A stretch of 47,500 bases of DNA from Isosphaeraceae bacterium (lineage in GTDB: Bacteria > Planctomycetota > Planctomycetia > Isosphaerales > Isosphaeraceae): the NCBI GenBank assembly GCA_025356475.1, contig JANXSX010000173.1, positions 1 to 47,500 on the forward strand, in the 5' to 3' direction. The position numbers and the translations under genes were made by a program. Within the stretch, counting starts at the first letter, position 1; each line of letters opens with the position of its first letter. Under the pieces are notes generated by a model. The model made no database searches, was not told the origin of the DNA, and worked only from the letters and a program-made list of their open reading frames with translations. Positions 1 through 47,500 of this stretch are shown piece after piece.

Positions 1-3000
1 CGGTCAATCACCGCAGACGAAGAACCACCATTGGCTGGCAACGTCGTGCTTGCGACGGTGGGGGCGATCCCGTCATTAAGTAGCACGCTCAACAAGTACT
101 GAGCCCGCAGGCCCGAGTCGGCCAAGCCCTGAACCCTTGCGTAGTAAACCCCATTCGCCGGGACGGTGAAATTGAGCGGACCACCGGTGCTGCTGGCGAG
201 CGGTGTGGCGTTTCCAGCCTGTTCAATAGTCAGCTTCACGTCGTTGTTGAGCAGTGAACCGAAGCTTGGCAGATTGAACGAGAGCGTCACAGAATTGCCA
301 GTGTTCAGGTTTCCAAGGCTGTAATAATCCCCGGGATCGCCTGCGACGATCGCCCCGCCAACTGTGGCACCGTAGGCACCACCGGTCACTCCCAGCGTGA
401 GGAATGAGGCCTGAGCCTGAGTGTCATTCGGCTCCGACTCCAGTTGTGAGCTACGGCCGAGATCGACCCGAAGCTGATAGCTCGTCGGGTTTGAGGCACC
501 GACGTAAAGGTAGTACGTACCGGGCGCAGGGATCGTGAAGTTCGTAACCTGTGCTGGGTTACCGTAGTAATCACCACCCACGGTCGTCTGATTTGTTCCG
601 CTCGCGTTTTGGAGGTAGACGAAGGGGTAGAGATATGTTCCGCCAGGGGTCTCGATCCGGAACGAGACGTGGTCGCCGGCCTCGGCGTTGAAGCGGTAAT
701 AGTCGCGATCGGAGCTATCGAAAATCGTGCCGAGTGCGACCGAGGTGAAGAAGCCGCTACCTGCTGGAGCCTCGGTCATCGGCAAGGCTGTGGCACCCGG
801 GATCGAGTCGTCGCCGAGCGTTCCTTCGATTACGCCCGCCGGCGGGTTGGCAAGTATGAAGTCATGAGCACCAGGTGCTGCGTTAAGTTCGATGATCCCG
901 TAATAGGGGCCGGCCACGCTTCCGGTGAGCGTCGTGTCGTTCCAAGTCCCCTTCGTGACGCTCTGGTTGACCCCGTAGTGGAAATTGAACGCGCCGTACC
1001 ACTCGTTGCCGCTGGTATTGTTCGGCTCGCCCGGGTTCCAGTTGGTGTATGTGAGGGGTTCACCGGTCGACCAGGTGAAATTGCGGTTCGAGGCATTGGG
1101 GGAGAAGTTGGAGTCGTGAAGACCCATCCAATAAGGCTGGGAAGTGCTGGAAGGAGTCGTGACGAATGTGTTGTTGAGGAAGTCCTCTTCGCCCTGAGTG
1201 CTAATCGCGACCAGGTGCCCGCCGAGCGAGGCAGCTTCTGCTTCCGCTGCGGTCCAACTCTCTTTGGTAGTCGTCAGGCCATAATAGTGCCCGTTGAACG
1301 GAACAAACGAACTGGGAGCGGCGCTGACACCGGCTCGATTTGTCAGTCCAGGGAGCAGTGAGAACCGATAATGACCGGGTTGGAGAGGGTTCGGGGCCAA
1401 CGAGAAGTTGACCGTGCGGGAACCGACGCCACCGTAACTCGGGGCTAACGCATAAATCGAATCGTCACTTGTGCCGGCGACACCGTCGGGGCCGAGTTCC
1501 ACCAATCGATAGTTGCTCGCCGAATTAGCGGCGCTCGCGAGCAGGTCCTGGCTGAAGATGACCGAGAACCGGTCAATCGCTGAGCTGACCGTGATCACAC
1601 CGTTCGGGTCACGGAACTGGGCTCCATCGGAAGCCCAGGTGGGTTGGGCCTTCGCGAATGCGCCTAGAGACCCATCGTTGTGGTTGGATGTCGCGTCGAA
1701 AGCCGTAGCACCGGCGTTTTCGTTGAACTTCCAGTAAGACGCGAGCCCACTCTCGTTCCCGACCAATTCGGCGGGTGTTGTGACATGAGCGAGGATCGTC
1801 GCAGTATCGAGTGGGATGTTCCAGATCCGCACGTCGTCAATCTTGCCCGACCAGAACGAGTTGTTGAGGGTCTCGTTGTTGTAATCAGCCCCGATCAAGG
1901 TCGGATGCGTGTCATACCCAAGAGTGACAGCCGTCGTATTTGATGCGACCACGGCTCCGTTGACATAGAGCTTCTGCGCCCCTGTACCCGAGTCAAACGT
2001 GAAAGCAACGTGGTACCAAGTTCCGACGACCGGAGCGAAAGAGTAGGCGAGAGCACTTGCCTGACTGCTACTATTGCCAATGCTCGCACGAAGAGCACCA
2101 CTGTCGTACCAAACAACATACGAGTCGTTGGTTCCTGTGTTGACAGTCTTGGCAACGAGATGTCGAGTACCTGCCGAATAATTCGAGGCCCAGTTGAACC
2201 AACCTTCGACCGTGATGGCGGAGGCAGGTCGCAGGGAAGCAGAGTCCTCGGCACGAACATATTGATTCGAGCCATTAAAATTAAGCCCTGCATTCAACTT
2301 CGCTGATGCAACCCATGTTGGCTCGTACTGTGTGTTGAAGCCACCGAGTGTCCCATCGTTGTGGTTGATCGTCGCATCTTTGACGACCTGTCCCGTCCCT
2401 TCATCCATCCGGTAATAGGCAGCAAGACCCGTTTCGGCCCCGGTCAGGCTTCGCGCATAATCGCGTTGCATTTCGATCGGAGAGCGAGCCACGCTCCAGA
2501 CGCGGACCTCGTCGATCTTGCCAGGGAACTGGAACGCCAGAGCTTGGTTTTCGTTGTCCGCACCAATCAGGACCGGATTGGCGTCGTAGCCGATGGTTTT
2601 CGTGGTGGTATTGGAAGCGACCTGAGCCCCGTTGATGTAGAGTGCCTGGCCCCCGCCAGCGGCGTTGAAGGTGTAGGCGAGGTGGTACCAGGCCCCGATC
2701 GTCGGGGTCCAACTATAGCCCACCAAGTTTCCAGCTCCGCCGGCGTCGGAGATGAAACCATAGAGGTTGCCACCGTTATAATATAGCTGATAAGAGTCCA
2801 AGGTTCCCGTGCCGACCGTCTTGGCAATTAGCGAGATCAGCCCTGAGTTTCGGGAGAAGTTGAACCAACCTTCGAGAGAGACGCTGCTGCCCCGGAGTGA
2901 AAGAGAATCGGGAATCGAGATATGATTTGTTGCGCCATCAAAGGATAGCGAGCTTGTGCTGGGTGTAATCGCGGTGGGGAGCGTGGTGGCTACGATAACG

Positions 3001-3920
3001 GGCGTGTTCGTGTCGGCAACATCGGCGTTGAGGAAATAGAGGGCTTGATTGCCTGCGGTTGAGGCGGTGTTGGCGGAGATTCTGGCGTAATAGATCCCGT
3101 CGCTTGCCAACGTGAAGCTTGCATGACTGGCACCAATACCTGTGGCTAACACCACTCCGTCAGCCCGAACGAGATCGACCTTGCCGTCGAGAGTGCTGAC
3201 GCTCGGCTTGGTCAGCGACAGATCCACAAGGTTGCCAGCTCTGAGATTGCCGAGGTTGACATAATCGACGTCGCTTGATGTCGTAATGTTACCGGCAAGA
3301 ATCCCGATGGCATGCCCGGATCCGTTCGGTGTCAGATCGATGGGGCTGGCGGACGTGGTCGCGCCGTTGTCCTCGGTCTCGAAGTTGACCCCCGAGGCCT
3401 CGTCGATCCGGATCGAGTAGGCGGGGTTGATGTAACCGCTGCCGTTATAGCTTCGGGCCTTGACGTAATAGGTGCCAGGCGTAGGGATTGCGAAATTCGT
3501 GATCTGGGCATGCCCGCCCGAGTAGTCATTCGCCTGTGCGACGATCGTATCGCTTGAGTTCCGCAGCTCGACATAGATCGAGCCATAACCTGTGGTCGTC
3601 GAATCACCGGCAATTGATACGTGCTGGCCTCCCTCAGCCGAGAAGCTCCAGTAATCAACATCAGTTGTGGATCCGATTGAACCTGTGCCGAGCCCCGTGT
3701 AAAAATTACCTCCGACCGGGTCGGCTTTGATGACCAATGCAGTCGCCAAGGCAAGTGCATCGTTGGGCTCGACTTCGGGCGTTACGGTAAGCAGTAGGCG
3801 AGGTTCGAGGGATTGCGTGTCGGGTCGCAGGCGATCGCTTTGGAACCGCCTGCCGCGCTTCCGCCTCCGATCAGCCGTCATTTTATCGAGTTGCTGCCGC
3901 CAGTTGGAGAGTGTGGACAT
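1..3920 (-). CDS. Giant secreted surface protein, LEPR-XLL type, with LamG, C-type lectin and PPC-like domains (partial)
   Basis: The reading frame is open from the ATG at 3920 to the window edge, giving 1306 codons without a stop; the C-terminus lies outside. An AAGGA ribosome site sits 9 bases before the ATG. Residues 38-45 read LEPRLLLT, the planctomycete LEPR-XLL motif near the N-terminus of very large exported proteins. In order I see a PPC-like beta domain (about 50-175) starting at VEPND, a second PPC-like unit (about 180-310), two LamG/concanavalin-like domains (about 325-510 and 540-720, each with an EGWFN core and a KIDEVRVW-type end), an Ig-like SbsA-type repeat (about 765-865), a C-type-lectin-like domain (about 870-1017, with WTAAEAEAASLGGHLVAI and NWNPGEPNN), then more PPC-like units. 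The last residues, DGIAPTVASTTLPANGG, look like the start of another Ig-like repeat. The role is probably adhesion or carbohydrate binding at the cell surface; the exact ligand is unknown. Confidence 0.9.
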   Translation of the reverse strand, partial: MSTLSNWRQQLDKMTADRRRKRGRRFQSDRLRPDTQSLEPRLLLTVTPEVEPNDALALATALVIKADPVGGNFYTGLGTGSIGSTTDVDYWSFSAEGGQHVSIAGDSTTTGYGSIYVELRNSSDTIVAQANDYSGGHAQITNFAIPTPGTYYVKARSYNGSGYINPAYSIRIDEASGVNFETEDNGATTSASPIDLTPNGSGHAIGILAGNITTSSDVDYVNLGNLRAGNLVDLSLTKPSVSTLDGKVDLVRADGVVLATGIGASHASFTLASDGIYYARISANTASTAGNQALYFLNADVADTNTPVIVATTLPTAITPSTSSLSFDGATNHISIPDSLSLRGSSVSLEGWFNFSRNSGLISLIAKTVGTGTLDSYQLYYNGGNLYGFISDAGGAGNLVGYSWTPTIGAWYHLAYTFNAAGGGQALYINGAQVASNTTTKTIGYDANPVLIGADNENQALAFQFPGKIDEVRVWSVARSPIEMQRDYARSLTGAETGLAAYYRMDEGTGQVVKDATINHNDGTLGGFNTQYEPTWVASAKLNAGLNFNGSNQYVRAEDSASLRPASAITVEGWFNWASNYSAGTRHLVAKTVNTGTNDSYVVWYDSGALRASIGNSSSQASALAYSFAPVVGTWYHVAFTFDSGTGAQKLYVNGAVVASNTTAVTLGYDTHPTLIGADYNNETLNNSFWSGKIDDVRIWNIPLDTATILAHVTTPAELVGNESGLASYWKFNENAGATAFDATSNHNDGSLGAFAKAQPTWASDGAQFRDPNGVITVSSAIDRFSVIFSQDLLASAANSASNYRLVELGPDGVAGTSDDSIYALAPSYGGVGSRTVNFSLAPNPLQPGHYRFSLLPGLTNRAGVSAAPSSFVPFNGHYYGLTTTKESWTAAEAEAASLGGHLVAISTQGEEDFLNNTFVTTPSSTSQPYWMGLHDSNFSPNASNRNFTWSTGEPLTYTNWNPGEPNNTSGNEWYGAFNFHYGVNQSVTKGTWNDTTLTGSVAGPYYGIIELNAAPGAHDFILANPPAGVIEGTLGDDSIPGATALPMTEAPAGSGFFTSVALGTIFDSSDRDYYRFNAEAGDHVSFRIETPGGTYLYPFVYLQNASGTNQTTVGGDYYGNPAQVTNFTIPAPGTYYLYVGASNPTSYQLRVDLGRSSQLESEPNDTQAQASFLTLGVTGGAYGATVGGAIVAGDPGDYYSLGNLNTGNSVTLSFNLPSFGSLLNNDVKLTIEQAGNATPLASSTGGPLNFTVPANGVYYARVQGLADSGLRAQYLLSVLLNDGIAPTVASTTLPANGGSSSAVID

Positions 3921-5332
3921 GTGACTGTATCCTTATGTGTAGATTCAACGTCACGTGGCAGGTTTCAGCCTAACCACACGACGGAGGTGGATTCGCAAGA
4001 CGGTCGAATTGTGTGCTGTTGTTCAGCGAGGCGAGTTGTCTAAATCTTGTCGGTTCGGTGCGAATCAATACCGACACGCACCTTGACGTCAGAGTTGCGG
4101 CTGTATGCACGAGAGACTGCGCAGCCCGCGAACTGGAGCAGAGTCCATTGAGATCAGAGAATGGCACGTCTGAGCCAACGAGGCGAGGTAATCAGAATGA
4201 CGATTACCTATCGGATGGGTCGAGCCGGGCACGATCCTTGGCCCTGGCGGTCGGAGATCTCTGAAATCCAAACATGAAAATGATGCCAAATTAACCAGGG
4301 CTGATTAGAGAGAATCGACAATCGCCCGAATCGAGTTCGATCAATCATTTGCACACCTCTGATTTACTTAATGTTAATACTTACAGTGAACCGTTAATCG
4401 CAGTTTAAGACGACGGTTTGTGAGATGTCAAGGAGGCAGAGAAAAATCAACGTAATCCTTCTTAAGCGAGGCACGAGCGGATACCATATGTTAAAAATAG
4501 CGGATTTTTGGAGACTGAAGACGTTTGGCCAGACAGGCCTGGCTTACAATTTAGCGGGAATAGATTGACGTCCCCACCGATGGATGGTGTTTGTCGGCAA
4601 GGAACTGGAAGTTCCTAAAGTCGAGCGACACGTTTAATTGTGCGAGTGCGTGGGAAGGAGGGCGAGGTCTGGCAGAGCAAGAATTGGGACATCTATGGAA
4701 CAATCTGGTCCCGGGAGTCGTCCATTCATCACAATTCTGACCTTGCAAGGGGCGTCGGGCCTCGAGTCCCGACAGACCTGGAAGCCAATCGGTCTCGGGT
4801 CGCAAGGGAATCAATGTAATGCACCGGTCGTGCCTCGGGCCGAATCGCTCGGAGACGTCGAGTTTGGCATTGCACCGGTTCAAGAAACAAGGAATCGGGC
4901 AGTCGTTCAAAAACGCGCCCGAATAATTCGTTACTGTTTTGGGAAGGCGATGTTAATCTACGAGTGTGCTAACGTAGATTGATTTCCAAGAACGCGAGTT
5001 CTTAAGCTAAAGAGGTTCCGATATCAGACGATTGCGATGTCAACAGTTTCGAGGATTTCCTTGATGAAAAAGCCTCCCACAGCGACCAATCATTTTCTCA
5101 AAAAGGAGCCTCAATAGCGTAATCGAGTGAGCATATAATGAATACACGAATTTGCGTGATCGCGCAGAAGCTCATGTGGATAGGGGAATCATCGCTAACT
5201 TGGTTGAGGTGCTTCGTCCCTGAAATGGCAACCAGGGATCAAATCGACGTGAATCAAATCCACGATTGTTTTGATTGCATTTGAACAAAGACGCTCGCTT
5301 CGGGTACAAAGTTGCCCCAAATGTGCGACCGA
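3921..5332. other. Long intergenic region, no supported gene
   Basis: About 1.4 kb with lower G+C than its neighbours and only short, unconvincing reading frames on both strands. The part next to 3920 must hold the promoter and 5' leader of the giant surface protein, but I see no clear sigma-70 pair. A TATAAT at 5134-5139 has no matching -35 box. Around 4600-4820 short stretches in different frames look faintly protein-like, which could be a decayed gene, but nothing is recognisable. Confidence 0.5.
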
Positions 5333-5563
5333 CTAGCGGCGAGACAAGCCATCAGTCGACACGGATTGGCTTGCCAGGAGTTCGTCGTCGCAGCCGTCTT
5401 CCGGGCAGTGCCGATGGTTGCATATCGTGCAGAGGGAAGGAACACTCCGAGCGTAGACCGAGTTGTCGCCCGAGTTCCAATGAGTGGCAATCTGAAACAT
5501 CACCACTGCCACAAGAAGTAGATGGACGATCGGGTCGCCGAGCCAACCAAGGAGGGTTTTCAT
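5333..5563 (-). CDS. Possible small single-pass membrane protein with a Cys/His cluster
   Basis: A 76-codon frame starting at the ATG at 5563, with a purine-rich AGGTGAGGTG just upstream; a GTG 12 bases further up is the alternative start. Residues about 7-28 (WLGDPIVHLLLVAVVMFQIA) form one clear hydrophobic segment. The polar tail holds a compact cluster of the form C-x2-C-x4-C-x4-C with two histidines (residues about 46-60), suggestive of metal binding. It stands alone in a gene-poor region. I do not recognise a family. The well-formed membrane segment and ribosome site favour a real gene, but short frames arise by chance here, so this is tentative. Confidence 0.4.
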   Translation of the reverse strand: MKTLLGWLGDPIVHLLLVAVVMFQIATHWNSGDNSVYARSVPSLCTICNHRHCPEDGCDDELLASQSVSTDGLSRR

Positions 5564-5783
5564 ACAGCACCTCACCTTTCTATCCTTGAGTACGACCCAG
5601 TCGTCGAAGTTGGTCGTTGTTCGACCTCACGAATCATGAAAGCAACGAAGATGTCTGATTTCTTACCTTTGGTCGAAAATCAGTCACTCTGTGAAGATCC
5701 TACGTCACGGTTTTGCAACCCATGAAATACGACGAACATTGAGGTCAGAGACAACGTCGAGGGGGGTGGAGTAAACCGCGTAA

Positions 5784-5821
5784 GGACGCCGATCCCACAA
5801 GAGATGGGAGTGGGCGGGTCC
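5784..5821. other. Two-tier stem-loop of unknown role
   Basis: An outer near-complementary pair (GGACGCC at 5784 against GGCGGGTCC ending 5821, one bulge region) encloses an inner perfect pair TCCCA/TGGGA (5793-5797 and 5805-5809). There is no T-run on either side, so it is not a typical terminator. It lies alone between the small membrane ORF and the 3' end of the cyclophilin gene. It could be part of an untranslated RNA. The stretch 5564-6010 otherwise holds only the terminator at 5927. Confidence 0.3.
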
Positions 5822-5926
5822 TCTGGGTTCAATTAAGTGAGGTCCATGTCGTATTCGAGAAATGAAGGAGGATGTGACTACGAATTGTTACAAAATTTCG
5901 AGCCCTTTCTAACTCACAACGAGAAT

Positions 5927-5962
5927 GCCCCCGGATCGAGCACAATGGCTGAATCCGGGGGC
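5927..5962 (-). terminator. Stem-loop downstream of the surface cyclophilin gene
   Basis: A perfect 10-bp inverted repeat (GCCCCCGGAT / ATCCGGGGGC) with a 16-base loop begins 49 bases after the stop of the gene ending at 6011. No strong T-run follows, so termination may be imperfect, but position and stem strength fit a transcript end. Confidence 0.55.
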
Positions 5963-6010
5963 CTAGGAGATTTCATGATAGGGAGTCAGACGTGGCGACT
6001 ACCTCGTTGT

Positions 6011-8131
6011 CTAACCACCACTTCCGTGCGTGTGAATCACATGCTTGGGCGGGCTTTTGATGGCGACGAGTTTCGTTCCTTTGAACTTGTAGTAAGTTCC
6101 GACGGGAGGGCGGCTTTGGCCCAGGAATCCCTTGGCCTTAGGGATTCCCGCGAAGAGGAGGTCCCTACCAGGGCTCTTGATGAACCTGACATGTCCCTTC
6201 CGACCGATCAATCGGTCGTTGCCTGCTCCACCCGTGAGCGTGTTCTGGCCAAACCAGCCATGGAGCGTTGATGAACCGCTTCCCGCGACCACCGTGTTCT
6301 TGCCGCCGTGTCCACCGTCGAGGGTCGTCGGCAAGGTGATCCCCGCGTCAACCTGGATGTTGTCGGAGTTCTTGGACCCATAAACGACCACGAGATCAAG
6401 ACTGCCGGCAGCGGGTTGGGTCGAGTCGAGAACTCCGTTCACTGTGACATTAATATTGCCATTCACCTGGGTAAGATGAATTGTATTTGTGCCGCCATCG
6501 GTACGAGGCGCGGGTGTCACGACCAAGACTCGATTAATCACACGAACCGCTCCGCCTTGGACACTGATGGTGACCGTTGCAGGCAGGCTGGTCAGCGTGG
6601 AACTACCCGACGGCGCGGACGCCGTGAACTGAAGGCTATCCGTTCCGTTGAAACCGGGCTTCGGAGTGTACGTCAAGGCACCGGTTGTCGGGTTCAGGCT
6701 GGTGATCGTGCCATTCTTTGGCTGGGTGGTTATGGCGAAGGTAAGAGTCGGGGGGGATGTGGCACCTGGGTTCGCATTGTTGACCAGGAGATTGAGGTTA
6801 GTGGGCTGATCTGCGTTCACGGTTGCTGATGAGTTGAGCGCGATTGGTGTCTGGGTGATCTGCCCACCGCTAGTGACCGTCATCGTGATTTGCTGAGTAT
6901 CGTAATTCGACGGCGTTTCTGCGACTGCCGCCCCGTGGGTGAACTGATCGCGAACCCCGACCAACAGGTTGATGACCCCGGTGAACCCGGCATTGGGCTT
7001 CACGGTGACAATTCCGGTGGCTTGATCCACGGTCGCTGTCGCATTCTGAACAGGTGTGAACGCGCCCCCCGAAACACCCCCCTGCACTGTGAACGTCAAC
7101 ACAGCGGCTGGGTTCACATCAGTGGCCCGAAGCTGAAAAATCGATGTCTGGTTGACACCAACCTTCACATTTCCTGGGACCGGATTGAGGAAGGGGCGTT
7201 CCGTGACTGACGGGTCTGTGATGACGACATTCACTCCGAACGACTGTGTCGCTGTGGTGTGAGTTGACGGGTCGGTCGCTGTCACGACGACAGTTGAAGT
7301 CTCACCGGCTTTAGATCCGGTAGTGTTGATATGAATCACGCCATTGGGATTCGTATTTGCCAGTGTCACCGAAGTCATCGTAATCGGCGATAGCGGTTTC
7401 GTTTTGTCTGCGCTGGTCGTTTCGACTTGTGTCATCTTGGTGACGATGTCTTGGCCGGAAACGAGTTGGGCGAAAATCGTATGTTTGTAGTCGAGGAACC
7501 GAGGCGATCCCGTGGTGACGAAGAACTGCGAGCTATTCGTGTCGGAGCCTGCGTTCGCCATCGCGAGCTGATACGTTCCTGTGAACGCTAGCTGTGGCAC
7601 GAATTCGTCCGGGAAAGGGTAGCCCGGCTGGTTGGGTGTCCCTGTGCCGTCGCCATTGACAGATCCACCTTGGACGATGTAATCGGTGGGTCCAGGAAAT
7701 CCGGGCGAGACGCGGTGGAAGGTCTGATTGGTGTAGAAACCCTGATTGACCAGGTTGCTGATCGAAGCGACCGTATTCGGCGTCAAGTCGCCGAACAACT
7801 GATACGTCATCGAACCAGTGAAGGAAATATCCTTGGAGTCGGCAGCGGTGTGGGTCACGTTAACAGTCATGAACTGGCCGGTCGCCACCGTCGCTACCAC
7901 ATCCGGGTTGCTTGACTTCACGGTATAGGTTTGCGAGGTGCTCCCCGAGGCCGAGCCATCGAGCGAGACCTGGTAGCCGATGAATTGGGGGGATGAAACA
8001 GTCGCGATTGGAGCGAGGGAGGCAGCGAGCAGTTGTCGAACCTCCATCCCCTCGAGAACCGGGGCGCATCGACGACGCGCCGCTCCTCGCGACACTAACC
8101 CAGCGCGAGTCCCCTCGGTACGGTTCCACAT
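6011..8131 (-). CDS. Secreted surface protein with cyclophilin-type PPIase domain, cadherin/Big-like repeats and RTX-like motif
   Basis: I choose the ATG at 8131 because a perfect AGGAGG lies 8 bases upstream; a longer frame reaches 8188. The protein has 706 residues. Residues 26-36 (LEGMEVRQLLA) are a variant of the LEPR-XLL export motif. A cyclophilin-type peptidyl-prolyl isomerase domain spans about 105-260, with FHRVSPGF, IVQGG and MANAGSDTNSSQFF, the family's catalytic and substrate-binding signatures. Then come beta-sandwich repeats of cadherin/Big type (about 260-540), one with the TLTYTPKPGFNGTDS-like signature, and near the C-terminus an RTX-like calcium-binding motif (GGAGNDRLIG at 634-643) in a Gly-rich region. 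It ends in a basic tail. The domain mix implies a cell-surface or matrix protein that could aid folding or turnover of other exported proteins. It is followed by a stem-loop at 5927-5962 and preceded by a strong terminator at 8271-8308, so it is probably its own transcript. Confidence 0.88.
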   Translation of the reverse strand: MWNRTEGTRAGLVSRGAARRRCAPVLEGMEVRQLLAASLAPIATVSSPQFIGYQVSLDGSASGSTSQTYTVKSSNPDVVATVATGQFMTVNVTHTAADSKDISFTGSMTYQLFGDLTPNTVASISNLVNQGFYTNQTFHRVSPGFPGPTDYIVQGGSVNGDGTGTPNQPGYPFPDEFVPQLAFTGTYQLAMANAGSDTNSSQFFVTTGSPRFLDYKHTIFAQLVSGQDIVTKMTQVETTSADKTKPLSPITMTSVTLANTNPNGVIHINTTGSKAGETSTVVVTATDPSTHTTATQSFGVNVVITDPSVTERPFLNPVPGNVKVGVNQTSIFQLRATDVNPAAVLTFTVQGGVSGGAFTPVQNATATVDQATGIVTVKPNAGFTGVINLLVGVRDQFTHGAAVAETPSNYDTQQITMTVTSGGQITQTPIALNSSATVNADQPTNLNLLVNNANPGATSPPTLTFAITTQPKNGTITSLNPTTGALTYTPKPGFNGTDSLQFTASAPSGSSTLTSLPATVTISVQGGAVRVINRVLVVTPAPRTDGGTNTIHLTQVNGNINVTVNGVLDSTQPAAGSLDLVVVYGSKNSDNIQVDAGITLPTTLDGGHGGKNTVVAGSGSSTLHGWFGQNTLTGGAGNDRLIGRKGHVRFIKSPGRDLLFAGIPKAKGFLGQSRPPVGTYYKFKGTKLVAIKSPPKHVIHTHGSGG

Positions 8132-8270
8132 GGCGAGAGCCTCCTGCTCCGACTCGATCCTGTCCGAACGGCCAGGCCAAACGCGCACGCTGGGTCACGT
8201 CAGCCGACGACACAGACCTTTCTATCGGTCGTGCGGACTGGACGACTTGAATCGATTCTGACTTGGGAAA

Positions 8271-8308
8271 CGAACAAGGGGCGAGCCATGTGGCTCGCCC
8301 CTTGTTCG
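8271..8308 (-). terminator. Strong rho-independent-like terminator
   Basis: An 18-bp near-perfect palindromic stem (CGAACAAGGGGCGAGCCA and its complement) with a 2-4-base loop lies 33 bases after the stop of the gene ending at 8342. On the minus strand it is followed by TTTCCC. It separates the DUF3352-like gene from the cyclophilin gene. Confidence 0.8.
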
Positions 8309-8341
8309 TTGATCTGAAACTCGCCGACAACCTGAGTCAAA

Positions 8342-10105
8342 TCAAGGATTTGACTTGCGAAGGGTGTACTGGGTGAAGAGGGCGCCGTCGTCCTCCTGGA
8401 CACCGTAGCCACCCCCCTGGGTGATGTACTTGGCAAAGACCGAGTACTCGGGCAGTTTGTCTTTGTCGATCATCTTGCCGAGCTGGGCGAAGATCGGGTT
8501 CATCGCAGCAGCGGGTTCGAGAGCCTTCTCAAACTGACCGCTCTTGAGCATGTCATAAGACTGACGAGCAGCTTCTTCCGGATTAACATAGGTCAGTGTG
8601 CTGGTCTGAGCGGGGACATCCTTGGTGCTTTGCTGGAACACTGCACTATCGGCCAAGGGAGCCCCACCACCACGGAGGATCTGTTCAAGAAGCGCTGGAT
8701 CGGTCGCGACCAGGAGCGAATCCTTGGCGATCGCAAGGCTGATCTTATTCTTGAGCGGGCTGCTCGGTTGCTGATTGGGGATTTCCGGGAGCTTAAAGTC
8801 ATAGATCGTGGTGCCCTGGAAGTCGCGTTTCTCGGGTGATCCGCCGGCCAAGGCGATCAACTTGGTCAAGGTGGCTTGGAAAGCCTTGGCATCTTCGAGA
8901 GCGACTGCGGCCAGGAGACGCTGGCTGTCTTCCTTGATCGGCTTCTTGTAGTCGGAGATCAGCGTGATCCGATCGCCGAGTGGGCCGAAGATATCTTTCT
9001 GGAGCGAGAGGGGCTCACCGCCGCCCGGAGGGACGAGCTGCTGTTCCAGGGCACCCAAGACGCCTGGCTGGAACATGTTGGCCAGGTCTTCGATCGCCTT
9101 ATAGGCACCATCAAGGTCCCATGAAAGCGTCTGATAGCTGGCGATGCCGGCCGGCACCCATGCCTGGGGGCGGAGATTGACCTTGGGCATCTGGAACATC
9201 TTGAGCACGCCCTGGGCAGGTGCCGGAGCGAGGAAGAAGCTCTTCGACAGGCTGTCGTAGGGACCAGTGTTCAAGGTGTACGAGCCACCGGCGGCCTTCA
9301 GTCCGTTGATTCCCGTGAGCTGAAGAATCGCCTCTGCCTGTTGGGCATTACCGCTAGCAGCCAATCCCAGCTTGATCGCCTTGGCGATGTCCAGGAACCA
9401 GATCACATTCGCTTCGCTCGAACCGATCCGCTTTGAGACGGCGGAGAACGATTCATTCGAGGCGAGCGAGTCGTCTCGACCTTCGCTATGGGTGATCAGC
9501 TCTTTCAGAGCATCCAGGTCAGTTGCAATGTGATAAACACTGCCGACATTGGTCCAAACGAGCGGGGGCGGCTCGTTATCACCCTCTTTGGGGGCCTGGA
9601 TAATGTGCAAGGTCAGGTCCTTGAAGGTCTCCGTGGTAACCTTGGCCTTATCCCCTTCAGCCAGCTTCGTGGCTTTCGTCATCACGTCGGCCATCGTGCT
9701 GTTATTCTTGCCGGCGTCCGCCGAGATCAAGACAGCGATGGGAATCTTAGATTCCGACTTGCCGACAACCGCGATCGTGATTGGCCCTTGGGGAAGAGTG
9801 GCGAGTTCCGAGAGGCTTACTCCCATCTTCTCTTTAAGCGTCTTGTTGACGTCGCCCAACTTTTCGATCACGTCATCCCGAATCGGCTTCATCGCGGGGT
9901 CGTTGATCAGTTGGCCCGTTTGGCTTTGTGCAAACGCCTCGCGCAAGTTGGCGGCGTTGGCAACCTTCACATAAAGCAGCGTTGTGTCAGGCAACGTTTT
10001 TTCGGCGGGAGCCGCAGCGTGGCTCGAAAATCCAGCACCCATTGCAACCAGGCCAAGCCAACCGGCAAGGGCCAACCGGCCAGCGACCGGCAACGCGATA
10101 CTCAT
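8342..10105 (-). CDS. Secreted DUF3352-like protein of unknown function
   Basis: The start is the ATG at 10105, with AGGAG 8 bases upstream; an in-frame start 42 bases earlier has no ribosome site. The 587-residue product has a signal peptide (SIALPVAGRLALAGWLGLVA, cleavage near HAAAPAEK about residue 35). The mature part begins LPDTTLLYVKV and alternates alpha and beta segments through to the C-terminus, with no enzyme motif that I recognise. Layout and the opening 'threshold of visibility' motif resemble the DUF3352 group of exported bacterial proteins, several of which are found in planctomycetes. Its 244-bp upstream gap, shared with nothing divergent, should hold the promoter. I am sure that it is a real exported protein; the family name is a best guess and no function can be given. 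Confidence 0.85.
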   Translation of the reverse strand: MSIALPVAGRLALAGWLGLVAMGAGFSSHAAAPAEKTLPDTTLLYVKVANAANLREAFAQSQTGQLINDPAMKPIRDDVIEKLGDVNKTLKEKMGVSLSELATLPQGPITIAVVGKSESKIPIAVLISADAGKNNSTMADVMTKATKLAEGDKAKVTTETFKDLTLHIIQAPKEGDNEPPPLVWTNVGSVYHIATDLDALKELITHSEGRDDSLASNESFSAVSKRIGSSEANVIWFLDIAKAIKLGLAASGNAQQAEAILQLTGINGLKAAGGSYTLNTGPYDSLSKSFFLAPAPAQGVLKMFQMPKVNLRPQAWVPAGIASYQTLSWDLDGAYKAIEDLANMFQPGVLGALEQQLVPPGGGEPLSLQKDIFGPLGDRITLISDYKKPIKEDSQRLLAAVALEDAKAFQATLTKLIALAGGSPEKRDFQGTTIYDFKLPEIPNQQPSSPLKNKISLAIAKDSLLVATDPALLEQILRGGGAPLADSAVFQQSTKDVPAQTSTLTYVNPEEAARQSYDMLKSGQFEKALEPAAAMNPIFAQLGKMIDKDKLPEYSVFAKYITQGGGYGVQEDDGALFTQYTLRKSNP

Positions 10106-10349
10106 CGAAGAACTCCTGAAAACGGTCGGCCTAACCGGACAGTCCACGCCCGTGGATGTCCACCTATCACCGAATGAGCATTCATCTCACGCCGAGTGAC
10201 CCCGACAAGGAATCACTGCATGAGAAGTTCCAACTTCAAACGATCCCAGACTGCTGCAAGGCTTATGCCACAGTATGAGAAGCAGTTCGTTGTCTCAATC
10301 GCAATCTTCGGAACTCACACCCGAGCAGACTCGAAAAATCCCTTTTTTT

Positions 10350-11378
10350 CTAGCGTCCCTGCGAACCCGATGCTGCCCCTTTAGACTTCTCAGCGACCGG
10401 AGAACCCGGGGGTGCTGAGGCCTGAAGCCGGCGGGGCGGGTCGAGATAACGATATCCTGTGTTGGGATTGTCCTTGTCGTAAGAGAAAGCTTCTCGGTGG
10501 CGCAGAAAATCCTTCACATAATTGACGGGGATCGCGAAACCTACGTTATCGCCGCGTGAGGCCTTCATATTTGTCACACCGACGACCTCGCCACGCAAGT
10601 TGAAGAGTGGTCCGCCGGAATTCCCCGGATTGATCGCAGCGTCCGTCTGAAGGTACAGCAAACCCTCGAAATTACGATTCCGAGTGCTGATGATACCTTG
10701 CGACACACTCCGCTCCAGCCCCAAAGGATTTCCAACGGCGAAGACCCCGTCTCCTGCGTTAATGTCGTCCTGGTTACCTAGCACCACATGGCCAAGTTTC
10801 AAGTTCTTCTGCGGAGGCAACTTGATGAGTGCCAGGTCGAGGAAAGGATTGATTGCGACGATCTCAACACTCTCGATCCGCTGTCGGGCCAATCCACTCG
10901 GAGTGTTCTGATACAGGACAATCGCGATCTTGGTTTCGCCTTCGATCACGTGTGCGTTTGTAACCGCATACCCCTGGTCGTTGAGGATGAACCCGGAACC
11001 TTTACCCGAGGGGGTTTCGATCGAGATCACAGCCTCGCCGTATGTCAGGACCAACTCCTTCACAGGCGATAGCTTGAGAGTCCCACTCTCGTAGATGCCG
11101 GTCGGGTCGGCCTCTGGTCCCCGGTGTGCTGGAGCAATGGGGTTTGTCGCAGCGGGTGCATCGGTCTGTTTGTGCCGGCGAAGTACGTTCTCACGCGGTA
11201 CGCGGAGGATATCGAAGCCGAGATCGACATAGAAGGCGTTGGGCTTCTCCGCCACGATCTCGCCGATGACCTGGTGACCATCCTTGAGTTCGAGGACGTC
11301 CGGGTCGGCCGCATGAACTGGGGAGAGGGTCGCGAATAGGAGAAGAACAACGGGGCCGACCGAGCGCGATAGGTGCAT
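10350..11378 (-). CDS. Exported trypsin-like serine protease, HtrA/DegP-like without PDZ domain
   Basis: The product has 342 residues from the ATG at 11378. This start is preferred over a longer frame to 11459 because a sigma-70-like promoter (11426-11453) lies inside the extension, GGAG sits 6 bases upstream, and the protein then opens with a signal peptide (about residues 1-24, ending VHA-AD). Residues 28-70 form a short beta-rich module (LELKDGHQVIGEI) like those before planctomycete proteases. The S1C protease domain spans about 110-295 with the full triad: H143 (TNAHV), D181 (LDLAL) and S254 (GNSGGP). The C-terminus has no PDZ domain, only a basic, Ser/Pro/Gly-rich tail, so it lacks the substrate-sensing part of DegP. 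It likely cleaves proteins in the periplasm, in line with the neighbouring folding genes. Confidence 0.92.
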   Translation of the reverse strand: MHLSRSVGPVVLLLFATLSPVHAADPDVLELKDGHQVIGEIVAEKPNAFYVDLGFDILRVPRENVLRRHKQTDAPAATNPIAPAHRGPEADPTGIYESGTLKLSPVKELVLTYGEAVISIETPSGKGSGFILNDQGYAVTNAHVIEGETKIAIVLYQNTPSGLARQRIESVEIVAINPFLDLALIKLPPQKNLKLGHVVLGNQDDINAGDGVFAVGNPLGLERSVSQGIISTRNRNFEGLLYLQTDAAINPGNSGGPLFNLRGEVVGVTNMKASRGDNVGFAIPVNYVKDFLRHREAFSYDKDNPNTGYRYLDPPRRLQASAPPGSPVAEKSKGAASGSQGR

Positions 11379-11425
11379 TCCATTCTCCGGGGGCACAATC
11401 CCTGAGCCGATAGCGTCAATTTCTG

Positions 11426-11453
11426 ATTGTAAAACTCCCTCGCGACGTTTCAA
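11426..11453 (-). promoter_or_regulatory. Sigma-70-like promoter of the HtrA-like protease gene
   Basis: On the minus strand TTGAAA (11453-11448) and TACAAT (11431-11426) are separated by 16 bases. The ATG at 11378 lies about 48 bases downstream of the -10 box. Boxes are 5/6 matches to consensus. Confidence 0.6.
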
Positions 11454-11513
11454 CCCCATCCTCGACGGAGTTTTCGGTCACGAGGGGGTGGTCGATCCTG
11501 CTGGACTGGGAAC

Positions 11514-13409
11514 TCAACCTCCCCGACGCGAGGAATCTCGATCCTTCTCATCGTCAGGAACCCAATCCACGGGCAGACCCGCCGCCGCCCGCATTCCCTT
11601 GAGCCAGATCTCGTCCTGTTTGCGATTGAAGTCGCGAGTCGTCTCATTCTGATAGATCGAGTAGGGCCCGTTCGGTCCGAAGAGTGTCAGCATTGAGGCT
11701 GGGTTACGTCGATCAAGGGCGATCGCGTAATAGATCGTCTTGGGTGCATTGGCAGCGACCGCGACTTGGTCATCATCCAGGCCGAACAGGGCGGACCGGA
11801 GTTCATCGCCTGGCAAGACAAAGTCAGGCAGGATTGAAGACGATCCACCAGGCTGAAGCTTCGTGGTTGGTGAGACGTTGACCACAGCCCGACCGTCGAT
11901 GATGTCTTCCTTAATTCGCCCGCCATCCTGGCGCACGACCGCAGCGAAATCCTCGGCCGCTTTCAGGGCTGAGGGCCGAGCCTGTTCGAGCTTCCAGGCG
12001 GTGATGACCTCTTTGCGAACTTCATCGAGCGTTGGAACCCGGGGGGGCTGATCCTCAATCTTCCGGGCCAGGAAACGACGGCCTTCAACGTCTGTAAACT
12101 CATAGGGCTCCATGAGTTGCGATTTGGCCTCGAAAAACTCGTCCGCGAACCGCTTACCCCCACCGAGCCGGGCCAGGCCGATCTCCGCCGCGCCAATGCG
12201 TCCGTAGTTGTCAGCTTCAGACCGACTCATTAGGGGCGAGGTCTCGTGACTCAGTCCGTTCTTCTCGGCGACGACACTCAGGTCGTTGAGCGAGGGTAAG
12301 TTCGCTGGGGCATTCTTGTTGAGCTTCCGGGCTTCGACCAGGTCATCGGCGGCTTCTGCGTACTTATCTGAGAACGGCAGGAGGATCTCATTTTTGATCG
12401 TCTCGAACTTGGCTGCGATCTCAGTTTGGGCTCGTTCCTCGGACAGGGTGGTGGCAAGCAATTCGCGGATCTGATCAAACGGCTGGTAAAGTTGGGGAGT
12501 CAGCTTGGCAGTCGGATCTTCCGCAAACACGTTCGTTGGGAGGTCGCCTAGCCCACGAGGGATCGGGAAGTCTTGCTTTCGGCTTTCGTAATAAGACTTC
12601 AACTCGTCCTCAGTGAACTTCTCCTTGAAATCCTTGGCAAGTTTCTCGCCGTCAAAGGTGAGATATTCGACCCGAATCTCGCGAGGGATTTTGAATCCAG
12701 GGGTATCACGGACCGGGTCAGGCAGTGTCTCTTTGTACTTGTCGTAGAAGTCAGACACCTGGTTGGCGGAGGGTTCGTTGACCTTGTCCACATACTTTTC
12801 GACCGGAAAATCAAGAACCCGGAACGACAAGGCCTCAGTCTGATCACGATAGGAGTCGAAAACGTCGAGCGGAGTGACCAATGCAAAACTCGAGATATCG
12901 CGAGCCTGATTAATTCGGGCTTCCTCAGCGATCGCCTGGAGCACCTGGTCACCGCTGAAATCTTGAGCTAGGGGAGACATCGAAATTTCAAAGAGCTCTC
13001 GGGTCATCTTCCCCCGGATACGCTGAACGAAGTCGTTGAGGTAGGCTCGAGCGTAGGCCGGGTCGTGGGGTAGGCCGAGGCCATCGGCCTGGTGTTCGAG
13101 AATCAGAGCGTCAATGAGTTCGCGGCTCGTGTAGCCGCCGAAGAAGTTGGGCACGGACTGGCGTGCCGTGAATCCGATCAGTCCACCCATGAACTGGTTG
13201 GCGATTTTCCGGCGTTGCCGCATCTCATCAAGTTTGACCCTGTCGACTCTCTTGCCGTAGAGCGTTGCAACCGTCACATTTTCGGGACCACGAGGGCCGC
13301 CGTTGAGCAACTTGGGGAGCGTGTCCGAGAGGACGAAGCCGACCATCGCTAGGATAGCGAACGTGGCCAGCATCTTTTTTTGGTGGCGACGAAAGACCGC
13401 TAACGGCAT
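11514..13409 (-). CDS. Membrane-anchored PpiD/SurA-like chaperone lacking a parvulin domain
   Basis: The 631-residue protein starts at the ATG at 13409 (GAGGT 6-7 bases upstream). One N-terminal membrane segment (about residues 14-30, LATFAILAMVGFVL) after a basic stretch gives a PpiD-like topology, with the bulk outside the membrane. Residues about 45-270 follow the SurA_N/PpiD pattern, including IRVEYLTFDGEKL and FTEDELKSYYESRKQDF. In PpiD a parvulin (rotamase) domain would follow; here I see only a helical region and then the PpiD-like C-terminal segment (RRFLARKIEDQPPRVPTLDE, about 445-480). No rotamase signature is visible, so a holdase/foldase role without isomerase activity is likely. 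The N-terminal family link is moderate. The gene is divergent from topA across 245 bp and is followed by the HtrA-like gene in the same direction. Confidence 0.75.
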   Translation of the reverse strand: MPLAVFRRHQKKMLATFAILAMVGFVLSDTLPKLLNGGPRGPENVTVATLYGKRVDRVKLDEMRQRRKIANQFMGGLIGFTARQSVPNFFGGYTSRELIDALILEHQADGLGLPHDPAYARAYLNDFVQRIRGKMTRELFEISMSPLAQDFSGDQVLQAIAEEARINQARDISSFALVTPLDVFDSYRDQTEALSFRVLDFPVEKYVDKVNEPSANQVSDFYDKYKETLPDPVRDTPGFKIPREIRVEYLTFDGEKLAKDFKEKFTEDELKSYYESRKQDFPIPRGLGDLPTNVFAEDPTAKLTPQLYQPFDQIRELLATTLSEERAQTEIAAKFETIKNEILLPFSDKYAEAADDLVEARKLNKNAPANLPSLNDLSVVAEKNGLSHETSPLMSRSEADNYGRIGAAEIGLARLGGGKRFADEFFEAKSQLMEPYEFTDVEGRRFLARKIEDQPPRVPTLDEVRKEVITAWKLEQARPSALKAAEDFAAVVRQDGGRIKEDIIDGRAVVNVSPTTKLQPGGSSSILPDFVLPGDELRSALFGLDDDQVAVAANAPKTIYYAIALDRRNPASMLTLFGPNGPYSIYQNETTRDFNRKQDEIWLKGMRAAAGLPVDWVPDDEKDRDSSRRGG

Positions 13410-13654
13410 GCTGAACCTCGGTGCTGATATGGGTCGCCGCGATGGGGCCGGCCAGCCGCCCCCCCTTGACAGTCCCTGATACCCTAGCTAATTGAATGGC
13501 GCGGCCTCCGATTCCGCCGGCACAATTCGTATCGTACCAAGTTTCCGGACGCCGACAACCGCGAACCCAAACGCTATTCACCCTCTTTCGTACCAAGTTA
13601 GACTCACGAACCGACGACCGAACCTTGTCGTCAGCAACAAGATAGGAACATCCC

Positions 13655-16297
13655 GTGGCCCGAAAGACTGCAAAGCCTGCGACCCCCAAAGAAGCCCCCG
13701 AAACCAAGTCCAAGGCGAAGCCGAAAGCCAAGACCGCCACTCCGAAGGCCGCCAAGCCCAAGACGGCTCGCTCGGCTTCACCCGCCAGTCGAGGTGGGAA
13801 AAGTTTGGTAATTGTCGAAAGTCCCAAAAAGGCAAAATCGATCAACAAGTTCCTCGGGCCGAACTTCATTGTTAAGGCCAGCATGGGGCACGTCCGCGAC
13901 CTCCCCAAACGGAAGCTCGGCCTTGATGTCTTGAACGGCTACGAGCCCTCGTACGAAATCATGCCCGGTAAGAAGGACACCATCGGCGACCTCAAGAAAG
14001 ACGCCAATAAGGCCGAGATGGTCTACCTTGCGACTGACCCCGACCGCGAAGGCGAAGCGATCGCTTGGCACCTTCAACAGGCACTCGACCTACCCGACGA
14101 ACGGGTCAGGCGCGTGATGTTCTATGAAATCACCGAGAAGGCGGTGAAGGAAGCCTTCAATCATGTCGGCCCAATCGACATGGATAAAGTGAACGCTCAA
14201 CAGGCCCGTCGGTTCCTCGACCGGTTTGTCGGCTATCAGCTCAGTCCACTCCTCTGGTCGAAAGTGGCACGCAATCTCAGCGCAGGTCGAGTCCAGTCGG
14301 TCGCGGTTCGGCTGATCGCCGATCGCGAGAAGGAAATCCGAGCCTTCGTCTCCGAGGAATATTGGAGACTGACCGCCAACTTAAGCCCACAGGGCTCGAC
14401 CTCCGAGAACGACAAGTTTGATGCGGAACTCGCCGAGTGGAAGGGCGAGAAGTTCTCCGCCACGAATGAAGCCGACGCCAGACTGGTCCACACCGCCCTC
14501 GCGAAGGCACCTTACAAGGTCGCCTCGATTGACGAGACGGAAAAGCTCGACAAGCCCGACGCGCCGTTCAAAACAAGCACCTTGCAACAGCAATCGGTAA
14601 TTCGTATGCGGTTCTCGGGCAAGAAGACGATGAAGATCGCCCAGGAACTGTACGAGGGGATCGATGTTGCCGGTGATGGCCCCGTGGGATTGATCACCTA
14701 CATGCGTACGGATAGCTTGCGAGTTTCCGACGATGCGCTCAAAGGAGTCCGCGAGAAGATCGTCTCGGAGTACGGCGAGCGCTACCTTCCCGCGAAGCCG
14801 AACCGATTCGCTGCCGCCAAGCAGGCGCAAGAGGCTCACGAAGCGATCCGTCCTACTGACCTCACGCTGGTGCCCGAAGCCATTCGAGGTCACCTTTCCC
14901 AGGATCAGTTCAAGCTCTATCAGATGATCTACCGCCGCTTCGTGGCCAGCCAGATGATGCCGGCCGTGTTCGCCGTGACCAATGTCACGATCTCCGCAAG
15001 TGAGGGCCTGTTCAAAACGCAGGGCAAAATCCTCAAATTCGATGGCTATCGCAAGGTCTTCCCCCCTGCCGGTAAGCAAGAAGACGCCCTCTTGCCCTCG
15101 TTGACAGTAGGCGAGGTCTTGACCTTGAACAGCCTCAACCCCACCCAGCACTTTACCCAGCCGCCCCCCCGTTACGGCGAAGCGGCTCTGGTCAAAGCGC
15201 TCGAAAAAGAGAACATCGGTCGCCCGAGCACCTACGCTCCGATCATCCAGACGATCCAGGACCGCGGCTACGTCGAACAAAAAGAACGGCGATTCTATGC
15301 GACCGAACTGGGCATGATCGTGACCGATCAACTGGTCAAGCACTTCCCCAAAATCATGGACCTGAAATTCACAGGCCATATGGAGGACGAACTCGACGAG
15401 ATCGCCACCGCCAAGGTCGATATGATCAAGGTTCTCGACGAGTTTTATCACCCGTTCCAGGAAGCCTTGAAAGAGGCGACCGCGAAGATGGAGCGGGTCC
15501 AAGTCACGAGCGATCAGGTCTGCCCAAAGTGTGGCGCGGGTATGCTTGTGAAGTTCACCAAGACGGGCGCGTTCCTCAGTTGTTCACGCTACCCTGAGTG
15601 CAACGGGACTCGCGCTGCCGATGGCTCCCCCAGGGCCGAAGCTGTCGAAACCGACCACATGTGTCTCAAGTGTGGCAAGCCGCTAGTGATCCGCCAAAGT
15701 AAGCGTGGCCCGTTCATGTCGTGCTCGGGCTACCCGGCCTGCAAGGAGTCCTACAACATTGACGAGTCGGGCAACCCTGTCCCCTCAAAGATCGAGACCG
15801 ACCACGTTTGCGAGAAGTGTGGGAAGCCCATGGCCTTGCGGCAGGGCTCGCGAGGCTCGTTCCTCGGATGCACAGGCTACCCAAAGTGTCGCAATACCAA
15901 GCCCGTTGATGAGAAGGGCGAGCCCGTCAAGACGGTCGAGATCAACGTCAAGTGCGAGAAATGTGGCGGTCCGATGGGTCTCAAGACGGGTCGACGAGGT
16001 GGCTTCCTCGGCTGTCTGAACTATCCCAAGTGCCGCAGTACCGCCCCGATCCCCGAGGAACTCAAGGCTGAGCTTGGCGATCTCGCCGCCCCCCCAGAAG
16101 CAAGTGCAGGGCCCGACCTCAAGACGCTGCAGATCGACGAGACCTGCCCCGACTGCGGTGCGCCGATGTTCCCTCGCAAGGGTCGTCGTGGGTACTTCTT
16201 GGGGTGTTCAAAGTACCCTAAGTGCAAAAAGACGATGGAGCCGAGCGAGGCGACGCTGGAGAAGATCAACGCCGCGACCACTGCCGGTTCCGTATAA
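13655..16297 (+). CDS. topA: DNA topoisomerase I (type IA) with five C-terminal zinc fingers
   Basis: The 880-residue enzyme relaxes negatively supercoiled DNA by single-strand passage. Translation starts at a GTG at 13655, with TAGGA upstream. Residues 1-48 are a Lys/Ala/Pro-rich extension not needed for the fold and probably DNA-binding. The TOPRIM domain follows (VIVESPKKAKSINKFLG, about 50; DPDREGEAIAWH, about 129-140). The catalytic tyrosine is Y349 in GLITYMRTDSLRVS. The C-terminal third has five Cys4 topoisomerase zinc fingers, each of the form CxxCGxxM/L...F(L/M)xCxxYPxC (about 628-870). Escherichia coli TopA has three clear fingers, so five is a long version. It heads a short plus-strand run with a glutaredoxin-like gene 121 bp downstream. 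Confidence 0.97.
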   Translation: MARKTAKPATPKEAPETKSKAKPKAKTATPKAAKPKTARSASPASRGGKSLVIVESPKKAKSINKFLGPNFIVKASMGHVRDLPKRKLGLDVLNGYEPSYEIMPGKKDTIGDLKKDANKAEMVYLATDPDREGEAIAWHLQQALDLPDERVRRVMFYEITEKAVKEAFNHVGPIDMDKVNAQQARRFLDRFVGYQLSPLLWSKVARNLSAGRVQSVAVRLIADREKEIRAFVSEEYWRLTANLSPQGSTSENDKFDAELAEWKGEKFSATNEADARLVHTALAKAPYKVASIDETEKLDKPDAPFKTSTLQQQSVIRMRFSGKKTMKIAQELYEGIDVAGDGPVGLITYMRTDSLRVSDDALKGVREKIVSEYGERYLPAKPNRFAAAKQAQEAHEAIRPTDLTLVPEAIRGHLSQDQFKLYQMIYRRFVASQMMPAVFAVTNVTISASEGLFKTQGKILKFDGYRKVFPPAGKQEDALLPSLTVGEVLTLNSLNPTQHFTQPPPRYGEAALVKALEKENIGRPSTYAPIIQTIQDRGYVEQKERRFYATELGMIVTDQLVKHFPKIMDLKFTGHMEDELDEIATAKVDMIKVLDEFYHPFQEALKEATAKMERVQVTSDQVCPKCGAGMLVKFTKTGAFLSCSRYPECNGTRAADGSPRAEAVETDHMCLKCGKPLVIRQSKRGPFMSCSGYPACKESYNIDESGNPVPSKIETDHVCEKCGKPMALRQGSRGSFLGCTGYPKCRNTKPVDEKGEPVKTVEINVKCEKCGGPMGLKTGRRGGFLGCLNYPKCRSTAPIPEELKAELGDLAAPPEASAGPDLKTLQIDETCPDCGAPMFPRKGRRGYFLGCSKYPKCKKTMEPSEATLEKINAATTAGSV

Positions 16298-16418
16298 GAG
16301 GTTGGGAGTCGAACTCGCCCGCTCGGCTCCCGGTAACGGCCCGAAGTTTGCGTGTTCGAGTACGGCGTAGCGATTTATTTGCCCGTGCTCGACAGCCGCA
16401 CTTTCTGGATCTCCACCA

Positions 16419-16694
16419 ATGCTTCAGCCCAACATCACTGTTTACGGCTCGCTTTCTTGTGCCGATACGAACCGAACCCGCGACTTGCTGGACCAAGAAG
16501 CCTTGATCTTCGAGTTCAAAGACGTCGACGGATCTCCCGAGTACGACAGCTATATCGCTGAATTCTCGGGAGGAAAACGGGTCCTTCCCCTGGTTCGGAT
16601 TGATAATGAAACGATGGTCAATCCGACCGCCGTTCAACTGAACGAAGCCCTTCAGCAGGCTCAGTTGCATCTCGATAAGGTTGAATCGGTGTAA
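16419..16694 (+). CDS. Glutaredoxin-like protein, monothiol (CADT) active site
   Basis: A 91-residue thioredoxin-fold protein of normal glutaredoxin length. It opens with the beta strand ITVYGSLSC, then a helix (NRTRDLLDQ), then EFKDVDGSPEY and the cis-proline-type segment RVLPLVRID, followed by a helix to the C-terminus. The active site at residues 14-17 reads C-A-D-T instead of C-x-x-C, so it has one nucleophilic cysteine only and would use a monothiol mechanism, or no redox chemistry. No iron-sulfur CGFS motif is present. The gene lies 121 bp after topA and ends in a good terminator. Its partner is unknown. The start at the ATG at 16419 has only a weak ribosome site. Confidence 0.75.
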   Translation: MLQPNITVYGSLSCADTNRTRDLLDQEALIFEFKDVDGSPEYDSYIAEFSGGKRVLPLVRIDNETMVNPTAVQLNEALQQAQLHLDKVESV

Positions 16695-16707
16695 TCTGGA
16701 CGCACAC

Positions 16708-16753
16708 ATTCTGGAGTGGAGAGGAAGCGACTCACACTCCAGAATGGTTTTAT
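16708..16753 (+). terminator. Rho-independent terminator after the glutaredoxin-like gene
   Basis: An 11-bp perfect stem (ATTCTGGAGTG at 16708 and its complement at 16735-16745), 16-base loop, then GGTTTTATT. It begins 14 bases after the stop codon and faces the convergent esterase gene. Confidence 0.8.
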
Positions 16754-16805
16754 TCTCGCGATCGCAATGCTAAAAGACCGCAACAGGGGTCGGATCCGGG
16801 CATGC

Positions 16806-17699
16806 TCATTTGGTCAGAAACCCTTGGGCCTTGAGCCACTCAGCACAGAGGGCTGGCCAGTGGCTGAACGGTAGCTTGGGCTGATCGTTCTTGATTCCGT
16901 TGCCGAGCCCGAGGCCATGCGCTCCCTTCTCGAAAAGGTGCAACTCGACCGGTACCTTAGCTTTACGAAGTGCTAGCACGAAGAACAAGCTGTTCTCGGC
17001 GGGGACCCCGGAATCCTCGTTTGTATGGGCCAGGAAGGTCGGCGGGGTATCGGCAGTAACCTGGGTCTCGTTCGAGAGACTCTCCAGCAACTTGGGATCG
17101 GGGTTCTCTCCAAGCAGGTTCTTCTTGGAGCCCGAATGCCCGAACGGGGTGGCAATCGCCACGACAGGATAGAGCAAGATCGCACGGTCAGGCCGGCTAC
17201 TGACGCGCTCGATCGGATCTTCGGCCTTCGCATCTCCAGCGTCGTAGTGAGTCGCAGCCGTACTGGCCAGGTGCCCACCGGCGGAGAAGCCCAATACGGC
17301 AATCTTCTTGGGATTGAGGCCCCACTCCACCGATCGTGCCCGCACCGTGCGTATCGCCCGGTTGGCATCGTTGATCATCGCAGGATGATGATACTTGGGG
17401 GCGAGCCGGTACTTGAGAACGAAGGCGGTTACCCCAAGGGTGTTGAGCCACTCGGCAACCTGCTTCCCCTCATGATCCATTGCCAGAAACCCATACCCAC
17501 CACCTGGACAGACAACCACTGAAGCTCCGGTCGACGTATCGGCTGCGGGCTTGTAGATCGTAAGGGTGGGGATATCGACCGCCTCGGTCCCGGTGGCTCC
17601 CGGAGCCCCGCTGGTCCAGAGGGGAAACGTAATCGGTTCGTCGGCCATCGCCAAACTCGACACGAGTGCAAGTGTAAAGAACGGTAAGCTGCGGAGCAT
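16806..17699 (-). CDS. Exported alpha/beta-hydrolase, esterase/acetylxylan-esterase-like
   Basis: The 297-residue product starts at the ATG at 17699 with a clean signal peptide (MLRSLPFFTLALVSSLAMA, cleavage about residue 19). A longer frame to 17840 is rejected since it would place the signal peptide internally. The fold is an alpha/beta-hydrolase of the esterase/lipase type. The oxyanion region is VCPGGGYG (63-70), the nucleophile is S139 in GFSAGGH, and the acid and base are probably D229 (NEDSGVP) and H261 (KGAHG). This closely resembles planctomycete BD-FAE/acetyl-esterase-like enzymes that remove ester groups from polysaccharides, but the substrate cannot be read from sequence. It is monocistronic and divergent from groEL1 over 370 bp. 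Confidence 0.88.
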   Translation of the reverse strand: MLRSLPFFTLALVSSLAMADEPITFPLWTSGAPGATGTEAVDIPTLTIYKPAADTSTGASVVVCPGGGYGFLAMDHEGKQVAEWLNTLGVTAFVLKYRLAPKYHHPAMINDANRAIRTVRARSVEWGLNPKKIAVLGFSAGGHLASTAATHYDAGDAKAEDPIERVSSRPDRAILLYPVVAIATPFGHSGSKKNLLGENPDPKLLESLSNETQVTADTPPTFLAHTNEDSGVPAENSLFFVLALRKAKVPVELHLFEKGAHGLGLGNGIKNDQPKLPFSHWPALCAEWLKAQGFLTK

Positions 17700-17832
17700 G
17701 ATGGATTCTCGCCTTGGAGAGGGTGCGTGATGACCAAGTGGTCGCCGACTTGGCTTAGTGTGGCGGGGCGGCCTCAGGTTGTCAAACCTCTGGAATTCCT
17801 CGTCTGACGAAGTTGTCAGGTTCGGGTGAGAG

Positions 17833-17889
17833 TCTGCCAAAAAGGCAGAGTTAGAAATGAATCCAGTCAGGACCTGGTTTCTCTAACTC
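17833..17889. promoter_or_regulatory. Nested inverted repeats upstream of groEL1
   Basis: A hairpin TCTGCC-AAAAA-GGCAGA (17833-17849) overlaps a longer inverted repeat, GAGTTAGA (17848-17855) with TCTAACTC (17882-17889), whose loop contains CCAG...CTGG. No CIRCE element (TTAGCACTC-N9-GAGTGCTAA) is present, so control of the groE genes is probably not by HrcA. The repeats may be an operator or leader structure; a further 7-bp hairpin (TCGAAGC/GCTTCGA, 18026-18042) sits about 30 bases before the groEL1 start. Confidence 0.35.
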
Positions 17890-18072
17890 CAAGTGAGCCA
17901 AGTCGTAAAGTCTAATTCGACGGATCGGCATTTGAGTTGCATCGCGTGCTTCCCGAGAAGTGAGATCAGGATCGAGTTGACGTGTTGGCTCGCCCCCCTG
18001 GTTCCACTAAGTTTTTGGGTTGCTTTCGAAGCTGGGCTTCGACCGACTTTGTTCTGTCTGGAGATTTCCACC

Positions 18073-19758
18073 GTGGCGAAGATGATGGCCTACGACGACG
18101 AGGCTCGCCAGAAGTTGGCGAGTGGCGTTGGCAAGCTGGCTCGGGCAGTTCGCAGCACGCTTGGCCCCCGCGGGCGCAACGCCGTGATCGATAAGGGTTG
18201 GGGAAGCCCGACCGTGACCAAGGACGGTGTGACCGTTGCCGAGGAGATCGAGCTCTCGGACCCCTACGAGAACATGGGTGCCCAGCTCGTCAAGGAAGCC
18301 GCCTCGAAGACCTCCGACGCCGCAGGCGATGGTACCACCACCGCGACTGTGCTCGCCGAAGCAATCTTCAAAGAGGGCCTCAAGGCTCTCGCCGCAGGCG
18401 CTGATCCGATGAAGCTCAAGCGCGGTATCGATAAGGCGGTTGCCGCCGTTGTCGAGCACGTCAAGAGCCAGTCGAAGAAGATCGAAGGCAAGAAAGAGAT
18501 CGCCGAAGTTGCCGCGATCGCCTCGAATAATGACAAAGTCATCGGCGACAAGCTCGCCGACGCCTTCGAGAAGGTCGGCACCGACGGTGTGATCACCGTC
18601 GAAGAAGGCAAGGGCTTCGAGACCACCGTCGATGTCGTCGAAGGCATGCAGTTCGACCGTGGCTACCTCAGCCCCCACTTCGTCACGGACCAGGATCGTA
18701 TGGAGGTTGTCCTTGAGGACCCCTACATCCTGATCTACGAAGAGAAGATCAGTACCCCCAAGGTTCTGATTCCGCTCCTCGAACTGATCGCTCGTGGCTC
18801 GAAGCCACTGCTGATCATCGCCGAAGACGTCGAGAGCGAAGCCCTGGCGACCTTGGTCGTCAATAAGCTCCGTGGCATTCTCCAGGTTGCCGCCGTCAAG
18901 GCTCCCGGCTATGGCGATCGTCGTAAGGCAATGATGGGCGATATCGCGGTCCTCACCGGTGGCAAGGCCATCTTCAAGGATCTCGGCATCGAGCTCGAAA
19001 GCGTTGCCCTTACCGACCTCGGCCATGCCCGTAAGATCATCATCAGCAGTGAGAACACCACTGTTGTCGAAGGATCGGGCACGCACGAGGACATCAAGGG
19101 TCGCACCGAGCTGATCCGTCGCGAGATCTCCCAGACCGACAGCGAGTATGACCGTGAGAAGCTCCAGGAACGCCTGGCCAAGCTCGCGGGTGGTGTTGCC
19201 CAGATCAACGTCGGCGCTGCTACCGAAACCGAGATGAAAGAGCGCAAGGCTCTTGTCGAGGACGCCCTGCACGCGACCCGCGCCGCAATCGAAGAAGGTG
19301 TTGTTCCGGGCGGCGGTTCCGCCCTGATCCGCGCTGCCAAGGCAATCGACTCGCTCAACCTGACTGGTGACGAAGCCCTCGGGGCCGCCATCATCAAGCG
19401 AGCCGTCGAACAGCCCGCCCGCTCGATCGCCGAGAACGCCGGCATCGACGGCGCTGTGGTCGTCGCCAAGATCCAGAAGTCGACCGACGCCAACTTTGGC
19501 TTCAACGCCGACACCGGCGAGTACGGCGACATGCTCGCTGCCGGGATCGTCGATCCCGCCAAAGTCACTCGCTCAGCCCTCCAGAACGCTGCCTCCGTGG
19601 CAGGCCTTCTCCTCACGACGGAAGCCATCATCGTTGAGAAGAAGGTCAAGAAGCCCGCTGGCGGCGGCGACCACCACGATCATGACCACGGCGGTGGCAT
19701 GGGCGGGATGGGTGGCATGGGAGGAATGGGCGGCATGGGTGGCATGGGGATGATGTGA
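18073..19758 (+). CDS. groEL: Chaperonin GroEL, copy 1, with GGM tail
   Basis: The product is a 561-residue 60-kDa chaperonin, the normal length. It starts at the GTG at 18073 (GGAG about 8 bases upstream), reading [14 protein letters not shown]; the 60 codons before it do not belong to the family. ATP-binding and hydrolysis signatures are intact ([28 protein letters not shown]). The tail is His/Asp-rich and then (GGM)-repeats ending GMGMM, as in folding-competent GroELs. At the substrate-binding site in the apical domain the conserved GYLSPYF reads GYLSPHF (H202, E. coli Tyr203). This is a change in the very patch that binds unfolded protein and GroES. It is the first gene of groEL1-groES-groEL2, the reverse of the usual order. 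The upstream gene is divergent, so the region 17841-18072 should hold the promoter. Confidence 0.97.
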
Positions 19759-19787
19759 TCGGCCCTTGCTGATCACTCTTGTCGAAT

Positions 19788-19821
19788 ACACACACACACA
19801 ATAACGAGGGGGTTCGCCCCC
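19788..19821 (+). other. (AC)6 run and TTCG-loop hairpin between groEL1 and groES
   Basis: The 93-bp spacer holds an (AC)6 dinucleotide run (19788-19800) and then GGGGG-TTCG-CCCCC (19808-19821), a hairpin with a stable UUCG-type tetraloop followed by ACTTTTC. It may be a weak terminator or an RNA-stability element that sets the groEL1:groES ratio. Confidence 0.45.
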
Positions 19822-19851
19822 GACTTTTCAAACAATTAGGGACCCAGAACG

Positions 19852-20145
19852 ATGGCCAAGATTCGCCCACTTGAAGACCGTGTTGTGATTTCGCAGATCG
19901 AAGCGGAAGAGAAGACCGCCGGCGGCATCGTGCTGCCCGACACCGCCAAGGAAAAGCCCCAGCGCGGACTGGTCCTCGCCGTTGGCCCCGGTAAGCTGCT
20001 CGATAGCGGCGAACGGGCTCCGATCGGCGTCGTCGAAGGCGACGAAGTCCTCTTCGGCAAGTACTCCGGCACCGACATCAAGGTTGACGGCAAGGAAGTC
20101 AAGATCCTCCGCGAAACCGACATCCTGGCGAAGATCCTCAAGTAA
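19852..20145 (+). CDS. groES: Co-chaperonin GroES
   Basis: This 97-residue, 10-kDa chaperonin has the standard length. It starts at the ATG at 19852 (AGGGA about 8 bases upstream). Family marks are the opening [10 protein letters not shown], the mobile-loop segment [19 protein letters not shown] (residues about 17-37), and [14 protein letters not shown] in the C-terminal half. The mobile loop contains the expected IVL GroEL-binding tripeptide. It lies between two groEL genes and should be co-transcribed with both; it probably caps either ring. Confidence 0.97.
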
Positions 20146-20165
20146 TTCATTCCGCTGTTGGAGAC

Positions 20166-20191
20166 GTGGGGTCGGCAAGGGCCCACCCCAC
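20166..20191 (+). other. Hairpin in the groES-groEL2 spacer
   Basis: GTGGGGT (20166-20172) pairs with ACCCCAC (20185-20191), with a partly paired 12-base loop. It lies about 30 bases before the groEL2 start codon. It may affect translation or processing. Confidence 0.4.
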
Positions 20192-20220
20192 ATCAACAAT
20201 GGCGATGGAGATCATACCTC

Positions 20221-21843
20221 GTGGCCAAGCAACTTCTTTTCTCCGATGCCGCCAGGCGCAAGATGTTTGAGGGTGTCGACACCCTCGCACACGCCGTCGG
20301 CACCACGCTCGGGCCAACCGGGCGGAATGTCATCCTCGCCAAGTCCTTCGGCGGACCGACCGTCACCAAGGACGGCGTGACTGTCTCCAAGGAAATCGAG
20401 CTCAACGACCCGTTCGAAAACATGGGCGCCAAGCTCGTGAACGTCGTCGCGTCCAAGACCTCGGACGTCGCAGGTGACGGCACCACCACCGCCACCATCC
20501 TCGCCCGGGCGATCTATCGCGAAGGCCTCAAGAACATCACCGCCGGTGCCAACCCGACCGCAGTTCGCCGCGGTATCGAGAAGGCCGTCGAGGCCGCTGT
20601 AGCCGAACTTCGCGACAATCTTTCGCGACCGGTCTCCAAGAAAGAAGAGATCGCCCAGGTCGGCACGATCTCGGCCAACAACGACCCGACCATCGGCGGC
20701 ATGCTTGCTGACGCGGTCGAACGCGTTGGTCGCGATGGCGTGATCACCGTCGAAGAAGGCAAGGGCTCGGACACGACCCTTGAGTTCGTCGAAGGCATGC
20801 AGTTCGACAAGGGCTACCTCTCGCCCTACTTCGTCACCAGCCCGACGACGATGGAAGCCATCCTCGACGACGCCCTGATCCTCCTGCACGAGAAGAAGAT
20901 CTCGAACCTTCGCGATCTGATCCCGTTGCTTGAGAAGGTTGCCGGCACCGGTCAGCCGCTGCTGATCATCTCCGAGGATGTCGAAGGCGAAGCCCTCGCG
21001 ACCTTGGTTGTGAATCGCCTGCGTGGTGTCTTGAACATCTGCGCTGTGAAGGCTCCTGGCTTTGGAGATCGTCGTAAGGCGATGCTTCAGGACATGGCCG
21101 TCCTCACGGGTGGCACGGTGGTCAGCGAAGATCTGGGTATCAAGCTTGAGAACCTTCAGCTCAGCGAGCTCGGTAAGGCCAAGCAGGTCAAGGTCAACAA
21201 AGACAGCACCACGATTATCCAGGGCGCAGGCAAGCGTGAGGATATTCAGAAGCGTGTTGATCAGCTCCGCCGTCAAATCGACGAGACCGAGAGCGAGTAC
21301 GACAAAGAGAAGTTCCAGGAACGGCTCGCCAAGATCAGTGGCGGCGTCGCCCTGATCAACGTCGGAGCTGCCACCGAAGCTGCGATGAAGGAGCTGAAGG
21401 CACGCGTTGAAGACGCCCTTCATGCCACCCGAGCCGCCGCTGAAGAAGGCATTGTCCCAGGTGGTGGTACTGCCCTGCTCCGCTGCATCCCCGCAGTCGA
21501 GAAGGTCATGGCCAAGCTTGTGGGCGACGAGAAGCTCGGCGCTGCGATCGTCTTGCGATCGCTGGAAGAGCCCGTCCGTCACATCGCCAGCAACAGCGGA
21601 CACGACGGTGCCGTTGTCGCCGACGAGGTCAAGAACGCCGGTGCCAACTTTGGCTTCAACGCCAATACCGGCGAATACGTGGACATGTTCACCCACGGGA
21701 TCGTTGACCCGACCAAGGTCACCCGCTCCGCCCTTCAGAACGCTGCTTCGATCGCGGGCCTCATGCTCACGACCGAAGTGATGATCACGAACATCAAGGA
21801 CGATGAAGAGAAGGGTTCGAAGGTTGAAGGGTCGGTGAGGTAA
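20221..21843 (+). CDS. groEL: Chaperonin GroEL, copy 2, without GGM tail
   Basis: Starts at the GTG at 20221 ([14 protein letters not shown]) and has 540 residues. Upstream in-frame codons from 20158 are not family-like and span a spacer hairpin. ATPase signatures are intact ([28 protein letters not shown]). Y203 in GYLSPYF is kept, unlike copy 1. The tail is not GGM but charged ([14 protein letters not shown]), a feature of specialised chaperonin paralogs; the GGM tail normally fills the ring cavity and helps folding. The two copies are clearly divergent across their length, so this is an old duplication, not a recent one. It follows groES by 75 bp in the same transcript and ends in the GGTAA repeat at 21839-21858. 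Confidence 0.97.
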
Positions 21844-21858
21844 GGTAAGGTAAGGTAA
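21839..21858 (+). repeat. (GGTAA)4 tandem repeat over the groEL2 stop codon
   Basis: Four copies of GGTAA begin in the last sense codon of groEL2. TAA occurs at 21841, 21846, 21851 and 21856, so stops fall in all three frames within 18 bases. Confidence 0.75.
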
Positions 21859-21870
21859 GCTACGGTTGGT

Positions 21871-21901
21871 CAAGGCGGCTCGTCGAAAACGAGTCGCCTT
21901 G
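21871..21901 (+). terminator. Stem-loop ending the groE transcript
   Basis: CAAGGCGGCTCGT (21871-21883) pairs with ACGAGTCGCCTTG (21889-21901) with one mismatch and a 5-base loop, 28 bases after the groEL2 stop. There is no T-run after it, so it may need Rho or act as a processing end. Confidence 0.6.
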
Positions 21902-22445
21902 ATGAACTTGCGGGAGTTCTCGTGAACACGTGATAAACGGAATAAGGTATTGAAACAAAAGGTCGGATTAGCCATCATATCGGTCATTCCAGCTCTAGAT
22001 CACCGCACGCATAAACTGACATTGATTGTTTCGCATTACATATTACTTTTTCTCTTGTAGGCGAAATCAACAATAATTCCGATCATGGTCTGTAAGGGTA
22101 TCGATGGAACCCCTCAAATCCATTGTGCGTCCTGTGACCCTGGTCCTGGTCCAGAACGACCTGGCGAGAATGAGTGGAACACTAGTGTTTGTAGGAACAC
22201 GTGTTTCAGTTGTTAGATTAAGACCATCTTCGTGACAATTGTTCAACGAGTTCGCCATCAAGAACCAAAATGAGGCTTGAGCCGAAGATTCCTGCCCTCA
22301 GACCGAATTCCATTCATAAATATTCCCTACCGGAGGCGGGTCAACCTCGGCGATGACGGAAACGGACGTTGTATGTTATCCTCAAGCGAACGTCTGTGAC
22401 CTCGAGAATCCGCCTGTGGGCCACCCGAACTGAGAAGCCGTGCCG
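21902..22445. other. Regulatory gap upstream of dnaJ
   Basis: 544 bp with no convincing gene; a 64-codon minus-strand frame (22067-22261) has no recognisable features. The region is AT-richer than its neighbours and holds the palindromes at 22176-22206 and the promoter of dnaJ, which I cannot place exactly. Confidence 0.5.
22176..22206. promoter_or_regulatory. Two tandem GGAACAC...GTGTTT palindromes, candidate operator
   Basis: GGAACAC-TA-GTGTTT (22176-22190) contains the perfect 12-bp palindrome AACACTAGTGTT; GGAACAC-GTGTTT (22194-22206) contains the perfect 10-bp palindrome AACACGTGTT. A third half-match, GAACACGTG, lies at 21924-21932. Dyad centres are 17 bases apart, and dnaJ begins 240 bp downstream. 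Confidence 0.45.
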
Positions 22446-23591
22446 ATGGCGACCAAGCGCGATTATTATGAAGTTCTCGAGGTGCGCCGCGAGGTCACCG
22501 TCGACGATATCAAGAAGGCCTATCGTACGATGGCCTTGAAGTGGCATCCGGACAAGAATCCCGGCAATCCTGAAGCCGAAATGAAGTTCAAGGAAGCCGC
22601 AGAGGCCTATGAGGTCCTCTCCGACCAGAACAAGCGGGCACGCTACGACCGGTACGGCCACGCTGGGATGGACGGTGCGGCCACCCATAACTTCAATAAC
22701 GCCGAAGACATCATGTCGGCGTTCGGCGACATCTTCGGAGGTGGGCTATTCGGCGATATGTTCGGTCAGCGACGCAAGGGACCTCGCCCTGGGCAGGACC
22801 TCTTGATGCGTCTCGACATCGAGCTTCTCGAAGCCGCAAGGGGTAGTACCCGGACCGTTGAGATCAAACGGCACAAGGCTTGCGGGGATTGTAATGGATC
22901 GGGAGCTAAGAAGGGGACGGTCGCGACCACCTGTAACTATTGCGCAGGCCAAGGACAAGTCGTCCAGTCGCGCGGATTCTTTCAGGTAGCGACGACATGC
23001 CCCTCCTGCGGTGGCGAAGGGGTCCGAATTACTGACCCCTGCACGACCTGCCGTGGTCAGGGTCGAGTCCCCGAAACCCACACCGTGAGTGTGCCGATAC
23101 CGGCGGGGGTCGATACCGGAAACCGGCTTCAACTTCGGAATCAAGGCGAACTCGGTGACCTGGGTGCTCCTCGCGGGACACTCTTCATCCAAATTCAGGT
23201 CAAGAAGCATCCGTTCTTTGAGCGGCAGGGCAACGACCTAATCTGCCAGGTGCCGATCAGCTTTCCACAAGCTGCGCTCGGGGGCGAGCTCAAGGTGCCG
23301 ACCCTTGAGGGGACGGAGCGAATCCAGATCCCCAAGGGAACGCAGAGCGGCGACGTCCTGAAACTTCGCGGTCGGGGTATGCCCGACCTGAACGGTCGTG
23401 TTCGGGGCGATGAACTCGTTGAGGTGTTGATCGAGACGCCCAAGCATCTGACCCCTCGACAGGAAGAGTTGCTCCGCGAACTCGCCGACCTGGAACATGA
23501 ACACGTGAGTACGAAGCGTAAGGGCTTCTTCGAGAAGCTCAAAGATTACTTCACTGAGGATGTGGACGAGTCAGGTGCAACACCAATCTAA
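22446..23591 (+). CDS. dnaJ: Molecular chaperone DnaJ
   Basis: A 381-residue Hsp40 with all four parts of a type I DnaJ. The start is the ATG at 22446 ([11 protein letters not shown]); a GTG two codons earlier is the alternative. The J domain (4-68) has the HPD motif at 34-36 that stimulates DnaK ATPase. A Gly/Phe-rich linker follows (about 72-115). Four zinc modules come next, at 146-153, 163-170, 185-192 and 199-206, all in the form CxxCxGxG (the fourth CTTCRGQG). The rest is the C-terminal substrate-binding and dimer domain. It is followed by grpE 83 bp downstream. No dnaK is in the window, so DnaK must be encoded elsewhere. Confidence 0.97.
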
Positions 23592-23674
23592 TTCGACTCG
23601 GTTCTGCCAGGCTCGGATGACACGATTTGATCCCATTCGGTGGGCCCAGCCCACTCTAAGAGATAGGACCTATG

Positions 23675-24175
23675 ATGAGTGAACAGGCTTCCGCAACCGC
23701 TGAATCGGCCGGCGAAGAGACGATCGAGAGTATCAGCCGACAGCGTGACGAGTACCTCGACCAACTGCGCCGTAGCCAGGCTGAGTTCTTGAACTTTCAG
23801 AAACGTTCCAAGACCCAGGCGGATACGGATCGTCAGTATATGGTCGGTGGTTTGGCCCTGGACCTGATCTCCGTCCTCGACAACTTCGAGCGAGCGACCG
23901 AGGCCGCCCGCGAGTCGGGGGCCACGGTGATTGTCGAAGGGCTCGACATGGTCCATAAGCAGATGATCGCGGCGTTGGCGAAGAATTCGATCGAGCCGAT
24001 CCATGCGATCGGTCAACCGTTCGACCCCAACCAGCACGAGGCGATCATGCAGCAGCCCGATGCCTTCCATCCTGAGGGGACGGTTGTCGCGGTGCTGGGC
24101 ACAGGCTACAAAATGCGCGACCGGGTCCTGCGGCCGAGCAAGGTCGCGGTCTCGGTTCTTCCCGACGCGAGCTGA
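23675..24175 (+). CDS. grpE: Nucleotide exchange factor GrpE
   Basis: The product has 166 residues from the second of two adjacent ATGs (the first is at 23672); AGGA at 23665-23668 is best spaced for the second. The N-terminal half is a long coiled-coil helix (RQRDEYLDQLRRSQAEFLNF, about 22-41), continuing in the KRSKTQADTDRQ helix. The C-terminal beta wing has the GrpE signature (EPIHAIGQPFDPNQHEAI and the ending VLRPSKVAVS). It releases ADP from DnaK. Slightly short for the family at the N-terminus. It ends in a terminator before fmdB. Confidence 0.95.
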   Translation: MSEQASATAESAGEETIESISRQRDEYLDQLRRSQAEFLNFQKRSKTQADTDRQYMVGGLALDLISVLDNFERATEAARESGATVIVEGLDMVHKQMIAALAKNSIEPIHAIGQPFDPNQHEAIMQQPDAFHPEGTVVAVLGTGYKMRDRVLRPSKVAVSVLPDAS

Positions 24176-24182
24176 CTCACCG

Positions 24183-24216
24183 CCTCCCTCCATGACGGAG
24201 AGGGGGTTTCTCTCTT
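24183..24216 (+). terminator. Terminator after grpE
   Basis: CCTCCCTCC (24183-24191) pairs with GGAGAGGGGG (24197-24206) with one bulged A and one G-U pair, and is followed by TTTCTCTCTT. It begins 8 bases after the grpE stop. Confidence 0.65.
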
Positions 24217-24259
24217 GTTCCCCTGATGGACATTACTTCAGCCCAGACTGAAATCACTC

Positions 24260-24562
24260 ATGCCGACATATGACTACGTTTGCGACGGTTGCGGTCACGA
24301 GTTCGAAGCCTTCGAGTCGATGAAGGCCGATCCTCAGACCGTTTGCCCCTCGTGTGCCAAAGCGAGCTTGCGCCGGAAGATCGGCGGGGGCGGTGCGATC
24401 ATCTTCAAGGGCTCGGGCTTCTATCAGACCGATTATCGAAGCGACTCGTACAAGAAGAGTGCCGCTGCGGACAAGCCTGCCGAGGCACCCAAGGCGGCCG
24501 ACACCTCGAAGCCCGCGAGTGGATCTTCAACCCCCTCATCCAGTGGGACGAGTTCATCCTGA
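24260..24562 (+). CDS. FmdB-family zinc-ribbon protein
   Basis: 100 residues from the ATG at 24260. The N-terminus [15 protein letters not shown] with C8, C11, C29 and C32 makes the FmdB/CxxC_CxxC_SSSS zinc ribbon, followed by the typical [19 protein letters not shown] segment. The C-terminal third is low-complexity, with Ala/Lys and then Ser/Gly/Pro (ending SSSGTSSS), and probably disordered. The FmdB family is widespread and thought to have a regulatory role, but no defined activity is known. The stop overlaps the ATG of yacG by one base, so the two are co-translated. Confidence 0.9.
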
Positions 24563-24759
24563 TGCGTGCCAAGTGCCCGCTCTGCGGGAAATCGATCGAG
24601 TTCGAGGCGAAGTCGCTCCCCGCGAACTTCCCATTCTGCTCTGACCGGTGCAAACTCGTCGACCTGGGTCGCTGGATCGACGGCGATTACGCAATCCCCG
24701 GCCCACCGGCAGCCTCAGAACCGACGACCGAGCCGTCGAATGAGGACGACGACGAGTGA
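24562..24759 (+). CDS. yacG: DNA gyrase inhibitor YacG
   Basis: This 65-residue protein begins at the ATG at 24562, sharing one base with the fmdB stop. C5, C8, C26 and C30 form the YacG zinc finger ([10 protein letters not shown]...FPFCSDRCK), followed by the conserved [14 protein letters not shown]. The C-terminal 20 residues are acidic, like other YacG tails. YacG binds GyrB and blocks DNA binding by gyrase in E. coli. Note the presence of topA in the same window, though not in the same transcript. A strong terminator follows. Confidence 0.93.
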
Positions 24760-24804
24760 CCCGCATGTCACTCAAGCATATCGATAGGTCTTGAATGATC
24801 GATC

Positions 24805-24838
24805 AAGCCGCGAAAAGGGAAATCCCTTCTCGCGGCTT
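24805..24838. terminator. Bidirectional terminator between yacG and the aldo/keto reductase gene
   Basis: A 15-bp stem (AAGCCGCGAAAAGGG / CCCTTCTCGCGGCTT, one mismatch) with a 4-base loop sits between two convergent genes, 46 bases after yacG and 15 bases before the other stop. Confidence 0.75.
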
Positions 24839-24852
24839 TGCGGTTGATGGGA

Positions 24853-26076
24853 TCAACTTAGCCTTTGGTCGGCAGTCTTGAGCAGGCTCGCGACCGGCAG
24901 TCCGTAGGGGCATGCGGCATCGACCTTGCTGAGGTCGACGGTTGCAAGCAGTTCGCGAGAGATCTGGGGAAGGGCCTGGTAGAGCGCGCGAGCTTCGCCC
25001 CGCTTGCCATAGGCTTCGTAGTAGCGAAGGTACCGAAGGACCGTGGCGACCGGCACGCCTCGCGCGGCGGTCTCGCAGAGGTGTCCGCAGCCGTGGCAGT
25101 AGAGGTGAGCGGTTTTGAGGCGATGCTCTTCGAGCAGCCGAGCTTCTTTGGGAGTCAGCTCTTCGCGGCTGGCGGCGATGTTCTCGCGAAGGTCGCTTCG
25201 TGTGGTCATTTCACTGACCACCACCTGCATACGGTCATCTTGCCAGACGGTCTTGATGGCGGCGACTTCCTTCTTGAAGCCCTTGGCCTCGAGGGCAGCC
25301 ATCTTGTCCGGGAAGTTGATCGCACCCCCCTGGGTCTTCATGGCGACCAGACCAATGTTGGCCTTAGCGCACTTGTCGATCGCCCGTTGTAGCTCGTCGT
25401 GGCGGTCCTTCTTGCCAACCTCGCGGAAGTTATACTTGATCATGACCTGGTCCAACCAACCGACTTCGGCCACTGCCTCCAGGACCTCCGGTAGCATCGC
25501 GTCGTGGCACGACAGGCCACAGAACCGGATCTTCTTCGAGGCTTTGAGGGCTGCGAAGGCGGCCTTTACGCCTGGGTCGCGGAGCATCGAGATCTGTTCA
25601 CCGGTGATACCGTGAATGTAGTAGCAGTCGAGGTAGTCCGTGCGGAGGCGTTCCAGGCTGGCGTTCAAGTGATCTTCGAACACCTGCTTGGCGGAATCGC
25701 CCTTGGCGGTCCGATAACCCGCGTTCTTGCTGACCAGATACAAGTCTTTACGCATCTTGGTCTTCTCGATCACCTCGCCGAGCACCTTCTCGGCCACGGT
25801 GTTCTCGTAAGACTCTGACGTATCGACGTAGCGCACACCGGCAGCGAATGCAGCGGTGACGAAGCTGGGAGACAGAGCCCAGCTTGTTCCCATACCGAGC
25901 TTGGTGACCTTCTCGCCGGTCTTGCCGAGCGTGACATAAGGGACCGGAGCCGCTTTGGGCTCATCGGCGACAAGGCGAGACGAGCTACCGGCGGCAAGCG
26001 AAGCCCCCGTAGCGACCGCCGACTGGAGGAAACGACGCCGATTGCCGCCACCACACGGAGACTGCGAACCACTCAT
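24853..26076 (-). CDS. Tat-exported aldo/keto reductase with Cys-rich C-terminus
   Basis: A 407-residue protein from the ATG at 26076 (AAGGTGG upstream); an upstream frame to 26187 is a leader only. Residues 13-32 form a twin-arginine signal (RRRFLQSAVATGASL), so it is folded before export. The aldo/keto reductase barrel (about 45-300) has the full tetrad: D85, Y90 (DTSESY), K117 (VSKN) and H155 (YYIHG). C327, C330 and C334 (CHGCGHLC) plus C389 (ACPYGLPV) match the 4Fe-4S-type C-terminus seen in exported AKRs. It would thus join an NAD(P)H-type barrel with an iron-sulfur centre. The substrate is unknown; many planctomycete homologs lie in sugar or sulfatase-rich neighbourhoods. A weak promoter pair (TTGACC, 18 bp, CAGAAT) is at 26184-26155. 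Confidence 0.92.
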   Translation of the reverse strand: MSGSQSPCGGGNRRRFLQSAVATGASLAAGSSSRLVADEPKAAPVPYVTLGKTGEKVTKLGMGTSWALSPSFVTAAFAAGVRYVDTSESYENTVAEKVLGEVIEKTKMRKDLYLVSKNAGYRTAKGDSAKQVFEDHLNASLERLRTDYLDCYYIHGITGEQISMLRDPGVKAAFAALKASKKIRFCGLSCHDAMLPEVLEAVAEVGWLDQVMIKYNFREVGKKDRHDELQRAIDKCAKANIGLVAMKTQGGAINFPDKMAALEAKGFKKEVAAIKTVWQDDRMQVVVSEMTTRSDLRENIAASREELTPKEARLLEEHRLKTAHLYCHGCGHLCETAARGVPVATVLRYLRYYEAYGKRGEARALYQALPQISRELLATVDLSKVDAACPYGLPVASLLKTADQRLS

Positions 26077-26290
26077 CGCGTACCCACCTTCTTCGGATAT
26101 GTCCAAAGACCACCGACACGCCTCGGAACAATCCCGAGGTTCTCTCAGTTGAACATTCTGCCCGCGCCCGCCTCGTCCGGTCAACAATCTTTTGATAATT
26201 CCAGGTCATTGGCTCTGGGTACTGAACCAGGTCGTCGAAGGCACAGACCCGACATGCCACGGAATTGTCGGATAAGAAGCATGAAAATGA

Positions 26291-26322
26291 CGTGTTGTGA
26301 GGGATGATTCCCTCACAACACG
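26291..26322 (-). terminator. Terminator of the TolC-like gene
   Basis: A perfect 14-bp stem (CGTGTTGTGAGGGA and its complement) with a 4-base loop. On the minus strand it is followed by TCATTTTC. It begins 35 bases after the stop at 26358. Confidence 0.8.
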
Positions 26323-26357
26323 CCATGATTTGAGATCAAGTTCCGCGTCTGCCGCAA

Positions 26358-28622
26358 TTACTCAGGAGGTAAGGGCGGCAGGGTCATCTTGGCATCGAGA
26401 ATGCCAGGCTCGCTGGCAACCGGCTTGGGAGCTGCGGACGTGTTGACCAAGCTCGGATCCAAAACAGCGGGCCGAGGTCGGGTCTGTGAGATCGAAAAGT
26501 TCGACTCGCCGGCGGGAACGACTGGGGTGCCAGGGCTAGATCTGGGGCCGACCGGTCCGACAGGGGCGGGCAACGGGGGCAAGACGATCGGTGAGTTGTC
26601 GCCGTCTTCTGGGGCCATCGGCACGACGGGATCGGGGACATGGCTAGCACCGGTGTTCGGCTCGGGGTGGAGCGGCCCATCGGGTCTGATCAGCAGTTGC
26701 TTGTGAGCTTCTTGCTGGTCCTTGGCCTGGACATAGGCTCGCTTGGGGTAGGGACCTTCCGCGACCGCGATGTTGTTGTAGGCCAGTAACGTCCCCTTCG
26801 CCTCTTCAAGTGCGGCGATAGAAGTGTTGTAACTGGTCTTGAACTGAGCTTCTTGAGCGACAGCCGTGGCGTACTGGCTGACCGCATCAAGGTAGCGGTC
26901 GATCGTGATCTTACCTTCGTCGTAGAACGCTTTCTGGGCATCGAGCCGCTGGGCGGCCGCTTCCCGGAACCGTCGGGCGATCTTGAACTGCTTGTAGTTG
27001 GCATCGACCTCTTGGAAGAACCGGGCGAGCGAGTGGGTCGTCTGGTGGACGATCTGATTGAGATTCGCTCGGTTCTTCAAGAGTACATATTGAGCCTGCC
27101 GGGTATTTGCGAGTGGACCGCGGAACCCAAGCGGCATCTGGAAGGTCAAACCAAGCTGATACTGCTGGAAGTTCTTCAGGGGCATTCCTCCCCCGTTGAT
27201 ACCTGCCGTACGCTGGGCCAGCGAGGTTCTCGGGTCGATCGCGAATAAGGTCGAACCGGTCATGACCGCGTTCGCCTTGTCGAGATGCTGGCCCAAGCCG
27301 TTGAACTGATAGAGGGCCTGGAGGTTCAAGACCGGCAAGAGCTGGTTGCGGGCGACGAGGAGCTGCAGCTCGGCAAGCCGGACAAGTAACTGCTGGTTGA
27401 CGATATCAGGCTGGAACGCGAGCATCTGGGCAAGGCTGGATTCCCAGTCAGGTTCAAACCGGGACTCTTGCGGAGCAGTGACCGGGATGATCCGGCGATT
27501 GTCCGCGGGTGGTAGCCCCAGAATGTTTCGGAGCTGGCGTTCGGTATTGATCAGGTCGTTGGTCGCGGTGACCAGGTCGAGCCGGAAACGTTCGAGCTGC
27601 TGGGAGGCCTCGGCGACATTCGCAATGGTCCCTCGACCGACTTCCAACTCCGCCTGTTCGCGACGAAGGATCTCCTGGCCAAGATCGACGGCAACCTCGC
27701 GGCTCCAGAGTTGAACCGTCTGTTGTGAGAGAGCCCAGTACTGCTGCTCGATCGAGCGAACGTGCTCCATGATCGCAGCCTTGAACTTCCAGACCGCCGA
27801 GTCGGCGTTGATCCGAGCGATCACGATTCCCGCTCGGTTCGCCTCGAGACCGCTGAGGTTCTGGGCTGTACCGCCGAGCAACGGCTGAGTGATCGAGAGC
27901 TGGGTGTTGGTCGTCCAGGCACCCGGGTAGGTGTTCGAGGTACTATTGGTGTAGGCGTAGTTGGCATTGTACTGGACTTGCAGGACCGAGCCGGTGGCCG
28001 CTCGCTTCTGAATCGTTGACTGAAGCTGGAGCGTATCTTGGATGAAGATGACCGGGAACTTGGGTCCACCGAATTGGCCAGCCTGGATACCATTATTGAA
28101 GGGGGTTTCGCTCTTACCCCAGAACAAGGTTGTCGACAAGTTGGCGTCGAAGACCGAGAGTGCCTGAGCGATCTGAGTTTCCTGGATCGCCGGGTCGTAG
28201 ACGGTTGCCAGGGCACCTGAGCCCAGCACACCACTCGTTCCAACCCCGGTATTGAGCGGTGAGGGCTCGAAGCCACCGACCGGAATCCCTTGGGCACCCA
28301 AGGGGATAACGCGGACAACTTCCGAGTTATCGAGCCCGATCTTGATAGCCTCTTGCAAGGTCATCGGCCAGACTTCACGGGCTTCCGGGTCGTTGGTGGT
28401 GCGTGGCTTAGTCAGCTTAGGCAGCGGCAACGGCAACTGACTGGTAAAGCTGGCTTTTGTGACCTGAGCGTCTTCCTCAGCCCGAGCCCCGACATCATCA
28501 CGGGGGGCCGATTTCGACTGGTCGATGTAGGGCACCCGCTGGCAACCGGCCGAGGCGATCATCGCCACCGACGCTGTCAACAGGGCCAGGGACCGCATCC
28601 GTGCGGGAAAGGTCAATCGCAT
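26358..28622 (-). CDS. TolC-like outer-membrane efflux lipoprotein
   Basis: The frame runs up to 28904, but the lipoprotein signal begins at the ATG at 28622, with AAGGA 9 bases upstream, giving 754 residues. The lipobox Cys is C27 in IASAGC, after a hydrophobic stretch (SLALLTASVAMIAS). The TolC/OEP-type outer-membrane factor domain covers about 80-620, in two long halves rich in helical repeats, with typical segments such as LQEAIKIGLDNSE, RRILGLPPADNRR-like turns, and AQFKTSYNTSIAALEEAKG near the end. The C-terminal 100 residues are a Pro/Gly-rich extension (long for the family, probably disordered). No partner pump gene is adjacent, so it may work with several inner-membrane systems. Its 479-bp upstream gap (28623-29101) holds no other gene. 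Confidence 0.92.
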   Translation of the reverse strand: MRLTFPARMRSLALLTASVAMIASAGCQRVPYIDQSKSAPRDDVGARAEEDAQVTKASFTSQLPLPLPKLTKPRTTNDPEAREVWPMTLQEAIKIGLDNSEVVRVIPLGAQGIPVGGFEPSPLNTGVGTSGVLGSGALATVYDPAIQETQIAQALSVFDANLSTTLFWGKSETPFNNGIQAGQFGGPKFPVIFIQDTLQLQSTIQKRAATGSVLQVQYNANYAYTNSTSNTYPGAWTTNTQLSITQPLLGGTAQNLSGLEANRAGIVIARINADSAVWKFKAAIMEHVRSIEQQYWALSQQTVQLWSREVAVDLGQEILRREQAELEVGRGTIANVAEASQQLERFRLDLVTATNDLINTERQLRNILGLPPADNRRIIPVTAPQESRFEPDWESSLAQMLAFQPDIVNQQLLVRLAELQLLVARNQLLPVLNLQALYQFNGLGQHLDKANAVMTGSTLFAIDPRTSLAQRTAGINGGGMPLKNFQQYQLGLTFQMPLGFRGPLANTRQAQYVLLKNRANLNQIVHQTTHSLARFFQEVDANYKQFKIARRFREAAAQRLDAQKAFYDEGKITIDRYLDAVSQYATAVAQEAQFKTSYNTSIAALEEAKGTLLAYNNIAVAEGPYPKRAYVQAKDQQEAHKQLLIRPDGPLHPEPNTGASHVPDPVVPMAPEDGDNSPIVLPPLPAPVGPVGPRSSPGTPVVPAGESNFSISQTRPRPAVLDPSLVNTSAAPKPVASEPGILDAKMTLPPLPPE

Positions 28623-29101
28623 GGCCAGACCGTCCTTGCCAAATATCGCCATGTGACGAGTGGAACCAGACCCTTTTGCATCAGGAGGTCGCCGTTGCGG
28701 CCGGCCTCGCGATGATCCAGGTGCCGGTTTTGGGCCGTTCGCATCCATGCGGTCCGGCCAACGGCTCTCGGCATTCACTCCGGGTAGCCCCACGCGCCCA
28801 TCCCTCCAACCCGTACAGGGTCCCAAGTGATCAACCAGCCCTAGAGTTCGACTCCCAGTCGTATCCCCGAAACAGGGGTACAAGAGGTCACCGGCACGGG
28901 CCAATCGATCGTATGTCGGGTTGTATCGGTCGAACGAGATGTGCGTCTTGAAGCGAATAAGCGAAGTTTAACGGTTTTGTCGGATATGATCCATCGCAAC
29001 CGTCCGAAACTGAGCCAGTGCCCCGAGAGCGCTGCATCAGCCTCGCACTAATCCTTAGAACAGGACAGGGGAATACTCGCGATTCCCACGAAAACTTACG
29101 C
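28623..29101. other. Intergenic region upstream of the TolC-like gene
   Basis: 479 bp. It contains the promoter and leader of the TolC-like gene and the 3' flank of the Mpo1-like gene. I find no tRNA, clear promoter pair or strong hairpin. A short open frame continues here from 28622 to 28904 but is Arg/Pro-rich and not family-like. Confidence 0.45.
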
Positions 29102-29425
29102 TCACGCCGAGTTCTGCGGAGATTGCCGACGCGGGGCGATCTCCACATAAGGAAGCCCGAGCTTCCTCTTGAGCCAGATGACTTCACCGGGATCACTCCC
29201 TTCCAGGGCGTGTCCCACGAACTGAATCAGGTATCCACCGACGAACAGGCCAACCCCCAGGAAAGCGATCCCTAACGACCAAGCCATCAAAGCAAGCGGC
29301 AACAGCATCGGGCCGAGAACCGTCGCGGGGATCCCGATAATGTGTAGCCCAAAGCTTAATGGGTCGCGGTGCCGGGCAATCCACCCATCGATCAGCGGAT
29401 CACGAGGCTGGGGGGGGCAAAACAT
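29102..29425 (-). CDS. Mpo1/DUF962-family small membrane protein
   Basis: 107 residues with three hydrophobic stretches (about 26-36, 38-53, 55-70). The family marks are the N-terminal HRDPLSFGLHIIGIP and QFVGHALEGSDPGE, which hold the histidine pairs conserved in DUF962/Mpo1 proteins (yeast YGL010w). In yeast this family is a dioxygenase of fatty-acid alpha-oxidation; in bacteria the role is not settled. The protein is of normal family length. Start at 29425 has only a weak ribosome site. It stands alone, divergent from lpxK. Confidence 0.85.
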   Translation of the reverse strand: MFCPPQPRDPLIDGWIARHRDPLSFGLHIIGIPATVLGPMLLPLALMAWSLGIAFLGVGLFVGGYLIQFVGHALEGSDPGEVIWLKRKLGLPYVEIAPRRQSPQNSA

Positions 29426-29606
29426 GCGGGTGTCGTCTCGACGTTGACGGATGTTCGAGGCCCAGCTAGGGTGACAATCGTATTACGAGAATAGCCAACC
29501 TGGGATGACGCGGCAAGTACCTGCGAAATCGGGGCTGAGTCCTGGAGTGGTGTGAGGGCGTTGACTCTCTTCCTTGGCCCTATCTCTACCCTCGATTCAT
29601 ACGGAC

Positions 29607-30698
29607 ATGGAGGCCTGGACGCTGGCAAGCTCTCGATTCACCCAGGCTGCATATCTTCGACTGGTCCGCAACCAAACCCGAGGACCGCTCGCCAGTCTGG
29701 CTCGGTTCGGCTTGAGCCTCGCTTCGGGAGCCTATGCGCTCGGGGTCTCGGGGCGAGATCTGGCGTTCCGGCGCGGCTGGAAGACCACCTTCCCGGCCGG
29801 TATCCCGGTCGTCTCGATCGGCAACATTACTCTAGGTGGAACGGGCAAGACCCCAATGGTCGAGGCGGTCGCTCGCTGGTACCGCCGCCGAGATGTCCGG
29901 GTCGCGATCCTGAGTCGGGGCTACGGGGGCTCGGCTGGCCTAAACGATGAGGGGCGTGTCCTGGAGGAGAATCTCCCGGACGTTCCCCACCTTCAAGGAG
30001 CGGATCGCGTCGCACTCGCGACCACAGCCGTTGAGGAGCTTGAGGCTCAGATCTTAGTCCTCGACGATGGATTCCAGCACCGTCGGCTCCAGCGCGATCT
30101 TGATATCGTGCTGATTGACGCCCTCGACCCCTTTGGCGGTGGCCAACTGTTCCCGCGAGGACTGTTGCGTGAACCCGCCTCGGCGCTCAGGCGTGCGGGG
30201 TTGGTGGTCCTGTCACGCTCCGACCTGGTGACGGCTGAACGTCGTCGCGAGATCCGAGCCGAGGCCGAACGTCGCGCTGGCCCCCTCAACTGGATCGAAG
30301 TCCGCCACGCCCCGCTCGACCTGATGGACGTGCACGGTCGATCCCTCCCGCTGGGCCATCTGGGAGGACGCACGATTGCCGCCTTCTGTGGGATCGGCAA
30401 TCCGGAGGGTTTCCGGCGCACGATCGCCCCCATGGGAACGGTCCTCGAGCTCCGTTCCTATCCCGATCATCACGCCTATTCGGCCTCCGATGTCGCCGAG
30501 CTGGGTCAGTGGATCAAGGCGACCGGTGCCGACCTGGCCTTGACCACTCAGAAGGATTTCGTGAAGCTCCGCGTTGAGCGCCTTGGGGGTGTCCCCCTCT
30601 ACCTGGTGCGGATCGGCCTGCAGATCCTGGATGGTGAGGCCCTCCTCGATCGGGCGCTCTCCAAGCTCTTGCCCTCCACGGGGAAGGAATCGCCGTGA
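29607..30698 (+). CDS. lpxK: Tetraacyldisaccharide 4'-kinase LpxK
   Basis: The 363-residue enzyme from the ATG at 29607 adds the 4'-phosphate to lipid A precursor at the inner membrane. A TTG 33 bases upstream is a less likely start. An N-terminal hydrophobic stretch (about 33-50) is the membrane anchor. The Walker A motif is GNITLGGTGKTP (72-83), followed by LSRGYGG and the LpxK signature LVLDDGFQHRRLQRD. The rest matches the family through YPDHHAYSASD and LTTQKDFVKL. It shows that this organism makes lipid A, in line with a Gram-negative outer membrane. It is first of a nine-gene cluster, overlapping the next start by 4 bases (GTGA). Confidence 0.97.
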   Translation: MEAWTLASSRFTQAAYLRLVRNQTRGPLASLARFGLSLASGAYALGVSGRDLAFRRGWKTTFPAGIPVVSIGNITLGGTGKTPMVEAVARWYRRRDVRVAILSRGYGGSAGLNDEGRVLEENLPDVPHLQGADRVALATTAVEELEAQILVLDDGFQHRRLQRDLDIVLIDALDPFGGGQLFPRGLLREPASALRRAGLVVLSRSDLVTAERRREIRAEAERRAGPLNWIEVRHAPLDLMDVHGRSLPLGHLGGRTIAAFCGIGNPEGFRRTIAPMGTVLELRSYPDHHAYSASDVAELGQWIKATGADLALTTQKDFVKLRVERLGGVPLYLVRIGLQILDGEALLDRALSKLLPSTGKESP

Positions 30699-31684
30699 CC
30701 GAACCCGAGCCTCTCAATCTCGACGATCTGACTTTTGAGCCCCTGGCGACGCGTCCGAGTAAAGTCGTTCTCGACGATCTTGGCCGACCGACCGAGCCAG
30801 GAGTTAGCCTGGAACATTGGCTCGATGCCCTCCCCCAACAACTGGCTGGCAAGGGCTTTCGTCGACTCCGCGATGCCATCGTCACGGCCCGAGCGACAGG
30901 CAAGCCGGTCGCTGCGGCCCTGGGCGGCCACGTGATCAAGACCGGTTGTGGGTCGTACCTGGTCGACTGGGTCAAGCGAGGGGTTCTCAATGGGTTAGCC
31001 CTCAACGGATCGGCGGCAATCCACGATAGCGAACTCGCCATGGCCGGACATACCAGTGAAGATGTCGGAGCAAGGCTCATCGGTGGTCAGTTTGGATTCG
31101 CTCGCGAGACCTCAGAACTCTTCGTCAAAGCCTGTAACCGAGCCGCAGCCGAGGGCTGTGGGTTAGGTAAGGCTTTGGGAATGGAACTCGAAGCCAACGA
31201 TGGGCCGGGAGTCGATTCGAGTGTCTTGGTGGCCGCTCATCGTAAGGGGATACCGTTGACGGTCCATGTGGCGATCGGCACCGACATTGTTCATATGACG
31301 GGCGACCTCGACGGCGCTGCCCTGGGTAAGGCCTGCCTCGACGACTTCCGCAAGTTCACCAACCTGATTGCGACGATGTCCGACGGCGTCTGGCTCAACC
31401 TCGGAAGTGCCGTTGTCATGCCGGAAGTCTTTCTCAAGGCGGTCTCGATTGTCCGGAATCTTGGTAAACCACTCGACCGTTTGACGACGGCGAACCTCGA
31501 CTTCCAGCAGCAATATCGAGGTCTGTTGAACGTGCTCCAGCGTCCAGGTGCGGAAGGGATTGCCCTGACGGGCCATCATGAACTGATGATCCCTCTACTC
31601 CATGCGGCGGTCGTCAATCGCCTGGGCTGGGACCATGTGATCCCTGCGCCTCACGTCCGACCTCGACCGGTGTCAAACTCATGA
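30695..31684 (+). CDS. Deoxyhypusine-synthase-like protein of unknown function in the LPS cluster
   Basis: Starts at the GTG at 30695 (GGAAGG upstream), 329 residues. I do not recognise a named family with certainty. The core pattern of Gly-rich turns (GGHVIKTGCGSYLVDW, then LALNGSAAIHDSELAMAG, then VDSSVLVAAHRKGIPLTVHVAIG) strongly recalls the NAD-binding fold of deoxyhypusine synthase. The lysine-bearing motif of the eukaryotic and archaeal enzyme is not seen. Such bacterial DHS-like proteins have various substrates, and none has been tied to LPS as far as I know. The gene is locked between lpxK and a heptosyltransferase by 4-base overlaps on both sides, so its job is probably coupled to lipid A-core assembly, possibly by making or adding an amino-alkyl group. 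That is a guess. Confidence 0.6.
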   Translation: MTEPEPLNLDDLTFEPLATRPSKVVLDDLGRPTEPGVSLEHWLDALPQQLAGKGFRRLRDAIVTARATGKPVAAALGGHVIKTGCGSYLVDWVKRGVLNGLALNGSAAIHDSELAMAGHTSEDVGARLIGGQFGFARETSELFVKACNRAAAEGCGLGKALGMELEANDGPGVDSSVLVAAHRKGIPLTVHVAIGTDIVHMTGDLDGAALGKACLDDFRKFTNLIATMSDGVWLNLGSAVVMPEVFLKAVSIVRNLGKPLDRLTTANLDFQQQYRGLLNVLQRPGAEGIALTGHHELMIPLLHAAVVNRLGWDHVIPAPHVRPRPVSNS

Positions 31685-32760
31685 ACCTCCTGGTCGTTTG
31701 CCCCAACTTAATCGGCGATACGGTCATGGCCACGCCGACCTTTCGAGCCCTTCGGGCGGGCTTCCCCGAGGCGCGGATCGTCGCGGTGGTCCGGCCCCAG
31801 GTCTCACCTGTACTCGACGGCGGTCCCTGGTTTGACGAGCGGATTCTCTATGATCGCAAGTCGGACAAGCCCGAGTTTCAGACCAAGGCGGTGGTCGCCC
31901 GAGTCTGCGATGAAGCCCCCGACCTCGCGGTCCTTCTGCCCAACTCCTTTCGCTCGGCTCTTCTGGCCTGGCGATCTGGGGCCAAGCGCCGAGTGGGGTA
32001 CGCTCGCGGAGGACGAGGACTCATTCTGACCGATCGGCTTGCCCCTCCGCGCGATCAAGCGGGTCGATATCTGCCGACCCCGATCGTCGAGTACTACCTC
32101 AAACTCGCCCGCCACCTCAACTGCCCGGTCGCGTCGTTACGGACCGAACTCTATACGACCCCCATCGACGAGGCCGCAGCCGACCTGGCGTGGTCTCAGC
32201 TCGGCCTCGGTCATGAGGGGCAACCGGTCGTTTGTTTGAATACGGGTGGGGCGTTCGGTCCTGCCAAGAGTTGGCCGTCCGAGTACTTCGCGACCCTGGC
32301 CAGAAGGCTCGCCGAGGAGCGAGGCGTCGGCGTCCTAGTTCTCTGTGGACCAAGCGAACGCGATCCCGCACGCACGATCGTGGCCCAGGCGGATCACCCC
32401 TCGGTCATCAGTCTGGCGGATCAGGAGCTGAGCATCGGTTTGAGCAAGGCCTGTGTGCGGCGTAGCTCGCTCTTGATCACAACCGATAGCGGCCCACGTC
32501 ACTTTGCGCCCCCATTTGATGTCCCAGTTCTGAGCCTCTTCGGTCCGACCGAGATCGCTTGGACTCGGACCAATCATCCCCTATCGACTCATATCTTTCA
32601 TCCGGTCCCCTGTGGACCCTGTCAAAAACCGATCTGTCCGCTGGGTCACCACCGCTGTATGCGTGACCTGACCCCCGAGAGTGTTTATCCGATCGCCTTA
32701 CGAATGATCAGGTCGCGACACCCGAGCCGAACGGAGACCGTGACATGGCAGGCTGGCTAA
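31681..32760 (+). CDS. Heptosyltransferase-type glycosyltransferase (GT9)
   Basis: The 359-residue protein begins at the ATG at 31681 (ATGA overlap). The opening LLVVCPNLIGDTVMATPTFRALR is the GT9 N-terminal nucleotide-sugar/acceptor motif of WaaC/WaaF. The C-terminal half has VVCLNTGGAFGPAKSWP, the ADP-heptose-binding signature, and ITTDSGPRHFAPPFDVPVLSLFGPT. It ends with a Cys-rich segment (CGPCQKPICPLGHHRCMRDL), common in WaaF-like proteins. It adds heptose or a related sugar to the LPS inner core, on the cytoplasmic side. Which transferase of the family (I or II) cannot be read. Its 3' end overlaps the next gene by 16 bases. Confidence 0.94.
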   Translation: MNLLVVCPNLIGDTVMATPTFRALRAGFPEARIVAVVRPQVSPVLDGGPWFDERILYDRKSDKPEFQTKAVVARVCDEAPDLAVLLPNSFRSALLAWRSGAKRRVGYARGGRGLILTDRLAPPRDQAGRYLPTPIVEYYLKLARHLNCPVASLRTELYTTPIDEAAADLAWSQLGLGHEGQPVVCLNTGGAFGPAKSWPSEYFATLARRLAEERGVGVLVLCGPSERDPARTIVAQADHPSVISLADQELSIGLSKACVRRSSLLITTDSGPRHFAPPFDVPVLSLFGPTEIAWTRTNHPLSTHIFHPVPCGPCQKPICPLGHHRCMRDLTPESVYPIALRMIRSRHPSRTETVTWQAG

Positions 32761-33683
32761 TCACGGGAGGCGGAGGATTTCTTGGGCGGCACGTTCTGGA
32801 CCAAGTTCGGTCCCGTGATGATGTGATTGTGATCGGGCGCCGTGTTCCCCCAGGTTGGCCAGTGGATCGATTCCTCAAGGTAGACCTTGGGGATCCTGAT
32901 ATCGTCCGCGAGGCAGTTCAGAACACTCGACCTCAAGTTGCCCTTCATCTCGCGGGCCGGACCCCCCCTGCCCTTCCGGACGAACTCTATCGCGCGAACG
33001 TGCTAGGCACCCTGCACCTCTTGGATGCCCTCCGAAGCCTTAGATCTACGATTCGCCTGGTTCTGGCGGGCTCTGCGGCGGAACTGGGCCCGGTCGATGA
33101 TTCGGATCTGCCAGTGAGTGAGACTTATGTTCCCAAGCCTGTAAATGCGTATGGTCTGAGTAAGCATCTCGCGAGCGTGGCTGCGCTGGCGACCGATCTG
33201 CCGATCGAGGTTGTTCTCGCCCGCGTTTTCAACCCGATCGGTCCCGGCTTGCCTGACTCGCAAGCCTTCGGGCGGTTCGCGGTCGAACTCTCCAAGCCAC
33301 GGACTTTGAACCGATCCGAGAAGCAATTGCCTCTCACGCTTCGGGTTGGGGACCTTGAGGTCAAACGCGACTTCGTCGATGTCCGAGACGTGGCCAAGGC
33401 TCTCATCATGCTTGCCGAACAGGGGTCGCCTGGGATCTATCACGTCGGGACAGGCCGTTCGCACTTTGTTCGCGAAGGGCTTGATCTCTTGATTCATGAC
33501 AGTCGCCGTCAGGTCCATGTCGAGATCGACCCACGGCTCTACGGTCTTCCAGGGCCAAGGGACTCGCGTGCGGATATCACACGCATCCAATCCGAGATCG
33601 GTTGGTCGCCGAGCTTTGAGTTTGAGCAGTCCATCACAGACCTCTGGAACGAAGTCAGCTTGCGTGACCTTTCGATCCCGTAA
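32745..33683 (+). CDS. NAD-dependent sugar epimerase/dehydratase (extended SDR)
   Basis: The 312-residue protein starts at the ATG at 32745, inside the previous gene. Its Rossmann motif is GGGGFLG (8-14); S110, Y136 and K140 (YGLSK) form the active site of an extended short-chain dehydrogenase. Substrate-loop signature ARVFNPIGPG and DFVDVRDVAKA are typical of GDP-6-deoxy-hexulose reductases/GDP-mannose-dehydratase-like enzymes, so it likely makes a nucleotide sugar for the transferases next to it. The exact sugar is not known. A 7-bp hairpin and an internal promoter follow. Confidence 0.92.
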   Translation: MAGWLITGGGGFLGRHVLDQVRSRDDVIVIGRRVPPGWPVDRFLKVDLGDPDIVREAVQNTRPQVALHLAGRTPPALPDELYRANVLGTLHLLDALRSLRSTIRLVLAGSAAELGPVDDSDLPVSETYVPKPVNAYGLSKHLASVAALATDLPIEVVLARVFNPIGPGLPDSQAFGRFAVELSKPRTLNRSEKQLPLTLRVGDLEVKRDFVDVRDVAKALIMLAEQGSPGIYHVGTGRSHFVREGLDLLIHDSRRQVHVEIDPRLYGLPGPRDSRADITRIQSEIGWSPSFEFEQSITDLWNEVSLRDLSIP

Positions 33684-33686
33684 GCT

Positions 33687-33703
33687 GGGTGAGCGCCTCA
33701 CCC
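33687..33703 (+). terminator. Hairpin after the epimerase gene
   Basis: GGGTGAG-CGC-CTCACCC, a perfect 7-bp stem 3 bases after the stop codon, without a T-run. It stands just before the promoter at 33738 and may divide the cluster into two transcripts. Confidence 0.5.
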
Positions 33704-33737
33704 TCGCAGGTGGAAATCGTATCGAGCTGAGTTGCGG

Positions 33738-33765
33738 TTGACCGATGTGGGCTCGACCGTATAAT
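33738..33765 (+). promoter_or_regulatory. Near-perfect sigma-70 promoter
   Basis: TTGACC (33738-33743), 16-base spacer, TATAAT (33760-33765). A start about 7 bases later would give a 57-base leader to the glycosyltransferase at 33829. This is the best promoter in the window, and it rules out a translation start at 33745. Confidence 0.75.
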
Positions 33766-33828
33766 CCGGACCAAGGCGAGGGATCGCCACGCGCACGGGT
33801 CCGCATTGTTCTGGCCAGGGAGGGTCGC

Positions 33829-35457
33829 ATGGCGAGCCGCCGACCGTTGGTTGGCCTGGTGTTTCTGGCTGCCTCCCTTCATCTCTTCGGGATGCTTCGC
33901 GAGCCCCTTCCTGCGCAGGACGGCCTGAAGTTCTTCCGGGTCGCCCGGCAGTTTCAGACACTTTCTTGGGCGGAAGCTGTCCGTAAATCGGATCAGCACC
34001 CGCTGTATCCTGCTCTGATCGCCGCGACCGAACCCGTGGTCGCGAGCGTGATCGGTCACGGTCCAAACACGTGGCGGATCAGCGGGCAACTTGTGTCCAT
34101 GCTTGCTGCGCTGGCATTGATGATCCCGTTGCATGGCCTTGCTCGATCACTCTTTGATGACCGCTCAGCGACGTTGGCAGTGTTCCTATTCTTGATCCTG
34201 CCACTCCCATCGGAACTTGGTCATGATACTCTCAGCGACATGACGGCGCTCCTGGCGTTCGTGGTATCTGTTCGGCTGGGAGAGTGTGCCCTCCGCACCA
34301 AGAATGCAAGCGTGGCGATTCGTTGTGGGCTCGCGGCCGGGATCGGTTATCTCGCGAGGCCCGAGGTCGCATTGGTACCGGTCGCTGTCGTTCTTACAGC
34401 GATCACTCGGTGGCGACCATCGTTCGGCTGGGATCGGGTTGCAAGCCTTCGATATGCAGGTCTCTCGGTCGCGCTTCTGGCGACGATCGGTTCTTACGCA
34501 CTGGTCAAAGGCGAGGTTTCCGAGAAGCTGGCCCTTCGGCTCGGTGCGGGACTGAAGGCGAGCGCCCCTGCCAAGCTCGTGAATACGGGGGCTCCCCAAG
34601 GTCTTGACGATCCCAAGTTCAATTTTGCCCCCAAGGAAGAAGACGACGAAGGGCTCACCGCCTCCCCTGGTCTGGCGACCGCAACCTTGTTCTATCGCTG
34701 GGCTGGCACCTTGGGCTTTGTCCTTGTTCCGCTCGCTGTGTACGGTCTGTTTCGTCATCGCATTGGGCGACCCACGGAGATTGGCTCAGGGGGTACTCAC
34801 TCCGTGCATGTCCCCCTTGATTTGCTCGAAAATGACACGGGGTCTGGTGCCCGGTTCATCGGGATCTACATGATTCTGTTTACCCTGATCGTGATTCGTC
34901 ACGCATCGACACTAGGGTATCTCTCGGGTCGACATACATTGCCTCTTGTTGTGCTGACCCTTCCGTGGGTGGCTGCCGGCTATATCGCCTGGACACGTGA
35001 CCTGGCGGCTTCGCGAGGTTGGAACCCTACTGGAGTGCGCAGGCGTCGGGCGATGAGCGCGATGCTGGCGATCGTGATCGGCACCAGTATCCAGATCTAC
35101 AAGCCCGGCCATCCCAGTCGTTGGGGACACCTCGCGGCAGGTCGCTGGCTATCCGCTCAGACAGCCGTCACCGACCCTGTTCTCGACACTCGTGGCTGGG
35201 CTCGATTCGTGGCCGACCGACCGGGATACGACTACTGGCATGTCAAGCAAGCGCTTTCGGATCGGAATCTTGCTTACGTGGTTGTCGGTCGTGACGAGCT
35301 AGAGGCGGAGAGCCCCCGGGCCAAAACCTTACAGGCGATCCTTGCCTACGCCGGTGAGCCTATGGCCGACTTCCCCTCTCGCAAGGGAGGACACGACAAG
35401 TCGGTCTGGATCTATCGCTACCGCGCCCCCGAGAACTGGGAGGGGCTGAGCCTGTGA
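33829..35457 (+). CDS. Multi-pass membrane glycosyltransferase, GT-C/GT39-like
   Basis: The product has 542 residues from the ATG at 33829, with AGGGAGGG just upstream. About ten hydrophobic segments span the first 430 residues (for example VGLVFLAASLHLFG, LAALALMIPLHGL, and LPLVVLTLPWVAAGYIAW), and the last 130 form a soluble domain. The pattern, with an early Asp in the first outer loop (AQDGLKFF) and then HPLYPALIA, resembles ArnT/PMT-type transferases, which move a sugar from a polyprenyl-phosphate donor on the periplasmic side. Confidence in the exact family is moderate as it is divergent. It has its own promoter and overlaps the next gene by 4 bases (GTGA). Confidence 0.8.
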   Translation: MASRRPLVGLVFLAASLHLFGMLREPLPAQDGLKFFRVARQFQTLSWAEAVRKSDQHPLYPALIAATEPVVASVIGHGPNTWRISGQLVSMLAALALMIPLHGLARSLFDDRSATLAVFLFLILPLPSELGHDTLSDMTALLAFVVSVRLGECALRTKNASVAIRCGLAAGIGYLARPEVALVPVAVVLTAITRWRPSFGWDRVASLRYAGLSVALLATIGSYALVKGEVSEKLALRLGAGLKASAPAKLVNTGAPQGLDDPKFNFAPKEEDDEGLTASPGLATATLFYRWAGTLGFVLVPLAVYGLFRHRIGRPTEIGSGGTHSVHVPLDLLENDTGSGARFIGIYMILFTLIVIRHASTLGYLSGRHTLPLVVLTLPWVAAGYIAWTRDLAASRGWNPTGVRRRRAMSAMLAIVIGTSIQIYKPGHPSRWGHLAAGRWLSAQTAVTDPVLDTRGWARFVADRPGYDYWHVKQALSDRNLAYVVVGRDELEAESPRAKTLQAILAYAGEPMADFPSRKGGHDKSVWIYRYRAPENWEGLSL

Positions 35458-36314
35458 GCTTTGGGACCCTCTGGAGCCGAATCCGCCAAGGCACCTCCTG
35501 GACCTGGATCGCCGAGCAGCATCAACCCGCCCTGCCGGTTGACCTGGCGGCGACGGTCATGGACCTTGATGCGACCGACCGACTCCATGCCAAACAAGGG
35601 CGGTCGACGGCCCGTGTTGTGTTTCATGGGCCAGACGGACCGCTCCCCGTTTATCTCAAGCGTCACTACCGGCTGGCTTGGCGCGAGCGGCTCGCCGCCC
35701 TGGTTGACCCGACAGGCAAGCATACGCCGGGGGGTGCCGAATTCGCCCATCTGGCCCGTGCTCGCGAGCTGGGAGTTCGCGTTCCCGAGGTCGTCGCGGC
35801 GGGCGAGCGGATCGGTCCTGGAGGCCTGGTCCAGAGCTTCCTGATGGTCGCGGAACTGACCGGGTGCGAACCGCTCCACGAAGCCATTCCAACCTTGCAG
35901 GCGACGCTCGAACCAACGCAGTTTGCCAAGCTTAAACGGGAGTTGGCCATCGAGATGGCGTCCATTACCGCCACGTTACACGCATCGAAGATGTTTCATA
36001 AAGACCTGTATCTCTGCCACTATTACCTGGACATGAGCTTGACCGAACCGGCCGGTTCGCGGCTTCGCCTGATCGACCTGCACCGGTTGGGCGAGCATCG
36101 CTGGACCGCCTTCAGGTGGCGGCTCAAGGACCTGGGCCAACTGGTTTATTCGACGGTCGGGGTCACTGGAGTCAACCGTCGCGACCTCCTCCGGTTCTGG
36201 CGGCACTATCGCGAGACAATGGGGCTCACTTTCCCGCGTTGGCAGATGTGGCTGGTGGGTCAGAAGGCCGCGCGTTATGTCGATCACAATGAACGTCGCG
36301 GAGGTCGCTCCTGA
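35454..36314 (+). CDS. LPS core kinase, WaaP/KdkA/InaA family
   Basis: A 286-residue kinase-like protein starting at the GTG at 35454 (overlapping the previous stop). The ATP-binding lysine is probably K69 in YLKRHYR, the catalytic loop is FHKDLYLCHYYL (181-192) with D184, and the metal-binding loop is LIDLHRL (206-212). These are the marks of the lipopolysaccharide kinase (Kdo/WaaP) superfamily. It should phosphorylate a sugar of the LPS core, which stabilises the outer membrane through divalent cations. Its position between a GT-C transferase and a GT4 transferase supports this. One-base overlap with the next gene. Confidence 0.93.
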   Translation: MSFGTLWSRIRQGTSWTWIAEQHQPALPVDLAATVMDLDATDRLHAKQGRSTARVVFHGPDGPLPVYLKRHYRLAWRERLAALVDPTGKHTPGGAEFAHLARARELGVRVPEVVAAGERIGPGGLVQSFLMVAELTGCEPLHEAIPTLQATLEPTQFAKLKRELAIEMASITATLHASKMFHKDLYLCHYYLDMSLTEPAGSRLRLIDLHRLGEHRWTAFRWRLKDLGQLVYSTVGVTGVNRRDLLRFWRHYRETMGLTFPRWQMWLVGQKAARYVDHNERRGGRS

Positions 36315-37564
36315 TGCGATTGGCACTGACCTATCAGCGGGTCGATCCTTCCAAAGGCGGGGCGGAGACGTATGTCGCCGACCTCTGCGGGCGTCTGGTT
36401 GCGGCGGGTCACGAGGTCGATCTCTACGCCAGTCAGTGGCGTGAAGGGGTCTTTTCACGTGAGGTTCACACCGTCAAAGTTGAGCCACGCGGTTGGACCA
36501 AGCTCGGTAAGATCTGGAACTTCGCCGTTGATGCCGAAGCTCTCAGACTTGCTGCTGATCACTACGACTGTACGATCGGATTCATCAATACCTGGGGAGA
36601 CGATGTTCTGATCCCACAGGGGGGCGTCCACGCCGCCAGTCGTGAAGCCAACGCACGACGCTTCGCCCCCGGTTGGTCGAGGAATCTGTATACCCTCTCG
36701 AAGCAACTCAATCCCAAACAGCTCTTGCTCTATCGATCGATCGAACGACGCCAATATGACCCAGAGCGTGGGACCAAGATCGTCGCGGTCAGCAAGATGG
36801 TTCAAGGGCATCTCGAACGATTACTCAAGGTCGCTGCCGACCGGGTGCGTGTGATCCCCAACGCGATCGATGCCGATCGGTTGCGGGTCGCTGACCCTGC
36901 CGCGACCCGTCGAGCCTTTCGCTCCGACCACGGTCTCAAGCCCAACGATCTCACGGCCCTGTTCGTCGGTCACAACTTTTGGCTCAAGGGTCTGAAGCCG
37001 CTGCTTCAGTCCCTCAAGCTCCGACGAGATCGCAATCCTGGTGCCCGTCCGATCCATCTCTTGGTGTGCGGAGGGGGGAATCTCGGCCCGTTCCGGCGCA
37101 TGGTTGAGGAACTGGGTCTGGCTTCGGTCGTTAAGCTGATTGGCTTCCAGGCCGATATCCGACCGAGCTTCCACGCCGCCGACTTCTTCGTGTTACCCAC
37201 CTATTATGATCCCTGTTCGCTCGTGGTCTTCGAAGCGCTCGCATGCGGCTTACCCGTGATCACAACCGGGTGCAACGGCGCTGGCGAACTGATCACCCCC
37301 GGCCGACAAGGATATGTGGTCGAGCATCCCGAGATGGTCGATCGGCTGGCGGATGCCCTTGACCAGATGACCGATGATGGAGCCCGTGCGGGAATGGCCC
37401 GAGAGGCCATTTCCTTGGGTCGGGAACAGTCGTTTGACCTGCACGTTTCTCGACTTCTCGACCTCTGTCGTGAGGTCGCAAGTCACAAGACTGGGCGGAC
37501 GCCTCATAGTCGAACCAAGTCTCTCCATTCCGAGCTAAGCCGAGAGAATTCGCACAGAAGCTAA
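36314..37564 (+). CDS. GT4-type glycosyltransferase, WaaG-like
   Basis: 416 residues from the ATG at 36314 (sharing one base with the kinase stop). The GT-B fold is seen as an N-terminal Rossmann half (LALTYQRVDPSKGGAETYV) and a C-terminal donor-binding half with VRVIPNAIDADR, GFQADIRPSFHAADFFVLPTYYDP and the E-x7-E motif (FEALACGLPVITTGCNGAGE). Close to the LPS core glucosyltransferase WaaG in length and in pairing with a WaaP kinase. The C-terminal 25 residues are basic and Ser-rich. It would transfer a sugar from UDP- or GDP-donor to the growing core. Confidence 0.93.
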   Translation: MRLALTYQRVDPSKGGAETYVADLCGRLVAAGHEVDLYASQWREGVFSREVHTVKVEPRGWTKLGKIWNFAVDAEALRLAADHYDCTIGFINTWGDDVLIPQGGVHAASREANARRFAPGWSRNLYTLSKQLNPKQLLLYRSIERRQYDPERGTKIVAVSKMVQGHLERLLKVAADRVRVIPNAIDADRLRVADPAATRRAFRSDHGLKPNDLTALFVGHNFWLKGLKPLLQSLKLRRDRNPGARPIHLLVCGGGNLGPFRRMVEELGLASVVKLIGFQADIRPSFHAADFFVLPTYYDPCSLVVFEALACGLPVITTGCNGAGELITPGRQGYVVEHPEMVDRLADALDQMTDDGARAGMAREAISLGREQSFDLHVSRLLDLCREVASHKTGRTPHSRTKSLHSELSRENSHRS

Positions 37565-37597
37565 TATCAAATTTTCGGTACTGTTCTGGAGGTCGAG

Positions 37598-38356
37598 ATG
37601 CAAGCGATCGTGCTCGCTGGTGGTAAAGGGACGCGGCTCCGCCCGTTCACTGCGGTCTTCCCCAAGCCGCTGATGCCGCTGGGTGACGCCGATCCGATGC
37701 CGATCATGGAAGTCGTCCTCCGTCAACTCTCCCGGTTCGGCTTTAAGGATGTTACGGTGATCACCGGCTACCTTACCGAACTGATCGAGGCCTTCTTCGG
37801 CGACGGCAAGAAGTTCGGGACCTGCGTGGATTACCGACGCGAGCTCACTCCGCTCGGGACCGCAGGCGGCCTCACCCTCTTGCCACGCCCGAAGGAGCCG
37901 GTCCTGGTGATCAACGGTGATATCTTGACCACGCTCGACTTCGCTGCAATGTATGAGTTCCATTGTCGCCGAGGTGCGGCTGCCACCATCGCTTCGTACC
38001 CTCGCGAGGTTCGTATCGACTTTGGCGTCCTTGATTTTGGGGATGATCCGCATATCCTCACAGGGTATCGCGAGAAGCCTGAGTTCTCATTTCAGGTGAG
38101 CATGGGTATCTATATCCTCAGCCCTTCAGCTTGGGATTATTTGACTCCTGGTCAAGCGATGCCGATGCCCGACCTGCTGGAGACGATGCGTGGCGACGGC
38201 TTGCCGGTCCACTGCTTCAAGCAGAACTGTTACTGGCTTGACATCGGTCGACATGATGATTATGCCACGGCTAACGAGATTTTCGAGTCGCGCCGGGGAT
38301 CGTTCCTTGGTATCGAGACTGAACGTACCAAGGTCAAGGTGGGACGCGACCAGTGA
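37598..38356 (+). CDS. Sugar-phosphate nucleotidyltransferase
   Basis: 252 residues, starting at the ATG at 37598 with GGAGG 7 bases upstream. The signature AGGKGTRLRPFT (7-18) with FPKPLMPLGD is the nucleotide/sugar-1-phosphate binding loop, and INGDILTTLD (105-114) holds the metal-binding Asp. The family includes mannose-1-phosphate guanylyltransferases, HddC and RfbA/GalF; the length matches the short form without the left-handed beta-helix. It should make an NDP-sugar donor for the transferases next to it. The base or sugar cannot be read. It overlaps the plsY gene by 4 bases. Confidence 0.94.
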   Translation: MQAIVLAGGKGTRLRPFTAVFPKPLMPLGDADPMPIMEVVLRQLSRFGFKDVTVITGYLTELIEAFFGDGKKFGTCVDYRRELTPLGTAGGLTLLPRPKEPVLVINGDILTTLDFAAMYEFHCRRGAAATIASYPREVRIDFGVLDFGDDPHILTGYREKPEFSFQVSMGIYILSPSAWDYLTPGQAMPMPDLLETMRGDGLPVHCFKQNCYWLDIGRHDDYATANEIFESRRGSFLGIETERTKVKVGRDQ

Positions 38357-40023
38357 TTGCGACCATCCTCTCCCTACTCGCGGTAGTCCTCGCGTACCTG
38401 ATCGGGGCGATCCCGTTCGGCCTGTTGATCGCTCGTGCGGTAAGTGGGATCGACATTCGCACTGTGGGTTCGGGCAACATTGGGGCGACCAATGTCGGTC
38501 GGACCTTGGGCCTGCGCTGGTTCGCTGTGGTCTTCGTATTCGACTTCGCCAAGGGGTATTTACCGACGATCTTCCTGCCTCGATTGCTGAATACCGTCGG
38601 TTACCCCGGCCCACCCTGGTTGGCGGTTGTGATCGCGCTGGCTGCGATCGTCGGTCATAATTTCCCTGTCTACTTGGGGTTCAAAGGGGGAAAGGGAGTC
38701 GCCACGAGCCTTGGGTCGGTCTTCGCCCTCGAACCCATTGCGGGGATGGCGGCAGTTTGTGGTTTCGTCTTCTTCTTGTTGATCACCAAGTTCGTCTCGA
38801 TGTCATCCATTCTAGCGGCCATCGTGTTCGCATTTGTCTACTTCAAACAGTACCCAACACCTTGGGATTCCACACACGGACCGATGAGTGTTGCGACCAT
38901 TGCCCTGCTCGTGATGATGGTCGTTAGACACCGCGCGAATCTTGCCCGCATCGCAGCGGGAACTGAAAATAAGGTCCAGTTCCGAAGGAATCGTGCGCCA
39001 AAAGGCAGTGTTCATATTCGTCTTCTGCTCATCCTGACCCTTCTCGCCACGGTTCTCTTTACGACCCTATGGTCGATGACAAGGCGTGCTGAGGTCGTGG
39101 TTGGCTCGTATCGCTTCCATGAAGTAACACGGGCCGCGACCGGTCACCAACGGGCCGATCGGCTTGCGTTCGCCCAGCACGGAAAGATTCTGGCGGTCAA
39201 CTGCCCTCGGTACAACCGAGTCGTGCTCTACGACGTCACCAAAGCGGGTTGGCTCAATAAGCGGCACGACTTAGGGCTTGAAGGGCGGCCAGTAGCACTC
39301 CTGGCGACAAGTGAGCATTTGCTCGTGCTTCAACGGCCAACGCTCGACCATCGACACCTTGGTCCAGGTTGGTTCGATACATTTGACTTCGACGGTAATC
39401 TCGCGAGGCCCCGCCGATACGTGGGCTATGACCCCGACGATTTTGCGACCCTACCTGGTGAACGACGACTCGTGGTTCTGCACTCCGGGAAGGCGGAAGG
39501 CGAGTCGAATCGCCCTTCCCCCGATCTGACAGTCCTGGACCTCGACACACCCAGTTCGATCGATGAATGCCCACGCGTCGTCTTCGATAAGCCTGGCGAT
39601 GATCCCGAACGGATCCGACTGGCAGCCGACGGTCGATCGGCAGTTGTGACGTTCCGCTACCTGAATGAAGTTGCCAAGCTCGACCTTTCCGACCTCGCCT
39701 CGCCCCGAACCGTTGAGCGGGTGCCCTATAACGATCTCATACCACTTGCTGAGAACCCCGAGCGCGAGACCGTGGCACTCGCGCCTGGGATCGTTCTGCA
39801 AACATTACCTGATGGGTCAGCCCTTCGGGTCTACGGCGAGGCCGATGGAGTGGTCCCCTTGTTCGGGCCGCTCAAGCTCAGCAATGTCCGACCCAACGGC
39901 ATGGCGGTCAGTACTGAGCGAGGTTTGATCGCGGTCGCGAGCAAGGCGGGCAGCGTTCATTTGATCGTGGCCGCCCCGGTCGAGCCCGCCGTCGCGGTTG
40001 TGGAAGGATCAAGTTTCAAGTAG
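38353..40023 (+). CDS. plsY: PlsY glycerol-3-phosphate acyltransferase fused to a C-terminal propeller-like domain
   Basis: A 556-residue protein from the GTG at 38353 (overlapping the previous stop). Residues 1-210 are a complete PlsY, with five to six membrane segments and the three catalytic motifs: GSGNIGATN (39-47), GHNFPVYLGFKGGKGVATS (101-119), and NLARIAAGTENKV (196-208). It uses acyl-phosphate to acylate glycerol-3-phosphate. A normal PlsY of about 200 residues would stop here. Instead a sixth or seventh membrane helix (222-240, RLLLILTLLATVLFTTLW) leads to about 310 residues of short beta-rich repeats (LAFAQHGKILAVN, RLVVLHSGKAEG, IRLAADGRSAVVTFRY, MAVSTERGLIAVASK) that resemble a YncE/WD-like beta-propeller on the outer side of the membrane. 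I see no stop or frameshift at the junction. The function of the extra domain is unknown. The last 67 bases overlap the 3' end of the convergent hydrolase gene. Confidence 0.92.
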   Translation: MIATILSLLAVVLAYLIGAIPFGLLIARAVSGIDIRTVGSGNIGATNVGRTLGLRWFAVVFVFDFAKGYLPTIFLPRLLNTVGYPGPPWLAVVIALAAIVGHNFPVYLGFKGGKGVATSLGSVFALEPIAGMAAVCGFVFFLLITKFVSMSSILAAIVFAFVYFKQYPTPWDSTHGPMSVATIALLVMMVVRHRANLARIAAGTENKVQFRRNRAPKGSVHIRLLLILTLLATVLFTTLWSMTRRAEVVVGSYRFHEVTRAATGHQRADRLAFAQHGKILAVNCPRYNRVVLYDVTKAGWLNKRHDLGLEGRPVALLATSEHLLVLQRPTLDHRHLGPGWFDTFDFDGNLARPRRYVGYDPDDFATLPGERRLVVLHSGKAEGESNRPSPDLTVLDLDTPSSIDECPRVVFDKPGDDPERIRLAADGRSAVVTFRYLNEVAKLDLSDLASPRTVERVPYNDLIPLAENPERETVALAPGIVLQTLPDGSALRVYGEADGVVPLFGPLKLSNVRPNGMAVSTERGLIAVASKAGSVHLIVAAPVEPAVAVVEGSSFK

Positions 40024-41633
40024 CGGATGTTGCGAAACTCGGTGCCGTTGCCATGATTCTGCAGCCCGAAGTAACCTTTGAGCGGGGGCGTTCGCAAGGT
40101 CGGATACTGGTCGAGCATCGTATCCATGACCTGCTCCCCGTTCGACCAGACTTCGACCCGAAGGCCACGGCAACGGATCGTCCACTTGTTCCACTGGCCT
40201 GCGGGGTGGGTCGGGTTGGCGCTCGGCGCGGCATGGCGATAAAGCGAGCCGCTATGGTACTTGCTGACCCTGCCCGGATCGTCGGACGACTGCAACTCGA
40301 GGCCGGTTCGTGATGGCCAGTCGAGCCCTCGGGTCGGAACAACCATCGAGTTGGCGAAGGTTGGCGGTAGGAACCAATCGACTGGCTTCGAGCGGAGGAA
40401 GACCCCCGAGTTCCCTCCCTTCGAGACACGCCACTCCAGGGTCAGGATGAAGTCGTCGAGTTCGATCGGTGCGCGAAGCCACCCATATTCATCAGGTCCG
40501 GGTTTACATGCGATCACCCCTTGCGACCACGTCCAGGTCGAGGGTCGTTGTGACATCTCGGCAACCCAGCCGGCAATCCCATTCTCAGCCGGATTGACGA
40601 AGCGTCCGTCGACCTTGGGCTCGGCTTCAGGCGCGTGGCCAAGTGGGGTTGGGCCTTGCGAATTCAGGCTCTTGTCGATCGCCTCGTGGGCCATATCCCA
40701 CTCCAACAACGTGCAACCTTTTCCGATCCCATGGAACAAGTTATCGAAATAACCTCCCTCGTGACCGAACAACTTGTACAAGGGCTTGGCGGTATCACGA
40801 ATCACATCAATACCCGAGACATCCCAGGATGTGCCGCGATCACCGACCAGGTGCCAGATCGTGCGAGGAGTCGAAAGAGCAAATAGGACTTCGGCATCAT
40901 AAGACTTGAGCATCGTCTTGATCCAGGGCGCGGCTTCGTCTTCTTTGAGAGCCCCACTTGCCAGAAGATCGGCAAATCTGGGGGACCCACTGATCACTGC
41001 GCCCCCTTTGATATCGGCGTTGAGAGCCATGAGCCAAGTCGCCCGGGTCGCGCCTTGATCGATCCCCACAACCGCGATCCGATCGGGATCCACATGAGGC
41101 AACCCTCGCAGGAGCCGAAGCGCAGTCTCATCGCGAGCGATCAGTTCGCCAAGCCGGGGTCGTCGACCTGGCAACGTAGGTTTCCAGAGATTCGGATCCG
41201 CAGGCTGGGCAACCCGCACGACCACATAGCCACGAAGCGCCAGTGACAGGGCGGTCGGCTTGCCGTCAGGTCCAGGCTTGGACATATCGAGCTTCAAAAC
41301 AGGCAAGCCATCTTCAAGCAGCAGGACTGCGGGCCACTTCTTGCTTGGGTCGAAGCCCTTTGGCAAGACTTCCACCGCCCGTACTGTATTGGTTTCGGAG
41401 TTGAGCAGGAGTTCCACCTGGGCACATCCCCCTTCAAGAGGCTGGGCGTCAGGCTCTTCAGGCCTTGCGTCGACCTTGGGGTTCGGTAGCTCCAGGAGCT
41501 TGCGAAGGTCCTCCCGGATCTCGACCCGGCGCTGCTCCCATTCCGCCTTAGTTTTGGGCTGTTGGAAGCCATCGGCATGGACGAATGAGGTCAGGATGCC
41601 GACGAAAAGCAGGGATACGAAGGCGCGGAAGGC
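39957..41633 (-). CDS. Exported alpha/beta-hydrolase-like protein fused to a DUF1080 (3-keto-disaccharide hydrolase-type) domain
   Basis: 558 residues from the ATG at 41633 (GAGGA 8 bases upstream). A further in-frame ATG lies at 41666, while the frame up to 41951 has no support. A signal peptide (AFVSLLFVGILTSFVHA) comes first. Residues about 70-330 have the alpha/beta-hydrolase layout with a 'nucleophile elbow' VVGIDQGATRA, where Asp193 takes the place of serine, and a likely histidine H292 (GHEGGYF). From about 350 to 545 is a DUF1080 domain (3keto-disac_hyd) ending RNIRYLKL, with WRVSKGGNSGVFLRSK and GLELQSSDD. The domain often sits in exported planctomycete enzymes acting on sugars. It is divergent from the DUF2007 gene. 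Confidence 0.9.
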   Translation of the reverse strand, partial: AFRAFVSLLFVGILTSFVHADGFQQPKTKAEWEQRRVEIREDLRKLLELPNPKVDARPEEPDAQPLEGGCAQVELLLNSETNTVRAVEVLPKGFDPSKKWPAVLLLEDGLPVLKLDMSKPGPDGKPTALSLALRGYVVVRVAQPADPNLWKPTLPGRRPRLGELIARDETALRLLRGLPHVDPDRIAVVGIDQGATRATWLMALNADIKGGAVISGSPRFADLLASGALKEDEAAPWIKTMLKSYDAEVLFALSTPRTIWHLVGDRGTSWDVSGIDVIRDTAKPLYKLFGHEGGYFDNLFHGIGKGCTLLEWDMAHEAIDKSLNSQGPTPLGHAPEAEPKVDGRFVNPAENGIAGWVAEMSQRPSTWTWSQGVIACKPGPDEYGWLRAPIELDDFILTLEWRVSKGGNSGVFLRSKPVDWFLPPTFANSMVVPTRGLDWPSRTGLELQSSDDPGRVSKYHSGSLYRHAAPSANPTHPAGQWNKWTIRCRGLRVEVWSNGEQVMDTMLDQYPTLRTPPLKGYFGLQNHGNGTEFRNIRYLKLDPSTTATAGSTGAATIK

Positions 41634-41774
41634 CATGGACAAAGTCCTCGCCAATGAGTGTGTCATGTCGTAGTGACTTGAGGTTACGACCGATGTTAAC
41701 GGACAAGTCGCGACTCTGCCAGGGCCACAGTTGGCTTCCCTTCGGTTGCAAGCAGGGTTATTCTCAAGGGTATG

Positions 41775-42371
41775 ATGCCGATCAATCCAATAAGCGACCC
41801 GCCACGATTCTGCACCCGATGCGTGCAATCGCGTCCGTCCACCGACCGTGATCTCTGTTTCCGGTGCGGCGAGACTCTGGTGAACCAGGGCTATTGTCAG
41901 GTCTGTGCCCAGTATTGGTTGCTTGCTCAAGGGATCCCCTGCCCTAAGCATGAGCTTCCACTCGAGTCACCGCCGCAAGTCTTGGGTCCTGACTCGGAGC
42001 ACTCCAGCACCTGGGTGACTGTGAAAACATATAGCCATCCCTTTGAGGCTGAGGCCTCGCGTCTTCGCCTCGAAGCGGAAGGAATCCCGACCTTTCTTGA
42101 TGGGTCGCGGATGGGGACGAACACCCTCTACCATGTGGCGACCGGCGGGATCAAACTTCAAGTTCCGACACTGTTAGTCGATGACGCGCGGGTACTGCTG
42201 GCTCAGTCGTGGTCGATGCCCCCGGTCGATGACCTCGACGACGCCTGGGAGGATCTCGGCGCGGCACCGGGAGATATCTTCACTTATGTTGCATTTCGAA
42301 TCGCCGTGGTACCAATCCTGCTAGGTTTGGTCCTCATAGCGATCTTTGGATATATCGCAACATCCCGATAG
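41775..42371 (+). CDS. DUF2007 protein with N-terminal zinc ribbon and C-terminal membrane segment
   Basis: 198 residues from the ATG at 41775; an ATG three bases earlier is too near the AAGGG ribosome site. The N-terminal 60 residues hold three CxxC pairs (C13/C16, C28/C31, C41/C44) plus CPKH, a zinc-ribbon-like module. Residues about 75-140 are a DUF2007 domain (YSHPFEAEASRLRLEAEGIP... LQVPTLLVDDARVLL), a putative signal-transduction unit of unknown ligand. The C-terminus has one hydrophobic segment (FRIAVVPILLGLVLIAIFGYI). The order zinc ribbon, DUF2007 and membrane anchor suggests a cytoplasmic sensor at the membrane. It converges on the metallopeptidase with a 21-bp gap. Confidence 0.87.
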   Translation: MPINPISDPPRFCTRCVQSRPSTDRDLCFRCGETLVNQGYCQVCAQYWLLAQGIPCPKHELPLESPPQVLGPDSEHSSTWVTVKTYSHPFEAEASRLRLEAEGIPTFLDGSRMGTNTLYHVATGGIKLQVPTLLVDDARVLLAQSWSMPPVDDLDDAWEDLGAAPGDIFTYVAFRIAVVPILLGLVLIAIFGYIATSR

Positions 42372-42392
42372 AATCATCATCTCAGACCAATG

Positions 42393-43358
42393 CTAATCCG
42401 TATCTTCGCCGAAGAAGAACCTGCCTAGCCCGGCGAAGAAGCCGCGCTTGGGTCGAGCGGGTTTCGCGGGTTCCAGGGTCGAGCTTTGCAGGCGGACCGC
42501 AGTATCCCGAGTCGCCACCACGGCGAGAGTTCGATTTGCGGCATGGTCGAGGTGGCCAAGGACCCGACTCGGTTCATCGAGCTGGTCAGTTGCCAGCCGG
42601 TCGCTGAGTGAGTTCGCGTGTCGACCGGATTTGCGGCAATCCGCCAGATAATCCATCAATGCCGACCGACCTGCCGCAGATCCATTGAGGAGTGAATGAA
42701 CCCATAACCATGACTCGCGGTAGTCGCCAGGCGACATGTCGCGCACGGTTCCTAAGTGTTCGAGCCGATTCAGGTTCGGCTCAAAGCCCTTGTCGCGTTC
42801 CTGAACCAGCCTCTGGTAGTGCTCGGCGTTCAGTCCATGCGACTCCGGAGGAACCTCAAAGTATTCAGCGAGCCCCTCATCGAGCCAGATCGGCAGGTCG
42901 CCAACCGCAAGGTTCAAGAGGGCGTGGGTCGCTTCGTGCCGTAAGTCGATCGCCAGGTGATCACCACGATATGTGTAGACTTCGCGTTTTATACCTTGCG
43001 CCAGGAAGAACGCCCGGCGCTGGGGTAGCTCGGGATAGTAGATCGATAGAAAGTGGGTAAAGGATTCCCGGTCACTGAGGATGAAGATCTTGACGGGGTT
43101 GTCCCCCGCGTCGATCGGCAGTCCCAGCGTGGTCTCAACCTCCTGGCTCAAGCTGTGAAGACCCTTCATCACCGGGTCGGCTGCCGGCAAGGGGAAGTTC
43201 GTGGCAACCTCATAAGGGCCAGTTCGGTTGATGAACCGCGTTGGCACGAGGCTCTCCCCTTGGGTTCGGCCAACGGTCGCACAGCCACCACACATGAGCA
43301 GGCATGTGAGCAAAAGAGCAAATTTCGGGTTTGGGAAGGGTGCAGATCGATTATGCAT
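42393..43358 (-). CDS. Lipoprotein zinc metallopeptidase, DUF1570-like
   Basis: 321 residues from the ATG at 43358 (GAGG 7 bases upstream). The lipobox is LLMCGGC with C26. The zinc-binding HEATH (H141, E142, H145) and the downstream glutamate in WLDEGLAEYFE (E161) form a gluzincin site, as in DUF1570 proteins. The rest (helical) ends in a basic Arg/Lys-rich segment. It probably acts on the outer side of a membrane; its substrate is unknown. It lies 35 bases after the double kinase gene on the same strand and is likely its operon partner. Confidence 0.88.
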   Translation of the reverse strand: MHNRSAPFPNPKFALLLTCLLMCGGCATVGRTQGESLVPTRFINRTGPYEVATNFPLPAADPVMKGLHSLSQEVETTLGLPIDAGDNPVKIFILSDRESFTHFLSIYYPELPQRRAFFLAQGIKREVYTYRGDHLAIDLRHEATHALLNLAVGDLPIWLDEGLAEYFEVPPESHGLNAEHYQRLVQERDKGFEPNLNRLEHLGTVRDMSPGDYRESWLWVHSLLNGSAAGRSALMDYLADCRKSGRHANSLSDRLATDQLDEPSRVLGHLDHAANRTLAVVATRDTAVRLQSSTLEPAKPARPKRGFFAGLGRFFFGEDTD

Positions 43359-43393
43359 CACGAAGCCTCGACAAGAGCGACGTCCGATTCGTG

Positions 43394-45145
43394 TTACGAC
43401 AACGGTCGGCCACTCCGCGCATTACGCTCGGTTTTCGAGACAGATCCGCGTTCCACCTCTCGCCAGACCAGCTTCCAGGCTTCGGGCTGATCGACTGGGC
43501 ATTCGCCATAAGTGCGCAAGAACCGGAGGCGGTCGGTCCGGGTGAGTCCTTCAATTTGAGACATGCTGACATTGATACGCGTTAGGTTCTGGATCTTTCG
43601 ATCCCTGGGAAGCGGGTGGGTAAGTGTCACTCCGACCAGGTCGATGATCGTGAGTTGAGGATTCGCCACATTCGGATCCCCTTCAATCAAGATGTTTGAC
43701 GATTTCAGATCTCGGTGCGAAAGTGAACGATGATGAAGCGTTCGCACCAATTGGCCGAGTGCTCGGGTCAGGTTGCGAATCTGTGACCGCTGCTGCTCGC
43801 TGCTGAGCCCGGGGAGAACCTTGGTCAGATAGTCGGCAAGTGTGATTGAAGGGTCAGACAAGATGGTGACAATGTAGGTCTCCTTCGGTATGCCCGCGAA
43901 TCCTTTTCGGGCCAGATACGCGAGATTCTGGGGTGTGGGCACCCCCCGGCTTGCCAGGTGTTGACCCGCCTGCCAGGCTCGCCAGGCGCGGGTTGGACGC
44001 ACGATGTTCCAGAGGACTTCGAGTCGCTTCTTGACATTAAAACGCTTGTAGATGACTCGCGTCGGCTTCCCTTGCACCATCAGGGTTGTCTCGGCGACCG
44101 TTGTGGTCCGCGAATCTTTGAGGATCGTGGTTGCCGGCCAGGAGAATGGCGCATCGAGATCGAAGAGGAGCCGATTGACCTCGGTGCGATCAAGGTCCCG
44201 GCTGGCGATCGCGCGATGGTTCGCCTTGCGGTCGGTGGCGAAATATTTATTGCGGCCATGGCAACGCCGACCCCAACGTTTCCAGAGTCGCTCCGCCCAC
44301 GAACGCGTTTCGAGTTCGATCGCGCGGGCGAACTTGCGAGCGTCAGGGAAGACCTCGGTCCGTGCTGCCAGATACTGCTTGAGGAATCGCGCCCGATCGG
44401 TGTGGCTGGATCGGAGCCAGAAATAATGATTTAATTGAGCGAGATTGGTCTGCGCATCTTGATGACAGACCTTCTTCACGACCCGTAACGCATCAAGATC
44501 GATCATCGTCAATTGGGGGTGATCGTCGTCGCCCAGTCGAACTAGGACATTGCCAGGATGGAAGTCATGATGGAGGAAGCCTGCCTCGTGAAGTCTGGCG
44601 GTGAGGGTCGCTAGTTCACGAGCAATCGATCGTCGCAGAGAAGTCTGGCGAACCTCATCGAGCTGGGGGAGTTCGGTCTCGACGAACGTATCAAGAGGAG
44701 TCGTTCCTTCGATTGCTGGCGTAATCAGGTAGTTTTCCAGCAAGAACTGGTGTTTCCGTTGTTCGCCAAGCGCGATCGGCGTGATCGTCGGAACTCCGGC
44801 GTCCGACAGAGTTTTCGCGCGCTTGCCTTCGTTTCGGCCTTTGCCCCTACGAAACCACTGACGAAGGACCGCCCGCCCGTTGGGGACAAGGAAGTGCTTC
44901 ACATAAACCGATCCCGTTGGCAAATCGGCGCGATAGACAACCCGATGTGGGCCGGACTTTACGGTCGCAAGTTGACCGGACGCTCGCCATTCCGTGAGCT
45001 TGAGGCCATCGGGGCCGATCAATGCCTCGGACCACTCGGGGCGGACCCACCAGCCGACATCACCCGACTTCGACCATCGCCACGCCGGTTGGGTGAACAA
45101 TGGCTCGTCAGAAGTTGCAGAGTGTTGTGAATTTATAATTGACAT
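43394..45145 (-). CDS. Protein with two tandem WaaP-like (lipopolysaccharide) kinase domains
   Basis: 583 residues from the ATG at 45145; a longer frame to 45193 would overlap the upstream gene. The first domain has its lysine at K83 (YVKHFL), the catalytic loop HHDFHPGNV (192-200, D194), and IDLDAL (215-220). The second has K367 (IYKRF), HRDLKSSNI (477-485, D479), and IIDLVG (500-505). Both keep the catalytic Asp and metal Asp, so both look active, unlike many tandem kinases with a dead partner. The domains are similar in kind but not close in sequence. Such dual kinases could add phosphates at two positions of an LPS-type glycan. It follows a GT4 gene (gap 19 bp) and precedes the metallopeptidase. 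Confidence 0.9.
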   Translation of the reverse strand: MSIINSQHSATSDEPLFTQPAWRWSKSGDVGWWVRPEWSEALIGPDGLKLTEWRASGQLATVKSGPHRVVYRADLPTGSVYVKHFLVPNGRAVLRQWFRRGKGRNEGKRAKTLSDAGVPTITPIALGEQRKHQFLLENYLITPAIEGTTPLDTFVETELPQLDEVRQTSLRRSIARELATLTARLHEAGFLHHDFHPGNVLVRLGDDDHPQLTMIDLDALRVVKKVCHQDAQTNLAQLNHYFWLRSSHTDRARFLKQYLAARTEVFPDARKFARAIELETRSWAERLWKRWGRRCHGRNKYFATDRKANHRAIASRDLDRTEVNRLLFDLDAPFSWPATTILKDSRTTTVAETTLMVQGKPTRVIYKRFNVKKRLEVLWNIVRPTRAWRAWQAGQHLASRGVPTPQNLAYLARKGFAGIPKETYIVTILSDPSITLADYLTKVLPGLSSEQQRSQIRNLTRALGQLVRTLHHRSLSHRDLKSSNILIEGDPNVANPQLTIIDLVGVTLTHPLPRDRKIQNLTRINVSMSQIEGLTRTDRLRFLRTYGECPVDQPEAWKLVWREVERGSVSKTERNARSGRPLS

Positions 45146-45164
45146 TACGCGATTCCGATTCGAG

Positions 45165-46226
45165 TCAGTTCGTCGTGAGAGGTCGCGTCGCATGAGAAGT
45201 TGTCATGATCACGTTTGGCCGGTTCAGAGCCCGCCCTCCGGCGACCGTGGAGACAAATGTGGATGACCACGCGTCGATCGAGTAGCGGCTGTCGATCATC
45301 TGCCGGGAGGCACTGCCCATCGCCTGGCGGCAATCGACGTCCGTAGTCAATAAGTTCAGGGCGTGGACCCAATCATCCACAGAACGAGGCAGAAATCCGT
45401 TAACACCAGGCTCGATCATCTCCGAGTGGACGCCAATGGGATTCGCGACCACCGGTAAACCCGCAGCGCCGTATTGGAGCACCTTCAGCCCGCACTTGCC
45501 TCGACTCCATAGATCATCAGGCATCCAGCCGAGTCCTACATCCGCCCGACTGAGATCCTCGGCTTCGGTCGCTTCGGACCAAGGGACTTCAATGACTTGG
45601 ATGTGCTGGAACTGAGGGAATCGGTCGCAGATGATCCGTAACCGAAGGCCCGGAACGCGTTCACCAAGCTGTTCCCAGAGCCCCCGCTCGCGCTCGAGTC
45701 CTTGCAACGTACTCGACGAACCGATCCAGGTCAGCTCAAGTCCTTGGGACGTGAACTTGTTGACATTGAGGGGATATCGAGCGGGTTCCACACAAGTGGG
45801 GATCACCCGGACTCGCTTGGGTTTGGCTCCCTGGCGGAGGGCACAATCGGCGAGAAAGTCGTTGCCGGCGATCACGGTATCGCTGAGTTTCACAGTCTGG
45901 GCGAACCGGGCAGCGCGACGGCGGCTGATCGGGCCTCGGGTGTCAAACGAGTCTCGATAGAGAACGGCATCGTCGTAGTCGAAGATCAATCGCCGAGCGA
46001 ACTTTCGCAAGATCCCAAGTTGCCAGAGCGGCAACAGCTTGCGCTGGAGTAGGACGACGTCGAAATGTCGAGCGGAGGCGAGCTGCCACGTTCGCGTGAT
46101 CGACGACCGGCTGAGCCCGACGGTCGTGAGATTCACCGACGCCTGCCGAAGCGCGGGCTCGAACGCCCGGATGCGGTATCGGCAGCAGACGTGATCAGGC
46201 GCATCGACCAGCGCAAGAACCTTCAT
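45165..46226 (-). CDS. GT4-family glycosyltransferase
   Basis: 353 residues from the ATG at 46226 (GAGGACGG upstream). The N-terminal domain begins MKVLALVDAPDHVCCRYRIR, a known start for LPS or capsule transferases of this type. The C-terminal half has ELTWIGSSSTLQGL and then GLKVLQYGAAGLPVVANPIGVHSEMIEPGVNGFL, the GT4 donor-binding region. The N-terminal half is short for the family. It heads the gene group GT4, double kinase, metallopeptidase, which suggests modification of a surface glycan. Confidence 0.9.
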   Translation of the reverse strand: MKVLALVDAPDHVCCRYRIRAFEPALRQASVNLTTVGLSRSSITRTWQLASARHFDVVLLQRKLLPLWQLGILRKFARRLIFDYDDAVLYRDSFDTRGPISRRRAARFAQTVKLSDTVIAGNDFLADCALRQGAKPKRVRVIPTCVEPARYPLNVNKFTSQGLELTWIGSSSTLQGLERERGLWEQLGERVPGLRLRIICDRFPQFQHIQVIEVPWSEATEAEDLSRADVGLGWMPDDLWSRGKCGLKVLQYGAAGLPVVANPIGVHSEMIEPGVNGFLPRSVDDWVHALNLLTTDVDCRQAMGSASRQMIDSRYSIDAWSSTFVSTVAGGRALNRPNVIMTTSHATRPLTTN

Positions 46227-46432
46227 CCCGGTCCGTCCTCCCTGACGGTGCATCCTCTGCGGAGTCCTTCTCGCTGAGGGAGCGCCGGGAAGTTAACCGG
46301 TTTGCCCCATCCTGCCAAGACGAATCGCCAGCGATGAACCGAGAGTCCGACCTGGGCTCGCTGGGACAGACCCATCGAGCATGAATAATCGATCCAAATT
46401 GCCAATGGGTTCGTTCGGTAGAGCAGAGCAGA

Positions 46433-47485
46433 TCAGGCCGTTTGACGGGCGAGATACTCTTGGTGTCGAGCGTCAGCTTGACGCTGTTTTCGATAAAGCC
46501 GGTTGCCGTTCGTTGGTGCCGCTGCCTCGACCGGAGTCGCGAGAGCCGGAACTGGAATCGGCGTGGGTTCGACCTTGATCTCAGCGGCAGCGGGGATGTT
46601 GGCCGCGAGCGCCGGGGTTGTGGCCACCACGGGCTTTTCGACCTTGGGTTGGGGCGGTTTTTCAAGCTTGGCAGCACGTTCCTTCTTATCGGTCTTGATA
46701 AAGTTCAGCGACCGCTGGAACTCGCGGACGGCCTTGGTCTCATAACGACGGAAGAGGACGAGGTTGGAATCCGTATCGATCGAGAGCCCCACCGTGTGCC
46801 GCTCGCGGAGGACGGTATTTTCTTCGGCAGAGTTGGCCTGCTCAGCGGTCAAGGAGGCGATCTCAGCCTGGATCAGCTCGCGGGCTGGCATGCTCGATTC
46901 GAAGATTTCCTGGAGTTCCGTCATCCCCGACCGCAGGCTCTTGGGCTTTCCCAAAAGGTCGAGCGCGGCGTTCGTCTCGGTCTCGGTCCACCGCCTGAGC
47001 CCCTGCATCGGGTGGGGCACGGCGAGGAGGAGATGCTGCCAGCGTGCAATCATCCAGTCTCGACCAGCCGGGGTGGCTCGCAACTGCCGGCATACGTAAA
47101 CGGGATTGCGTTTCAGGGTGGCCCCGAGATCGGAGGCGTTATCATGGCGTTCGACGTCCCACTTCGGTCCCGAATCCGCAGCGACCTTGGCGATCTCGAT
47201 GATCCGACTGGTCTCGGCCATCTGGCAACGTTCGATCCGCAGTGACGCAACTACGGCGAACTCGACATGGAACTGCTGGAGCACGTTCTCGGGGTTGAGG
47301 ATGGCCTTCCAGTCTTCGAGTCGCTGTTCGAGCTTGTCGGCAAGCTCCATCGGCAGAGTAGACGTGGATGCAAGGCCATGTTTGGTCGCATTCTGCCGCG
47401 CTTTGAGCTTCCCCTCATCGGACGTGGGCCCGGTGCTGAGGGTTGCATTTCGCCGATTGGCCTCGACTTGTTTCATCGTCGTCAT
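46433..47485 (-). CDS. Protein of the multi-copy NAxxHGL family, unknown function
   Basis: 350 residues from the ATG at 47485 (GGAAGGAACC upstream). Residues 9-40 have the signature ANRRNA-STGP-EGK-ARQNA-KHGL, found at the N-terminus of many bacterial proteins that occur in several copies per genome, notably in planctomycetes and acidobacteria. Their role is unknown; none of the copies has an enzyme motif. Helical segments fill about 45-250, and the C-terminal 100 residues are Ala/Pro/Lys-rich and end in a basic patch (RLYRKQRQADARHQEYLARQ). The gene stands alone with 206 bp between it and the GT4 gene. Confidence 0.85.
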   Translation of the reverse strand: MTTMKQVEANRRNATLSTGPTSDEGKLKARQNATKHGLASTSTLPMELADKLEQRLEDWKAILNPENVLQQFHVEFAVVASLRIERCQMAETSRIIEIAKVAADSGPKWDVERHDNASDLGATLKRNPVYVCRQLRATPAGRDWMIARWQHLLLAVPHPMQGLRRWTETETNAALDLLGKPKSLRSGMTELQEIFESSMPARELIQAEIASLTAEQANSAEENTVLRERHTVGLSIDTDSNLVLFRRYETKAVREFQRSLNFIKTDKKERAAKLEKPPQPKVEKPVVATTPALAANIPAAAEIKVEPTPIPVPALATPVEAAAPTNGNRLYRKQRQADARHQEYLARQTA

Positions 47486-47500
47486 CGTAAGGTTCCTTCC

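Follow-up and report, generated by a model that had tools for sequence, protein, structure and literature searches.

A PlsY acyltransferase fused to a predicted periplasmic beta-propeller closes an LPS-core operon in Isosphaeraceae

Introduction

In many bacteria phospholipid synthesis depends on the acyltransferase PlsY, whose step is both committed and essential. The enzyme usually consists of about 200 residues in a seven-helix membrane fold with nothing attached, and its third conserved motif (motif 3) is cytoplasmic. Planctomycetes, in which the present example was found, have unusual envelopes. In the PlsY of Aquifex aeolicus the ligands are contacted by Ser35, Thr41, Arg45, His92, Lys104, Ser142, His177 and Asn180 (PMC5700162).

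The gene described here lies in a 47,500-nucleotide stretch of an Isosphaeraceae genome (the window), at the end of a cluster of genes for the lipopolysaccharide (LPS) core, and encodes a PlsY that continues into a second part. The initial annotation knew of no described PlsY-propeller protein, and a search of the open literature by title or abstract, which reached few subscription journals or preprints, likewise found neither this fusion nor the PlsY-DUF4149 fusion reported below.

Results

The fusion gene and its PlsY domain

The gene is a single open frame of 556 codons at 38353..40023 (+), without internal stop. It begins with GTG inside the end of the preceding sugar nucleotidyltransferase (NTP-transferase) gene (37598-38356), overlapping the stop of that gene. 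At the other end, 67 bases are shared with a convergent frame, 39957-41951 (-). The frame is divided as follows.

38353..38967, + strand: PlsY acyltransferase domain, aa 1-205 (PF02660, TIGR00023 and 5xj5 match; all ligand residues kept)
38968..39009, + strand: basic cytoplasmic linker, aa 206-219 (alignment, with length varying in relatives; pLDDT ~45; charge)
39010..39081, + strand: extra transmembrane helix (TM8, or helix 8), aa 220-243 (helix in model; hydropathy)
39085..39987, + strand: predicted beta-propeller, probably periplasmic, aa ~245-545 (AlphaFold2 model; WD40-type folds; dN/dS)
39988..40023, + strand: disordered C-terminal tail and stop (last ten residues with pLDDT below 50)

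The convergent frame presumably encodes a DUF1080-type protein, and relatives of it lie downstream in L070, L074 and L076. Further along, the product of frame 41772-42371 (+) is small and has two zinc-ribbon-like motifs rich in cysteine; proteins of this type occur downstream of the fusion in several loci of the family (L033, L037, L038, L072, L073 and L077).

PF02660 matches residues 13-200 (E 1.2e-48; 165.7 bits, cut-off 24.1), the PlsY equivalog model TIGR00023 scores 170.7 bits (cut-off 137.2), and A. aeolicus PlsY (5xj5) matches the same domain at E 7.7e-35. The ligand-contacting residues of the A. aeolicus enzyme correspond to S40, T46, R50, H102, K114, S152, H193 and N196, a mapping taken from the alignment that allows for a one-residue offset of the deposited 5xj5 chain. 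These eight residues are invariant in 20 of 20 aligned fused proteins, and the PlsY part is therefore very probably active. The description of this part as a complete PlsY with its catalytic motifs is upheld by both family models and by the eight retained residues. No second protein of the host genome (99.98% complete) matches PF02660, and the partner enzyme PlsX is also encoded there (PF02504, E 6.5e-97, at G000:C138).

Neither PF02660 nor PF02504 found a match in nine nearly complete genomes of families f5, f7, f3 and f11 (G028, G033, G037, G043, G053, G060, G067, G049 and G081), and these planctomycetes presumably begin phospholipid synthesis with another acyltransferase.

An eighth helix and the likely side of the propeller

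The full-length model (pLDDT 79.9, pTM 0.60) has PlsY-type helices, moderately confident overall and weak at 30-50, a weak linker, a helix at 220-243 and then the propeller. Both the model and the hydropathy of the segment (2.16 in the window protein, mean 2.36 over relatives) bear out the extra membrane helix that had been proposed after PlsY. The segment is strongly hydrophobic in all scanned relatives except L087, where the scan chose a PlsY helix. The linker between PlsY and helix 8 varies in length among relatives.

The 25 residues that lead into helix 8 have a mean net charge of +4.0, and the 15 that follow it one of +0.9, a bias that is reversed in one separate-gene homologue, that of G004. 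A published structure and accessibility data place motif 3 of PlsY on the cytoplasmic side. Because the chain would cross the membrane an eighth time after motif 3, and given the charge bias, the propeller is probably periplasmic.

The C-terminal domain is predicted to be a WD40-type propeller

Residues 242-556 were modelled together with ten relatives. The resulting model is all-beta (pLDDT 86.6, pTM 0.86), and the domain is confidently predicted to be a beta-propeller of the WD40 type. The best structural matches among those listed are WD40-type propellers, namely RACK1/Asc1, Tup1, G-beta and a bacterial WD40 domain, with Z scores of about 24 up to 24.8 over 236-264 residues at ~7-14% identity. 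The 24 strands follow in a repeating order that would correspond, by strand order, to six full four-stranded blades with an N-terminal strand closing the last. The matched WD40 structures have seven blades and relatives carry extra residues near blade 5, so six is a provisional count. The initial annotation had seen a propeller-like domain here, and the prediction of a folded one agrees. Its extra helix and propeller are both predicted, with limits that had to be corrected to 220-243 for the helix and about 245 for the propeller start.

At the sequence level, no Pfam family scores over cut-off on the propeller of the window protein, which thus has no WD40 repeats recognisable at the curated Pfam cut-off, and phmmer found no match to it among PDB sequences. 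In a profile search the nearest solved chain was 1l0q, from a surface-layer protein, with E 3.5e-9 across 36 residues, followed by weaker matches to other extracytoplasmic propellers, Lp49, hydrazine synthase and YncE. The choice_anch_I model is matched by 11 of 24 members (best E 8.8e-12), and scores 16.4 bits against a cut-off of 300 on the window domain.

Conservation

Fused relatives are 557-625 aa long and share 34-50% identity with it in the aligned set. Mean conservation is 0.66 for PlsY, 0.57 for the propeller and 0.39 for helix 8. In close pairs of relatives, dN/dS is 0.06-0.30 for the propeller, comparable with 0.10-0.32 for PlsY. The two faces of the propeller differ: with faces deduced from strand order and WD40 topology, 19 of 83 residues on the face formed by the strand B-C and D-A loops are conserved in at least 90% of sequences, against 3 of 56 on the other (Fisher p 0.008). 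Conserved polar residues on or beside the conserved face include Q266, R267, R286, Y287, D332, H335, E382 and D416.

The LPS-core operon

The genes upstream of the fusion are these.

29574..30698, + strand: LpxK (lipid A 4'-kinase), start of the cluster (PF02606, E 8.8e-72)
30695..31684, + strand: conserved protein (same place in L036 and L037, 71-74% identity)
31681..32760, + strand: heptosyltransferase-type GT9 (PF01075, E 5.9e-26)
32745..33683, + strand: NAD-dependent sugar epimerase/dehydratase (PF01370, E 1.5e-34)
33745..35457, + strand: PMT_2-type glycosyltransferase (PF13231, E 1.2e-9)
35454..36314, + strand: Kdo/WaaP-type LPS kinase (PF06293, E 8.5e-21)
36314..37564, + strand: GT4 glycosyltransferase (PF00534, E 1.1e-26)
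37598..38356, + strand: sugar nucleotidyltransferase, its stop overlapping the plsY start (PF00483, E 6.3e-35)

The order PMT, WaaP, GT4, nucleotidyltransferase, PlsY, propeller recurs in the family loci of sufficient length, the displaced propeller gene of G004 being the exception. In those loci of the family that were checked, the nucleotidyltransferase gene lies immediately before plsY, at 64-82% identity. The placing of the gene as the last of an LPS-core cluster holds. Two loci from another family (L097 and L100) likewise have GT4 and the kinase ahead of plsY, so the linkage of plsY to LPS-core genes appears older than the fusion.

Distribution of the fusion

A continuous fusion was found in 35 of the 45 Isosphaeraceae genomes; Singulisphaera acidiphila DSM 18658 and Singulisphaera sp. 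GP187 are among the carriers. In one further genome, G002, it is clipped by a contig end yet continuous across the join. The frame is broken in two genomes, by a frameshift inside PlsY in G047 and by a frame change at the join in G171. Four have separate PlsY and propeller genes, adjacent in G010, G022 and G164 and about 14 kb apart in G004, and three were uninformative (a contig-end fragment only in G094 and G131, neither part in G005). The separate genes were located as follows.

L033:2932-4819: PlsY and propeller
L034:1514-3411: PlsY and propeller
L032:2006-3265 and 17457-18104: PlsY and propeller

In all three loci the separate propeller gene encodes an N-terminal membrane helix of its own. 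At L073:5286-7104 the PlsY and propeller frames part in an AAG-rich linker, perhaps by frameshift, assembly error or slippage.

The initial annotation had put PlsY, helix and propeller in one chain, and had raised a frameshift or assembly error near 39000 as the danger to that claim. The one-chain description stands, and such an error is ruled out by the identical continuous architecture in the 35 genomes. More generally, an artefact (frameshift, read-through or misassembly) that joins two genes could draw on the metagenome-derived relatives in which the parts lie in different frames, but it is already refuted by a join common to so many genomes, those of the two Singulisphaera among them, and its likelihood is negligible.

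A restriction of the domain to planctomycetes had been proposed as a point to check; its range is narrower still, a single family in the samples of class and phylum. Among roughly 350 further genomes from the class, a profile of the domain matched none strongly (the best hit, a short one, had E 4.4e-8). A phylum-wide sample of 392 genomes gave no match outside Isosphaeraceae at E 1e-6, and plasmids gave none. Among other long PlsY frames in the phylum, seven of the eight fetched were ordinary PlsY with a spurious open frame upstream, the eighth (L119) falling outside the search pattern.

History of the fusion

Trees were built from PlsY only and from a concatenation of PlsY, the propeller and three operon genes, the latter rooted with PlsY of other families; its outgroup rows are mostly incomplete. 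The base of the family, which PlsY by itself did not resolve, was moderately resolved in the concatenated tree: the remaining members together form the sister group of a genus with separate genes (G022 and G004; support 87/98), and G010, also split, groups with the fused G011 (100/99). On the simplest reading, given moderate support at the root, this suggests that the two genes were adjacent at first, fused once and later split once. G010 and G171 are metagenome assemblies, and the breaks there could be errors.

A second extended PlsY

In family f3 of the same class, which we guess may be Gemmataceae, PlsY is followed by a hydrophobic C-terminal domain (loci L096-L104, e.g., L096:2924-4180). 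These frames are 401-455 aa long from a motif-based start, and PF13664 (DUF4149) scores over cut-off in five of the seven scanned, below cut-off in one and without a match in one. As this extension is separate from the propeller, an extended PlsY arose at least twice in the class. Two unrelated C-terminal fusions suggest that the PlsY C-terminus has repeatedly been used as an attachment point.

Discussion

The explanation we favour is that the propeller is a tether with a docking face, which places phospholipid synthesis at LPS-core assembly or couples the two. PlsY would form lysophosphatidic acid on the cytoplasmic side of the inner membrane, and the chain would recross the membrane through helix 8 and hold the WD40-type propeller in the periplasm. 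There the propeller would serve as a docking platform on a tether. The loops of its conserved face would bind a partner in the periplasm or envelope, or else a ligand of the LPS-core system, and the committed phospholipid step would thereby be kept where the LPS core is assembled and in pace with that assembly. We put the probability of this function, taken jointly with the fusion being the working PlsY of the cell, at about 0.5.

The initial annotation had thought of a sensor of envelope state that tunes phospholipid synthesis, or of a domain that recruits a partner to the acyltransferase. In the sensor, a ligand bound in the periplasm would act on PlsY via helix 8 and thereby adjust phospholipid to LPS. 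The conserved polar face, the control of the committed step by a single PlsY and the LPS-core operon would all suit such a device, but a signal would have to pass through a linker that varies in length and is predicted with low confidence, and through TM8, the least conserved part of the protein, and four genomes have a separate propeller gene. For these reasons we consider the sensor doubtful. A poorly conserved linker and helix beside one significantly more conserved face point instead to a tether with a docking face, and a partner-bringing or independent function fits better than a mechanically coupled sensor. A broader form of the idea makes the propeller the receptor of a signal from the LPS core or the envelope. 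It would control or position PlsY accordingly and be a direct device for balancing the two syntheses, phospholipid and LPS, at the committed step. We judge this improbable; we know of no direct control of phospholipid against LPS of this kind in the group.

The variable linker and poorly conserved helix are also what would be seen if the propeller performed an envelope task independent of PlsY, such as one in LPS-core or outer-membrane assembly, and had been joined to PlsY through neighbouring genes without a functional link, PlsY giving it an anchor and a fixed stoichiometry. A gene of its own, downstream of plsY, probably encoded the propeller before the fusion, and unfused forms survive, in one case about 14 kb away; covalent linkage is thus dispensable, a point that also counts against the docking reading. 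Set against this is the retention of the fusion across most genera sampled, with its operon position unchanged, and we regard an unconnected job as possible, if on the unlikely side. That the propeller is an enzyme, a lactonase-like or other hydrolase or lyase acting on an envelope sugar or lipid, is very unlikely. Invariant Q, R, H and E residues do lie on one face, and Pfam Lactonase matches four of 24 members weakly (best E 5e-4), but the window domain matches no model above a curated cut-off and no known catalytic set was recognised in the propeller.

A family-wide PlsY with a propeller, ending an LPS-core operon, offers a handle on how phospholipid and LPS are matched in planctomycetes, and one that is testable, since Singulisphaera acidiphila DSM 18658 is a cultured carrier.

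Comparison with known systems

The extracytoplasmic propellers (YVTN 1l0q, YncE and choice-of-anchor I) are nearest to the fusion propeller by sequence profile, with matches that cover a short stretch; to our knowledge none of this kind is tied to a lipid enzyme. With WD40-type propellers such as RACK1/Asc1, Tup1 and the Thermomonospora curvata WD40 domain 5yzv it shares the overall fold, but unlike them it is membrane-anchored, probably periplasmic, and assigned six full blades rather than seven. The PlsY-DUF4149 proteins of family f3 are likewise PlsY extended at the C-terminus, the added part being the hydrophobic DUF4149 and not a propeller. Compared with known PlsY (TIGR00023, PF02660; 5xj5), the fusion has the same complete domain and substrate-contacting residues, with PlsY-type membrane helices predicted at moderate confidence, but where known PlsY ends shortly after motif 3 it continues for about 350 residues more, which are predicted to include an eighth helix and a propeller.
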